Positions 1-42,349 of a DNA stretch of 42,349 bases are shown here, piece by piece. Made by a program: the position numbers and the translations under genes. Source of the DNA: Thalassobaculaceae bacterium (GTDB taxonomy: Bacteria > Pseudomonadota > Alphaproteobacteria > Thalassobaculales > Thalassobaculaceae); NCBI GenBank assembly GCA_029212785.1, contig JARGOG010000015.1, forward strand, positions 1-42,349, in the 5' to 3' direction. The first letter of the stretch is position 1. The number at the start of each line of letters is the position of its first letter. The notes under the pieces were generated by a model, which saw only the letters and a program-made list of their open reading frames with translations, did no database searches and had not been told where the DNA came from.

Positions 1-23
1 AATTAAAAAGCGATCTAAAAAAC

Positions 24-869
24 GTGTCTTCCTATGAATGCAAGTTTTCTATATTGCGGAACGGGATATGTGAGATATTTCCCATCGAAGAATCGTTTAG
101 TGAAGAGTTTGGATTCAATATTTCACCATTATCTGATAAGAAAGAAGAGCAATTGTTCTATCTTACTTCTCAGGTATATTTTTTTCTTAAAGATCTAGGG
201 CATAGCCACCAACACCATTCTCCTAAGACAGACACACTCGTTGATATTCAGGAAGTTCATTCTGATGATGATCATTCTTGGAAACAAAATATCACCTATT
301 CACTATATCGTCGCGTAGTGGATTTTCGCCGTAGCACGCAACGCGGAAGTAACGAAGACGCTTTGGGAATCCTAGCCTACGCTAAGACGTTTAGAATGGT
401 TTCGAAATTTGATGAAATTCCCGACCAAGCCGTGAGTTTTTATGACGGTCACGTCATAGAGAGCGTAAGAGCCGGAGAGGCAAAGTCCACTGTAGAATTT
501 CAGCAAAAAGAAATACGAAGTAATAGTATTCGTAACCTAGTTGTATTTGCTGTAGGCACTTTACTTTCATTTATTGGATTGTTGCGAGTCGGGCAATACG
601 ATAAGGATAAATTAGTTATCCCAGAATCAATGATTTATATTGCGAAGCTAGTTTTACATTTACCTTTACACACTTTCGCTTTTATTATCATAATTGGATT
701 ACTGGTTTCAGAATTAGAAAAATCCTCAGATAGAATTCGCGGTGGATTTGTGCTCGCTGCCGCGAGAATATTATTAGCTTATCGTAAGTTACCAGCTGTG
801 TTATTTTCTATGATCTTGACCACAATAATTACCGGATCTGGAATTTTTCTAGTTATTCTAAATTCTTAA
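24..869 (+). CDS. Unrecognised AT-rich protein with three C-terminal membrane segments; may begin off-window
   Basis: I do not recognise this protein. Seen: a cytosolic-looking N-terminal part of about 170 residues, with a His/Asp-rich stretch near residues 60-85, then three hydrophobic segments at about 171-189, 213-229 and 257-279. The segment between the second and third is basic and probably cytoplasmic. The listed start is a GTG at base 24, but the frame stays open to base 3 with no clear ribosome site, so the true start may lie outside the window. Base composition is very unlike the rest: 19 of the first 60 bases are G or C, and codons end mostly in A or T. This suggests horizontal acquisition. 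A defence, signalling or island-encoded envelope role is possible, but nothing in the sequence proves one. Confidence 0.75.
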   Translation: MSSYECKFSILRNGICEIFPIEESFSEEFGFNISPLSDKKEEQLFYLTSQVYFFLKDLGHSHQHHSPKTDTLVDIQEVHSDDDHSWKQNITYSLYRRVVDFRRSTQRGSNEDALGILAYAKTFRMVSKFDEIPDQAVSFYDGHVIESVRAGEAKSTVEFQQKEIRSNSIRNLVVFAVGTLLSFIGLLRVGQYDKDKLVIPESMIYIAKLVLHLPLHTFAFIIIIGLLVSELEKSSDRIRGGFVLAAARILLAYRKLPAVLFSMILTTIITGSGIFLVILNS

Positions 870-891
870 AAACTCTATCAGGGACCGACAC

Positions 892-993
892 ATGGAGTGG
901 TGGAAAGTGCACGACGCCAACCAGGAAGTGCCGCACTTCCATCTGCACATGTTCGGCGCTCAGAACCTCGGGCGGATCATCAAGCCGGTTTGA
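892..993 (+). pseudogene. C-terminal remnant of a HIT-family (histidine triad) hydrolase gene
   Basis: The frame here encodes the end of a histidine-triad protein: EVPHFHLHMFG carries the H-x-H-x-H signature, followed by a short tail NLGRIIKPV and a TGA stop. HIT proteins are nucleotide hydrolases/transferases of roughly 110-140 residues, so only about the last quarter remains. Upstream of about base 880 the frame runs into AT-rich sequence that does not resemble a HIT protein. The remnant is GC-rich like the chromosome. I infer that acquired DNA on the left removed or displaced the front of the gene. Expression as a 33-residue peptide from the ATG at 892 is possible but unlikely to be functional. 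Confidence 0.7.
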
Positions 994-1059
994 GGCCGCG
1001 GCTGTGTCTGGGCGGTTTTGGGGCATATTTCGGGGCATTGCGCACGCGACCCTGAACAT

Positions 1060-1080
1060 ATTGTGAGCGGCAATCACAAT
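1060..1080. promoter_or_regulatory. Palindromic operator-like site (ATTGTGA-N7-TCACAAT)
   Basis: Perfect 7-bp arms ATTGTGA (1060-1066) and TCACAAT (1074-1080) flank a 7-base spacer. The left half resembles the lac operator half-site. The whole resembles a CRP/FNR-type site but with a 7-base instead of a 6-base spacer. Its centre is about 69 bases before the start point predicted from the promoter at 1104-1132, a place where activators of that family often bind. The regulator is unknown. Confidence 0.5.
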
Positions 1081-1103
1081 ACCGCCCTAACAGACTGAAA
1101 ATT

Positions 1104-1132
1104 TTGACAGGAACAGGAAAAAATCACATAAG
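1104..1132 (+). promoter_or_regulatory. Sigma-70-type promoter before the pentapeptide-repeat gene
   Basis: A consensus -35 hexamer TTGACA (1104-1109) is followed after 17 bases by CATAAG (1127-1132), which matches four of six positions of the -10 consensus. Transcription would start near 1139, exactly where sequence changes from AT-rich to a GC-rich, structure-prone leader. Confidence 0.55.
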
Positions 1133-1138
1133 TGCAGG

Positions 1139-1254
1139 CGCGCTGGGGTGTGCCTGTCGCTTTGTGGGGGCGGAAGACCCTTCCTGTGGAATACGTCTAT
1201 CGGCGCGGGGTCTTGGGCGGAGCCCTGCGATGTAGGTGGGGTTCGCATGCAGCG
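1139..1254 (+). ncRNA. Structured leader or small RNA, possibly 6S-like (tentative)
   Basis: Between the predicted start point and the pentapeptide gene lie several perfect complements. CGCTG (1141-1145) pairs with CAGCG (1250-1254), TCGC (1157-1160) with GCGA (1227-1230), and AAGACCC (1174-1180) with GGGTCTT (1208-1214). There are small hairpins TTCC-TGT-GGAA (1181-1191) and GGGC-GGA-GCCC (1215-1225). One long rod with a central loop and its own strong promoter recalls 6S RNA. However, the length is short for 6S and the 3' end overlaps the start of the downstream gene. It may simply be a structured 5' untranslated leader. Confidence 0.3.
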
Positions 1255-2512
1255 AGCAAATGATCTCGATTGGGAGCTGGCGGAGTCTGTCCGCAAGCAC
1301 GCCCTTTATCTCAAGCAATATACGGGCGGCGTCCAGGCCGACTTCCGGCACAAGACGCTGCGCGGAGCGATGCTGGCCGGCACGGATCTGCGCGAGGGGC
1401 TGTTTCACGGTACCGACCTTCGGGGCTCGAGCTTCGCTGGCGCCAACCTGCAGTCGTCCCAGTTCTCCACCGCCCAGCTTGAGCAGTGCGACTTCGCCGG
1501 CGCCAAGCTGATCAAGGCGGATCTGCGCGGCGCCAACCTCAAGGGCGCCAAGCTGATGACGGCGGATCTGACCGACGCGGATCTGCGTCCGGCGAAGATC
1601 CAGGATCTGACCCGCAACATCGAGCAGAACGCCAACCTGACCAAGGCCGACATGTCCGAGGCCACGGTCGTGCGCACCAACCTCAGCGGAGCGAACATGT
1701 CCGGCGTGGTTGCGGTCAACACCGCATTCCAGAGCGCCGTCCTGCGCAACGTGAACCTGAACAAGGCGAACCTGTCGAGCAGCTCGTTCAAGGGCTCCGA
1801 CCTGCGGGGATCGAACCTGCGCGGGGTGAACTTCGCCGATGCCGTGCTGACCGACACCGATCTGACGGGCTCCGACCTGCGATCCTGCAATCTTGACGGC
1901 GCCGATATGGCCGGCGCCAACCTGACCGACTGCAAGATCGCCTCCGGTTTCGACACCATGGCGCCCGACGTCCAGCAGAAGGTCGTCCAGCATTTCCTGT
2001 GGATCAGCTCCGGCGGCAGGAAGGGCGAGCGCGCCTCGTTCCGCGGCATGACCCTGGCGGGCGTGGATTTCTCGGGCGCCGATCTGTCGGCCGCCGATTT
2101 CGAAGGCGCGGACCTGTCCGGCGCCAACATGAAGCAATGCTCCTTCCGCTTCGCCCAGATGGGGGGCGCGACGCTCGAGCGGGCTGATCTGACCGGCGCC
2201 GACCTGCGCGGCACCGCGCTCAAGGCGGCGATTCTGGATGGGGCGACGTTGAGCCGGGCCCGCCTGACCCCGATGCAAATCCTCAAGCCCTCGACACTCG
2301 AGGTGGTACGGGAGTGGCCCTCCGACCTCTCCAGCGCGTCGCTGGCCGGTGCGGTGGCGCATAAGACGGATTTCAGCCAGGCGATCCTGGACGGTGCCGC
2401 GTTCCATCACGCCGACCTGGCCGGAGCCAAGTTCGAGGGTGCATCGGTTGCCAAAGCCGATTTCGAAGGCGCTGTCGGGATCGCCGAACCGGCCTTGAAC
2501 GCGGCGGAGTAG
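1247..2512 (+). CDS. Pentapeptide-repeat protein with two repeat blocks
   Basis: A 421-residue protein made almost wholly of A(D/N)LxG-type pentapeptide repeats, which fold as a right-handed quadrilateral beta-helix. It has no signal peptide, so it is probably cytoplasmic. A short helical module with a Tyr/Trp-x-x-x-Gly-Gly pattern near residues 13-35 appears again at about 242-268, separating two solenoid blocks, so the protein looks internally duplicated. The start at 1247 is chosen because AGGTGGGG (1233-1240) lies six bases before the ATG and the structured leader ends there. An upstream in-frame start at 1148 would add 33 residues of no family resemblance. Function is unknown; pentapeptide proteins range from DNA-mimic gyrase protectors to protein scaffolds. 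Confidence 0.9.
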   Translation: MQRANDLDWELAESVRKHALYLKQYTGGVQADFRHKTLRGAMLAGTDLREGLFHGTDLRGSSFAGANLQSSQFSTAQLEQCDFAGAKLIKADLRGANLKGAKLMTADLTDADLRPAKIQDLTRNIEQNANLTKADMSEATVVRTNLSGANMSGVVAVNTAFQSAVLRNVNLNKANLSSSSFKGSDLRGSNLRGVNFADAVLTDTDLTGSDLRSCNLDGADMAGANLTDCKIASGFDTMAPDVQQKVVQHFLWISSGGRKGERASFRGMTLAGVDFSGADLSAADFEGADLSGANMKQCSFRFAQMGGATLERADLTGADLRGTALKAAILDGATLSRARLTPMQILKPSTLEVVREWPSDLSSASLAGAVAHKTDFSQAILDGAAFHHADLAGAKFEGASVAKADFEGAVGIAEPALNAAE

Positions 2513-2623
2513 AGACCGCCCGAAATTCGGCTGGCGAAAGGCCCACGCGCGAATACCCCGTCTATCTCTGCCATAGCCCCTGCGGCATACGATCGTGTGT
2601 GCCGGCACGAGGGAGGTCTGCCC

Positions 2624-4147
2624 ATGGCGGCGCGGGTGACGACGGTGGCGTTCCGCGGCATCGAGACGATGGAGGTCGACGTCCAGGTCCATGTTGGCGG
2701 GGGCGGTTGGCCGGGGGTGAGCCTGGTTGGGCTGGCGGACAAAGCGGTCACCGAAAGCCGCGAACGGGTCGTCGCGGCCCTCTCCGCTCTTGGTCTCGCC
2801 CTGCCGCCAAAGCGCATCACGGTGAACTTGGCGCCCGCCGACCTGCCGAAGGAGGGTGGGCATTTCGATCTTCCGGTGGCGCTCGGCATTCTGGTGGCGA
2901 TGGGGGCATTGTCGGCCGAGGATGTGGCCGATCGGATCGTGCTGGGGGAACTGGCGCTGGACGGACGGATCTCGTCGGTCGCCGGTGTCCTGCCGGCGGC
3001 GGTGGCGGCGGCCGGCAGCGGGCGGCGCGGGGTGATCTGTCCGGCCGCCTGCGGCTCGGAGGCGCGCTGGGCCGAGGGGATCGAGGTGATCGCCGCCCCC
3101 GACCTGCTGTCCCTGCTGAACCACCTGCGGGGCGTGCAGGTGCTGCCTCCTGCCGCCGATGGGGTGGTGGAGCCGCCGCCGCATTATCCCGACCTGCGCG
3201 ACGTGAAGGGTCAGGAGAGTGCGAAACGGGCCTTGGAAGTGGTGGCGGCCGGTAACCACAATCTGCTGATGGTCGGCCCGCCGGGCGCGGGCAAATCGAT
3301 GATGGCTGCCCGCCTGCCGGGGCTGCTGCCGCCGCTCACTCCGGTCGAGGCCCTGGAAGTGTCGATGATCCGCTCGGTCGCCGGCGTGCTCAGGGAAGGC
3401 CGGATCGAGCGCGGCAGGCCGTTCCGGGACCCACACCATTCCGCGTCGGCGCCGGCGCTGATCGGCGGCGGGGTGCGGGCCAAGCCGGGGGAGGTGTCGC
3501 TCGCCCATCGCGGCGTGCTGTTCCTGGACGAGTTGGCCGAGTTCCCGCGTCCGGTCCTGGACGCCTTGCGCCAGCCGATCGAAACCGGCGAGGCGGTGAT
3601 CGCCCGCGCCAACCACCATGTGACCTATCCCGCCCGGTTCCAGCTTGTCGCCGCGATGAACCCGTGCCGCTGCGGCCATATGGCGGACCCGTCGCGCGCC
3701 TGCGCCCGCGCGCCGCGCTGCGGCGGGGACTACCAGAACCGGCTTTCCGGTCCTCTGCTGGATCGTTTCGATCTGACAATAGAAGTGCAGGCGGTCTCGG
3801 CCGCCGACCTCTCCCTGCCGCCGCCGGCGGAGGACAGTGCCGCCGTCGCCGCCCGTGTCGCCGCCGCCCGTGAGCTGCAGGCCGAGCGATACCGGCGGCT
3901 CGATCCGACCGGTGTCGTGCGCACCAATGCGGATGCCAATGGCGAGCTGCTGACCGCCGTCGCCGAGCCGGATCCGCCGGGACGCGACCTGATGCGCCAG
4001 GCGGCGGAGAAACTGCGGCTGTCGGCGCGCGGCTACCACCGGGTGCTCAAGGTCGCCCGCACGCTCGCCGATCTGGACCGCGCCGACACCGTCGGCCGGG
4101 TGCACGTGGCGGAAGCGTTGGCATATCGGGGCAGCAATGGCGGATGA
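2624..4147 (+). CDS. comM: ComM/YifB-family Mg-chelatase-like AAA+ ATPase
   Basis: A 507-residue AAA+ protein. The N-terminal ChlI-type domain (about 20-150) precedes the ATPase core with Walker A GPPGAGKS near residues 219-226 and Walker B VLFLDELAEF, then a zinc-like cysteine cluster around NPCRCGH and the family C-terminal domain. ComM in transformable bacteria is a hexameric helicase that drives branch migration of incoming single-stranded DNA; in most bacteria its role is undefined. The ATG at 2624 is preferred because GGGAGG (2611-2616) precedes it and the protein then begins with the usual MAARVTTVAF-like family start. It is the first gene of a same-strand run that continues into the nuclease after a hairpin. 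Confidence 0.93.
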   Translation: MAARVTTVAFRGIETMEVDVQVHVGGGGWPGVSLVGLADKAVTESRERVVAALSALGLALPPKRITVNLAPADLPKEGGHFDLPVALGILVAMGALSAEDVADRIVLGELALDGRISSVAGVLPAAVAAAGSGRRGVICPAACGSEARWAEGIEVIAAPDLLSLLNHLRGVQVLPPAADGVVEPPPHYPDLRDVKGQESAKRALEVVAAGNHNLLMVGPPGAGKSMMAARLPGLLPPLTPVEALEVSMIRSVAGVLREGRIERGRPFRDPHHSASAPALIGGGVRAKPGEVSLAHRGVLFLDELAEFPRPVLDALRQPIETGEAVIARANHHVTYPARFQLVAAMNPCRCGHMADPSRACARAPRCGGDYQNRLSGPLLDRFDLTIEVQAVSAADLSLPPPAEDSAAVAARVAAARELQAERYRRLDPTGVVRTNADANGELLTAVAEPDPPGRDLMRQAAEKLRLSARGYHRVLKVARTLADLDRADTVGRVHVAEALAYRGSNGG

Positions 4148-4218
4148 GGATGGGCGCCGCCAAAAGAATGCACCCGCATAATATGATACTCGACTTAGAG
4201 TAGTATTTTACTCATACT

Positions 4219-4245
4219 CCCTCCCGATTCGACGGATCGGGAGGG
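4219..4245. promoter_or_regulatory. Perfect hairpin covering the ribosome site of the nuclease gene
   Basis: CCCTCCCGAT (4219-4228) and ATCGGGAGGG (4236-4245) form a 10-bp perfect stem with a 7-base loop. The right arm contains the Shine-Dalgarno sequence of the nuclease gene that starts at 4250, so the stem would block ribosome entry. Just upstream, TACTC (4187-4191), GAGTA (4198-4202), TACTC (4209-4213) and ATACTC (4214-4219) allow alternative short stems. It could also act as a terminator for comM, but there is no T-run after it. Confidence 0.6.
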
Positions 4246-4249
4246 CGAT

Positions 4250-5017
4250 ATGGGCCGGGGTGGGGTCCTGTTGTTGTTGGTGGCGGTGCTGTTCGCGCCG
4301 CGGGTCCACGCCCAGTCGCTCGTCACCGCTCACTGCGCCGGCGCCTGCCCGCAGGGTCCCGGAACCGCGGCCAATCAGGTGATCGTCCGGGCCGCTTACA
4401 CGCTATCCAACAACCCGATCACCAAATTCGCCGATTGGATCGCCTATTCCGTCCATGCCGACAATTTCGGACCGAGCCGGACCCGGAGCTGGAAGGCGGA
4501 TCCGGACCTCCCCGAAACCGCCACCCTGGAGCCCGACGATTACCGGGGAGCGAATGCCGCGCTGAAGACCGATCGCGGTCATCAGGCGCCGCTCGCCTCC
4601 TTCGCGGGCCTCGAAACCTGGGCGACGACCAACTATCTGTCGAACATCACGCCGCAGGCCAGCGATCTGAACCAGGGACCCTGGGTCGCGCTGGAGACCG
4701 CGGTCAGGGACTTGGCGAAGACCACCGGCGGCGCCGTGCATGTGATCACCGGGCCGCTGTACGAGCGTGCCATGACGCCGCTGCCCGGTGCCGACGAACC
4801 GCATGTCGTGCCGTCCGGCTATTTCAAGATCGTCGCCATCGGCGGCGGCCGGGCGGCGGCGGCCTTTATCGTGGATCAGACGCTCGAACGCCGCGCCGAT
4901 TTCTGCCTGAGCACGGTGGACTTGCCCGAGGTCGAGCACCGGGCGCGGCTGCATGTCTTCCCCGGCCGCGAGGATATCGGCAACGCGGGCGACGTCCTGG
5001 CCGGGCTGGGGTGCTAG
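4250..5017 (+). CDS. Secreted DNA/RNA non-specific endonuclease (Serratia-nuclease family)
   Basis: A 255-residue sugar-non-specific nuclease that cuts DNA and RNA with a metal-bound water. A signal peptide covers about residues 1-21 (cleavage near VHA-QS), so it acts in the periplasm or outside. The catalytic motif DRGHQAPL places the general-base His at residue 111. The block NYLSNITPQ...LNQGPW (128-145) supplies the metal-binding Asn, about residue 141. Both blocks match Serratia marcescens nuclease closely. The ATG at 4250 follows GGGAGGG at 4239-4245. A second secreted protein gene begins two bases after its stop. Likely roles are nutrient scavenging or destruction of extracellular DNA; a toxin role is possible if the neighbour is an inhibitor, which is not shown. 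Confidence 0.92.
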   Translation: MGRGGVLLLLVAVLFAPRVHAQSLVTAHCAGACPQGPGTAANQVIVRAAYTLSNNPITKFADWIAYSVHADNFGPSRTRSWKADPDLPETATLEPDDYRGANAALKTDRGHQAPLASFAGLETWATTNYLSNITPQASDLNQGPWVALETAVRDLAKTTGGAVHVITGPLYERAMTPLPGADEPHVVPSGYFKIVAIGGGRAAAAFIVDQTLERRADFCLSTVDLPEVEHRARLHVFPGREDIGNAGDVLAGLGC

Positions 5018-5019
5018 CG

Positions 5020-5289
5020 ATGCGGCGGCTCTGTCTCGTCCTGGTGCTGCTGACCGCCGCGTTCCTGCCGGGACCGGCGGGGGCCGAGCAACCCCGGGTA
5101 CCGATCCCGCCGGTCCTGGGGGACCTTCTGCCGCCGGTGCCGGCGGCGGCACAGACGCCGATTCCGGTCCAAATCGAGCAGATCGCCGCCTGCTGCAAGA
5201 TCTGCCGCAAGGGCAAGGCCTGCGGGAACTCCTGCATTTCCCGCGACAAATCCTGCCATCGACCGCCCGGCTGCGCCTGCGACGGTTAG
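5020..5289 (+). CDS. Small secreted cysteine-rich protein downstream of the nuclease
   Basis: An 89-residue protein with a clear signal peptide (about 1-23, ending near GAEQ), a Pro-rich middle, and a compact C-terminal domain with eight cysteines. Its spacing pattern includes CC, CRKGKACGNSC and GCAC. All eight would be oxidised into four disulfides or bind metal after export. The ATG lies two bases after the nuclease stop, so the two are almost surely co-transcribed and translationally coupled. I recognise the Cys-Gly-Lys motif only as one seen in small exported proteins; no function is established. Candidate roles are nuclease partner, inhibitor or surface-binding module. Confidence 0.8.
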   Translation: MRRLCLVLVLLTAAFLPGPAGAEQPRVPIPPVLGDLLPPVPAAAQTPIPVQIEQIAACCKICRKGKACGNSCISRDKSCHRPPGCACDG

Positions 5290-5299
5290 GCTGGTTTGG

Positions 5300-6238
5300 C
5301 TACAGCTTCCCCTCGATCGCGTCCCACAGCATGGCCGGCACGTCAATGCCGTCGAAGCGGCTCAGCTCCTGGATGCCGGTCGGGGAGGTCACGTTGATTT
5401 CGGTCAGGTAGCGGCCGATCACGTCGATGCCGACGAAGATCTGGCCGCGCTTCTTCAGTTCCGGGCCGATGATCTCGCAGATCTCGTGGTCGCGCCTGGT
5501 CATCTCGCATTTCACCGCGCGGCCGCCGACATGCATGTTGGAGCGCGCCTCGCCATCGGCCGGAATGCGGTTGATGGCGCCGACGCCCTTGCCGTCGACC
5601 AGGATCACCCGCTTGTCGCCCTGGCGGACCTCCGGCAGATAGGTCTGCACGATGATCGGCTCACGGAACATCTGGGTGAAGATTTCCAGCAGCGAGTTCA
5701 GGTTCTCGTCGTCCGGCTTGATGTGGAACACGCCGGCGCCGCCGTTGCCGAACAGCGGCTTGACGATGATGTCCTTGTGCTCGGCTCGGAACGCCTTGAT
5801 TTCCTCGGGATCGTGGGTGATCAGGGTCGGCGGCATGACGTCTTCGAAATGGGTGACGAACAGCTTCTCCGGCGCGTTGCGCACCTCCGCCGGATCGTTC
5901 ACCACCAGAGTCCTGGGGTGGATATGCTCGAGCACGTGGGTCGCGGTGATGTAGGACATGTCGAAAGGCGGGTCCTGGCGCATCAGTACGACGTCGACAT
6001 CGGCGAGGTTCATCACCCCGCGGTCGCCCAGCGTAAAGTGGTCGCCCTTGACCCGGCGCACGTCGAGCTCGGCCGCCCGGGCCGTCACCTTGCGGTCGCG
6101 GAAGCTCAGGTGCTTGGGGAGATAGTGGTACAGCTTGTGCCCGCGCTTCTTCGCTTCCAGCGCCAGGGCGAAGGTGCTGTCGCCGTTGATGTCGACCGGC
6201 TCGATCGGGTCCATCTGGATCGCGACTTCAAGGCCCAT
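5300..6238 (-). CDS. gshB: Glutathione synthetase
   Basis: A 312-residue ATP-grasp enzyme that joins glycine to gamma-glutamylcysteine, the second step of glutathione synthesis in the cytosol. The N-terminal prokaryotic GSH-S domain is followed by the ATP-grasp domain. Recognisable blocks are [11 protein letters not shown], the glycine-rich loop [12 protein letters not shown] and the metal-binding end [12 protein letters not shown]. The ATG at 6238 gives the family start [14 protein letters not shown], with GGGGAGAG before it; longer starts add non-homologous residues. It is the last gene of the yraN-BON-SirB1-gshB run, 79 bases after the SirB1-like gene, and its end faces the cysteine-rich protein gene with a 10-base gap. 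Confidence 0.96.
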
Positions 6239-6317
6239 GGCTCTCTCCCCGTCCGTCTCTGCTCTCTGGATTCGTGTCCGCCGTGACGCGTCGCGCGACA
6301 ATCGACCGGCGGGGCGG

Positions 6318-7169
6318 TCAGTTCAAGCGGGTTTCGATCGAGACGAGGAACCGCTCCATCTCCGTTCGATCCTCAATCGCGCCGAAGCCGGACTCGAGAT
6401 ATCCCCTCACCGTCTTGGCCGCGCCCTTGATCGCGCCGCCCTCGGCCAGGATCGCCGCCTCTTCCATCACCAACCCGGCGATATCGGGGGCAAGGCGCCG
6501 CATACGGCCGAGCACCGCCAGGCCCGCATCGATGTCGTTGGTCCGCAGCCGGCGCAGCTTGATGTTGTTCTGCAACCGCAGCAGGACGTGGCGGTCCGGC
6601 ACGTCCTGATGGTGCTCGCTCCTCAGGTCGTCGGCGGCGCCCATCTGGCGCAGCAGCGTGCGCATGCCGCCCGCGTTGATCGGCTGTCCGTCATGGAACG
6701 GGTCGATGATATGGCGGCCGCCCGGCCCGTCGACCCGGATCAGGAAATGGGCGGGAAAGCTCAGGCCCGCCGCGTCCCATCCGGCGGACCGCGCCGCATG
6801 GCAGTACAGGATGCCGAGCGCCACCGGCAGCCCGCGCCGCCGGTCGATCACTGCCGCCAGATCGGCATTGACCATGTCGTCATAGGTCTCGGCATCGCCG
6901 GCATATCCGAGGTCGCGGGCCAGGACTTCCGGCAGACTCTGCGACGGAAGCTGGTGGGCGCGGCCGGCGAACCGGTCGGCAATCTCGTCGAGATGGGAAA
7001 GCTGGCCGCCAATATCGGCGTCCGGCCTGGCCAGCACCGAGAAAGCGAGGGCGAGCCGGGCCAGGTCGAGGCGGGCGTCGGGATCCGCGGCACAGGCTGC
7101 CGCCGCCTGGTCCAGCAGGTTTCCGGCACTTTCGGGCGTCATCCGTGCGATCGACGTGGCTGCGGTCAC
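6318..7169 (-). CDS. SirB1-family transglutaminase-like protein
   Basis: A 283-residue cytoplasmic protein of the SirB1 family: a transglutaminase-like N-terminal fold with the block [16 protein letters not shown] and [12 protein letters not shown], then a C-terminal tetratricopeptide-like helical tail (NNIKLRRLR onward). The catalytic role is not established; family members occur next to envelope or cofactor genes. The GTG start at 7169 overlaps the stop of the BON gene by four bases (GTGA), a sign of translational coupling. An in-frame ATG at 7142 is a possible alternative that would lose nine residues. Confidence 0.85.
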
Positions 7170-7825
7170 GAATTCACCCGGACGTAGTCCACCACACCGC
7201 GCACATAGGGGACGTTGCGGGCATGACCGATCACCCGGGCAAGCTCGGCCTGGGTGCGGGCGATGCCCATGATGTAGACGGTCTGATTCACCACCTCGAC
7301 CGAGAAGTTGATCGACGCCACCTTGTCGTCCGTCAGCAGGGTGACCCGAAGCTCCGTCGCGATCCGCGTGTCGCGGCCGAAATCGGTCAGAGTCGACTGG
7401 TCGGTCACCTGCAACTCGTTGATCACCTCGAAGACGCCGTCGGCGCTCCAGGCCAGACGGGTCGCCGTCACCCGGTCGTCGGGATTTCTCACCGCGCCGG
7501 TCAGCAGGACCCGGCCTTCGTCGACGGTGAAGGACACTTCGGAGAACAGGTCGTAGTTGGTCTCGAAGAACTTGGCGTTGAGCTGCAGGCGAATGCGGCC
7601 GTCATCGACGGAGCGCGTGAACCCCTTCTCGGTCTGTGCGGCCGTCACGCCGGCGGCACCGGCGCCGACGGCCACGCCCGCCGGTGAGCATCCGGCAAGC
7701 GGCAGCGCCAGGACCGCGGCGACCGCGACCGCGAGCCAGGGCAGGTGGCGTGAACGCGAGCGGGTCTGACGTGGGCTGTAGGGACGCAGGCTGCAAGGGC
7801 GCAGGGTCTGGGACTCCTGGGGCAT
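7166..7825 (-). CDS. BON-domain outer-membrane lipoprotein (DolP/OsmY-like)
   Basis: A 219-residue predicted lipoprotein. A basic N-terminal region and hydrophobic stretch lead to the lipobox LPLAGC, with the lipid-bearing Cys near residue 46. Two BON domains follow, one with FSEVSFTVDEGRVLLTGAV and one with VASINFSVEVVNQTVYIMG. In E. coli, DolP (YraP) has this layout and maintains outer-membrane integrity. Its place beside yraN and opposite an LpoA-like gene parallels the E. coli yraM-yraN-yraP region. The start at 7825 leaves an unusually long basic leader; a shorter start nearer the hydrophobic stretch cannot be excluded. Confidence 0.88.
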   Translation of the reverse strand: MPQESQTLRPCSLRPYSPRQTRSRSRHLPWLAVAVAAVLALPLAGCSPAGVAVGAGAAGVTAAQTEKGFTRSVDDGRIRLQLNAKFFETNYDLFSEVSFTVDEGRVLLTGAVRNPDDRVTATRLAWSADGVFEVINELQVTDQSTLTDFGRDTRIATELRVTLLTDDKVASINFSVEVVNQTVYIMGIARTQAELARVIGHARNVPYVRGVVDYVRVNS

Positions 7826-7879
7826 GGCTTCGCACTCCGATCAATACCGCTTCATACTTAGGTGTTTCGCGCGCCGCCG

Positions 7880-8344
7880 TCACCGGGTCTCGCGGTGCAG
7901 GTCCCGCAGATGGATCGGCGGGCGCCACGGCCGTATGGCGACAAGATCGAGGCGGCGGGTCAGGCCGGCCAGCGTCGGATCCCGGGCCGCCACCAGATCC
8001 AGAGCCCGCGCGATCCGCAGTCGCTGGCGGGTCGAGACCGCGGCAACCGCCGCCTCCAGGCTGGGTCGGGCCTTCACCTCGACCGCGATGAGGATGCTGC
8101 CGCGCCGGGCCACCAGGTCGATCTCGCCGGCGGGTGTCCGTTCTCTGCGGGCCAGGATCCGGTAGCCCTTCAGACGCAGCCAGAGGGCGGCCCAGGTCTC
8201 CGCCGCGAGGCCCCAGGACTGCGCGCGCCGCCGCCGCGCCTTTTCGCTTGCCGTGTTCGTGTCATCTTCGCGTGCTTTGCTGGCGGCACTGACACCGGTG
8301 GCGCCTCGTTTACTTGGGCGCGCGCGTCGACTAGCGTCGGCCAC
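7880..8344 (-). CDS. YraN-family (UPF0102) endonuclease-like protein
   Basis: The conserved part runs from about GLAAETWAALWLRLKGYRIL through the nuclease-like motif GEIDLVARRGSILIAVEVKAR, where Glu, Asp, Glu and Lys form the restriction-enzyme-fold active site, to the C-terminal DLVAIRPWRPP. Function is unknown; the family resembles Holliday-junction or Vsr-like nucleases. The start is uncertain: the frame is open to 8482, but that would overlap the divergent lipoprotein gene. The GTG at 8344 is the only reasonable start outside that gene and leaves a ~40-residue Arg/Ser/Ala-rich leader. No ribosome site is evident. First gene of the operon leading to gshB. Confidence 0.8.
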   Translation of the reverse strand: MADASRRARPSKRGATGVSAASKAREDDTNTASEKARRRRAQSWGLAAETWAALWLRLKGYRILARRERTPAGEIDLVARRGSILIAVEVKARPSLEAAVAAVSTRQRLRIARALDLVAARDPTLAGLTRRLDLVAIRPWRPPIHLRDLHRETR

Positions 8345-8403
8345 GGGCCGGTCGGCCGATTTCGGGGAACCCGAAGGTTTGGATTGAAGTGAGGGCAGGC
8401 TGC

Positions 8404-9750
8404 ATGATGGGATTCCGGGCACGGCAGATGGGTCTCGCGGCGACGCTCGCCGCCATGGTTGCAATCCTGGCCGCGTGTTCAAGCGGAAAAGAGCCTATCG
8501 CCCCAGGCGAGCGGTCGGAATCCGCCCCACCACCGAAGACCGCCGGCGCGACGCCACCGCCCAGTCTCGATGTGCGGCGGAGCGAGCAGGAACCGGGACC
8601 GGTCTTCGTGCCCGAGCGGATTGGCCCGCCGAAAGTGGCGGTGTTGGTGCCGCTCACCGGACGGGCGGCCGAGGTCGGCAAGGCGCTGCGGAACGCGGCC
8701 GAACTCGCGCTGTTCGACATCGCCACGGAAGACTTCGCTCTCGCGTTCTATGACACCGCTTCCAATCCGCAGACCGCGGCCGGCGTCGCCCAGAGCGCCA
8801 TCGCGGACGGAGCGGAGCTGATCATCGGGCCGCTGTTCGCCGAGTCGGCGCGCGCCGTCGGTCCGGTGGCGCGGGCGGCGGGGGTGCCGGTGCTGGCCTT
8901 TTCCAACGACCGCGGCGCGGCGGGGGACGGGGTCTGGGTCCTGGGTCTGCTGCCGGCCCAGCAGGTCGAGCGCGTGATCCGCTATGCCGCCGCCAACGGT
9001 TACGGGCGCTTTGGTGTGCTGGCGCCGTCGAACGCCTATGGCAGTGCCGCGATGCAGGCGGCCCGCGAGGCCGCGGCGCGCTCCGGCGCAGCCATTACCC
9101 GGGCGCAGTCCTACACGCCGGGCGCCGCCTCCCTGTCGGACACCGTGCGCGCCTTCGCCAGCTACGACGCCCGCAAAAGCGCGCTGCAGCGCCAGAAGGC
9201 CGAGCTGCAGTCGAGCGGCGCGGGCCGGGCGCTGGCCCGGCTCAAGGGCCGCGAGACCAGCGGGGCCTATCCCTACGACGCGGTACTGGTGCCGGAGGGC
9301 GGACAGGCGATCCTCAATCTCGCTCCGCTGATGGCTTATTACGATATCGATCCGAACGAAGTTAAATACCTCGGCACCGCGCTCTGGGCCGATCCGTCGC
9401 TCGGGCGAGAACCGACCCTGGTCGGCGGCTGGTTCGCGGCTCCGGACCCTGAAGGGCGCAAGGCGTTCCTCGATCGCTATCGCGCCGTGCACGGCGACGC
9501 ACCGCATGGATTGGCGTCGCTGGCCTATGACGCGGTCGGGATGGCCGCGGTGCTGGCGCGTCAGCCGGGCGCCGGTGGATTTTCCTTCGAGAACCTGACC
9601 CAGCCCTCGGGATTCAATGGCGCGGACGGGCTGTTCCGGCTGCTGATCGACGGCACCAACCAGCGGGGCCTCGCGATCCTGCGCCTTACGCCGAGTGGCC
9701 TGGAACGGGTCGATCCGGCGCCGCGGCGCTTCTCGCCGGCAATCAACTGA
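8404..9750 (+). CDS. LpoA/LppC-like penicillin-binding-protein activator lipoprotein
   Basis: A 448-residue lipoprotein with lipobox ILAAC near residue 26, a Pro/Ala-rich linker, then a periplasmic-binding-protein fold starting at KVAVLVPLTGRAAEVGKAL and containing DGAELIIGPLFAESARAV. The family includes LpoA, an outer-membrane lipoprotein that activates the peptidoglycan synthase PBP1A in gammaproteobacteria. Alphaproteobacterial members lack the N-terminal TPR part, and their partner is less clear. The ATG at 8404 is chosen with GTGAGGG (8389-8395) upstream. It is divergent from the yraN operon, and its end nearly meets hemW (31-base gap). Confidence 0.87.
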   Translation: MMGFRARQMGLAATLAAMVAILAACSSGKEPIAPGERSESAPPPKTAGATPPPSLDVRRSEQEPGPVFVPERIGPPKVAVLVPLTGRAAEVGKALRNAAELALFDIATEDFALAFYDTASNPQTAAGVAQSAIADGAELIIGPLFAESARAVGPVARAAGVPVLAFSNDRGAAGDGVWVLGLLPAQQVERVIRYAAANGYGRFGVLAPSNAYGSAAMQAAREAAARSGAAITRAQSYTPGAASLSDTVRAFASYDARKSALQRQKAELQSSGAGRALARLKGRETSGAYPYDAVLVPEGGQAILNLAPLMAYYDIDPNEVKYLGTALWADPSLGREPTLVGGWFAAPDPEGRKAFLDRYRAVHGDAPHGLASLAYDAVGMAAVLARQPGAGGFSFENLTQPSGFNGADGLFRLLIDGTNQRGLAILRLTPSGLERVDPAPRRFSPAIN

Positions 9751-9781
9751 GTCACCGCCCGCGGAGCCGACCGTCGTCGGA

Positions 9782-10996
9782 TCAACGTCCGGCGGGGACG
9801 ACGGTGTGGTGCAGCAGATGCGCGGTGACGGCATCGAGCCGGGCGCGGCCGGCCGGCGTGGCGCGGATGTCGGATCCGTCGACCGCGAGGAACCCTGCGG
9901 AAACCAGCGTGTCGAGAACGTCCGGCGGAAACAGGTCCGTCGGTGGCGCGGCGAACAGGTGGCGGAACCGCGTCTCGGTCAGCCCCTCGTCGATCCGCAG
10001 CCCCATGAGCACGGCTTCGACCAGCATCTCGTCGACCGGTATCGGGGCGTCGTCGACCAGGGCATGGCCGTCCCGGGCCACCCGCTCCAACCAGATCTTC
10101 GGCGCCCGATGGATCCGGGCTGCGGTTTTGGCCGCTCCCGGCGCGCCGTCGGATACCCGCCCATGGGCGCCCGGTCCGATGCCGAGGTAGTCCTGATAGC
10201 GCCAGTAGACCAGGTTGTGCCGGCAGGCATGGCCGGCGCGGGCGTGGTTGGAGACCTCGTAGGCCGGCAACCCGGCAGCCCCCAGAATCTCCTGGGTCGC
10301 CTCGTACAGATCGGCGGCGGCATCGTCGTCGGGCAGGGCGAAGTCGCCGCGGGCGTGCCGGGCATAGAACGGTGTCGTCGGTTCGATCGTCAGCTGATAG
10401 AGCGACAGATGCGTCGGGGCGAGAGCGAGGGCCCGGGACAGCTCGCCGGTCCAGGACGCGATGTCCTGTCCCGGGCGCGCATAGATCAGGTCGAATGAAA
10501 CATTCTCGAAATGCGCGCGCACGGAATCCAGCGCCGACAGCGCCTCCGCGGCGGTGTGCTCGCGGCCGAGAAATTTCAGCGCCGCGTCGTCCAGCGCCTG
10601 GATGCCGAGGGAGACCCGCGTGATCCCGGCGTTGTGGAACGCGGCCATCTTCGCCGCTTCGACCGAGGTCGGATTGGCCTCCAGCGTAATCTCGATGTCG
10701 TTGTTGAAGGTGAAGAGCCGGCGTGCCGCCTCGATGACCGCCGCCACCGTCTCGGGTTCCATCAGGGACGGGGTGCCGCCGCCGAAGAAGATGCTGATCA
10801 GGCGCCGCCGTCCCACGCGCGGCGCCAGGGTCTCCAGCTCGCGCACCAGCAGGTCGCGCCACAGTTCGTGGTCGACACTGTCCGAGACGTGGCTGTTGAA
10901 GTCGCAATACGGGCATTTGGCCCGGCAGAACGGCCAGTGGACGTACAGACCGATCGGGTCCGAGCCGAGCAGGTCGGTTCCCCGGGGATCAACCAT
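9782..10996 (-). CDS. hemW: HemW-like radical SAM heme chaperone
   Basis: A 404-residue radical SAM protein. The cluster-binding motif C-x3-C-x2-C is at Cys24, Cys28 and Cys31 (FCRAKCPYC), followed by the SAM-binding FFGGGTPS and EITLEANPTS blocks and the HemN_C domain. HemW was long annotated as oxygen-independent coproporphyrinogen oxidase but members of this clade carry heme to target proteins. The ATG at 10996 begins four bases after the rdgB stop, so the two are coupled. It is the last gene of rph-rdgB-hemW, a common alphaproteobacterial order. Starts at 11023 or 11071 would overlap rdgB. Confidence 0.93.
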   Translation of the reverse strand: MVDPRGTDLLGSDPIGLYVHWPFCRAKCPYCDFNSHVSDSVDHELWRDLLVRELETLAPRVGRRRLISIFFGGGTPSLMEPETVAAVIEAARRLFTFNNDIEITLEANPTSVEAAKMAAFHNAGITRVSLGIQALDDAALKFLGREHTAAEALSALDSVRAHFENVSFDLIYARPGQDIASWTGELSRALALAPTHLSLYQLTIEPTTPFYARHARGDFALPDDDAAADLYEATQEILGAAGLPAYEVSNHARAGHACRHNLVYWRYQDYLGIGPGAHGRVSDGAPGAAKTAARIHRAPKIWLERVARDGHALVDDAPIPVDEMLVEAVLMGLRIDEGLTETRFRHLFAAPPTDLFPPDVLDTLVSAGFLAVDGSDIRATPAGRARLDAVTAHLLHHTVVPAGR

Positions 10997-11000
10997 GGAA

Positions 11001-11639
11001 TCAGCGGTCAGTTGACCCGCCATCGACGCCCGTCCCGCTGAAGCATCGGGCCACCAGTTTGCCAAAGGCATCGGCCCGGTGGCTCACCGAATGCTTCCAC
11101 TCGCTGTCGCCTTCGCCGAAGGTCTTGGTGTCGCCGTCGGGCACGAACATGGGGTCGTAGCCGAAGCCCTTGTCGCCGCGCGGCGGCCAGACGGCGGTGC
11201 CGGTCACATAGCCTTCCACGCTTTCGCAATGCCCGTCCGGCCAAGCGAGGGTCAGGGCGCAGGTGAACCACGCCTTGTCATCGGCGGAGCCGCTCTGCGC
11301 CATCCGGTCATGGACCTGTTCCATGGCCACGGAGAAGTCCTTGGACGGTCCGGCCCAGCGCGCCGAGTAGATGCCCGGATCGCCGTTCAGGGCCGCCACG
11401 CAGAAGCCGGAATCATCGGCCAGCGCGGGTTTTCCGGACGCTGTCGCGGCGGCCAGCGCCTTCAGTTCCGCATTCGCAATGAATGTCGTCCCGGTCTCGT
11501 CGGGTTCCGGCAGGCCGAGATCGCCGGCCGAGACGACCTCCATCCCATAGGGTGCCAGCAGCTCGCCGATCTCCCGAACCTTGCCGGGATTGTGCGTTGC
11601 CAGGACCAGGGTGCCGCCGGACAGTTTGCGCGGTTCCAT
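11001..11639 (-). CDS. rdgB: RdgB/HAM1-family dITP/XTP pyrophosphatase
   Basis: A 212-residue enzyme that hydrolyses non-canonical purine nucleotides (ITP, dITP, XTP) to monophosphates, preventing their entry into DNA and RNA. Seen: the substrate loop [10 protein letters not shown] near the N-terminus, the metal-binding ALADDSG, and the family block [11 protein letters not shown], ending in SVSHRADAF. The length is normal. It lies 11 bases after rph and 4 bases before hemW. Confidence 0.96.
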
Positions 11640-11650
11640 GACGCCCTGCC

Positions 11651-12388
11651 TCAGGCGACCGCGGCAAGCTGCAGAGAGGCCAGCTCGTCGGTGCCCTTGC
11701 GGGCGAGCCGGAGGAGTTCGAGGAACGCAGCCTCCGAGAACGGATCGCCCTCCGCCGTCGCCTGGACCTCGACCAGACCACCGCCGGCGGTAAGCACGAA
11801 ATTGGCATCGGCGTCGCAGTCGCTGTCCTCGGCATAATCGAGATCGAGCACCGGCACGCCCTTGTAGATGCCGCAGGATATGGCGGCGACGCGGTCGACC
11901 AGCGGGTCACTTTTTACCGCGCCGAAACGCTTCAGCGTGGTGATCGCCTGATGCAGCGCGACCCAGGAGCCGGTGATCGCCGCGGTCCGGGTGCCGCCAT
12001 CGGCCTGCAGGACGTCGCAATCGATCCGGATCTGGCGCTCGCCGAGCGCGGCCAAGTCGGTAACCGCGCGCAGGGAGCGGCCGATCAGGCGCTGGATCTC
12101 CTGGGTGCGGCCCGACTGCTTGCCACGGGCGGCCTCGCGGTCGGTGCGGGTGTGTGTGGAGCGCGGCAGCATGCCGTATTCCGCCGTCACCCAGCCCTTT
12201 CCGCCGCCCTTGAGCCACGGCGGCACCCGCTCTTCGATGCTGGCGGTGCAGAGCACATGGGTGTCGCCGAACCGGGCCAGGCAGGACCCTTCGGCATGTT
12301 TGGCGAATCCCGGTTCCAGGACCACGTTGCGCAGGTCGTCGACGGCGCGGCCGGAGGGACGGGAGCCCGGAGGGGGGGCGGATGCCAT
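11651..12388 (-). CDS. rph: RNase PH
   Basis: A 245-residue phosphate-dependent 3'-exonuclease that trims tRNA precursors in the cytosol. Seen: the phosphorolytic core with [30 protein letters not shown], the RNA-contacting [13 protein letters not shown], the active-site [17 protein letters not shown] and [18 protein letters not shown] near the C-terminus. The ATG at 12388 fits the family length. It is the first gene of rph-rdgB-hemW, divergent from hrcA with a 160-base spacer that holds the promoters for both, although I could not assign them securely. Confidence 0.97.
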
Positions 12389-12548
12389 TGGATCGCCTTT
12401 CGTTGCGGATCAGTTAGGCCGATAGACAGGGCCGTTCGGATATCTGAAATTCGGGCGGAAGCTAGCGATCCGGGCTTCCGGCGTCCAGTCTCGCCCGCGC
12501 CGCCGTCGCCTTGCGTTACCGAAAGCCGGCGGCGCGTTGACCACGCCC

Positions 12549-13661
12549 ATGGCGCTGCCTAGATTTTTGGCTACCATGTCCGGCATGCACAGAGATCCCC
12601 TCGACGGTGCGATACCGTCCACCACGCTGGCGCAGCTGAACGAGCGGTCGCGCCGGATCTTCACGCATGTGGTCGACGCCTATGTCGCGACCGGAGAGCC
12701 GGTCGGCTCGCGGACCCTGTCACGTATGCAGGGGCTCGTGCTGTCGCCGGCGACGATCCGAAACGTCATGGCCGATCTCGAGGAAGCGGGGCTGCTGTTC
12801 TCGCCCCACACCTCGGCCGGCCGTCTGCCGACCGATGCCGGGCTGCGGATGTTCGTCGACGGTCTGCTGGAGGTCGGCGGCGATCTGAGCCCCGAAGAGC
12901 GCGAGAGCATCGATGGCCAGTGCGTCGCCGCCGGCCGCAGCCTCTCGGAGATGCTGGAGGAGGCGTCCTCGGCGCTGGCCGGGCTGACTCGCTGTGCCGG
13001 CCTGGTGGTGTCGCCGAAGAACGAAGGGTCGCTGCGCCATATCGAGTTCGTACCGCTCGGCAATCAGCGCGCGCTTGTGGTGATGGTGAGCGAGACCGGC
13101 CTGGTCGAGAACCGGGTGGTCGAGCTGCCGGCGGGTCTGCCGCCGTCGGCCCTGGTCGAGGCGACGAACTACCTCAACACCCGCCTCGGCGGCCGCACGC
13201 TCAGCGAGGCGATGGCGCGGATCGAGGAGGAGATTCTCCAGCGCAAGGCCGAGCTGGACGAACTGACCTCGCGTGTGGTGCAGGCCGGCCTGGCCACCTG
13301 GGGCGGCGGCCCGGGCGCCTCGACCCTGATCCTGCGCGGCCAGTCCGCCCTGCTGCACGACGTTACCGCCCTGGAGGATCTGGAGCGGATCCGCGGGCTG
13401 TTCGAGCAGCTTGAGGAGAAGGAGAGCACCCTGCGCCTGCTGGACGCGACCGGAGCGGCGGACGGCGTGCAGATCTTCATCGGCGCCGAAAACCAGCTGT
13501 TCCGCAATACCGGCTGTTCGATGATCATCGCGCCGTATCACGATCAGAAGCGTTCGGTTGTCGGCGCCATCGGGGTGATCGGTCCGACCCGGATGAACTA
13601 CGCCCGGATCATCCCGATGGTGGACTATACCTCGAAGCTGATCAGCCGGCTGCTGGGATAG
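12549..13661 (+). CDS. hrcA: Heat-inducible transcription repressor HrcA
   Basis: About 370 residues. A winged-helix N-terminal domain (EPVGSRTLSRMQGLVLSPA... then IRNVMADLEEAGLL, HTSAGRLPTDAG) is followed by a GAF-like and dimerisation domain ending GVIGPTRMNYARIIPMVDYT. HrcA represses groESL and sometimes dnaK operons by binding the CIRCE repeat and depends on GroEL for folding. No CIRCE copy was seen in the window, so its targets lie elsewhere. The start is uncertain: ATG codons at 12549, 12576 and 12585 are all possible and none has a good ribosome site. grpE follows after 192 bases. Confidence 0.95.
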   Translation: MALPRFLATMSGMHRDPLDGAIPSTTLAQLNERSRRIFTHVVDAYVATGEPVGSRTLSRMQGLVLSPATIRNVMADLEEAGLLFSPHTSAGRLPTDAGLRMFVDGLLEVGGDLSPEERESIDGQCVAAGRSLSEMLEEASSALAGLTRCAGLVVSPKNEGSLRHIEFVPLGNQRALVVMVSETGLVENRVVELPAGLPPSALVEATNYLNTRLGGRTLSEAMARIEEEILQRKAELDELTSRVVQAGLATWGGGPGASTLILRGQSALLHDVTALEDLERIRGLFEQLEEKESTLRLLDATGAADGVQIFIGAENQLFRNTGCSMIIAPYHDQKRSVVGAIGVIGPTRMNYARIIPMVDYTSKLISRLLG

Positions 13662-13853
13662 GGCGGGATTCGCCCGGCACGCGCCGACGTCCCTTCCCCC
13701 ACGGCAGGGCACCGCTCTTCCGGGCGTCGTCGGCGGGGTTTCCGGCGATTCGGGTTTTCATCCGACCCCTTGCGCCTTACATAGCGAGCGGACGGCGTCA
13801 TCACCGATCTGTCGACCACACATTCTTCGAACCAGGGACAACGAGTAGCGACC

Positions 13854-14525
13854 ATGGTGAACGACCAGAACAAGCCCGCCGGCCCGCAACCCGTCAACGA
13901 CCAGACGGCAGCCGACGCCGCGCCTTTCGACAATGCGGCGGAAGCGTCGCTCGCCGACAGTCTCGGTCTGTCCGATGACGGGACGGTCGATACCGGCGGC
14001 GGCGACACCGATGCCCGCGACCTGCGGATCGCCGAGCTCGAGGAGCAGATGGCCCAGCTCAAGGATCAGGCGCTGCGGGCACTCGCCGATTCAGAGAATC
14101 TGCGCCGCCGTACCGACCGCGAGAAGGAGCAGTGGCGCAAGTTCGCCTCGGCCGACCTGGCGAAGGATCTGCTGAACGCGATCGACAACCTGCGCCGGGC
14201 GCTGGATGCGGTGCCGCAGGAGCGCGAAGGGCTGGACGACGCGGTGAAGAACGTCATCATCGGTGTGGAGATGACGGAAAAGGAAGTGCTGAGCGCTTTC
14301 GAGAAGCATCAGATCAAGCGCATCGATCCGCTCGGCGAGAAGTTCGACTACAACCTGCATCAGGCGATGTTTGAGGTCGAGGATCCGAGCAAGGCGCCGG
14401 GCACCGTGGTCCAGGTGCTCGCCCCCGGATACGTGCTGCATGACCGTCTGCTGCGGGCCGCCATGGTCGGTGTCGCCAAGGGCGGCAAGCCCGATGATCA
14501 CGAACGGATCGACACCACGGCCTGA
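13854..14525 (+). CDS. grpE: Nucleotide exchange factor GrpE
   Basis: A 223-residue cochaperone that releases ADP from DnaK. A ~55-residue acidic, low-complexity N-terminal tail precedes a long coiled coil (about 55-110, with ELEEQMAQLKDQALRALAD) and the C-terminal beta wing with the family signature near VVQVLAPGYVLHDRLLRAAMVGV. The ATG at 13854 has weak upstream AACGAG spacing. An antisense DUF1848 gene separates grpE from dnaK. I saw no convincing sigma-32 promoter before grpE. Confidence 0.96.
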   Translation: MVNDQNKPAGPQPVNDQTAADAAPFDNAAEASLADSLGLSDDGTVDTGGGDTDARDLRIAELEEQMAQLKDQALRALADSENLRRRTDREKEQWRKFASADLAKDLLNAIDNLRRALDAVPQEREGLDDAVKNVIIGVEMTEKEVLSAFEKHQIKRIDPLGEKFDYNLHQAMFEVEDPSKAPGTVVQVLAPGYVLHDRLLRAAMVGVAKGGKPDDHERIDTTA

Positions 14526-14533
14526 ACCTCAGC

Positions 14534-14557
14534 GCCCCATCGGTCGATCGCTGGGGC
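14534..14557. terminator. Hairpin between convergent grpE and DUF1848 genes
   Basis: GCCCCA (14534-14539) pairs with TGGGGC (14552-14557) in the 36-base gap between two convergent stop codons. It could end transcription from both sides. There is no T-run, so the call rests on position and stem only. Confidence 0.35.
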
Positions 14558-14561
14558 CTGC

Positions 14562-15470
14562 TCAGGCCGGCGGCGACACCGGAGCGGGGCGGAGAGGTGC
14601 GAACAGGAACGCTCCATCGGGGTCGTGCCGGCCGTATTTCCGCTTGGCCGTTTCCGGCCGGCCGACCGCGTAGCAATACAGGCAGCCATGCGGGCAACTG
14701 TCATAGGCGCCGATATCGCGGGATTCGGCGCAGGCGCAGCCCGGCCGATTGCCCTTCTCCCGCGCGCCGATCTCCCGCCCTGCCACATCGGACAGACGGC
14801 GGATATCGATGCAGGCGGCGGGGGTCAGGGACGGGACGTGCAGCTCCGGCTGGGCACACAGGGTCGGCCGAATGCCGTGTTCGGAGGCGATGCCGGCCAG
14901 CCGGGCGAGCAGGTTACGCTTCTCGTCCGCCTCCGGATCGCGCCAGGCGAGCCCCGTCTCCCGTTCCAGCCGCCGCAGGTTGGCGCCGGTTTTGCGGTAA
15001 ATTGTCGCGAAGGACAGCACCATCTCATCGACGGCCCCGGCGAGATCCTGTGCCAGGTCGGCAACCATGCGCTCATGAAAGGCCGGTGGGGTCAGGTCGG
15101 TGATCAGGACCGGATCGTAGCGCCAGACCACCGAGCGCGACCCGAAGCGCCGGGCAATCTCGCGGATCTGGCCGACCGCCCTTTGTGTGTCGATCACGGA
15201 GCGTTCCAGCGCCCGCGGATAGCCGGTGACCGTCATCTGCACGGCGAACGGCCGCGTCTCGAGCGACAGCGCGTCCAGCGTGTCGAGAAACGGTGCCGCG
15301 TTCCGGGTCCAGAACACGAAGGCCTCGGCATTCTGCGGATCCAGCGGCACGGTGAATGGTGGGCCGCCATAGGGATTCGCCACCTTCGCGAACCCGGCGG
15401 CGAGGCGGTTGCGGAACCAGGATCCGTAGAAGGCGGGGATGTCGGTCTTGTAACTGGCGGAAACAATCAT
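14562..15470 (-). CDS. DUF1848 family protein, cysteine-rich, possibly radical-SAM-related
   Basis: A 302-residue protein of the DUF1848 family. The N-terminal block MIVSASYKTDIPAFYGSWF is typical of the family and fixes the ATG at 15470; a longer TTG start at 15509 adds unrelated residues. A TIM-barrel-like pattern follows (VWRYDPVLIT, FATIYRK). The C-terminal region holds a cysteine cluster, GCACAESRDIGAY then CPHGCLYCYA, the latter being a C-x3-C-x2-C arrangement like an iron-sulfur site. The reaction is unknown. The gene lies antisense between grpE and dnaK, and its 5' end faces the dnaK heat-shock promoter 42 bases away. Confidence 0.85.
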   Translation of the reverse strand: MIVSASYKTDIPAFYGSWFRNRLAAGFAKVANPYGGPPFTVPLDPQNAEAFVFWTRNAAPFLDTLDALSLETRPFAVQMTVTGYPRALERSVIDTQRAVGQIREIARRFGSRSVVWRYDPVLITDLTPPAFHERMVADLAQDLAGAVDEMVLSFATIYRKTGANLRRLERETGLAWRDPEADEKRNLLARLAGIASEHGIRPTLCAQPELHVPSLTPAACIDIRRLSDVAGREIGAREKGNRPGCACAESRDIGAYDSCPHGCLYCYAVGRPETAKRKYGRHDPDGAFLFAPLRPAPVSPPA

Positions 15471-15511
15471 GGTAAACGCCAACTTGGCGGGCAAATCAGG
15501 GGTCGGCAATG

Positions 15512-15542
15512 CTTGCGTCCACGAATAGCCCCACTATATACG
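15512..15542 (+). promoter_or_regulatory. RpoH (sigma-32) promoter of dnaK
   Basis: CTTG (15512-15515), a 17-base spacer, then ACTATAT (15533-15539) and a G two bases later (15542). This matches the alphaproteobacterial heat-shock pattern CTTG-N17/18-CYTATNT-N2-G at all but one position. It would give a dnaK leader of roughly 80 bases. Confidence 0.7.
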
Positions 15543-15625
15543 ATCCAATCCTGACATTGTCCCCGAATGGGGGCGCCGACGGCGCTTTCGAGGCCTATGG
15601 CGCCTGCCGCTGAAGAGAGGATCGA

Positions 15626-17563
15626 ATGAGCAAAGTTATCGGTATCGATCTCGGTACGACGAACTCGTGCGTTGCCGTCATGGACGGCTCCACTTCCAAG
15701 GTCATCGAAAACGCCGAAGGCGCGCGGACGACCCCCTCCATGGTCGCCTTCGCCGATGGCGGCGAGCGCCTGGTCGGCCAGGCCGCCAAGCGCCAGGCGG
15801 TGACCAACCCTGAAAAGACGCTGTTCGCGATCAAGCGCCTGCTTGGCCGCCGCGCGGACGACGCCGCGTCGAAGAAATTCAACGACCTCGTCCCCTACAA
15901 TGTTGTTGCCGGCGACAACGGCGATGCATGGGTCGAGATCGACGGCACCAAGTACAGCCCGGCGCAGATTTCCGCCATGATCCTCGGCAAGCTGAAAGAG
16001 GACGCGGAGTCCTATCTCGGCGAGACCGTGACCCAGGCGGTCATCACCGTCCCGGCCTATTTCAACGACGCCCAGCGTCAGGCGACCAAGGATGCCGGCA
16101 AGATCGCCGGCCTCGAGGTGCTGCGCATCATCAACGAGCCGACCGCCGCTTCGCTGGCCTACGGTCTCGACAAGAAGGCGACCGGCACGATCGCGGTGTA
16201 CGACCTTGGCGGCGGTACCTTCGACGTCTCGGTCCTGGAGATCGGCGACGGTGTGTTCGAGGTGAAGTCGACCAACGGCGACACATTCCTCGGCGGTGAG
16301 GATTTCGACCAGCGCCTGATCGACTATCTGGCGGACGAGTTCAAGAAGGAGAACGGGATCGACCTGCGCTCCGACCGTCTGGCGCTGCAGCGTCTCAAGG
16401 AAGCGGCCGAGAAAGCCAAGATCGAGCTCTCGTCGTCGCAGCAGACCGACGTCAACCTGCCGTTCATCACAGCCGATCAGTCCGGCCCGAAGCACCTGAA
16501 CGTCAAGGTCACCCGCGCCAAGCTCGAGGCTCTGGTCGAGGATCTGGTCGAGCGCACGATTGCCCCGTGCAAGGCGGCGCTGAAGGATGCCGGCCTGACG
16601 GCGGGCGAGATCGATGAGGTGATTCTGGTCGGCGGCATGACCCGCATGCCGAAAATCTTCGAGAAGGTGAAGGGCTTCTTCGGCAAGGAGCCGAACCGTG
16701 GCGTGAACCCGGACGAGGTCGTCGCGTCCGGTGCGGCGATCCAGGCCGGCGTGCTCAAGGGCGAGGTCAAGGACGTCCTGCTGCTCGACGTGACCCCGCT
16801 GTCGCTCGGTATTGAGACCCTGGGCGGTGTGTTCACCCGTCTGATCGACCGCAACACCACGATCCCGACGAAGAAGAGTCAGACCTTCTCGACCGCGGAG
16901 GACAATCAGACCGCGGTCACCATCCGGGTCTTCCAGGGCGAGCGCGAGATGGCGGCCGACAACAAGATGCTCGGCCAGTTCGACCTCGTCGGCATTCCGC
17001 CGGCACCGCGTGGTGTGCCGCAGGTCGAGGTCACGTTCGACATCGATGCCAACGGCATCGTCAACGTCTCGGCCAAGGACAAGGCGACCGGCAAGGAGCA
17101 GCAGATCCGCATCCAGGCCTCGGGCGGTCTGTCCGACGCCGATATCGATCAGATGATCAAGGACGCGGAGTCGAATGCCGCCGGCGACAAGAAGCGTCGC
17201 GAGTTGATCGAGGCGCGCAACCAGGCGGACAACGCCATCCACGCCACGGAGAAGACCCTCGCCGAGTTCGGCGACAAGGTTGATCCGACGGACAAGGCGG
17301 CGGTCGAGTCGGACCTTGCGGCGCTGAAGACCGCGATGGACGGCGAGGATGTCGAGGACATCCAGGCCAAGCTCCAGGCGCTGCAGCAGTCGTCGATGAA
17401 GCTCGGTGAGGCGATGTACAAGGCGCAGCAGGAGGCGGGTGCCGCCGAGGGCGGTGCCGAGGGCGGCTCCGAGGAGCAGGCCGGGTCCTCCGGCAGCGCC
17501 GATGACGTGGTTGACGCCGACTTCGAAGAGGTCGACGACCAGGATCGCAACAAGTCGGCCTGA
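15626..17563 (+). CDS. dnaK: Chaperone DnaK (Hsp70)
   Basis: A 645-residue Hsp70. The ATPase domain starts [18 protein letters not shown] and contains [20 protein letters not shown]-type phosphate-binding loops and [12 protein letters not shown]. The linker [15 protein letters not shown] leads to the substrate-binding domain, then the helical lid and an acidic tail ending in [12 protein letters not shown]. It works with DnaJ and GrpE in folding and in control of sigma-32. AGAGAGGAT precedes the ATG. It is transcribed from the heat-shock promoter at 15512-15542 and followed by dnaJ after 140 bases containing a hairpin. Confidence 0.99.
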
Positions 17564-17585
17564 TCCAGACACGGCTAGTGCGCGT

Positions 17586-17622
17586 GGCCCGGCCCCTTCC
17601 CATCGTGGATCGGCGCCGGGCC
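17586..17622 (+). terminator. Stable hairpin in the dnaK-dnaJ spacer
   Basis: GGCCCGGC (17586-17593) and GCCGGGCC (17615-17622) form a perfect 8-bp stem with a 21-base loop, 23 bases after the dnaK stop. There is no T-run. It may attenuate read-through into dnaJ or protect the 3' end of dnaK mRNA, giving more DnaK than DnaJ. Confidence 0.45.
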
Positions 17623-17703
17623 GTGCGGCCTGTACGGACGGGGGCTTCACGGCGACACGTGCAGCGACGACACTTGCGGCGATACCGGGGGCGGTGACGA
17701 TCG

Positions 17704-18840
17704 ATGGCGAAGCGCGACTATTACGAGGTGTTGGGCGTTGACCGAAACGCCGACAAGGACACCCTCAAGAAGGCCTATCGCAAGTTTGCGATGCAGTTCC
17801 ATCCTGACCGCAATCAGGGGGACGACGAGGCAGAGCGCAAATTCAAGGAACTGAACGAGGCCTACGACGTCCTTAAGGACGACGAGAAGAAGGCCGCGTA
17901 TGATCGTTTCGGCCACGCAGCGTTCGAGGGAGGGGGGCCGCGACCGGGCGGCGCCGGCTTCGAGGGTTTCTCGGGCGGTTTCGCCGATATCTTCGAAGAG
18001 ATGTTCGGCGACTTCATGGGCGGCGGCGGCCGGCGCGGCGCAAGCCCGGGCCGCGGTTCCGACCTGCGATACAATATGACGGTGTCCCTGGAGGAAGCGT
18101 TCAACGGCAAGCAGGCCGAGATTCGCGTGCCGACCTCGGTCACCTGCGACCTCTGCGACGGCGCGGGTGCGGAGAAGGGGTCCAAGCCGATCGCCTGCCC
18201 GACCTGCGGTGGCCGGGGCAAGACCCGCACCCAGCAGGGTTTCTTCACGATCGAGCGCACCTGTGCTTCCTGTGGCGGCGTGGGCCAGGTGATCGAGAAC
18301 CCGTGCAGGGCCTGTCACGGCGCCGGACGTCAGCGCAAGGAGAAGACCCTGTCGGTGAACATCCCGGCCGGTGTCGAGGACGGAACCCGCATCCGCCTGC
18401 AGGGCGAGGGCGAGGCCGGCATGCGCGGCGCGCCGGCGGGCGACCTCTATCTGTTCCTGAACATCCAGCCGCACCCGATCTTCCAGCGAGAGAATGCCGA
18501 CATTTACTGCAGGGTTCCGCTGGAAATGGTGACCGCTGCGGTCGGCGGGGCGATCGAGGTCCCGACCATCGAGGGCAAGCGGGCCAAGGTCTCGGTGCCC
18601 GCCGGAACCCAGAGCGGGCGGCAGTTCCGCCTGCGGGGCAAGGGCATGTCTGTGCTGCGGTCCCCCGCGCGCGGCGACATGTATGTCGAAGTGGCGGTCG
18701 AGACCCCGGTCAACCTCACCGATCGGCAGCGCGAGCTGCTCGAGGAGTTCCAGAAGGCCAGCGGTGTCGAGAAGACCAGCCCGCAAAGCCACGGCTTCTT
18801 CGACAAGGTGAAGGAGCTTTGGGAGGACCTTCGCGAGTGA
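17704..18840 (+). CDS. dnaJ: Chaperone DnaJ (Hsp40)
   Basis: A 378-residue type I Hsp40 that delivers substrates to DnaK and stimulates its ATPase. The J domain (1-70) has the HPD motif in [14 protein letters not shown] Gly/Phe-rich linker follows. The zinc-binding region carries four repeats, [24 protein letters not shown] and CRACHGAG, ahead of the two C-terminal beta domains and dimerisation tail. The ATG at 17704 is preceded by GGGGGCGGTG. A strong hairpin follows the stop. Confidence 0.98.
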
Positions 18841-18844
18841 CAGG

Positions 18845-18890
18845 GGGGCACTACCTCTAGGAAAACCGCGGTTTTCATCGGTAGTGCCCC
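18845..18890. terminator. Long bidirectional stem between convergent dnaJ and padR
   Basis: GGGGCACTACC (18845-18855) and GGTAGTGCCCC (18880-18890) are perfect 11-base complements. Inside the loop sits a second perfect palindrome, AAAACCGCGGTTTT (18862-18875). The position between two convergent genes and the A and T runs suit termination in both directions. Confidence 0.7.
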
Positions 18891-18898
18891 GGCTTCAC

Positions 18899-19432
18899 CT
18901 AGCGGTTGTCGATCTTCTCCCGGTCGATCGCGGTGACCATGGCGCGGCCTTCACGTTCCATGAAGGCGATCGCGGCGCCGGTCATCGCCAGCGCATAGCG
19001 GATCGTGAATCGCTGACCCTCGGTCATGTCGGTGCTCGGCAGGCCGCGCAGACGGCGCTGTTCCCTGCGGAGTCCTGCGAGACGCTCGTCCACCACCCTG
19101 TGAACGTCGTCCATGTCGATCAGATGGGCGAAGAACATGGCGGTCATGAACGGCGAGCGGAGAATCTCCTCGCCCGAGGCGGCGGAAACCGATCCGACCA
19201 GGGATGCCCGGCCGATATCGGTCAGACGGAACACGCGTTTCTCCAGGGCGACGTCAACCGGTCCCACGACCTCGATTTCCCCCTTTGCTACCGCCTTGGC
19301 GAGGGCCGGATAGATGGCACCGAGGCTGGCATGGGCGAAGTGGCCGAACCAATCCTCGACGGCTTTGCGGATGCCATAGCCACTGGTCTCACCGAAGCTG
19401 AGAACGCCGAGGCAGAGGGTGCGCACGTCCAC
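18899..19432 (-). CDS. PadR-family transcriptional regulator
   Basis: A 177-residue regulator. The winged-helix PadR domain (about 1-85) begins LCLGVLSFGETSGYGIRKAV and includes SLGAIYPALAKAVAKGEIE and the wing EKRVFRLTDIGRASL. A C-terminal helical Vir_act_alpha_C-like region (about 95-177) mediates dimerisation. PadR proteins usually repress genes for phenolic stress or efflux and often themselves. The GTG start at 19432 is supported by GGAG seven bases upstream. The AT-rich spacer toward dapB holds a TATAAT (minus strand, bases 19468-19473) that may be its -10. Ligand and targets are unknown. Confidence 0.88.
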   Translation of the reverse strand: MDVRTLCLGVLSFGETSGYGIRKAVEDWFGHFAHASLGAIYPALAKAVAKGEIEVVGPVDVALEKRVFRLTDIGRASLVGSVSAASGEEILRSPFMTAMFFAHLIDMDDVHRVVDERLAGLRREQRRLRGLPSTDMTEGQRFTIRYALAMTGAAIAFMEREGRAMVTAIDREKIDNR

Positions 19433-19581
19433 CGATTCACTCCATTTAGCTTGAATAACGAACTGAAATTATATTTAACACCAAACAAATAAGAATGCGA
19501 TGGTCTCGATGGGCGACAAAGCCGACAATGCGGGACCAAGCCGTCGCCCGATCCGGCGCGGCGTTGAGGCGGGAGAAGACA

Positions 19582-20385
19582 ATGGCACTTGCAGTGGGCG
19601 TGTTCGGCAGTACGGGACGCATGGGACGGATGGTGGCGCGCGCGGTCACCGAGGCCGAGGGAATGACAGTCGCAACCGGGGCAGACCGACCCGGTAGTGC
19701 CGATCTTGGTGCCGATCTCGGCGTCCTCGCCGGCCTCGGAAGCCTGGGGGTCTCCGTGACCGACGATGTCGACGCGGTTCTGGGAGTCGACGTGGCAATC
19801 GACTTCACCTTGCCCGAGGCAACCCTCGCCCATGCCGCCCGGGCGGCGGCGCTGGGCACCGCGCTGGTGGTCGGAACGACGGGTCTCTCCAACGACCAGG
19901 AAGCCATGCTTGCCGAACACGCCAAATCCACCGCGATCGTCTATGCGCCGAACATGAGTCTGGGGGTCAACCTGCTCCTGGCCGTGGTCGAACAGGTCTC
20001 TGCCGCGCTGGACGAGGCCTGGGACATCGAAATCGTCGAGATGCACCACAACCGCAAGGTCGACGCACCCTCGGGGACCGCGATCGGACTTGGCCGGGCC
20101 GCCGCCAAGGGGCGCGGTCGGGCCTTCGACGATGTGGCCGTGCTATCGCGAGAAGGCCATACGGGTCCGCGGGAGGTGGGTCAGATCGGTTTCGCAACAT
20201 TAAGGGGCGGCGATGTGGTCGGCGATCATACCGTGATCTTCGCCGGGGCCGGTGAACGGGTCGAGATCGGCCATAAGGCGAGCGGCCGGGAGGTCTTCGC
20301 CGCCGGTGCGGTCCGGGCCGCGCGATGGGTGGCCGGTCGCGAGCCCGGTCTGTACACCATGCGGGACGTGCTCGGGATCAAATGA
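19582..20385 (+). CDS. dapB: 4-hydroxy-tetrahydrodipicolinate reductase
   Basis: A 267-residue NAD(P)H-dependent reductase of the diaminopimelate/lysine pathway, cytosolic. The Rossmann motif GVFGSTGRMGRM is at the N-terminus, the catalytic block EIVEMHHNRKVDAPSGTA holds the His pair and Lys, and the C-terminal AARWVAGREPGLYTMRDVLG is typical. The ATG at 19582 is chosen because GGGAGAAG precedes it; an upstream in-frame start at 19495 adds 29 residues without family match. Its stop is five bases from the convergent DUF2244 gene. Confidence 0.97.
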   Translation: MALAVGVFGSTGRMGRMVARAVTEAEGMTVATGADRPGSADLGADLGVLAGLGSLGVSVTDDVDAVLGVDVAIDFTLPEATLAHAARAAALGTALVVGTTGLSNDQEAMLAEHAKSTAIVYAPNMSLGVNLLLAVVEQVSAALDEAWDIEIVEMHHNRKVDAPSGTAIGLGRAAAKGRGRAFDDVAVLSREGHTGPREVGQIGFATLRGGDVVGDHTVIFAGAGERVEIGHKASGREVFAAGAVRAARWVAGREPGLYTMRDVLGIK

Positions 20386-20390
20386 TCCAG

Positions 20391-20918
20391 TCAGTTCGAT
20401 TCAGCAATAAAAAGGTGTGACGGCAAAGACGCCCGACGCAAGCCGTCGCGCAGCGCGTCCGCCAGACCGTCCTTCTCCGCCTGGCCAAGAAAGGCGCCGA
20501 TCTCCAAGCCGCGGCCATGGGAGCGTAGGGTGAGGCGGCTGGTGCGCGGCGGCCGGTCCTCCACATGCACCTTGAGCCAGGCCGCGGGGAGCACGTATCG
20601 CCGCTGCCGGCCGGCGGGATCCACTTTGATCACTTCCATCTCGCGCGCGGTCAGGCGCAGGGTCTCATAGGCGCGGGCAGCGCGGAAATTCAGCCGGAAT
20701 GCGGCGTAGACCAGGGCCACATCCACACCGAGGAATCCGACGATCGGCCAGGCGCCGGCGAGGAAAAAGGCGAAGCCGATGCTGAAGGACAACCCGGCAA
20801 CGGCGCCCATGAGGATCAGGAACCCGGTCGGCGACAGGGATCGATGCGGATACAGAACAAGATCGAGGAGCGGTTGCTCCGCCGGGTCGGACCCCGTCAT
20901 CGTCATCTGCTGCTCCAT
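20391..20918 (-). CDS. DUF2244 membrane protein
   Basis: A 175-residue inner-membrane protein of the DUF2244 family. Two adjacent hydrophobic segments at about residues 30-75 (GFLILMGAVAGLSFSIGFAF and WPIVGFLGVDVALVYAAF) are followed by a soluble beta-rich C-terminal part with LPAAWLKVHVEDR and TLRSHGRGLEIGAFL. Function is unknown, but the family often lies next to cytochrome oxidase or nth genes in alphaproteobacteria; here nth is divergent with a 97-base spacer. Confidence 0.87.
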   Translation of the reverse strand: MEQQMTMTGSDPAEQPLLDLVLYPHRSLSPTGFLILMGAVAGLSFSIGFAFFLAGAWPIVGFLGVDVALVYAAFRLNFRAARAYETLRLTAREMEVIKVDPAGRQRRYVLPAAWLKVHVEDRPPRTSRLTLRSHGRGLEIGAFLGQAEKDGLADALRDGLRRASLPSHLFIAESN

Positions 20919-21015
20919 GGCGACAGCATAGCGCCGGGGATCCGGGGCCGGTCAATCTGTCGAGAGGCCCGATTGCGGTGATTGCGGCACCCTGTCGCGG
21001 CGGCTAAACAGAGGC

Positions 21016-21666
21016 ATGGCGCGCGCGATGACCAAAGCCCAGATCGAGACCTTCTTCGCCACGCTTCGGGCCGACAACCCGGAGCCCCAGGGCGAACTCG
21101 ACTGGATTAATCCCTTCACCCTGCTGGTGGCCGTGGTTCTGTCGGCCCAGGCGACCGATATCGGCGTCAACAAGGCAACCCGGAACCTGTTCCCGATTGC
21201 CGACACGCCGCAGAAGATGCTGGCGCTGGGCGAGGCCGGGGTGAAGGAGCACATCAAGACCATCGGGCTCTTCAATGCCAAGGCGAAGAATGTCATCGCG
21301 CTCTGCCGGCAACTGATCGAGTTGCATGGCAGCGAGGTTCCGCGCGACCGCGACGCGCTGGAGGCGCTGCCCGGAGTTGGACGCAAGACCGCCAACGTGG
21401 TGCTGAATATCGCGTTCGGCGAGCCGACCATCGCCGTCGACACCCATCTGTTCCGGGTGGCGAACCGCACCGGGCTCGCCGCCGGTAAAACGCCGCTCGC
21501 GGTGGAGAAGGCGCTGCTGAAGAAGGTGCCGCCGACCTATCTGCGCCACGCCCACCACTGGCTGATCCTGCACGGGCGCTATATCTGCAAGGCACGCAAG
21601 CCCCGCTGTCCCGATTGCACGGTCCGTGCCGTGTGTAATTTCAAGGACAAGACGCCGGCGCCGTAA
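21016..21666 (+). CDS. nth: Endonuclease III (DNA glycosylase/AP lyase)
   Basis: A 216-residue base-excision repair enzyme that removes oxidised pyrimidines and cuts at abasic sites. The helix-hairpin-helix LPGVGRKTANVVL contains the catalytic Lys, and VDTHLFRVANRTGL the catalytic Asp. The C-terminal iron-sulfur loop has four cysteines spaced C-x6-C-x2-C-x5-C (CKARKPRCPDCTVRAVC). The length is normal. It is divergent from the DUF2244 gene. Confidence 0.97.
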   Translation: MARAMTKAQIETFFATLRADNPEPQGELDWINPFTLLVAVVLSAQATDIGVNKATRNLFPIADTPQKMLALGEAGVKEHIKTIGLFNAKAKNVIALCRQLIELHGSEVPRDRDALEALPGVGRKTANVVLNIAFGEPTIAVDTHLFRVANRTGLAAGKTPLAVEKALLKKVPPTYLRHAHHWLILHGRYICKARKPRCPDCTVRAVCNFKDKTPAP

Positions 21667-21693
21667 TGGCGAGATGCTGGCCCGTGAGACGGT

Positions 21694-22161
21694 TCAGCTT
21701 TCGGCTTCCGCGCCCCGGGTCTTCCACAGGTCGTCGAGACAAGCCTTCATCTCGGCGGCGCGCGGGCTGTGAATGTTGCGCGCCTCGGCATGCAGCAGGG
21801 CGAGACCCGCGTCCGTGTTGTACCAGAACAGGTCCACCACGCAGCCTCGGCCCGAGTATTGCCACACCGTGGCACCACCGTCCTGGCGCACGAAGGTCGG
21901 GGGGCCGATAAGCTGTTTCACGCCGGTCGGGTCCAGGGCCCGCAGCGAGGACTCGTCACTCAGCGCGACCGGCAGCGACCGCGACCTCACGACCCGCGTG
22001 GTGGCCGGGGGCACCGGCGCCGCGCCCCGGGCAATCGGCGCCGCGGGGGCATGGCTCGTCGCGGCGGCGGACGGTGCCGGCTGGGTCGTTGCGCACCCGG
22101 AAAGCAGCAGCATGGAAGTCAGGGCAAGGGCGCTCATTCCGCACCCGGCGACACGGTCCAT
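21694..22161 (-). CDS. Small predicted lipoprotein
   Basis: A 155-residue exported protein with lipobox LLLSGC (Cys at about residue 23), an Ala/Pro-rich linker to about residue 60, and a compact C-terminal domain with LIGPPTFVRQDGGATVWQYS, a Cys and an FWYN stretch. The layout recalls small outer-membrane-assembly lipoproteins of the SmpA/BamE type, but homology is not certain. It starts seven bases after the bactofilin stop, so the two form one transcription unit. An alternative ATG lies at 22137. Confidence 0.75.
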   Translation of the reverse strand: MDRVAGCGMSALALTSMLLLSGCATTQPAPSAAATSHAPAAPIARGAAPVPPATTRVVRSRSLPVALSDESSLRALDPTGVKQLIGPPTFVRQDGGATVWQYSGRGCVVDLFWYNTDAGLALLHAEARNIHSPRAAEMKACLDDLWKTRGAEAES

Positions 22162-22168
22162 TCGGGTG

Positions 22169-22855
22169 TCACTCTTCGGTCAGTGGGCCGACATCGCCCT
22201 TGATCACACCGCCGAGTTCGACTTCCAGCTTATGGAAGCGAACCTTGCCTTCGAGCACGCCCGTCGACTTGATCGAGAGGGTGCCGCGCACCGACAGCTC
22301 ACCCTCGAAGCGGCCGGCGATGATCGCCTCCTCTATGGTCACCTTGCCCTTGTACAGACCGGTATCCGTCACTTCGAGCGACTGGCTGTGTTCCAGCGTG
22401 GCCTGCACGGTGCCTTCGACGACGAGGGAATCGCAGGCGGTGATCTCGCCGGACAGCGAGATGTCCTTGCCCACGAGCAGGCGCTTGCTCTCCTCGTTGC
22501 CGCGGCCGATCGCCGGGCGGCGCGTCGGAGCACCCGGAATGTCGGCGGCGGAGCGCCGGGGAATCTCGGGCACGAAGCCCTGACCGGGGGTACGCGGAGG
22601 GGTCGAAGCGGACATGGCCGAACCTTTCGAGTCGGAGGCGGCGGACGAAGGGGAGGCGGTCAAACCATCCGGGCCGGAGGCACCGGACGCTGGCGACCCC
22701 GACACGCGATCCGCGTGTTCCGAGAGGCTGCCGATCGGGGAAATTTCCGCACCGGAGTCGACGCCGGACTCGGCACCGTGCGAGCCGCCCGCACCCGACG
22801 CCGGTCCGACACTGTCGTCTCGCGGCGTTTCAGATGCTCTGCGACGCCGGAACAT
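22169..22855 (-). CDS. Bactofilin (polymer-forming cytoskeletal protein)
   Basis: A 228-residue protein: a disordered Ser/Gly/Ala-rich N-terminal half to about residue 120, then a bactofilin (DUF583) beta-helix with repeats such as LLVGKDISLSGEI, CDSLVVEGTVQA, GLYKGKVTIEEA and GTLSIKSTGVLEGKV. Bactofilins polymerise without nucleotide and organise envelope synthesis, stalk or cell shape in alphaproteobacteria. The N-terminal tail is longer than usual. GAGGAG precedes the ATG. Grouped with the EI24-like gene upstream and the lipoprotein downstream. Confidence 0.92.
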   Translation of the reverse strand: MFRRRRASETPRDDSVGPASGAGGSHGAESGVDSGAEISPIGSLSEHADRVSGSPASGASGPDGLTASPSSAASDSKGSAMSASTPPRTPGQGFVPEIPRRSAADIPGAPTRRPAIGRGNEESKRLLVGKDISLSGEITACDSLVVEGTVQATLEHSQSLEVTDTGLYKGKVTIEEAIIAGRFEGELSVRGTLSIKSTGVLEGKVRFHKLEVELGGVIKGDVGPLTEE

Positions 22856-22905
22856 GGCTTATCTCCTCACTGAGCGCTGTCGGCTAAGCAATTGCCTCGC
22901 CGGTA

Positions 22906-23580
22906 TTATCGCGGAACGGTTCGACGTCGCAACCGTTCATGTTCGTGCACGGCAAAAGCGGTTGCCACGACGGGAGTTGTGAGATTCAGCACGGGGATCG
23001 TGGAAAGCGCCGCGATCAGGACGCCACCGACAAACAGAGCGCCCCGATTCGCGCGTCTGAACGTCTGCAGCGCCGTCCGGTTCATGGTGCGCTGGCCGAT
23101 CATCTCGGCATACTCGCGGCCGAGCAGGTACCCGTTCAGCCCGTAGAAGATGAGCAGGTTGAGGCCCGGCAGCAGCAGATACAGCGGCAGGACGAGAACG
23201 TTCAACCCGATGGTCACGAAGGCGAAGCGCAGACCGTCGCCCAGCACTTCCGAAAGCGGTATCGGACGGGGTGCGGGGGCGTCGGGATAATGCGTTGAAA
23301 CCACCGTATCGGCGACCCGGTCGGCGAACAGGCCGCTGACCAGCTGCACCGAGCCCGGGAAGAAGATCAGCGCCAGAACGAAGGTACCGATCGCGCCGAG
23401 CCAGACCAGCAGGTCGTCGAGCCATCCGGTCCCGGTCTGCGCCAGGGCGGACAGCACGAAACCGACGCCGGCGGCGATCGCGAGAATCAGGACCAGGCTG
23501 GCGCCGACCGCCATCAGCAGGACAGACCGCAGCCGGGGATCGCCGAGCTGGCCGAGGGTCAGGGAAATCGAAGTGAACAT
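22906..23580 (-). CDS. EI24/CysZ-like integral membrane protein
   Basis: About 225 residues with four or more hydrophobic stretches (VLLMAVGASLVLILAIAAGV, WLGAIGTFVLALIFFPGSV, LNVLVLPLYLLLPGLNLLIF, GALFVGGVLIAALSTIPVLN) and the EI24-family block NGYLLGREYAEMIGQRTM. CysZ members carry sulfate in gammaproteobacteria; the role of alphaproteobacterial relatives is not settled. The ATG at 23580 is preferred over a TTG at 23640. The next gene downstream is the bactofilin, 50 bases on. Confidence 0.85.
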   Translation of the reverse strand: MFTSISLTLGQLGDPRLRSVLLMAVGASLVLILAIAAGVGFVLSALAQTGTGWLDDLLVWLGAIGTFVLALIFFPGSVQLVSGLFADRVADTVVSTHYPDAPAPRPIPLSEVLGDGLRFAFVTIGLNVLVLPLYLLLPGLNLLIFYGLNGYLLGREYAEMIGQRTMNRTALQTFRRANRGALFVGGVLIAALSTIPVLNLTTPVVATAFAVHEHERLRRRTVPR

Positions 23581-23747
23581 ACCGGTCTCATAAATCGCAT
23601 CGCCCCGGCGCTTGAAACCACGAAGACGCGCCGCATTCAAGCCTGCAGCTCAGCCGTCGGTGCGGTAATGCGCCGGCAGGGTTGATCGCCAGCGCCATCC
23701 CACTAGTGTGCTGGCGAGGCCGTTTCCAAGAACTCCTGGAGATCTGA

Positions 23748-24737
23748 ATGACCAAGAGCCTGGATGTCGTCGCCATCGGCAACGCCATCGTCGATGTCAT
23801 CTCCCGTTGCGACGACGCCTTTCTGTCGGAGCAGAAGGTGGAGAAGGGCGCGATGACCCTGATCGACGCCGAGCGCTCGGAATCGCTATACGCCGCCATG
23901 GGCCCCGGCATCGAGAGTTCCGGCGGGTCGGCGGGGAACACCGCGGCCGGTCTGGCGGCGCTCGGCAGCCGGACCGGCTATGTCGGCAAGGTGCGCGATG
24001 ACGGGCTGGGACAAGTGTTCCGCCACGACATCACCGCCCAAGGTGTGCGCTTCGACACGCCGCCGGCGCAGGACGGGCCACCGACCGCGCGCTGCCTGGT
24101 TCTGGTGACGCCGGACGCCCAGCGGTCCATGAGCACCTTCCTGGGCGCCTGCGTGAACCTGAGCCCGGCCGATATCTCCGAGGAGCTGATCGCCGAGGCG
24201 CAGGTCATCTACCTCGAGGGCTATCTCTGGGATCCGCCCGAAGCGAAGAAGGCTTTCATCAAGGCCGCCGAGATCGCCCACCGAACCGGCGGCAAGGTGG
24301 CGCTGTCCCTGTCGGACTCGTTCTGCGTCGACCGTCACCGCGAGGATTTCAAGGAGCTGGTGAAGCACCATGTCGACATCCTCTTCGCCAACGAGGCGGA
24401 GGTCCTATCGCTATTCGAGACGGATTCGTTCGACGATGCGCTTCAGGCAGTTCGTTTCGAAGTCGAGACGGCGGCCCTGACCCGCAGTGAGAAGGGGGCG
24501 GTCGTCGTGCATCGCGACGAGGTTCATGTGCTGGATGCGGAGCCCGTCCTCCGCGTGGTCGATACCACCGGTGCCGGTGACCTCTATGCCGCCGGGTTCC
24601 TGCATGGTTACACGGCCGGCAAGGATGTTGCGACCTGCGGCCGAATGGGTGCGATCTGCGCGTCGGAGATTATCGGCCATGTCGGCGCCCGGCCCGAGGC
24701 CGACCTGAAGAAGCTGGTGGCCGAGACGCTCGGCTGA
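23748..24737 (+). CDS. PfkB-family carbohydrate kinase, adenosine-kinase-like
   Basis: A 329-residue ribokinase-fold enzyme. The N-terminal block DVVAIGNAIVDVISRCDD and the substrate region SSGGSAGNTAAGLAALG resemble adenosine kinases, and the C-terminal signature VDTTGAGDLYAAGFL holds the catalytic Asp and anion hole. It probably phosphorylates a nucleoside or sugar with ATP; adenosine is the best guess from the pattern, not shown. TGGAG lies before the ATG. Its stop is four bases from the convergent AmpG-like gene. Confidence 0.92.
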   Translation: MTKSLDVVAIGNAIVDVISRCDDAFLSEQKVEKGAMTLIDAERSESLYAAMGPGIESSGGSAGNTAAGLAALGSRTGYVGKVRDDGLGQVFRHDITAQGVRFDTPPAQDGPPTARCLVLVTPDAQRSMSTFLGACVNLSPADISEELIAEAQVIYLEGYLWDPPEAKKAFIKAAEIAHRTGGKVALSLSDSFCVDRHREDFKELVKHHVDILFANEAEVLSLFETDSFDDALQAVRFEVETAALTRSEKGAVVVHRDEVHVLDAEPVLRVVDTTGAGDLYAAGFLHGYTAGKDVATCGRMGAICASEIIGHVGARPEADLKKLVAETLG

Positions 24738-24741
24738 CCGT

Positions 24742-26094
24742 CTAGTTGGACGGCTGATCGGAAGACGCGCCGGACCCGGCTTTGCTGCCCGGGTCCGGCA
24801 TCACCCACATCAGCACCAGCAGCAGCGGCAGGCCCAGCAGGGCGAGTCCGGCCGTGATGGTGAAGAAAAGCCCCCAATTGCCGCCAAGACTGTCGACGAT
24901 GACCCCGGCCGAGGACGCGAACCAGATCCGCGCCAGATTGCCGAGCGAGTTCAGCAGCGCATACTGGGTCGCCGAGTAGGCGGTGTTGCAGAGCCCCGCG
25001 AGATAGGCGACGAAGGCCACGGTTGCCAGCCCGCCGGTGAAGTTGTCGGCGATCACCGCAAGCGCGAAAACCGTCATGTCCTGCCCCGAAGCGGCGAGGT
25101 AGGCATAGGCGAGATTGGTCGCCGCCGCGGCCAGCCCGCCGGCCAGCAGGGCCCAGAACACGCCGGCGAGCTTGACCAGAACGCCGCCGGCAAAGACCCC
25201 GAAACAGACGGCGACCAGACCGAAAACCTTGGTCACGTCGGCGATCTGGGTCAACTCGAAGCCGAGCTCTCGGTAGAACACGAAAGACATGCGCCCGAGC
25301 AGGGCGTCGCCGAACTTGAAGACGAAGACGAAAACCAGGATCAGCAGCCACCAGTCCCGGCGCGCGAACTCGGCGAACGGGTCGATCAGCGCCTGACGCA
25401 GCCAGATGACGGCCCGCTCCATGACCGGCGCCCGGTCGTCCCGGATCACGCCGGGCAGCGGATCGCGGGGCGTGGGCTCCGGCGCGAGCAGGGTCGCGGC
25501 GACGGCGATCAGCAGGGTGCAGGCGAGGATCAGATAAGTCGCGTTCCAGCCCAGACTGTCGGCGAGGTAGAGCCCGCCGGCGCCGCCGACCAGCGTGCCG
25601 CCGATATGCCAGCCCCAGATCGCCACGGCCGACCCGGCGCCGAATTCCTGCGGCTGCAGGATGTCGACCCGGTAGGCGTCGATGACGATGTCCTGGGTGG
25701 CGGAGACGAAGGCGACGAAGACACAGGACATCGCGACCAGCGATACATTGTCCGCCGGGTCGGTCAGGCCGAGGAAGGCGATCGCCATGATCAGCACGAT
25801 CTGGGTCAGCAGCGCCCAACCCCGCCGGCGGCCAAATCGTTCTGTCAGGATCGGCAGCCGCAGCCGGTCGACCAGCGGCGCCCACAGGAAATTGATGGCG
25901 TAGGCGGTGGTGGCGAGGCTGAACAGGCCGACGCTGGCCCGGGAAAAGCCGCTATCGGTCAGCCAGATCGACAGGTTCGAGTAGACCAGCGGTGCCGGAA
26001 GCCCCGACGCGAAGCCGAAGACGAGGATGATCAGCATCCGGCGATCGAGATAGACCCGGATGCCGTCCGTCCAGGAAGTGCGATCAGCGGCCAT
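24742..26094 (-). CDS. AmpG-family MFS transporter (muropeptide permease-like)
   Basis: A 450-residue inner-membrane protein with about twelve or more hydrophobic helices. The start region LIILVFGFASGLPAPLVYSN and the block SATQDIVIDAYRVDIL are typical of AmpG, which imports anhydromuropeptides for cell-wall recycling. The C-terminus is short and polar. It follows phoB on the same strand after 56 bases and may be read through from it. The assignment to muropeptides is by family only. Confidence 0.9.
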   Translation of the reverse strand: MAADRTSWTDGIRVYLDRRMLIILVFGFASGLPAPLVYSNLSIWLTDSGFSRASVGLFSLATTAYAINFLWAPLVDRLRLPILTERFGRRRGWALLTQIVLIMAIAFLGLTDPADNVSLVAMSCVFVAFVSATQDIVIDAYRVDILQPQEFGAGSAVAIWGWHIGGTLVGGAGGLYLADSLGWNATYLILACTLLIAVAATLLAPEPTPRDPLPGVIRDDRAPVMERAVIWLRQALIDPFAEFARRDWWLLILVFVFVFKFGDALLGRMSFVFYRELGFELTQIADVTKVFGLVAVCFGVFAGGVLVKLAGVFWALLAGGLAAAATNLAYAYLAASGQDMTVFALAVIADNFTGGLATVAFVAYLAGLCNTAYSATQYALLNSLGNLARIWFASSAGVIVDSLGGNWGLFFTITAGLALLGLPLLLVLMWVMPDPGSKAGSGASSDQPSN

Positions 26095-26150
26095 AAAGCT
26101 GACCTATCTGAGTCGCCGCATCTTGCCCAGCGCCAAAGCGAAACGTCCGG

Positions 26151-26846
26151 TCACGCCAGGGCGTTGGCGTCCAGCGCGTAGCCCGCCGAGCGCACCGTGC
26201 GGATCATGTCGTCGTCATTGTCGCTGTTCAGCGCCTTGCGCAGGCGGCGAATATGAACGTCGACCGTGCGCGGCTCGACATAGACATCCGGCCCCCAGAC
26301 CGTGTCGAGGAGCTGCTCGCGTGAAAACACGCGGCCCGGATGCTCCAGGAAATGCCGTAGCAGCCGGAATTCGGTCGGCCCGAGATGGATGTCGCGCTCG
26401 CTACGCTTCACCCGGTGCGCCGCCAGATCCATGGTGAGATCGGCGAAGCGCAGGGTCTCGTCCTCGGTCGATGGGCGGGCGCGGCGCAGCACCGCGCGCA
26501 CCCGGGCAACGAGCTCGGCCGGGCTGAACGGCTTGGTGATGTAGTCGTCGGCTCCGGAATTCAGACCGCGGACCCGGTCGCCCTCCTCGCCGCGGGCGGT
26601 GAGCATGATGATCGGGGTGTTCTTCAGGTCCGGAGCACGGCGCAGCCGGCGGCAGGCCTCGATCCCCGACAGCAGCGGCAGCATCCAGTCAAGCAGGATC
26701 AGGTCGGGGCGGCGTTCGGCGGCGACGAGCATTGCCTCCTCGCCATCGCCGGCCTCGATGACCCGGAAACCTTCGCGTTCCAGGTTGTAGCGGAGCAGGG
26801 TGACGATCGGCGCTTCATCCTCGACGATCAGGATCAGTGGTTTCAT
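26151..26846 (-). CDS. phoB: Phosphate regulon response regulator PhoB
   Basis: A 231-residue OmpR-type regulator. The receiver domain has the acidic pocket VEDE, phosphoacceptor Asp53 in LILLDWMLP, and Lys in YITKPF. The winged-helix DNA-binding domain has LGPTEFRLLRHFLEHPGRVF and RTVDVHIRRLRKAL. When phosphorylated by PhoR it binds Pho boxes, such as the one before pstS. Last gene of the pho cluster; 18 bases separate its start from the palindromic element. Confidence 0.97.
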   Translation of the reverse strand: MKPLILIVEDEAPIVTLLRYNLEREGFRVIEAGDGEEAMLVAAERRPDLILLDWMLPLLSGIEACRRLRRAPDLKNTPIIMLTARGEEGDRVRGLNSGADDYITKPFSPAELVARVRAVLRRARPSTEDETLRFADLTMDLAAHRVKRSERDIHLGPTEFRLLRHFLEHPGRVFSREQLLDTVWGPDVYVEPRTVDVHIRRLRKALNSDNDDDMIRTVRSAGYALDANALA

Positions 26847-26864
26847 GGGCTAGGTCACTCGCAT

Positions 26865-26980
26865 CTAGAGCACGATCGGTTCAGATCGAAGCGATCTGAA
26901 CCGTGAATCGTCCTCTAAGCTTTTCGGACAGGGCAAATTCACACGATCAGATGTCCTCATCTGATCGTGATTTGCTCTAG
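26865..26980. repeat. MITE/REP-like double-hairpin element between phoU and phoB
   Basis: The ends CTAGAGCA (26865-26872) and TGCTCTAG (26973-26980) are perfect 8-bp terminal inverted repeats. Inside are two hairpins. In the first, CGGTTCAGATCG (26877-26888) and CGATCTGAACCG (26892-26903) are extended outward by TAGAG-ACGAT complements. In the second, CACGATCAGATG (26942-26953) and CATCTGATCGTG (26958-26969) are extended by AGGGCAAAT against ATTTGCTCT. The right end overlaps phoU and provides its TAG stop. Similar TAGAGCA-type intergenic palindromes are common in alphaproteobacterial genomes; no transposase is present here. Confidence 0.75.
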
Positions 26981-27708
26981 GACGATCCATCGGAGAGCTC
27001 CCCCGGCTTGACGACGGCGAAGCTGCTGTTGTCCCCCTTCGGCCGGTTTCCCTCGAGACGTCGGCCGGTCTCCTCGAAATAGACGGTTTCGGCGATGTTG
27101 GTCGCGTGGTCGCCGATCCGTTCGATGTTCTTGGCGACGAAGAGCAGATGCGCGCAGGCGGTGATGTTGCGCGGATCCTCCATCATGTAGGTCAGCAGCT
27201 CCCGGAAGAGGCTGGTGTACATCTGGTCGATTTCTTCGTCGCGCTGCCAGGCGAGCATTGCCCGCTCGACATCGCTCTGGTTATAGGCGTCCAGCACGTC
27301 GGTGATGACCCGGTGGGTCAGCCGACCCATGCGGGCGATGCCGTTGATCGGTCCGACCTCCGGCAGCTGCGACAGGGCGGAGGCCCGCTTGGCCACGTTG
27401 GTCGCGTAGTCGCCCATGCGCTCGAGATCGTGGGAGATCTTCAACGCCGACAGGATCTGCCGCAGGTCGTGGGCGACCGGCTGGCGCAGAGCCAGCATCC
27501 GCAGGGTCAGCGCCTCGACCTGATCTTCCAGATCGTCGATCGCCTTGTCCGCTTCGACGCAGCGTGTCGCCAGAACGTCATCGCGCTTGGCGATCGCCTG
27601 GATGGCGTTCGAGAGCTGAGCCTCGACAAGGCCGCCCATCCGCGAGATGGCGGACCGCATGCCATCGAGTTCCTCGTCGAACGAAGAAACGATGTGGCTG
27701 TCGGACAT
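26977..27708 (-). CDS. phoU: Phosphate signalling complex protein PhoU
   Basis: A 243-residue all-helical protein of two PhoU repeats. The first is HIVSSFDEELDGMRSAISRM through MGDYATNVAKRA, the second through ERIGDHATNIAETVYF; the D-x-A-T-N metal-binding motif appears in both. It links the Pst transporter to PhoR and keeps the Pho response off when phosphate is plentiful. The last residues GELSDGSS run into a stop codon supplied by the palindromic element, so the native C-terminus may have been altered slightly. Confidence 0.96.
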   Translation of the reverse strand: MSDSHIVSSFDEELDGMRSAISRMGGLVEAQLSNAIQAIAKRDDVLATRCVEADKAIDDLEDQVEALTLRMLALRQPVAHDLRQILSALKISHDLERMGDYATNVAKRASALSQLPEVGPINGIARMGRLTHRVITDVLDAYNQSDVERAMLAWQRDEEIDQMYTSLFRELLTYMMEDPRNITACAHLLFVAKNIERIGDHATNIAETVYFEETGRRLEGNRPKGDNSSFAVVKPGELSDGSS

Positions 27709-27774
27709 GGTTCAGACCTCCGATATCGGTTGGGTGTTCCGGCCGGCACCGCGCCGGTCGAGGGCCCGTCGAGC

Positions 27775-28608
27775 CTAGCCGAATCGTCCCGTGATGTATC
27801 CCTGGGTGCGGCTGTCTTCCGGGTTGGTGAAGATCGCTTCGGTCTCGCCGACCTCCACCAGGTCGCCCAGATGGAAGAACGCCGTGCGCTGGGAAACGCG
27901 GGCCGCCTGCTGCATCGAATGGGTCACGATCACGATCGTGAAGTTCTCGCGCAACTCGTCGATCAACTCCTCGATGCGCGCCGTGGCGATCGGGTCGAGG
28001 GCCGAGCACGGCTCGTCCATCAGGATCACCTCCGGGTTCACCGCGATCGCCCGGGCGATGCACAGACGCTGCTGCTGGCCACCGGACAGGCCCGTGCCGG
28101 GCTGGTCCAGGCGGTCGCTGACCTCTTTCCAGAGGCCGGCACGCTCCAGGCTCTTCTGCACGATCTCGTCGAGCTCCGCCTTGCCATGGGCAAGGCCATG
28201 GATCCGCGGACCGTAGGAGATGTTGTCGTAAATCGACTTCGGGAACGGGTTGGGCTTCTGGAACACCATGCCGACGCGGGCCCGCAACTGCACCACGTCC
28301 AGAGACGGGTCGTAGATGTCGTGCTCGTCCAGCGCGATCCGTCCGGTGACCCGGCAGATGTCGATCACGTCGTTCATCCGGTTCAGACACCGCAGGAACG
28401 TCGACTTGCCGCAGCCGGACGGGCCGATCAGCGCCGTCACCTCGTTCTGGTAGACGTCCAGGTCGACATGCTTCAGCGCGTGCTTCTCGCCGTAATAGAC
28501 GTTCACGTCACGGGATTCGATCTTGGTGTAGCGATTGGCCAATTGTTCCACACTCGGCGGTTTTGCCGCGACGTCGACGTCGGGCGTGGTCACGGAAGTG
28601 TTAGTCAT
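27775..28608 (-). CDS. pstB: Phosphate ABC transporter ATP-binding protein PstB
   Basis: A 277-residue ABC ATPase. Walker [18 protein letters not shown], the Q-loop region [17 protein letters not shown], signature [16 protein letters not shown] and Walker [14 protein letters not shown] are all intact, with the switch His in [11 protein letters not shown]. It powers phosphate uptake through PstC and PstA. A strong AGGAGATATACC ribosome site precedes the ATG, and pstA ends 12 bases upstream. A ~30-residue N-terminal extension precedes the ABC fold, as often in alphaproteobacteria. Confidence 0.97.
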
Positions 28609-28620
28609 CGGTATATCTCC

Positions 28621-29946
28621 TTACCACCGGCGCTCGAAGCGTTTGCGCAGCAGAACCGCGATCGCATTCATCAGAACAAGGAAGCCGAGCAGGACCATGA
28701 TCGCCGCCGACGTCTTCTCGACGAAGGCCCGCTCGGGGCTGTCTGCCCAGATATAGACCTGAACCGGCAGGACCGTGGCCGGGTCGGTGAAGCCCTGGGG
28801 CACGTCGACGATGAAGGCCACCATGCCGATCATCAGCAGCGGCGCGGTCTCGCCCAGCGCCTGCGCCATGCCGATGATGGTTCCGGTCAGGATGCCGGGC
28901 ATCGCCAGTGGCAGCACATGGTGGGTGACCACCTGCAGGGGCGACGCGCCGAGGCCGAGTGCGGCCTCGCGGATCGAGGGCGGAACCGCCTTCAGGGCGG
29001 AGCGTGATGCGATGATGATCGTCGGCAGGGTCATCAGCGCCAGCACCAGGCCACCGGCCAGCGGCGCCGAGCGGGGCAGGCCGAAGAAGTTCAGGAACAC
29101 CGCCAGCCCCAGAAGGCCGAACACGATGGACGGCACGGCCGCCAGGTTGTTGATGTTGACCTCGATCAGGTCGGTGAACCGGTTCTTCGGTGCGAATTCC
29201 TCGAGATACACCGCCGCCATGACGCCGACCGGGAAGGAGACCAGCAGGGTGACCGTCAGGGTGAGGATGGAGCCGATCAGGGCGCCGTAGATTCCGGCCT
29301 CCTCCGGCTCGCGGCTGTCGCCCTTGGTGAAGAAGTCGATGTTGAAGGCGACGTGAACCCGGCCCTCCGCCTCGAAGTGATCGTGCCATTTGATCTCGGC
29401 ATCGGTGACGCGGCGATCGCTTTCCGGCAGGTCGCGGTCGATGAAGCCCTTGGCGAAGGTGTCCATGTCGTCGGACATCTTGAACGAAACGGTCTGAGTC
29501 GTGCCGACCAGCGACGGATCGTTCAGCACCATGTTCCGCAGCATGATGTCCGCGTTCGGCGACACCAGGCCGTACAACTTGCGGCGCTCGCGCCGGTCGC
29601 TGGCGGCATCCGGAAACTCGCGCTTGAGCGCGTCGCGTACCAGGCCGAGATAGTTGGCTTTCTGCAGCGTCTCCATCTCGATCGGACCGCCATCCGGGTT
29701 CAACTCGTCGACGCTGAACTCGATTGTCAGGTCGACATGATGGAGCCAGAAGGCCGAGTAGCCCTTGGAAACGATGCTGCCGACCAGGACGAGCAGGATC
29801 AGTCCGGCGGTGGCGACGCTGGCGAGGCCCAAGGTACGGAACAGCCGTTCGCGCGCGTAACGCTTGGCGAGGTGCGGACTGATGGTGAGAGGGCGACGGG
29901 CCGGTCCGGCCGACTCGCCCTGAGGAGAAGACGTGGTGTCAGTCAT
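28621..29946 (-). CDS. pstA: Phosphate ABC transporter permease PstA (long form)
   Basis: A 441-residue permease, about 150 residues longer than E. coli PstA. The extra N-terminal region (a membrane segment VATAGLILLVLVGSIVSKGY then a large periplasmic part to about residue 215) fits the DUF3333 domain of alphaproteobacterial PstA. The core has five or six membrane helices with the ABC-contacting loop LRGVPPSIREAALGLGASPL-type sequence (here beginning LKAVPPSIREAALGLGASPL). The ATG overlaps the pstC stop by eight bases, so the two are coupled. Confidence 0.95.
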   Translation of the reverse strand: MTDTTSSPQGESAGPARRPLTISPHLAKRYARERLFRTLGLASVATAGLILLVLVGSIVSKGYSAFWLHHVDLTIEFSVDELNPDGGPIEMETLQKANYLGLVRDALKREFPDAASDRRERRKLYGLVSPNADIMLRNMVLNDPSLVGTTQTVSFKMSDDMDTFAKGFIDRDLPESDRRVTDAEIKWHDHFEAEGRVHVAFNIDFFTKGDSREPEEAGIYGALIGSILTLTVTLLVSFPVGVMAAVYLEEFAPKNRFTDLIEVNINNLAAVPSIVFGLLGLAVFLNFFGLPRSAPLAGGLVLALMTLPTIIIASRSALKAVPPSIREAALGLGASPLQVVTHHVLPLAMPGILTGTIIGMAQALGETAPLLMIGMVAFIVDVPQGFTDPATVLPVQVYIWADSPERAFVEKTSAAIMVLLGFLVLMNAIAVLLRKRFERRW

Positions 29947-31324
29947 ACTTCTCTCGGTATTTGCGGACCACGCCGAGCGCGATCACGTTGAGGGCGAGCG
30001 TGATGAAGAACAGCACCAGGCCGAGGGCGAAGGCCGACAGGGTCTTGGCGCTGTCGAACTCCTGATCGCCGACCAGCAGGGTCACGATCTGCACGGTGAC
30101 GGTCGTGACCGCCTCGAGCGGATTGATGGTCAGGTTTGCCGCAAGCCCGGCGGCCATGACCACGATCATGGTCTCGCCGATGGCGCGGCTGATGGCCAGC
30201 AGCAGCGCGCCGACGATGCCGGGCAGGGCCGCCGGGACGACAACCGAGCGGATGGTCTCCGACTTGGTGGCGCCGAGGCCGTAGGACCCGTCGCGCAGGG
30301 ATTGCGGCACGGCGTTGATGACGTCGTCGGACAGCGAGGAGACGAACGGGATGATCATGATGCCCATGACCACGCCGGCGGCCAGCGCACTCTCCGAGGA
30401 AACATCGAGGCCGATGCTCTCGCCCGCACCGCGGAAGAACGGGGCGACGGTCAGCGCGGCGAAGAAGCCGTAGACCACCGTCGGAATACCGGCCAGCACC
30501 TCAAGCATCGGCTTGGCGAAGGCGCGGAAGCGCGGGTCGGCGTATTCGGCCATGTAGATCGCCGACATCAGGCCGATCGGCGCGGCGACCACCATGGCGA
30601 TGAAGGTGATCAGCAAGGTGCCGACGAATAGCGGGATTGCGCCGAACGCGCCGGAAGACCCGACCTGATCGGCACGCAAAGCCGTCTGCGGGCTCCAGTT
30701 CAGGCCGAACAGGAACTCGTAGAACGGGACCTTGGTGAAGAAGACGAAACTCTCGAACAGCAGCGACAGGACGATGCCGACTGTGGTCAGGATCGCGATC
30801 AGGGAGCTGATGATCAGGATCACGTTGATCACCTTCTCCACCGTGTTCCGGGCCCGCAGGGTCGGGCTGATCCGGTTGCGGGCGAAGGCGAGGCCGCCGG
30901 CGCCGACGCCGAAAACCGCGACGACCATGAGGATGAATCCGGTGTGGCGCAGGCTGCTGAGCTGGGTCGCCGCGGCCGCGACTGCCGGATCGTCGCCGCG
31001 CGACGAGATGTTGCCGGTGGCGACGTTGCGGATGTCGTTCAGCAGAAGACCGAACTGCGAGTCGGACAGGCCCGCGGTCATGTCCGATGGCAGGCCGCCC
31101 ATGACCAGACCGTCGATGATCTGCGGCTGAACGATCATCCACACCGCCAGCAGGATGAGCGACGGCAGGCCGATCCACAGGGCTGTATAGGAGCCGTAGT
31201 AGCTCGGCAGCGAATGGAGATCCTTCGGGACGCCGCCGGCCGTCATCACGGCTCTGGCGCGGCCCATGGTGTAGCCGATGGCGGCGAAGCCGATCAGCGC
31301 GAGCACCACGATGAATGTCTGCAT
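29939..31324 (-). CDS. pstC: Phosphate ABC transporter permease PstC (long form)
   Basis: A 461-residue permease partner of PstA. The N-terminal extension with two membrane segments (FIVVLALIGFAAIGYTMGRA and WIGLPSLILLAVWMIV) and a periplasmic part corresponds to the DUF3708-type region of long PstC proteins. The core has the loop NAVPQSLRDGSYGLGATKSE that contacts PstB. GGGGA precedes the ATG. It follows pstS after 170 bases that include a terminator-like hairpin, which suggests that it is expressed at a lower level than pstS. Confidence 0.95.
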   Translation of the reverse strand: MQTFIVVLALIGFAAIGYTMGRARAVMTAGGVPKDLHSLPSYYGSYTALWIGLPSLILLAVWMIVQPQIIDGLVMGGLPSDMTAGLSDSQFGLLLNDIRNVATGNISSRGDDPAVAAAATQLSSLRHTGFILMVVAVFGVGAGGLAFARNRISPTLRARNTVEKVINVILIISSLIAILTTVGIVLSLLFESFVFFTKVPFYEFLFGLNWSPQTALRADQVGSSGAFGAIPLFVGTLLITFIAMVVAAPIGLMSAIYMAEYADPRFRAFAKPMLEVLAGIPTVVYGFFAALTVAPFFRGAGESIGLDVSSESALAAGVVMGIMIIPFVSSLSDDVINAVPQSLRDGSYGLGATKSETIRSVVVPAALPGIVGALLLAISRAIGETMIVVMAAGLAANLTINPLEAVTTVTVQIVTLLVGDQEFDSAKTLSAFALGLVLFFITLALNVIALGVVRKYREKYD

Positions 31325-31456
31325 TGGTCCCCGTCCCCTGCGCGCGTTTCCGTCCCGGTCCGACGTAGATCCGCCGGTGATGGATAAAGGGTCTAACGAA
31401 TTATGGTTTCGGAAATATTGCCGTCGAACTCAATGGCCGACGGTGCAGAAGCAAAC

Positions 31457-31476
31457 GGCCGACCCGAAGGTCGGCC
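31457..31476 (-). terminator. Attenuator-type hairpin between pstS and pstC
   Basis: On the minus strand GGCCGACC, tetraloop TTCG, GGTCGGCC form a perfect 8-bp stem, followed by GTTTGCTTCT. It begins 18 bases after the pstS stop. The stable tetraloop and partial T-rich tail suit partial termination, so that the abundant binding protein is made in excess over the membrane parts. Confidence 0.65.
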
Positions 31477-31494
31477 GCGCGTATTGGCGTTTGA

Positions 31495-32532
31495 TTAGAG
31501 GCTCAGGTTGGTGAGGTTCTCACCCGCCGAGCGATAGGATTCCAGATCCGCGGTCGGCAGCGGGATCAGGCCCTTGTCGGTCAGATAGCCTTCCTGACCG
31601 GCAGCCTTCTCGCTGGTGAACTCGGCCACGTACTCCTTCATGCCGGGGATGACACCGACATGAGCGTTCTTGATGTAGAAGTACAGGGAGCGCGACACCG
31701 GGTAGGAGCCGCCGGCGATGGCGTCGAAGGTCGGGGAGTTGCCCTCGATCACCGAGCCATGGACCTTGTCGGCGTTCTGGTCGAGGAACGAGAAGCCGAA
31801 GATGCCGAGCGCGCTCGGGTTGGCCTCAAGCTTCTGCACGATCAGGTTGTCGTTCTCGCCGGCTTCGATGAACTTGCCGTCTTCGCGCATGGAGCCGAAG
31901 ACCTGCTTGAACTTGTTCTTGTCGGACTTCTTGAGGTCCTTGAGGAACGGGATTTCCTCGGCGCCCTCTTCCATCACCAGCTCGACGAAGGCGTCGCGGG
32001 TGCCGGAGGTCGGCGGCGGGCCCAGAACTTCGATCTCGGTGTCCGGCAGGGACGCGTCGATCTGGGACCAGTTGGTGTACGGATTGGCGACCAGCTTGCC
32101 GTCGACCGGAACTTCCTTGGCCAGCGCCAGGAAGATCTGCGCGCGGCTGAGCTTGAAGGTATCGGAGCTCTTCGAGTTGGCGAGAACGATGCCGTCAAAA
32201 CCGATCTTGATCTCGGTGATGTCGGTCACGCCATTCTCGGCGCAGAGCTCGACCTCGGACTTCTTGATCCGACGCGAGGCGTTGGTCATGTCGGGATGCT
32301 CGGTGCCGACGCCCTGGCAGAACAGCTTCAGGCCGCCACCGGAGCCGGTCGACTCGATAACCGGGGTCTTGAAGCCGGTGGTCTTGCCGAAGTTCTCCGC
32401 GACCACGGTCGCGAACGGGAACACGGTCGACGAACCGACGATGCGAATTTGATCACGGGCCTCGGCCTGGGCCGTCATGGCGACGACGCCGAGCGCGGCG
32501 ATGGCGACCACCTTGCCGAACGAGAAAGTCAT
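31495..32532 (-). CDS. pstS: Periplasmic phosphate-binding protein PstS
   Basis: A 345-residue protein. The signal peptide covers about residues 1-25 (ends AQAEARDQ). The mature protein begins QIRIVGSSTVFPFATVVAE, with the phosphate-binding SSTV, the GSGGGLKLFCQG loop and PPTSGTRDAFVELV. It captures phosphate for PstCAB. The ATG at 32532 follows GGAGG by six bases; a longer frame to 32598 lacks a signal peptide at its start. The Pho box lies about 135 bases upstream. Confidence 0.97.
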   Translation of the reverse strand: MTFSFGKVVAIAALGVVAMTAQAEARDQIRIVGSSTVFPFATVVAENFGKTTGFKTPVIESTGSGGGLKLFCQGVGTEHPDMTNASRRIKKSEVELCAENGVTDITEIKIGFDGIVLANSKSSDTFKLSRAQIFLALAKEVPVDGKLVANPYTNWSQIDASLPDTEIEVLGPPPTSGTRDAFVELVMEEGAEEIPFLKDLKKSDKNKFKQVFGSMREDGKFIEAGENDNLIVQKLEANPSALGIFGFSFLDQNADKVHGSVIEGNSPTFDAIAGGSYPVSRSLYFYIKNAHVGVIPGMKEYVAEFTSEKAAGQEGYLTDKGLIPLPTADLESYRSAGENLTNLSL

Positions 32533-32666
32533 GAGAGTCCTCCAGTCTTTCGCTTGGGAGGTTGCGTTTTCACCGTTTCCGCAGAAAGGCCAGACCACGC
32601 TGTCGCGTGTCTCTGTTTTCCCCGGTTGGGCTGTGCGGAGAAGTAACGGCCAGGTGGAAAGGTTTT

Positions 32667-32695
32667 AAGACAGGTTCGTGAAACTTTGATTACAG
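32667..32695 (-). promoter_or_regulatory. Pho box of three 11-bp repeats before pstS
   Basis: Read on the minus strand: CTGTAAT (32695-32689), four bases, GTTTCAC (32684-32678), four bases, CTGTCTT (32673-32667). The PhoB half-site consensus is CTGTCAT with 11-base periodicity; the three copies match at six, five and six of seven positions (the middle copy against CTGTCAC). The location upstream of pstS, in a cluster that encodes PhoB itself, supports it. Confidence 0.7.
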
Positions 32696-32726
32696 AGGGC
32701 TCTGCAATTTTTATGTCACATAAAGT

Positions 32727-34253
32727 TCACGCCGCTGTCGTCGCGCGCGGACCCGGTCGATCCTGGCCGACACCAGCGTTTCCGCCGGATCCGGCGGCGG
32801 TCGTCATCTGCGGGAGGAACGCGGTGACCGTGGTCCCTTCGCCGCGGACGGACTCGATGGCCAGCGCGCCCCGGTGGCGCACGACGATGTGTTTGACGAT
32901 GGCAAGTCCGAGACCGGTCCCGCCGAGCTCCCGCGACCGTGCGGTGTCGACGCGATAGAACCGCTCCGTGAGCCGGGGAATGTGATCGGCGTCGATCCCC
33001 TCGCCGCGGTTTTTGACGCGGACGGCGATGGCACCGTCGCGCTTGCCGGGATAGGACGCCGGCACTTTTTCGGCCGGGCCGGCGGAGACCTCGACCACGG
33101 TGCCGCTGCGACCGTACTTGATCGCGTTGTCCATCAGGTTCTGCAGCACCTGCGTCAACTCGTCCGCTTCACCGATCACCGGGGGCAGATCGGCGGAAAT
33201 GTCGACCGTAACCCGCATATCCTTGCGCCGTGCTTCCAGATCCAGGGTCGCCTTCACCCCGTCCAAGATGGGCCCGAGATCGACGGTTGCGGTCGGTGCA
33301 CTGTGTTCGTTGGTCTCGATCCGCGACAGCGACAGCAGGTCGTTCACCAGCCGGCTCATCCGGTGGGCTTGCAGACGCATGATCTCCAGAAACCGGTCGC
33401 GCGCGTCGGTGTCTTCCCGGGCCGGCCCCTGCAGGGTCTCGATGAAGCCCATGAGAGTGGACAGCGGCGTGCGCAGCTCATGGCTGACATTGGCGACGAA
33501 ATCGACCCGCATCTGCTCCGACCGCTTCGCCGCCGTCAGGTCGACGAACAGCAGCAGAGCCGCCGTCGGCTGATCCAGGCCGTCGCGCAAAGGCTCCGCC
33601 TGGACGGTGAACGTCCGTTCCGTCGGGGCGGCGATCTCGAACTCGACCGATGCCGTGGGCTTGCCGGCCTGGGCATCACGGACGGCGGCGAGCACGGCGG
33701 GATGGCGGATGACCGCCGACAGGTCCCGGCCCTCGATACGCTGGCCGAACTGCATCTGGGCGGCGCGGTTGGCGCTGATGATGCGCGAACGGACATCGAT
33801 CACCAGCAGCGGATCGGGGATCGCCTGGATCACCCGGGTCCGGGTCTCCGCTTCCCGATGGGCGGCGCTCATCCAGGTGGAGAACTGTCGGTCGGCGCGC
33901 TCCAGCGACAGGGCAAGCTCGGCCGATGGACCGGTGTCGCCGATCAGCGAGATCGCGCCCCGGCGGTCGGCCAGGGCGGTCTCGAGGTCGGGCGCCTGGG
34001 CGCGGTCGTCCAGGTGCTGACGCAGGATCGCCAGCTCGCGCAGATGGCGTCGCACGATGAAGATCAGCGACAGATAGGTGCCGGCCACACCGCCGCCGGC
34101 GGTCAGCACGCTGATCTCGCCGGCCGCCGCCAATCCGACGAAGAACAGCGTCGGGACCAGCGCCAGTAGGCCGGACATGCGCCACACCGTGCTCCACGCC
34201 GGTGCTGCGAGCGTGCGGCTGCGATCCTCTTGTGTCGTGCGGACGTCCGCCAT
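32727..34253 (-). CDS. phoR: Phosphate regulon sensor histidine kinase PhoR
   Basis: A 508-residue sensor kinase. Two membrane segments (about 27-45 and 50-67) are followed by a linker, a PAS domain (VIQAIPDPLLVIDVRSRIIS), the phosphoacceptor block with His258 in VSHELRTPLSTLMGF, and the ATPase domain with N-box LMDNAIKYG, the PhoR block HIPRLTERFYRVDTARSREL and G2 box GGTGLGLAIVKHI. In the G1 box the usual Asp of DxGxG is Asn415 (VKNRGEGI). AGGAGA lies only two bases before the ATG, closer than usual. It precedes pstS on the same strand, separated by the Pho box region, and follows maeB by 69 bases. Confidence 0.95.
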   Translation of the reverse strand: MADVRTTQEDRSRTLAAPAWSTVWRMSGLLALVPTLFFVGLAAAGEISVLTAGGGVAGTYLSLIFIVRRHLRELAILRQHLDDRAQAPDLETALADRRGAISLIGDTGPSAELALSLERADRQFSTWMSAAHREAETRTRVIQAIPDPLLVIDVRSRIISANRAAQMQFGQRIEGRDLSAVIRHPAVLAAVRDAQAGKPTASVEFEIAAPTERTFTVQAEPLRDGLDQPTAALLLFVDLTAAKRSEQMRVDFVANVSHELRTPLSTLMGFIETLQGPAREDTDARDRFLEIMRLQAHRMSRLVNDLLSLSRIETNEHSAPTATVDLGPILDGVKATLDLEARRKDMRVTVDISADLPPVIGEADELTQVLQNLMDNAIKYGRSGTVVEVSAGPAEKVPASYPGKRDGAIAVRVKNRGEGIDADHIPRLTERFYRVDTARSRELGGTGLGLAIVKHIVVRHRGALAIESVRGEGTTVTAFLPQMTTAAGSGGNAGVGQDRPGPRATTAA

Positions 34254-34322
34254 GTCTCCTCCGATGCCCCACCGGCACCACCCGGGCTGACGGTGACGGC
34301 CCCGTTCGGGCCGCCCTTCTCG

Positions 34323-36590
34323 TCAGCCGATCGTCGCCTCGTGCGCCGCGATCGCCGCGGCGTTCACGATATCCGTGACGCTCGCGCCCATCTGGACGAT
34401 CTGCGCCGGCTTCTCCAATCCCATCAGCATCGGTCCGATGACCGAGCCGCCCGCGAACCGCTGCAGGATCTTGTAGGAGATGTTGGCCGAGTGCAGGGCC
34501 GGCATGACCAGCACGTTGGCCGGTCCCGACAGGCGGCAGAACGGGTAGAGCCGCCGCATTTCCGGATCCAGAGCGACATCCGCCGACATTTCGCCGTCAT
34601 ACTCGAAATCGAGTTCGCGGCCGTCCAGGATATCCACCGCCTCGCGGATCCGGAGCGCCTTCTCGCGCATCGGGTTGCCGAAATTCGAGAACGACAGCAA
34701 CGCCACCCGCGGCTCGTGCCCGAAGGCCCGGGCCACCGCGGCCGTCTGGCAGGTGATGTCCGCCAGCTGATGTGATTCCGGCAGTTCGTGGACGCTGGTG
34801 TCGGCGATGAAGATCGTGCGCCCGCGCGAGATCACCATGGTCACGGCCATCAGCAGCTCGTTCGGCTTGCAGTCGATCACCCGGGTCACGTCGTCGGCGG
34901 AGACGCCGAAGCTGCGGGTCAGGCCGGTGACCATACCGTCGGCATCACCCATCGCGACCATGCAGGCGGCGAAGATGTTGCGGTCCTGGTTCACCATGCG
35001 CTGGCAGTCTCGATGCATCGCGCCCTTCCTCTGAAGACGCTTATAGAGGAACTCTATGTACTTTTCGTTGAATGCGGAGACTTTGGCGTTCTGAATTTCG
35101 AGTGTCTCGGCGCCGGCGATGCCCATTTCCTCGATCTTGCGCTTGATGCGGTCCTCGCGGCCGATGAGAACCGCGTGGCCGTAGCCGCCGTTCTGGAAGG
35201 ACAGGGCGGCCCGGATCGTCTTCTCCTCCTCGCCTTCCGCGAAGACGATGCGCTTGTTGGACTTGCGGATGCGGTCGAGGATGTTCTGCAAGCTGGCCGC
35301 CGTCGGATCGAGGCGGGCGCTCAGCTCCGCCCGGTAGGCGTCCATGTCCTCGATGCGCTTGCGCGCCACGCCGGTATCCATCGCCGCCTGGGCGACGGCG
35401 GCCGACACATGCACGATCAGACGCGGATCGAAGGGGGCGGGGATGATGTAGTCGCGGCCGTAATGCAGTCGGCGTCCGGAATAGGCGGCGTCGACCTCGT
35501 CCGGCACATCCTCGCGCGCCAGCTCGGCGAGCGCGTTGGCGGCGGCGATCTTCATGTCCTGATTGATCTCCGACGCGCGCACATCGAGCGCGCCGCGGAA
35601 GATGTAGGGGAAGCCCAGGACGTTGTTGACCTGGTTGGGATAGTCCGAACGGCCGGTCGCCATGATGGCGTCGTCGCGCACCGACGCCACGTCCTCCGGC
35701 GTGATCTCCGGATCCGGGTTGGCCATGGCGAAGATGATCGGGTTGGCGGCCATGGACTTCACCATGTCCTTGGTCACCGCGCCCTTGGCCGACAGGCCGA
35801 AGAACGCGTCGGCGCCGTTCAGCGCCTCGGCCAGGGTGCGGGCGTCGGTGACCGCGGCATGGGCCGACTTCCACTGGTTCATGCCCTGCTCGCGGCCCTG
35901 GTACACGACGCCGCGGGTGTCGCAGATGATGATGTTGTTGTGCGGCATGCCCATGGCCTTGAGCAGCTCGACGCCGGCGATCGAGGCGGCACCGGCGCCG
36001 TTCACGACCAGCTTGGTGGTCTTGATGTCGCGTCCCGTCAGGTGCATGGCGTTGATCAGCCCGGCGGCGGAAATGATCGCCGTGCCGTGCTGGTCGTCAT
36101 GGAATACCGGAATGTCGAGCAGTTCCCGCAGGCGCTGCTCGATGATGAAGCATTCGGGCGCCTTGATGTCCTCGAGGTTGATGCCGCCGAAGCTCGGGCC
36201 GAGATAGCGCACGCAATTGACGAATTCGTCGACATCCTGGGTGTCGACCTCCAGGTCGATACCGTCGACATCGGCGAAGCGTTTGAACAGCACCGCCTTG
36301 CCTTCCATCACCGGCTTGGAGGCGAGCGCGCCGATATTGCCGAGGCCGAGCACCGCCGTGCCGTTGGAGATCACCGCGACGATGTTGCCGCGCGAGGTGT
36401 AGTCGTAGGCGGTGTTGGGATCCTTCTCGATCTCCAGGCAGGGAACCGCCACACCCGGGGAATAGGCGAGCGAGAGCTCGCGCTGGGTGGTCAGCGGTTT
36501 GGTCGGCGTGATCTCGATCTTGCCCGGCCGTCCGGTCGAGTGGAACAGCAGCGCTTCGTTCTCGGCGTCGGTCCGATTGTCGGTGTCCAT
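34323..36590 (-). CDS. maeB: NADP-dependent malic enzyme with phosphotransacetylase-like domain (MaeB type)
   Basis: A 755-residue fusion. The malic enzyme part (about 1-430) decarboxylates malate to pyruvate. It shows [14 protein letters not shown], the region [38 protein letters not shown] and the nucleotide-binding [21 protein letters not shown]. The C-terminal PTA-like domain (about 430-755) begins near [18 protein letters not shown] and is regulatory in known MaeB proteins. The ATG at 36590 gives the family start [18 protein letters not shown] soon after; the frame upstream to 36782 adds 64 non-family residues. Confidence 0.95.
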
Positions 36591-36854
36591 GATTTTTCCG
36601 TTCGCTCCCTGAACCCTGGCCGCTCTCGGACATCCCGAATCGGCGCTTGCGGCGGTAGATCCGCCGTTTTCGTCTGGATCGAAGTTAACGTCGCCGGAGG
36701 GTGGGGGGAAGGGCCTGGAAGAAAACAGTTTGTTACAATTTGTCCCGGATGGCGGGCCGGCCGGCCTCCCTTGGGGCCGCACCTCATGCTAGGGTCGCCG
36801 CGATCGAACCGACCGTAGCCGACCCCCAAAGCCAGACCCAGAGCCAGACCCGCC

Positions 36855-39554
36855 GTGTCCGCTGAGCCGTCCCCGTCCGAGATCCAGGATCCCGATGCCG
36901 TGCTGCAGGCCCGCGCCGCCGGCGCGTCGCCCATGTTTCAGCAGTTTTTCGAGGTCAAGCGCGCCCATCCCGACGCCCTGCTGTTCTACCGCATGGGCGA
37001 TTTCTATGAGCTGTTCTTCGAGGACGCGGTGATCGCCGCCCGGGCGCTGGACATTACGCTGACGCAACGAGGCCAGCATCAGGGTGAACCGATCCCGATG
37101 TGCGGCGTACCCCACCACAGCTCGGAAGGGTATCTCGCCCGTCTGATCCGCCAGGGGCATCGCGTCGCGGTGTGCGAACAGACCGAGGATCCGGCGGAAG
37201 CGAAGAAGCGCGGCGGCAAGGCGGTGGTCCGGCGCGCGGTGGTTCGCGTGGTCACGCCGGGTACGCTGACCGAAGACACCCTGCTCGATGCGCGGCGGCC
37301 GAATTACCTGGCCTGTCTGGCCGAGGCCGGCGGGGCGTACGGTCTCGCCTGGGTCGATCTCTCGACCGGCGATTTCCAGGCCCAGCCGGTGGAGGTGCGC
37401 GGCTTGGAAGCCGCCCTTGCCCGCCTCGCCCCCTCGGAGCTGATCCTGTCGGAGAAGCTGTTCGGCGATCCGACGCTCGAGGCGGGTCTCGCGGATCTGC
37501 GCGGCATCAGCCACCCGATGCCGGGGGCGCGGTTCGACAGCGAGAACGGCCGCCGGCGCCTGGAGGCGTCCTACGGGGTGACCGCGCTGGATGCGTTCGG
37601 TGCCTTTTCCCGAGCCGAACTGGCGGCGGCGGGGGCGATTGTCGACTACCTGGACCTCACCCAGAAAGGCAAGCAGCCGCGCCTGACCGCGATCCGCCGC
37701 TGGTCGCCCGGCGGGGTGATGGAGATCGATGCGGCCACAAGGCGCAACCTGGAACTGACCCGAACGCTGGCGGGCGAACGCCGGGGCAGCCTGCTCGCCA
37801 CCATCGACCGCACGCTGACCGGCGCCGGGGCGCGGCTTCTGGTCGCCCGGCTGTCGGCGCCGCTGACCGATCCGGCGGCGATCGACGCGCGGCTGGACGG
37901 GGTGTCGTTCTTCCTCGATGCCGAGCGGGCGCGTCGTGACCTGCGGGAGATCCTCGGACGCATTCCGGATATCGACCGCGCGCTCTCCCGCCTGGCGCTC
38001 GACCGCGGTGGACCGCGCGACCTGGCGGCGATCCGCGACGCGCTGGCCGAGATCGGACCGATCCGGGCGGCCCTCGCCCGCGCACCGCTGAGCACGCCGC
38101 CGGCTTCGATCGCCCGGGATCTCAAGGATCTGGGGGAGCAGTCGGATCTGGTCGACCTGCTGGGACGGGCGCTGGCGGCGGAGCTGCCGCTGCTGGCCCG
38201 GGATGGTGGGCTGGTGGCGCCTGGATATGCGCCGGAGCTCGACCGGCTGCGCGGGTTGCGGGATGAGAGCCGGCGGATGATCGCCGCCCTGCAGGCGAAA
38301 TACGCCCGCGAGACCGGGGTGTCGGCCCTGAAGGTCAAGCACAACAACGTGCTCGGCTATTTCATCGAGGTCTCCGCCGGCAACGGCGACAAGGTGATGG
38401 GGCGCGACGGCTTCATCCATCGCCAGACCATGGCCAACGCCGTGCGCTTCACCACCGTCGAGCTGGGAGAGTTGGAGAAAGAGGTGTCGAGCGCCGCCGA
38501 CAAGGCGCAGGCGGTCGAGATGGAGGTGTTCGCCGACCTGATCGCCAAGGTGCTCGAGGTGGCCGACGACGTTGCGATCGCCGCGGCCGCCTTCGCGCGT
38601 CTGGACGTCGCCGCGGCCCTGGCCGATCTCGCCGCCGCCCGCGACTGGTGCCGGCCGGTGGTCGATGACGGGCTTGGCTTCGAGGTCGTGGGCGGCCGTC
38701 ACCCGGTGGTCGAGGCGAGCCTGCCCGACGGGCCGGGCGCGTTCGTCGCCAATGCCTGCAGCCTGGTGCCCGAGGACCGGGTCTGGCTGGTGACCGGTCC
38801 GAACATGGCCGGCAAGTCCACGTTCCTGCGCCAGAACGCGCTGATCGCCATACTCGCCCAGATCGGCGCCTTCGTGCCGGCGGGCTCGGCGCGGATCGGC
38901 GTGGTCGACCGGCTGTTCAGCCGGGTCGGGGCCGCCGACGACCTGGCGCGCGGCCGCTCGACCTTCATGGTGGAGATGGTGGAGACCGCGGCGATCCTCA
39001 ATCAGGCGGGCGCGCGGGCGCTGGTGATCCTGGATGAAATCGGCCGCGGAACGGCGACCTTCGACGGGCTCTCCATCGCCTGGGCCACGGTCGAGCATCT
39101 GCACGAGACCAACCGTTGCCGCGCGCTGTTCGCCACTCATTACCATGAGTTAACGGCCCTGGCCGACCGGCTCTCGGCGCTCACCTGCCACACCATGGCG
39201 GTGAAGGAGTGGAAGGACGATATCGTCTTCCTGCATGAGGTGGTGGCCGGGGCGGCCGACCGGTCCTACGGCATCCATGTCGCCAAACTGGCCGGCCTGC
39301 CGGGGGCGGTGATCGGCCGGGCCGAGGAGGTTCTGCAGCGTCTGGAGAAAGGCGAACAGGGCAAGGCGGCGACCACGCTTATCGACGACCTGCCGCTGTT
39401 CAGCGCCGCCGCCAAGCCGGCTTCGCTGGAATCCGAACCGGCGGGTCCGAGCCCGGCGGAGCAGGCGCTGAAGGACCTGAACCCGGACGAGATGACTCCC
39501 AAACAGGCGCTGGACGCGCTCTATGCGCTGAAGGGCAAGGTCACCTCCGGCTGA
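36855..39554 (+). CDS. mutS: DNA mismatch repair protein MutS
   Basis: An 899-residue mismatch sensor. Domain I has the mismatch-contacting Phe in MFQQFFEVK and the block [17 protein letters not shown]. The connector, core and clamp domains follow. The ATPase has Walker [17 protein letters not shown] near residue 650, the block [15 protein letters not shown], Walker [17 protein letters not shown] and [10 protein letters not shown]. The C-terminal tail is a short helical dimer/tetramer region. The GTG at 36855 has no strong ribosome site. A TACAAT hexamer at 36734-36739 is the only promoter-like trace in the 264-base divergent spacer shared with maeB. Its end overlaps the convergent tetR gene by 14 bases. 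Confidence 0.97.
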
Positions 39555-40128
39555 CCGTCGCGTCGATCAGCCGCGTGATCGCCGCACAGTAGGGGGCCGG
39601 GTCGGCGCCGCCGGCGATGGCCAGGGCTGCGCGGTCGAAGGCGGCCGACAGGCAGTCGGCCAGGGCGTCGAGTTCGGCCGGATCGACCCGCCGCATCGCC
39701 TCCGACAGCCCCTGGCGCAGGGTGGCGCCGCCGGTGCTGCGGTCGAGCTCGGCCATGACCTGCGGGCCGAGCACGGCGGGGCCGTCCAGCAGCAGCAGCC
39801 GGGCGCGGCCCGGTTCCGTCATCGCCGCGAAGTAGACGCCGGCGCCCTCGATCAGCGCCTTGCGGGGCGGCGACATGGCGGTCGTCCCTCGGTCAATCGC
39901 CTCGGCGACGGCTTCGGCCTCGGCGGTGACGACCGCGCGGAACAGGTCCGCCTTGTCGGCGAAATGGTGGTAGAGCGCGCCGCGGGTCACCTTGGCCGCC
40001 GCCACGATTTCCGGCGTGCCGGTCTCCGCATACCCCTTCTCGATGAACAGGCTGCGGGCGGCGGCGACCAAGGCTGCTTTGGTGGCGGCGGTGCGCGCCT
40101 CGTTGGTCCGTGGCCGTGCGTGTTGCAT
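39541..40128 (-). CDS. TetR-family transcriptional regulator
   Basis: A 195-residue repressor. The N-terminal helix-turn-helix domain (about 12-58) contains [40 protein letters not shown] and DKADLFRAV. The C-terminal ligand and dimerisation domain is family-variable and resembles the DUF/TetR_C_29-like group with [23 protein letters not shown]. The ATG at 40128 is immediately next to a perfect palindrome (40129-40145), so the regulator probably controls itself and the divergent VOC-family gene. A longer start at 40167 would run through that palindrome. The ligand is unknown. Confidence 0.9.
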
Positions 40129-40145
40129 ACATACAGCCTGTATGT
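40129..40145. promoter_or_regulatory. TetR operator palindrome with a second half-site
   Basis: ACATACAG (40129-40136), one central C, CTGTATGT (40138-40145): a perfect 17-bp palindrome directly before the tetR start codon. The half-site CTGTATGT recurs at 40169-40176, exactly 31 bases on, or about three DNA turns, nearer the VOC gene. Two sites on one face could repress both genes. Confidence 0.7.
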
Positions 40146-40199
40146 TAATAATGTCATTTACATCCACACTGTATGTTTTGCCACGGAGGCACGGAAGCC

Positions 40200-40625
40200 A
40201 TGAAATGCACCCAGTTCTATCCGGTGATCATGACCGACCGGGTGGCAGAGACGGCGGGGTTCTACCGCGATCATTTCCGGTTCGCGCCGAAGTTCGAGAG
40301 CGATTGGTACGTCCATCTGCAATCCTGCGAGGATCCGGCAGTCAACATCGCGATCCTGGCCGGCGATCACGCGACCATTCCAGCCAGTGGGCGTGGCCGG
40401 GTTTCAGGGCTGCTGATCAATTTCGAGGTGGCGGATGTGGACGCGGAATACGCCCGGGCGCAGGCGGCCGGGCTGCCGATCCTGCTGCCTCTGCGCGACG
40501 AGCCCTTCGGCCAGCGCCATTTCATCACCCGCGATCCCGCTGGCGCGCTGATCGACATCATCATCCCGATCCCGCCGAGCCCGGAGTTTCTGGCGCAATA
40601 CTCGGACGATGCGGTTCCGGCATAA
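40200..40625 (+). CDS. VOC-family (glyoxalase/bleomycin-resistance fold) protein
   Basis: A 141-residue protein of one VOC domain built from two beta-alpha-beta-beta-beta units: [20 protein letters not shown], then [20 protein letters not shown], and [19 protein letters not shown]. Metal-dependent members bind a metal through His/Glu on the first and last strands; here the residues are only partly clear. It probably binds or modifies the small molecule sensed by the divergent TetR protein. GGAGG (40185-40189) precedes the ATG at 40200. Confidence 0.88.
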
Positions 40626-40705
40626 ATTCGGCCTGTCACTTCCATGGCGAGGACGAACCACGGGAAGTTTGATAGGATAGAGTCACGCCCGAAGAGCCGA
40701 CAAAT

Positions 40706-40888
40706 ATGGTGTTGGACCTTCTCCGACGGATCGACATGAAGGTCGATGCGCTGCGCGACGACGTGCGCGAGGTCAAGCAACGTCTCAGTCTCGTGGAAGA
40801 GGGAGTCGCGATCGTCCATCGTCGGCTCGATCGGTTGGAGATCAGGGTCGATCGGATCGAAAAGCGCCTCGGCCTCGCCGACGCCTGA
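40706..40888 (+). CDS. Small coiled-coil protein of 60 residues
   Basis: Heptad repeats run through nearly the whole length: LLRRIDMKVDALRDDVREVK, then QRLSLVEEGVAIVHRRLDRL and EIRVDRIEKRL. It has no signal peptide and no membrane segment. GAAG lies a few bases before the ATG. Comparable short coiled-coil proteins are frequent in alphaproteobacteria and unassigned; it may dimerise or bind a partner. Codon usage matches the chromosome. Confidence 0.7.
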   Translation: MVLDLLRRIDMKVDALRDDVREVKQRLSLVEEGVAIVHRRLDRLEIRVDRIEKRLGLADA

Positions 40889-40897
40889 CCCCGCGCG

Positions 40898-41857
40898 TCA
40901 CGCCACCTTCGCGTAGACCGTCTCGCCCGTCAGCCCGGCCGCGTCCATCGCGGCAGCGATGCGGTCGATCTCGGCATCGCTCAGCTTCACCAGGGGCGGG
41001 CGGACATGGGCGGCATCCATGCGACCGAGATGGACCAGCGCCTCCTTCATGCGGTTGTGCATGTCGAGGAAGGGCGGGTCGTAGAACGCGCCGGTGGTCG
41101 GATAGATGCGGTCGGCGATGCGCCGCGCCTCCTCCAGATCGCCCGACTGCACCGCCCGGAACAGGGCCACCTGCAGGGCGGCGATCACGCTGCCGGCGCC
41201 GGACAGCAGCCCGTCGCAGCCCAGCACCAGCGAGGGCAGCAGCCAGGACGAATGGGTCGACAGCACGCTCACCCGCCGCGGCAGGGCATGCAGCTCGCGG
41301 ATCTGGCGCTCGTGCTGCTTGGTGTCGTTGCACCAGTCCTTGATGGCGACGACGGTGTCGATCTCCCGGCAGATCCGCACCAGCGTCTCGACCGGATAGC
41401 CGAGCGTGGTGGCCGGGTACTGGAACAGGATCAGCGGCAGGTCGGTCGCCGCGCGGATCGTGGCGAAATGGGCCAGCGCCATCTCCGGGCGCATGGCGCC
41501 GCCCGAGAGCAGCGTGTTCGGCGGGAAGACCAGCAAGGCGCTGGCCCCGTCGCGTTCGGCCCGCCGCGCGATGTCGGCCGCCAGGTGCGCGCCGTCGCTG
41601 TAGACTCCATGGACTACCGGCAGCCGGTCGCCGACCTCTTCCATGGTGATCGCCATCACCCGCTCCTGCTCCTGAATCGTGCAGGTGGCGACTTCGCTCG
41701 CATGGGCGTTGACGGTGATCGCGGTGATCCCCTCGACCGAGGCGACGTCGTTCAGGTGGCGGCGATATCCGCCCTCGTCGATCTGCAGATCGGCGGTGAA
41801 GGGTAGTAGGCAGGCGGGAATCACGCCCTTCGGCGTGAAGGGCAGCGGCGCGGCCAT
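40898..41857 (-). CDS. Dihydrodipicolinate synthase-family aldolase/lyase
   Basis: A 319-residue TIM-barrel class I aldolase. The Schiff-base Lys is residue 173 in VVAIKDW and the catalytic Tyr is residue 147 in LFQYPAT. The usual substrate loop G-T-T-G-E of DapA is replaced by NAHASEV (about 50-56), so this is not lysine biosynthesis DapA but a relative that splits or condenses another 2-oxo acid. It follows the coiled-coil gene in convergent orientation with a 9-base gap. The substrate cannot be read from sequence. Confidence 0.9.
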   Translation of the reverse strand: MAAPLPFTPKGVIPACLLPFTADLQIDEGGYRRHLNDVASVEGITAITVNAHASEVATCTIQEQERVMAITMEEVGDRLPVVHGVYSDGAHLAADIARRAERDGASALLVFPPNTLLSGGAMRPEMALAHFATIRAATDLPLILFQYPATTLGYPVETLVRICREIDTVVAIKDWCNDTKQHERQIRELHALPRRVSVLSTHSSWLLPSLVLGCDGLLSGAGSVIAALQVALFRAVQSGDLEEARRIADRIYPTTGAFYDPPFLDMHNRMKEALVHLGRMDAAHVRPPLVKLSDAEIDRIAAAMDAAGLTGETVYAKVA

Positions 41858-41948
41858 GGTCTCCTCCCGGGAGTCGTTTTTTGGTTGAGAGGAAGTCTAG
41901 GCCCGCCGCCGGAATCTTGTAAGCCGCGGAATCTCCCACCGCTCCCGG

Positions 41949-42308
41949 TCAGTCGGCGCGAATGTCCACGATCGGCTGGAAGCCGCCGAAGATCGTGCGC
42001 TTGCCGTCGAACGGCATGGTCTCGGGCGGGCCCCCGGCAGGGTCCGCCATGACCTTGGCCATCCCGGCATCGCGGACTTCCTTGGACGGCCAGACGATCC
42101 AGGAGAAGACGACGGTCTCGTCCTCGGCGACTTTCACGGCCATGGGGAAAGACGTGACCTTCCCGTCGGGGACGTCGTCGCCCCAGCACTCCATGATGTG
42201 CAGCGCGCCGTACTTCAGAAAGATCGGCGCCATGTCGGCTGCCATCTTGCGGAAGGCCTCCTTCTTGGCGGTCGGCACCGGGATGACGAACCCATCTACG
42301 TAGCTCAC
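41949..42308 (-). CDS. DUF1428 family protein
   Basis: A 119-residue protein of the DUF1428 family with a ferredoxin-like dimeric alpha+beta fold. It begins YVDGFVIPVPTAKKEAF, has IMECWGDDVPDGKVTSFPMA in the middle and ends KRTIFGGFQPIVDI. The family is annotated as an RNA signal recognition particle 4.5S-related protein in some databases without clear proof. The GTG start at 42308 follows AGGAGAAAACGCC. It probably shares a transcript with the aldolase gene downstream, 91 bases on. Confidence 0.88.
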   Translation of the reverse strand: MSYVDGFVIPVPTAKKEAFRKMAADMAPIFLKYGALHIMECWGDDVPDGKVTSFPMAVKVAEDETVVFSWIVWPSKEVRDAGMAKVMADPAGGPPETMPFDGKRTIFGGFQPIVDIRAD

Positions 42309-42349
42309 GGCGTTTTCTCCTGTCGGTTTGTTTATGGGGGTTATTCGGC

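Follow-up and report, generated by a model that had tools for sequence, protein, structure and literature searches.

The stop codon of phoU in the pho operon of a Thalassobaculaceae bacterium falls within the end of a palindromic stretch that fills most of the gap between phoU and phoB. This raises the question of what the element is, whether it supplied the stop codon and whether its hairpins act on PhoB. We analysed the element in its window, i.e. the whole stretch of DNA studied (42,349 nucleotides), and in related genomes.

Architecture and fold of the element

The element consists of two hairpin modules in inverted orientation with a short linker in between (Table 1). The terminal arms CTAGAGCA and TGCTCTAG, 8 nt each, and the two pairs of hairpin stem arms, 12 nt each, are 100% complementary throughout, so that the perfect terminal repeats and perfect hairpins given in the initial annotation are exact. 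Each hairpin is flanked by an outer stem, which is offset by a bulge of 3 nt (TGA or TCA). Short, with perfect inverted repeats at its termini and too small for a transposase gene, the element has the outward form of a MITE.

Table 1. Positions of the element, its parts and the adjoining genes in the window
Feature	Position	Strand	Remarks
Element, probable RIME-like/IS630-type MITE	26865..26980	.	116 bp, CTAG to CTAG; R1 match in window 122 bits, E 2.4e-24
Left terminal inverted repeat CTAGAGCA	26865..26872	+	its outer CTAG (or TA) belongs to the target, rule from empty sites
Left hairpin module	26866..26917	+	outer stem 26866-26876/26907-26917; 12-bp hairpin 26877-26903 (stem 26877-26888/26892-26903); TGA bulge 26904-26906
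Linker joining modules	26918..26928	.	from alignment A1
Right hairpin module	26929..26979	-	outer stem 26929-26938/26970-26979; TCA bulge 26939-26941; 12-bp hairpin 26942-26969 (stem 26942-26953/26958-26969)
Right terminal inverted repeat	26973..26980	-	phoU stop codon TAG within CTAG
phoU	26977..27708	-	243 aa, TIGR02135 E 4.8e-71; stop TAG inside CTAG of element end
phoB	26151..26846	-	TIGR02154 E 2e-105; start codon 130 nt from phoU stop, gap mostly element

Folded as RNA of the phoU/phoB strand, the element reached -61.3 kcal/mol compared with a mean of -32.85 for shuffled sequences (z -8.15), and 0 of 200 shuffles folded as well. The window copy and nine other copies were aligned (A1), and an RNA model, R1, was built from ten copies. 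The family structure comprises 44 pairs, 43 of which are formed by the window copy, and standard pairs account for 95.4% of the pair cells in the ten copies of A1. Two-sided changes occurred at 6 pairs across the ten copies; as many were seen in 1 of 500 shuffles, and slid controls gave 0–2. A search of the window in Rfam returned 0 matches above the gathering score, which rules out a known Rfam RNA family as the identity of the element.

A dispersed family of mosaic repeats

Searching with the window sequence gave matches in 8 of 192 genomes, among them the genome of the window itself (G000), which contains a second full copy on contig C16 (81%) and two partial copies (L003, L006). With R1, 150 of roughly 3000 first-look candidates were scored per genome, and the numbers refer to matches, which do not equal copy numbers because of this limit and because some palindromic copies count once on each strand. 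Within the genus, G000 had 5 matches (at four listed places), G002 (Thalassobaculum litoreum) 71, G003 21 and G004 3; outside the genus there were 4 in G020, 40 in G069, 28 in G114 and 20 in G146. The genome search for repeats and hairpins suggested in the initial annotation thus uncovered a dispersed family: instead of a single copy with the same sequence in all relatives, there are dispersed copies and, as described below, empty sites. R1 gave 0 matches in G001 and G005, two genomes of 1.5 Mb each that are listed in the same genus as the 4.9-Mb genome; these two also lacked a PhoU match at E <= 1e-20. Across genomes sampled evenly from the class, with stricter filters and 15 candidates scored per genome, R1 matches at E <= 1e-5 were present in 19 of 240 genomes, the own genome included. 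Neither phage records searched with the element nor plasmids searched with query L277 gave a match. In a plasmid of Azospirillum oryzae, a related half-element (L297, 1501-1548) starts where a DUF1345 gene is annotated to end (1507), which is once more the end of a gene.

Among 16 representatives from as many other genomes, GTGAAT was found in the left module in 12 and ATTCAC in the right module in 10. Of these 16, 12 carried CTAG at the left end or close to it and 11 did so on the right, although the letters of the hairpins differ. Exchange of modules or arms was seen in copies L163, L170, L156 and L160, and L168 is without the right hairpin. We take such exchange among copies to be the 'mosaic' trait of RIMEs. 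In L156 and L160 (about 601-718), the outer stem arms look swapped between the modules, which would be in keeping with template switching inside the paired hairpins. G002 also contains a subfamily of 141 bp (L175-L180, L182, L183), distinguished by a longer left hairpin, and the hybrid L163 joins the left module of this subfamily to a right module of the 117-bp type. Another dispersed repeat family was noticed in the flank of L157 (contig C12 of G002, around 505000-505280), which has many matches at about 70-76% in G002, G000 and G003.

CTAG is the target sequence

For empty sites, the flanks of 17 copies were compared with four genomes; 10 copies had a listed junction-spanning match elsewhere, which gave 24 alignments. 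L157 was excluded, its flank being itself repetitive with matches at many places. The empty site read exactly CTAG in 7 of the 24 alignments (L002 in G003 and G004, L055 in G002 and G000, L051 in G002, L153 in G003 and G000). In the remaining alignments, several of which have gaps at the junction, three of the four bases were present in six, two in seven, one in three and none in one; the 11 alignments with two bases or fewer count against this target. No target duplication longer than CTAG was seen in the 24 alignments. The ends were scored in 40 copies of the genus (10 early loci and 30 of 31 loci of G002 and G003): CTAG was present at the left end in 29, at the right end in 29 and at both ends in 22. 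Left out before these counts were L047 (degenerate ends; also out of A1), L181 (replaced left part) and the partial G000 copies L003 and L006, while L062, the copy at the phoU site of G002, was used only in an identity comparison.

Several empty sites contain a single CTAG where the filled site has one at either end, which identifies CTAG as the target sequence; what is duplicated is the whole tetranucleotide or its central TA, with the outer C and G as context. Dispersed copies thus go together with empty orthologous sites and a target duplication, as is characteristic of a MITE, and the duplication of 2–8 bp that the initial annotation had proposed to look for takes the form of CTAG or TA. 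CTAG is a rare sequence here: it occurs 36 times in 106.8 kb of the window and relatives, element ends included, compared with 1248 occurrences of GATC.

The stop codon of phoU

The initial annotation had the element creating the stop codon of phoU. The TAG does coincide with the CTAG of the right end, but its creation by the element is not supported, as the target CTAG already contains TAG. Site L002 illustrates this: the ORF upstream of the filled copy ends at the TAG of CTAG, and the empty sites of G003 and G004 carry the identical CTAG after the same codons, so that the stop is older than the insertion. We infer that the phoU stop was likewise present before the insertion; the empty phoU alleles read CGAG (G003) and CCAG (G004), each one base off CTAG, a point against the CTAG target at this site. 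PhoU has 243 aa in both G000 and G002, and its length in the two relatives lacking the element hardly differs (G003, 244 aa; G004, 241 aa). With TAG inside the target, the same stop in the empty alleles at L002 and hardly any difference in PhoU length, the view of the element as the source of the stop has to be corrected.

On 30 of 80 element sides, an ORF of at least 100 codons ended at the boundary stop (frames that tied were counted, and most flanks were capped at 200 codons); among ordinary CTAG sequences, a long ORF ended on 18 of 59 strand-sides. These values are close, and landing on stop codons therefore follows from the CTAG target; no preference for stop codons beyond this target was apparent in the comparison. 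A simple rule results: elements that require and duplicate CTAG can insert at a TAG stop with no change of the protein.

Consequences for the phoU–phoB operon

The phoU/phoB pair is preceded by pstB. At the phoU–phoB site, the element is absent from the two congeners G003 and G004, and T. litoreum carries a decayed copy (L062), in which the left hairpin is deleted and the right hairpin mismatched. The gap between phoU and phoB accordingly differs, with 130 nt in the window, 112 nt in G002, 24 nt in G004 and 15 nt in G003. This wider spacing (130 versus 15–24 nt) is the clearest consequence of the element, which adds about 116 bp to the phoU–phoB mRNA and leaves both proteins whole. Many copies with shared ends, together with the absence from the phoU site of two relatives, bear out the earlier view of a non-autonomous mobile element.

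A promoter-like site was not found at the element, and along the operon there was no terminator-like site in the sense direction. The sole such site lies on the opposite strand, which rules out a terminator for the operon. The proposed adjustment of the PhoB level is not supported: G002 retains only decayed hairpins, G003 and G004 have none, and the terminator-like site points the other way. Because the structure is absent or lost in relatives, a conserved role is disfavoured, and regulation of PhoB by the element is unsupported. The most direct effect is probably a loosened translational coupling of phoU and phoB. RNase III-type processing of the mRNA at the hairpins is possible by analogy with what has been proposed for NEMIS. 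Should PhoB be affected at all, this would be a side effect of the insertion.

Insertion history

At the phoU locus, 83 informative sites group G002 with G003, compared with 30 and 29 for the alternatives, and three other loci likewise group G002 with G003. At the phoU site, G000 and G002 carry copies in the same place and orientation, yet these are only 80.4% identical and neither is the closest relative of the other; they may stem from a single old insertion or from two independent ones. The insertion at L002 is also common to G000 and G002, here with near-identical copies (95.2% over 104 columns), and in G003 the element is absent from this site and a clean CTAG remains (L205 and L198 compared with L002 and L174). 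These data fit an old insertion that was later lost precisely in G003, perhaps when the flanking CTAG copies slipped; recombination or sorting is the alternative to loss.

An IS630-family element as candidate motor

An IS630-family element is present in several copies in G002, where PF13358 gave 10 matches, of which 8 lie at contig ends. Found via its transposase, this IS has the right end CGCTCTAG in 8 of 8 contig-end copies, all of them in CTAG. Its end CTAGAGCG is one base off the arm CTAGAGCA of the mini-element (eighth base, G for A). An IS630 element of G004 (L120) starts with CTAGAGCATTTTC and runs to the contig end at GAAAATGCTCTA. In G020, which belongs to the same family, an IS630 element of 1058 bp (L249) has ends CTAGAGCATTTTCCGATC, beginning with CTAGAGCATTTTC, and the transposase of a second copy (L253), whose ends begin with CTAGAGCG, was assigned to NF033545 IS630 (E 6.4e-42). 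Over the outer 8 bp of the mini-element, 7 or 8 positions are identical in IS630-family IS of the genus and family, CTAG making up 4 of these; further inward, the similarity is moderate. When compared with the IS end CTAGAGCATTTTCCGATCA over 19 bases, the window ends agreed at 15 and 14 positions (the first 8 included) and L149, of a mini-element subfamily, at 17. With up to 3 mismatches allowed, the reversed pattern used as a control gave 0 matches in G002 and 1 in G004. Element and IS also share the target, with all eight IS right ends in CTAG and CTAG at 7 of the 24 empty-site alignments of the mini-element. One IS630 copy (L131, contig C31 of G002, around 315-431 of the contig) is located exactly inside the CTAG end of a mini-element; mini-element ends therefore serve as targets of the IS.

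The distribution of the IS was compared with that of the mini-element: IS matches and R1 matches numbered 10 and 71 in G002, 1 and 21 in G003, 2 and 3 in G004, and 0 and 5 in G000, so that the two follow each other only roughly over these four genomes. Several findings speak against this motor. In G114, many element copies were accompanied by only two weak DDE_3 matches. Inverted ends were not found around the IS630-type loci L121, L122, L123 and L132 of the genus, yet the right end of L121 equals TGCTCTAG. TAGAGC ends were not found at L257 and L266 (G069), L260 (G146) or L256 (G114), where other ends are present. No DDE_3 transposase was found in the own genome, G000; because an IS630 transposase was not found there, the window copy is most likely a fossil.

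Discussion

We consider it probable that the element is a RIME-like, IS630-dependent non-autonomous MITE which was inserted at a CTAG at the end of phoU and mobilised in trans, the IS630 motor being deduced from the similarity of ends and target. An IS630-family transposase would cut at CTAG and duplicate TA (or CTAG); it would recognise the TAGAGC ends and could thus move the element in trans. Upon insertion into the CTAG at the end of phoU, the TAG contained in the target would keep the stop and phoU would remain unharmed, while phoB would come to lie 130 nt downstream instead of 15–24 nt. The suggestion of the initial annotation that the element spread in trans gains support from the presence, in both genus and family, of IS copies whose ends closely resemble those of the element, and movement in trans itself is what these sequences predict. 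The element is a new example of a known bacterial mini-transposon type and not a dedicated gene switch, and the tempting regulatory reading is corrected accordingly.

That the hairpins are a domesticated regulatory RNA, kept by selection and setting the PhoB level or the stability of the mRNA, appears unlikely. The strong fold on the transcribed strand, the near-complete pairing of the window copy (43 of 44) and the two-sided pair changes would all suit such a role. On the other hand, the covariation was observed among dispersed copies and reflects the family, not the phoU–phoB site; this site is empty in G003 and G004 and has lost its left hairpin and mismatched its right one in G002, and neither a promoter-like nor a sense-direction terminator-like site is present. 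A chance palindrome or an assembly artefact is hardly conceivable and was ruled out by the z value of -8.15 and the dispersed homologues in several genomes.

Other transposases might have moved the same repeats. BIMEs, too, have bulged hairpins in inverted orientation, which the bulged inverted hairpins of the element resemble, and the apparent swap of module arms in L156 and L160 is in line with a REP/BIME-type element moved through single-strand transposition by a Y1 (RAYT/IS200-like) transposase. However, a Y1_Tnp match was found in 0 of 8 genomes, among them G002, G003 and G114, each of which has at least 20 R1 matches, compared with 5 of 14 control genomes; since the controls worked, this mechanism is largely refuted. 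REPs are associated with a single-sided tetranucleotide, unlike the CTAG at both ends of the element and the single CTAG in several empty sites, and we regard this origin as very improbable. Mobilisation of the same MITE by a transposase of the IS5/IS427 group, which also uses CTAG-like targets, is a rather unlikely alternative. PF13340 transposases occur in G002 (1) and G003 (2) but not in G000 or G004, and a search for TA-bounded inverted ends 600-1700 bp apart gave none at these three loci (L269-L271). MITEPsy1, listed as 'IS5?' in the available text of its source, inserts at CTAG or YTAA with a duplication of 4 nt (PMC3189936), which counts in favour of this alternative. The IS630-dependent MITE thus remains the preferred explanation.

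Tentatively, and with somewhat less than even confidence, RIME-like elements across the Alphaproteobacteria may be seen as one IS630-dependent, CTAG-targeting MITE superfamily in which hairpins vary while ends and bulge motif persist. Hairpin sequences would turn over by exchange of modules and arms, and the ends and the TGA/TCA bulge motif (GTGAAT...ATTCAC) would persist as the recognition site. CTAG, being rare and often a stop codon, would offer a harmless landing at gene ends.

Comparison with known systems

RIME1 and RIME2, the Rhizobium-specific intergenic mosaic elements, were reportedly described by Osteras and co-workers in 1995 as intergenic elements of about 108 bp with two large palindromes and many copies, and a RIME is said to have been found first inside a two-component operon. 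To our knowledge, RIMEs have been described as limited to the Rhizobiaceae. The present element resembles them in its two large palindromes, its multiple copies and its intergenic position (checked at the phoU site); it differs in its occurrence in Thalassobaculum and other Alphaproteobacteria, in its largely different hairpin sequences and in the common 3-nt TGA/TCA bulge. In 350 kb of Sinorhizobium (S. meliloti) pSymB, in a record without RIME annotation, R1 weakly matched one place (E 4.5e-4, and 1.5e-3 on the other strand; E for 360 kb searched), a two-palindrome element of 119 bp with TTAG/CTAG ends (L290, 2117-2235). A second unannotated two-palindrome element of pSymB has CTAG at both ends (L288, 34494-34599). 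Both are presumably RIMEs.

Two shorter repeats of about the same size offer further parallels, here as far as the available text of their source goes. RUP of Streptococcus pneumoniae has 107 bp, TA at the target and ends like those of IS630-Spn1, which was proposed to move RUP in trans (PMC2229807). Our element is likewise short, with TA at its target and ends similar to those of an IS630-family IS; its ends are different from those of RUP, the host belongs to another phylum, and CTAG is not given as a RUP target in that text (PMC2229807). The Correia/NEMIS repeats of Neisseria, of the class of about 107 bp, have terminal repeats, TA ends and a hairpin RNA for which cutting by RNase III was proposed (PMC2229807). 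Their terminal repeats measure 24 bp, however, and the two bulged modules of our element are not described for NEMIS in the same available text (PMC2229807).

MITEPsy1 of Pseudomonas syringae, an element of 100 nt, was trapped while moving; insertion at CTAG or YTAA, the 4-nt duplication and ends like those of ISPsy2 are given in the available text (PMC3189936). The use of CTAG and the similarity of the ends to an IS are common to both elements, whereas MITEPsy1 has unrelated terminal repeats of 18 nt and its 'IS5?' listing sets it apart, according to the same text (PMC3189936). Titles and abstract openings of the open-access literature searched gave no link between RIME-like repeats and IS630. 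Among the systems compared, ends matched to an IS are given in the available texts only for RUP (IS630-Spn1, PMC2229807) and MITEPsy1 (ISPsy2, PMC3189936). For the RIME-like repeats of Alphaproteobacteria, IS630 elements with TAGAGC ends now provide a concrete candidate motor.
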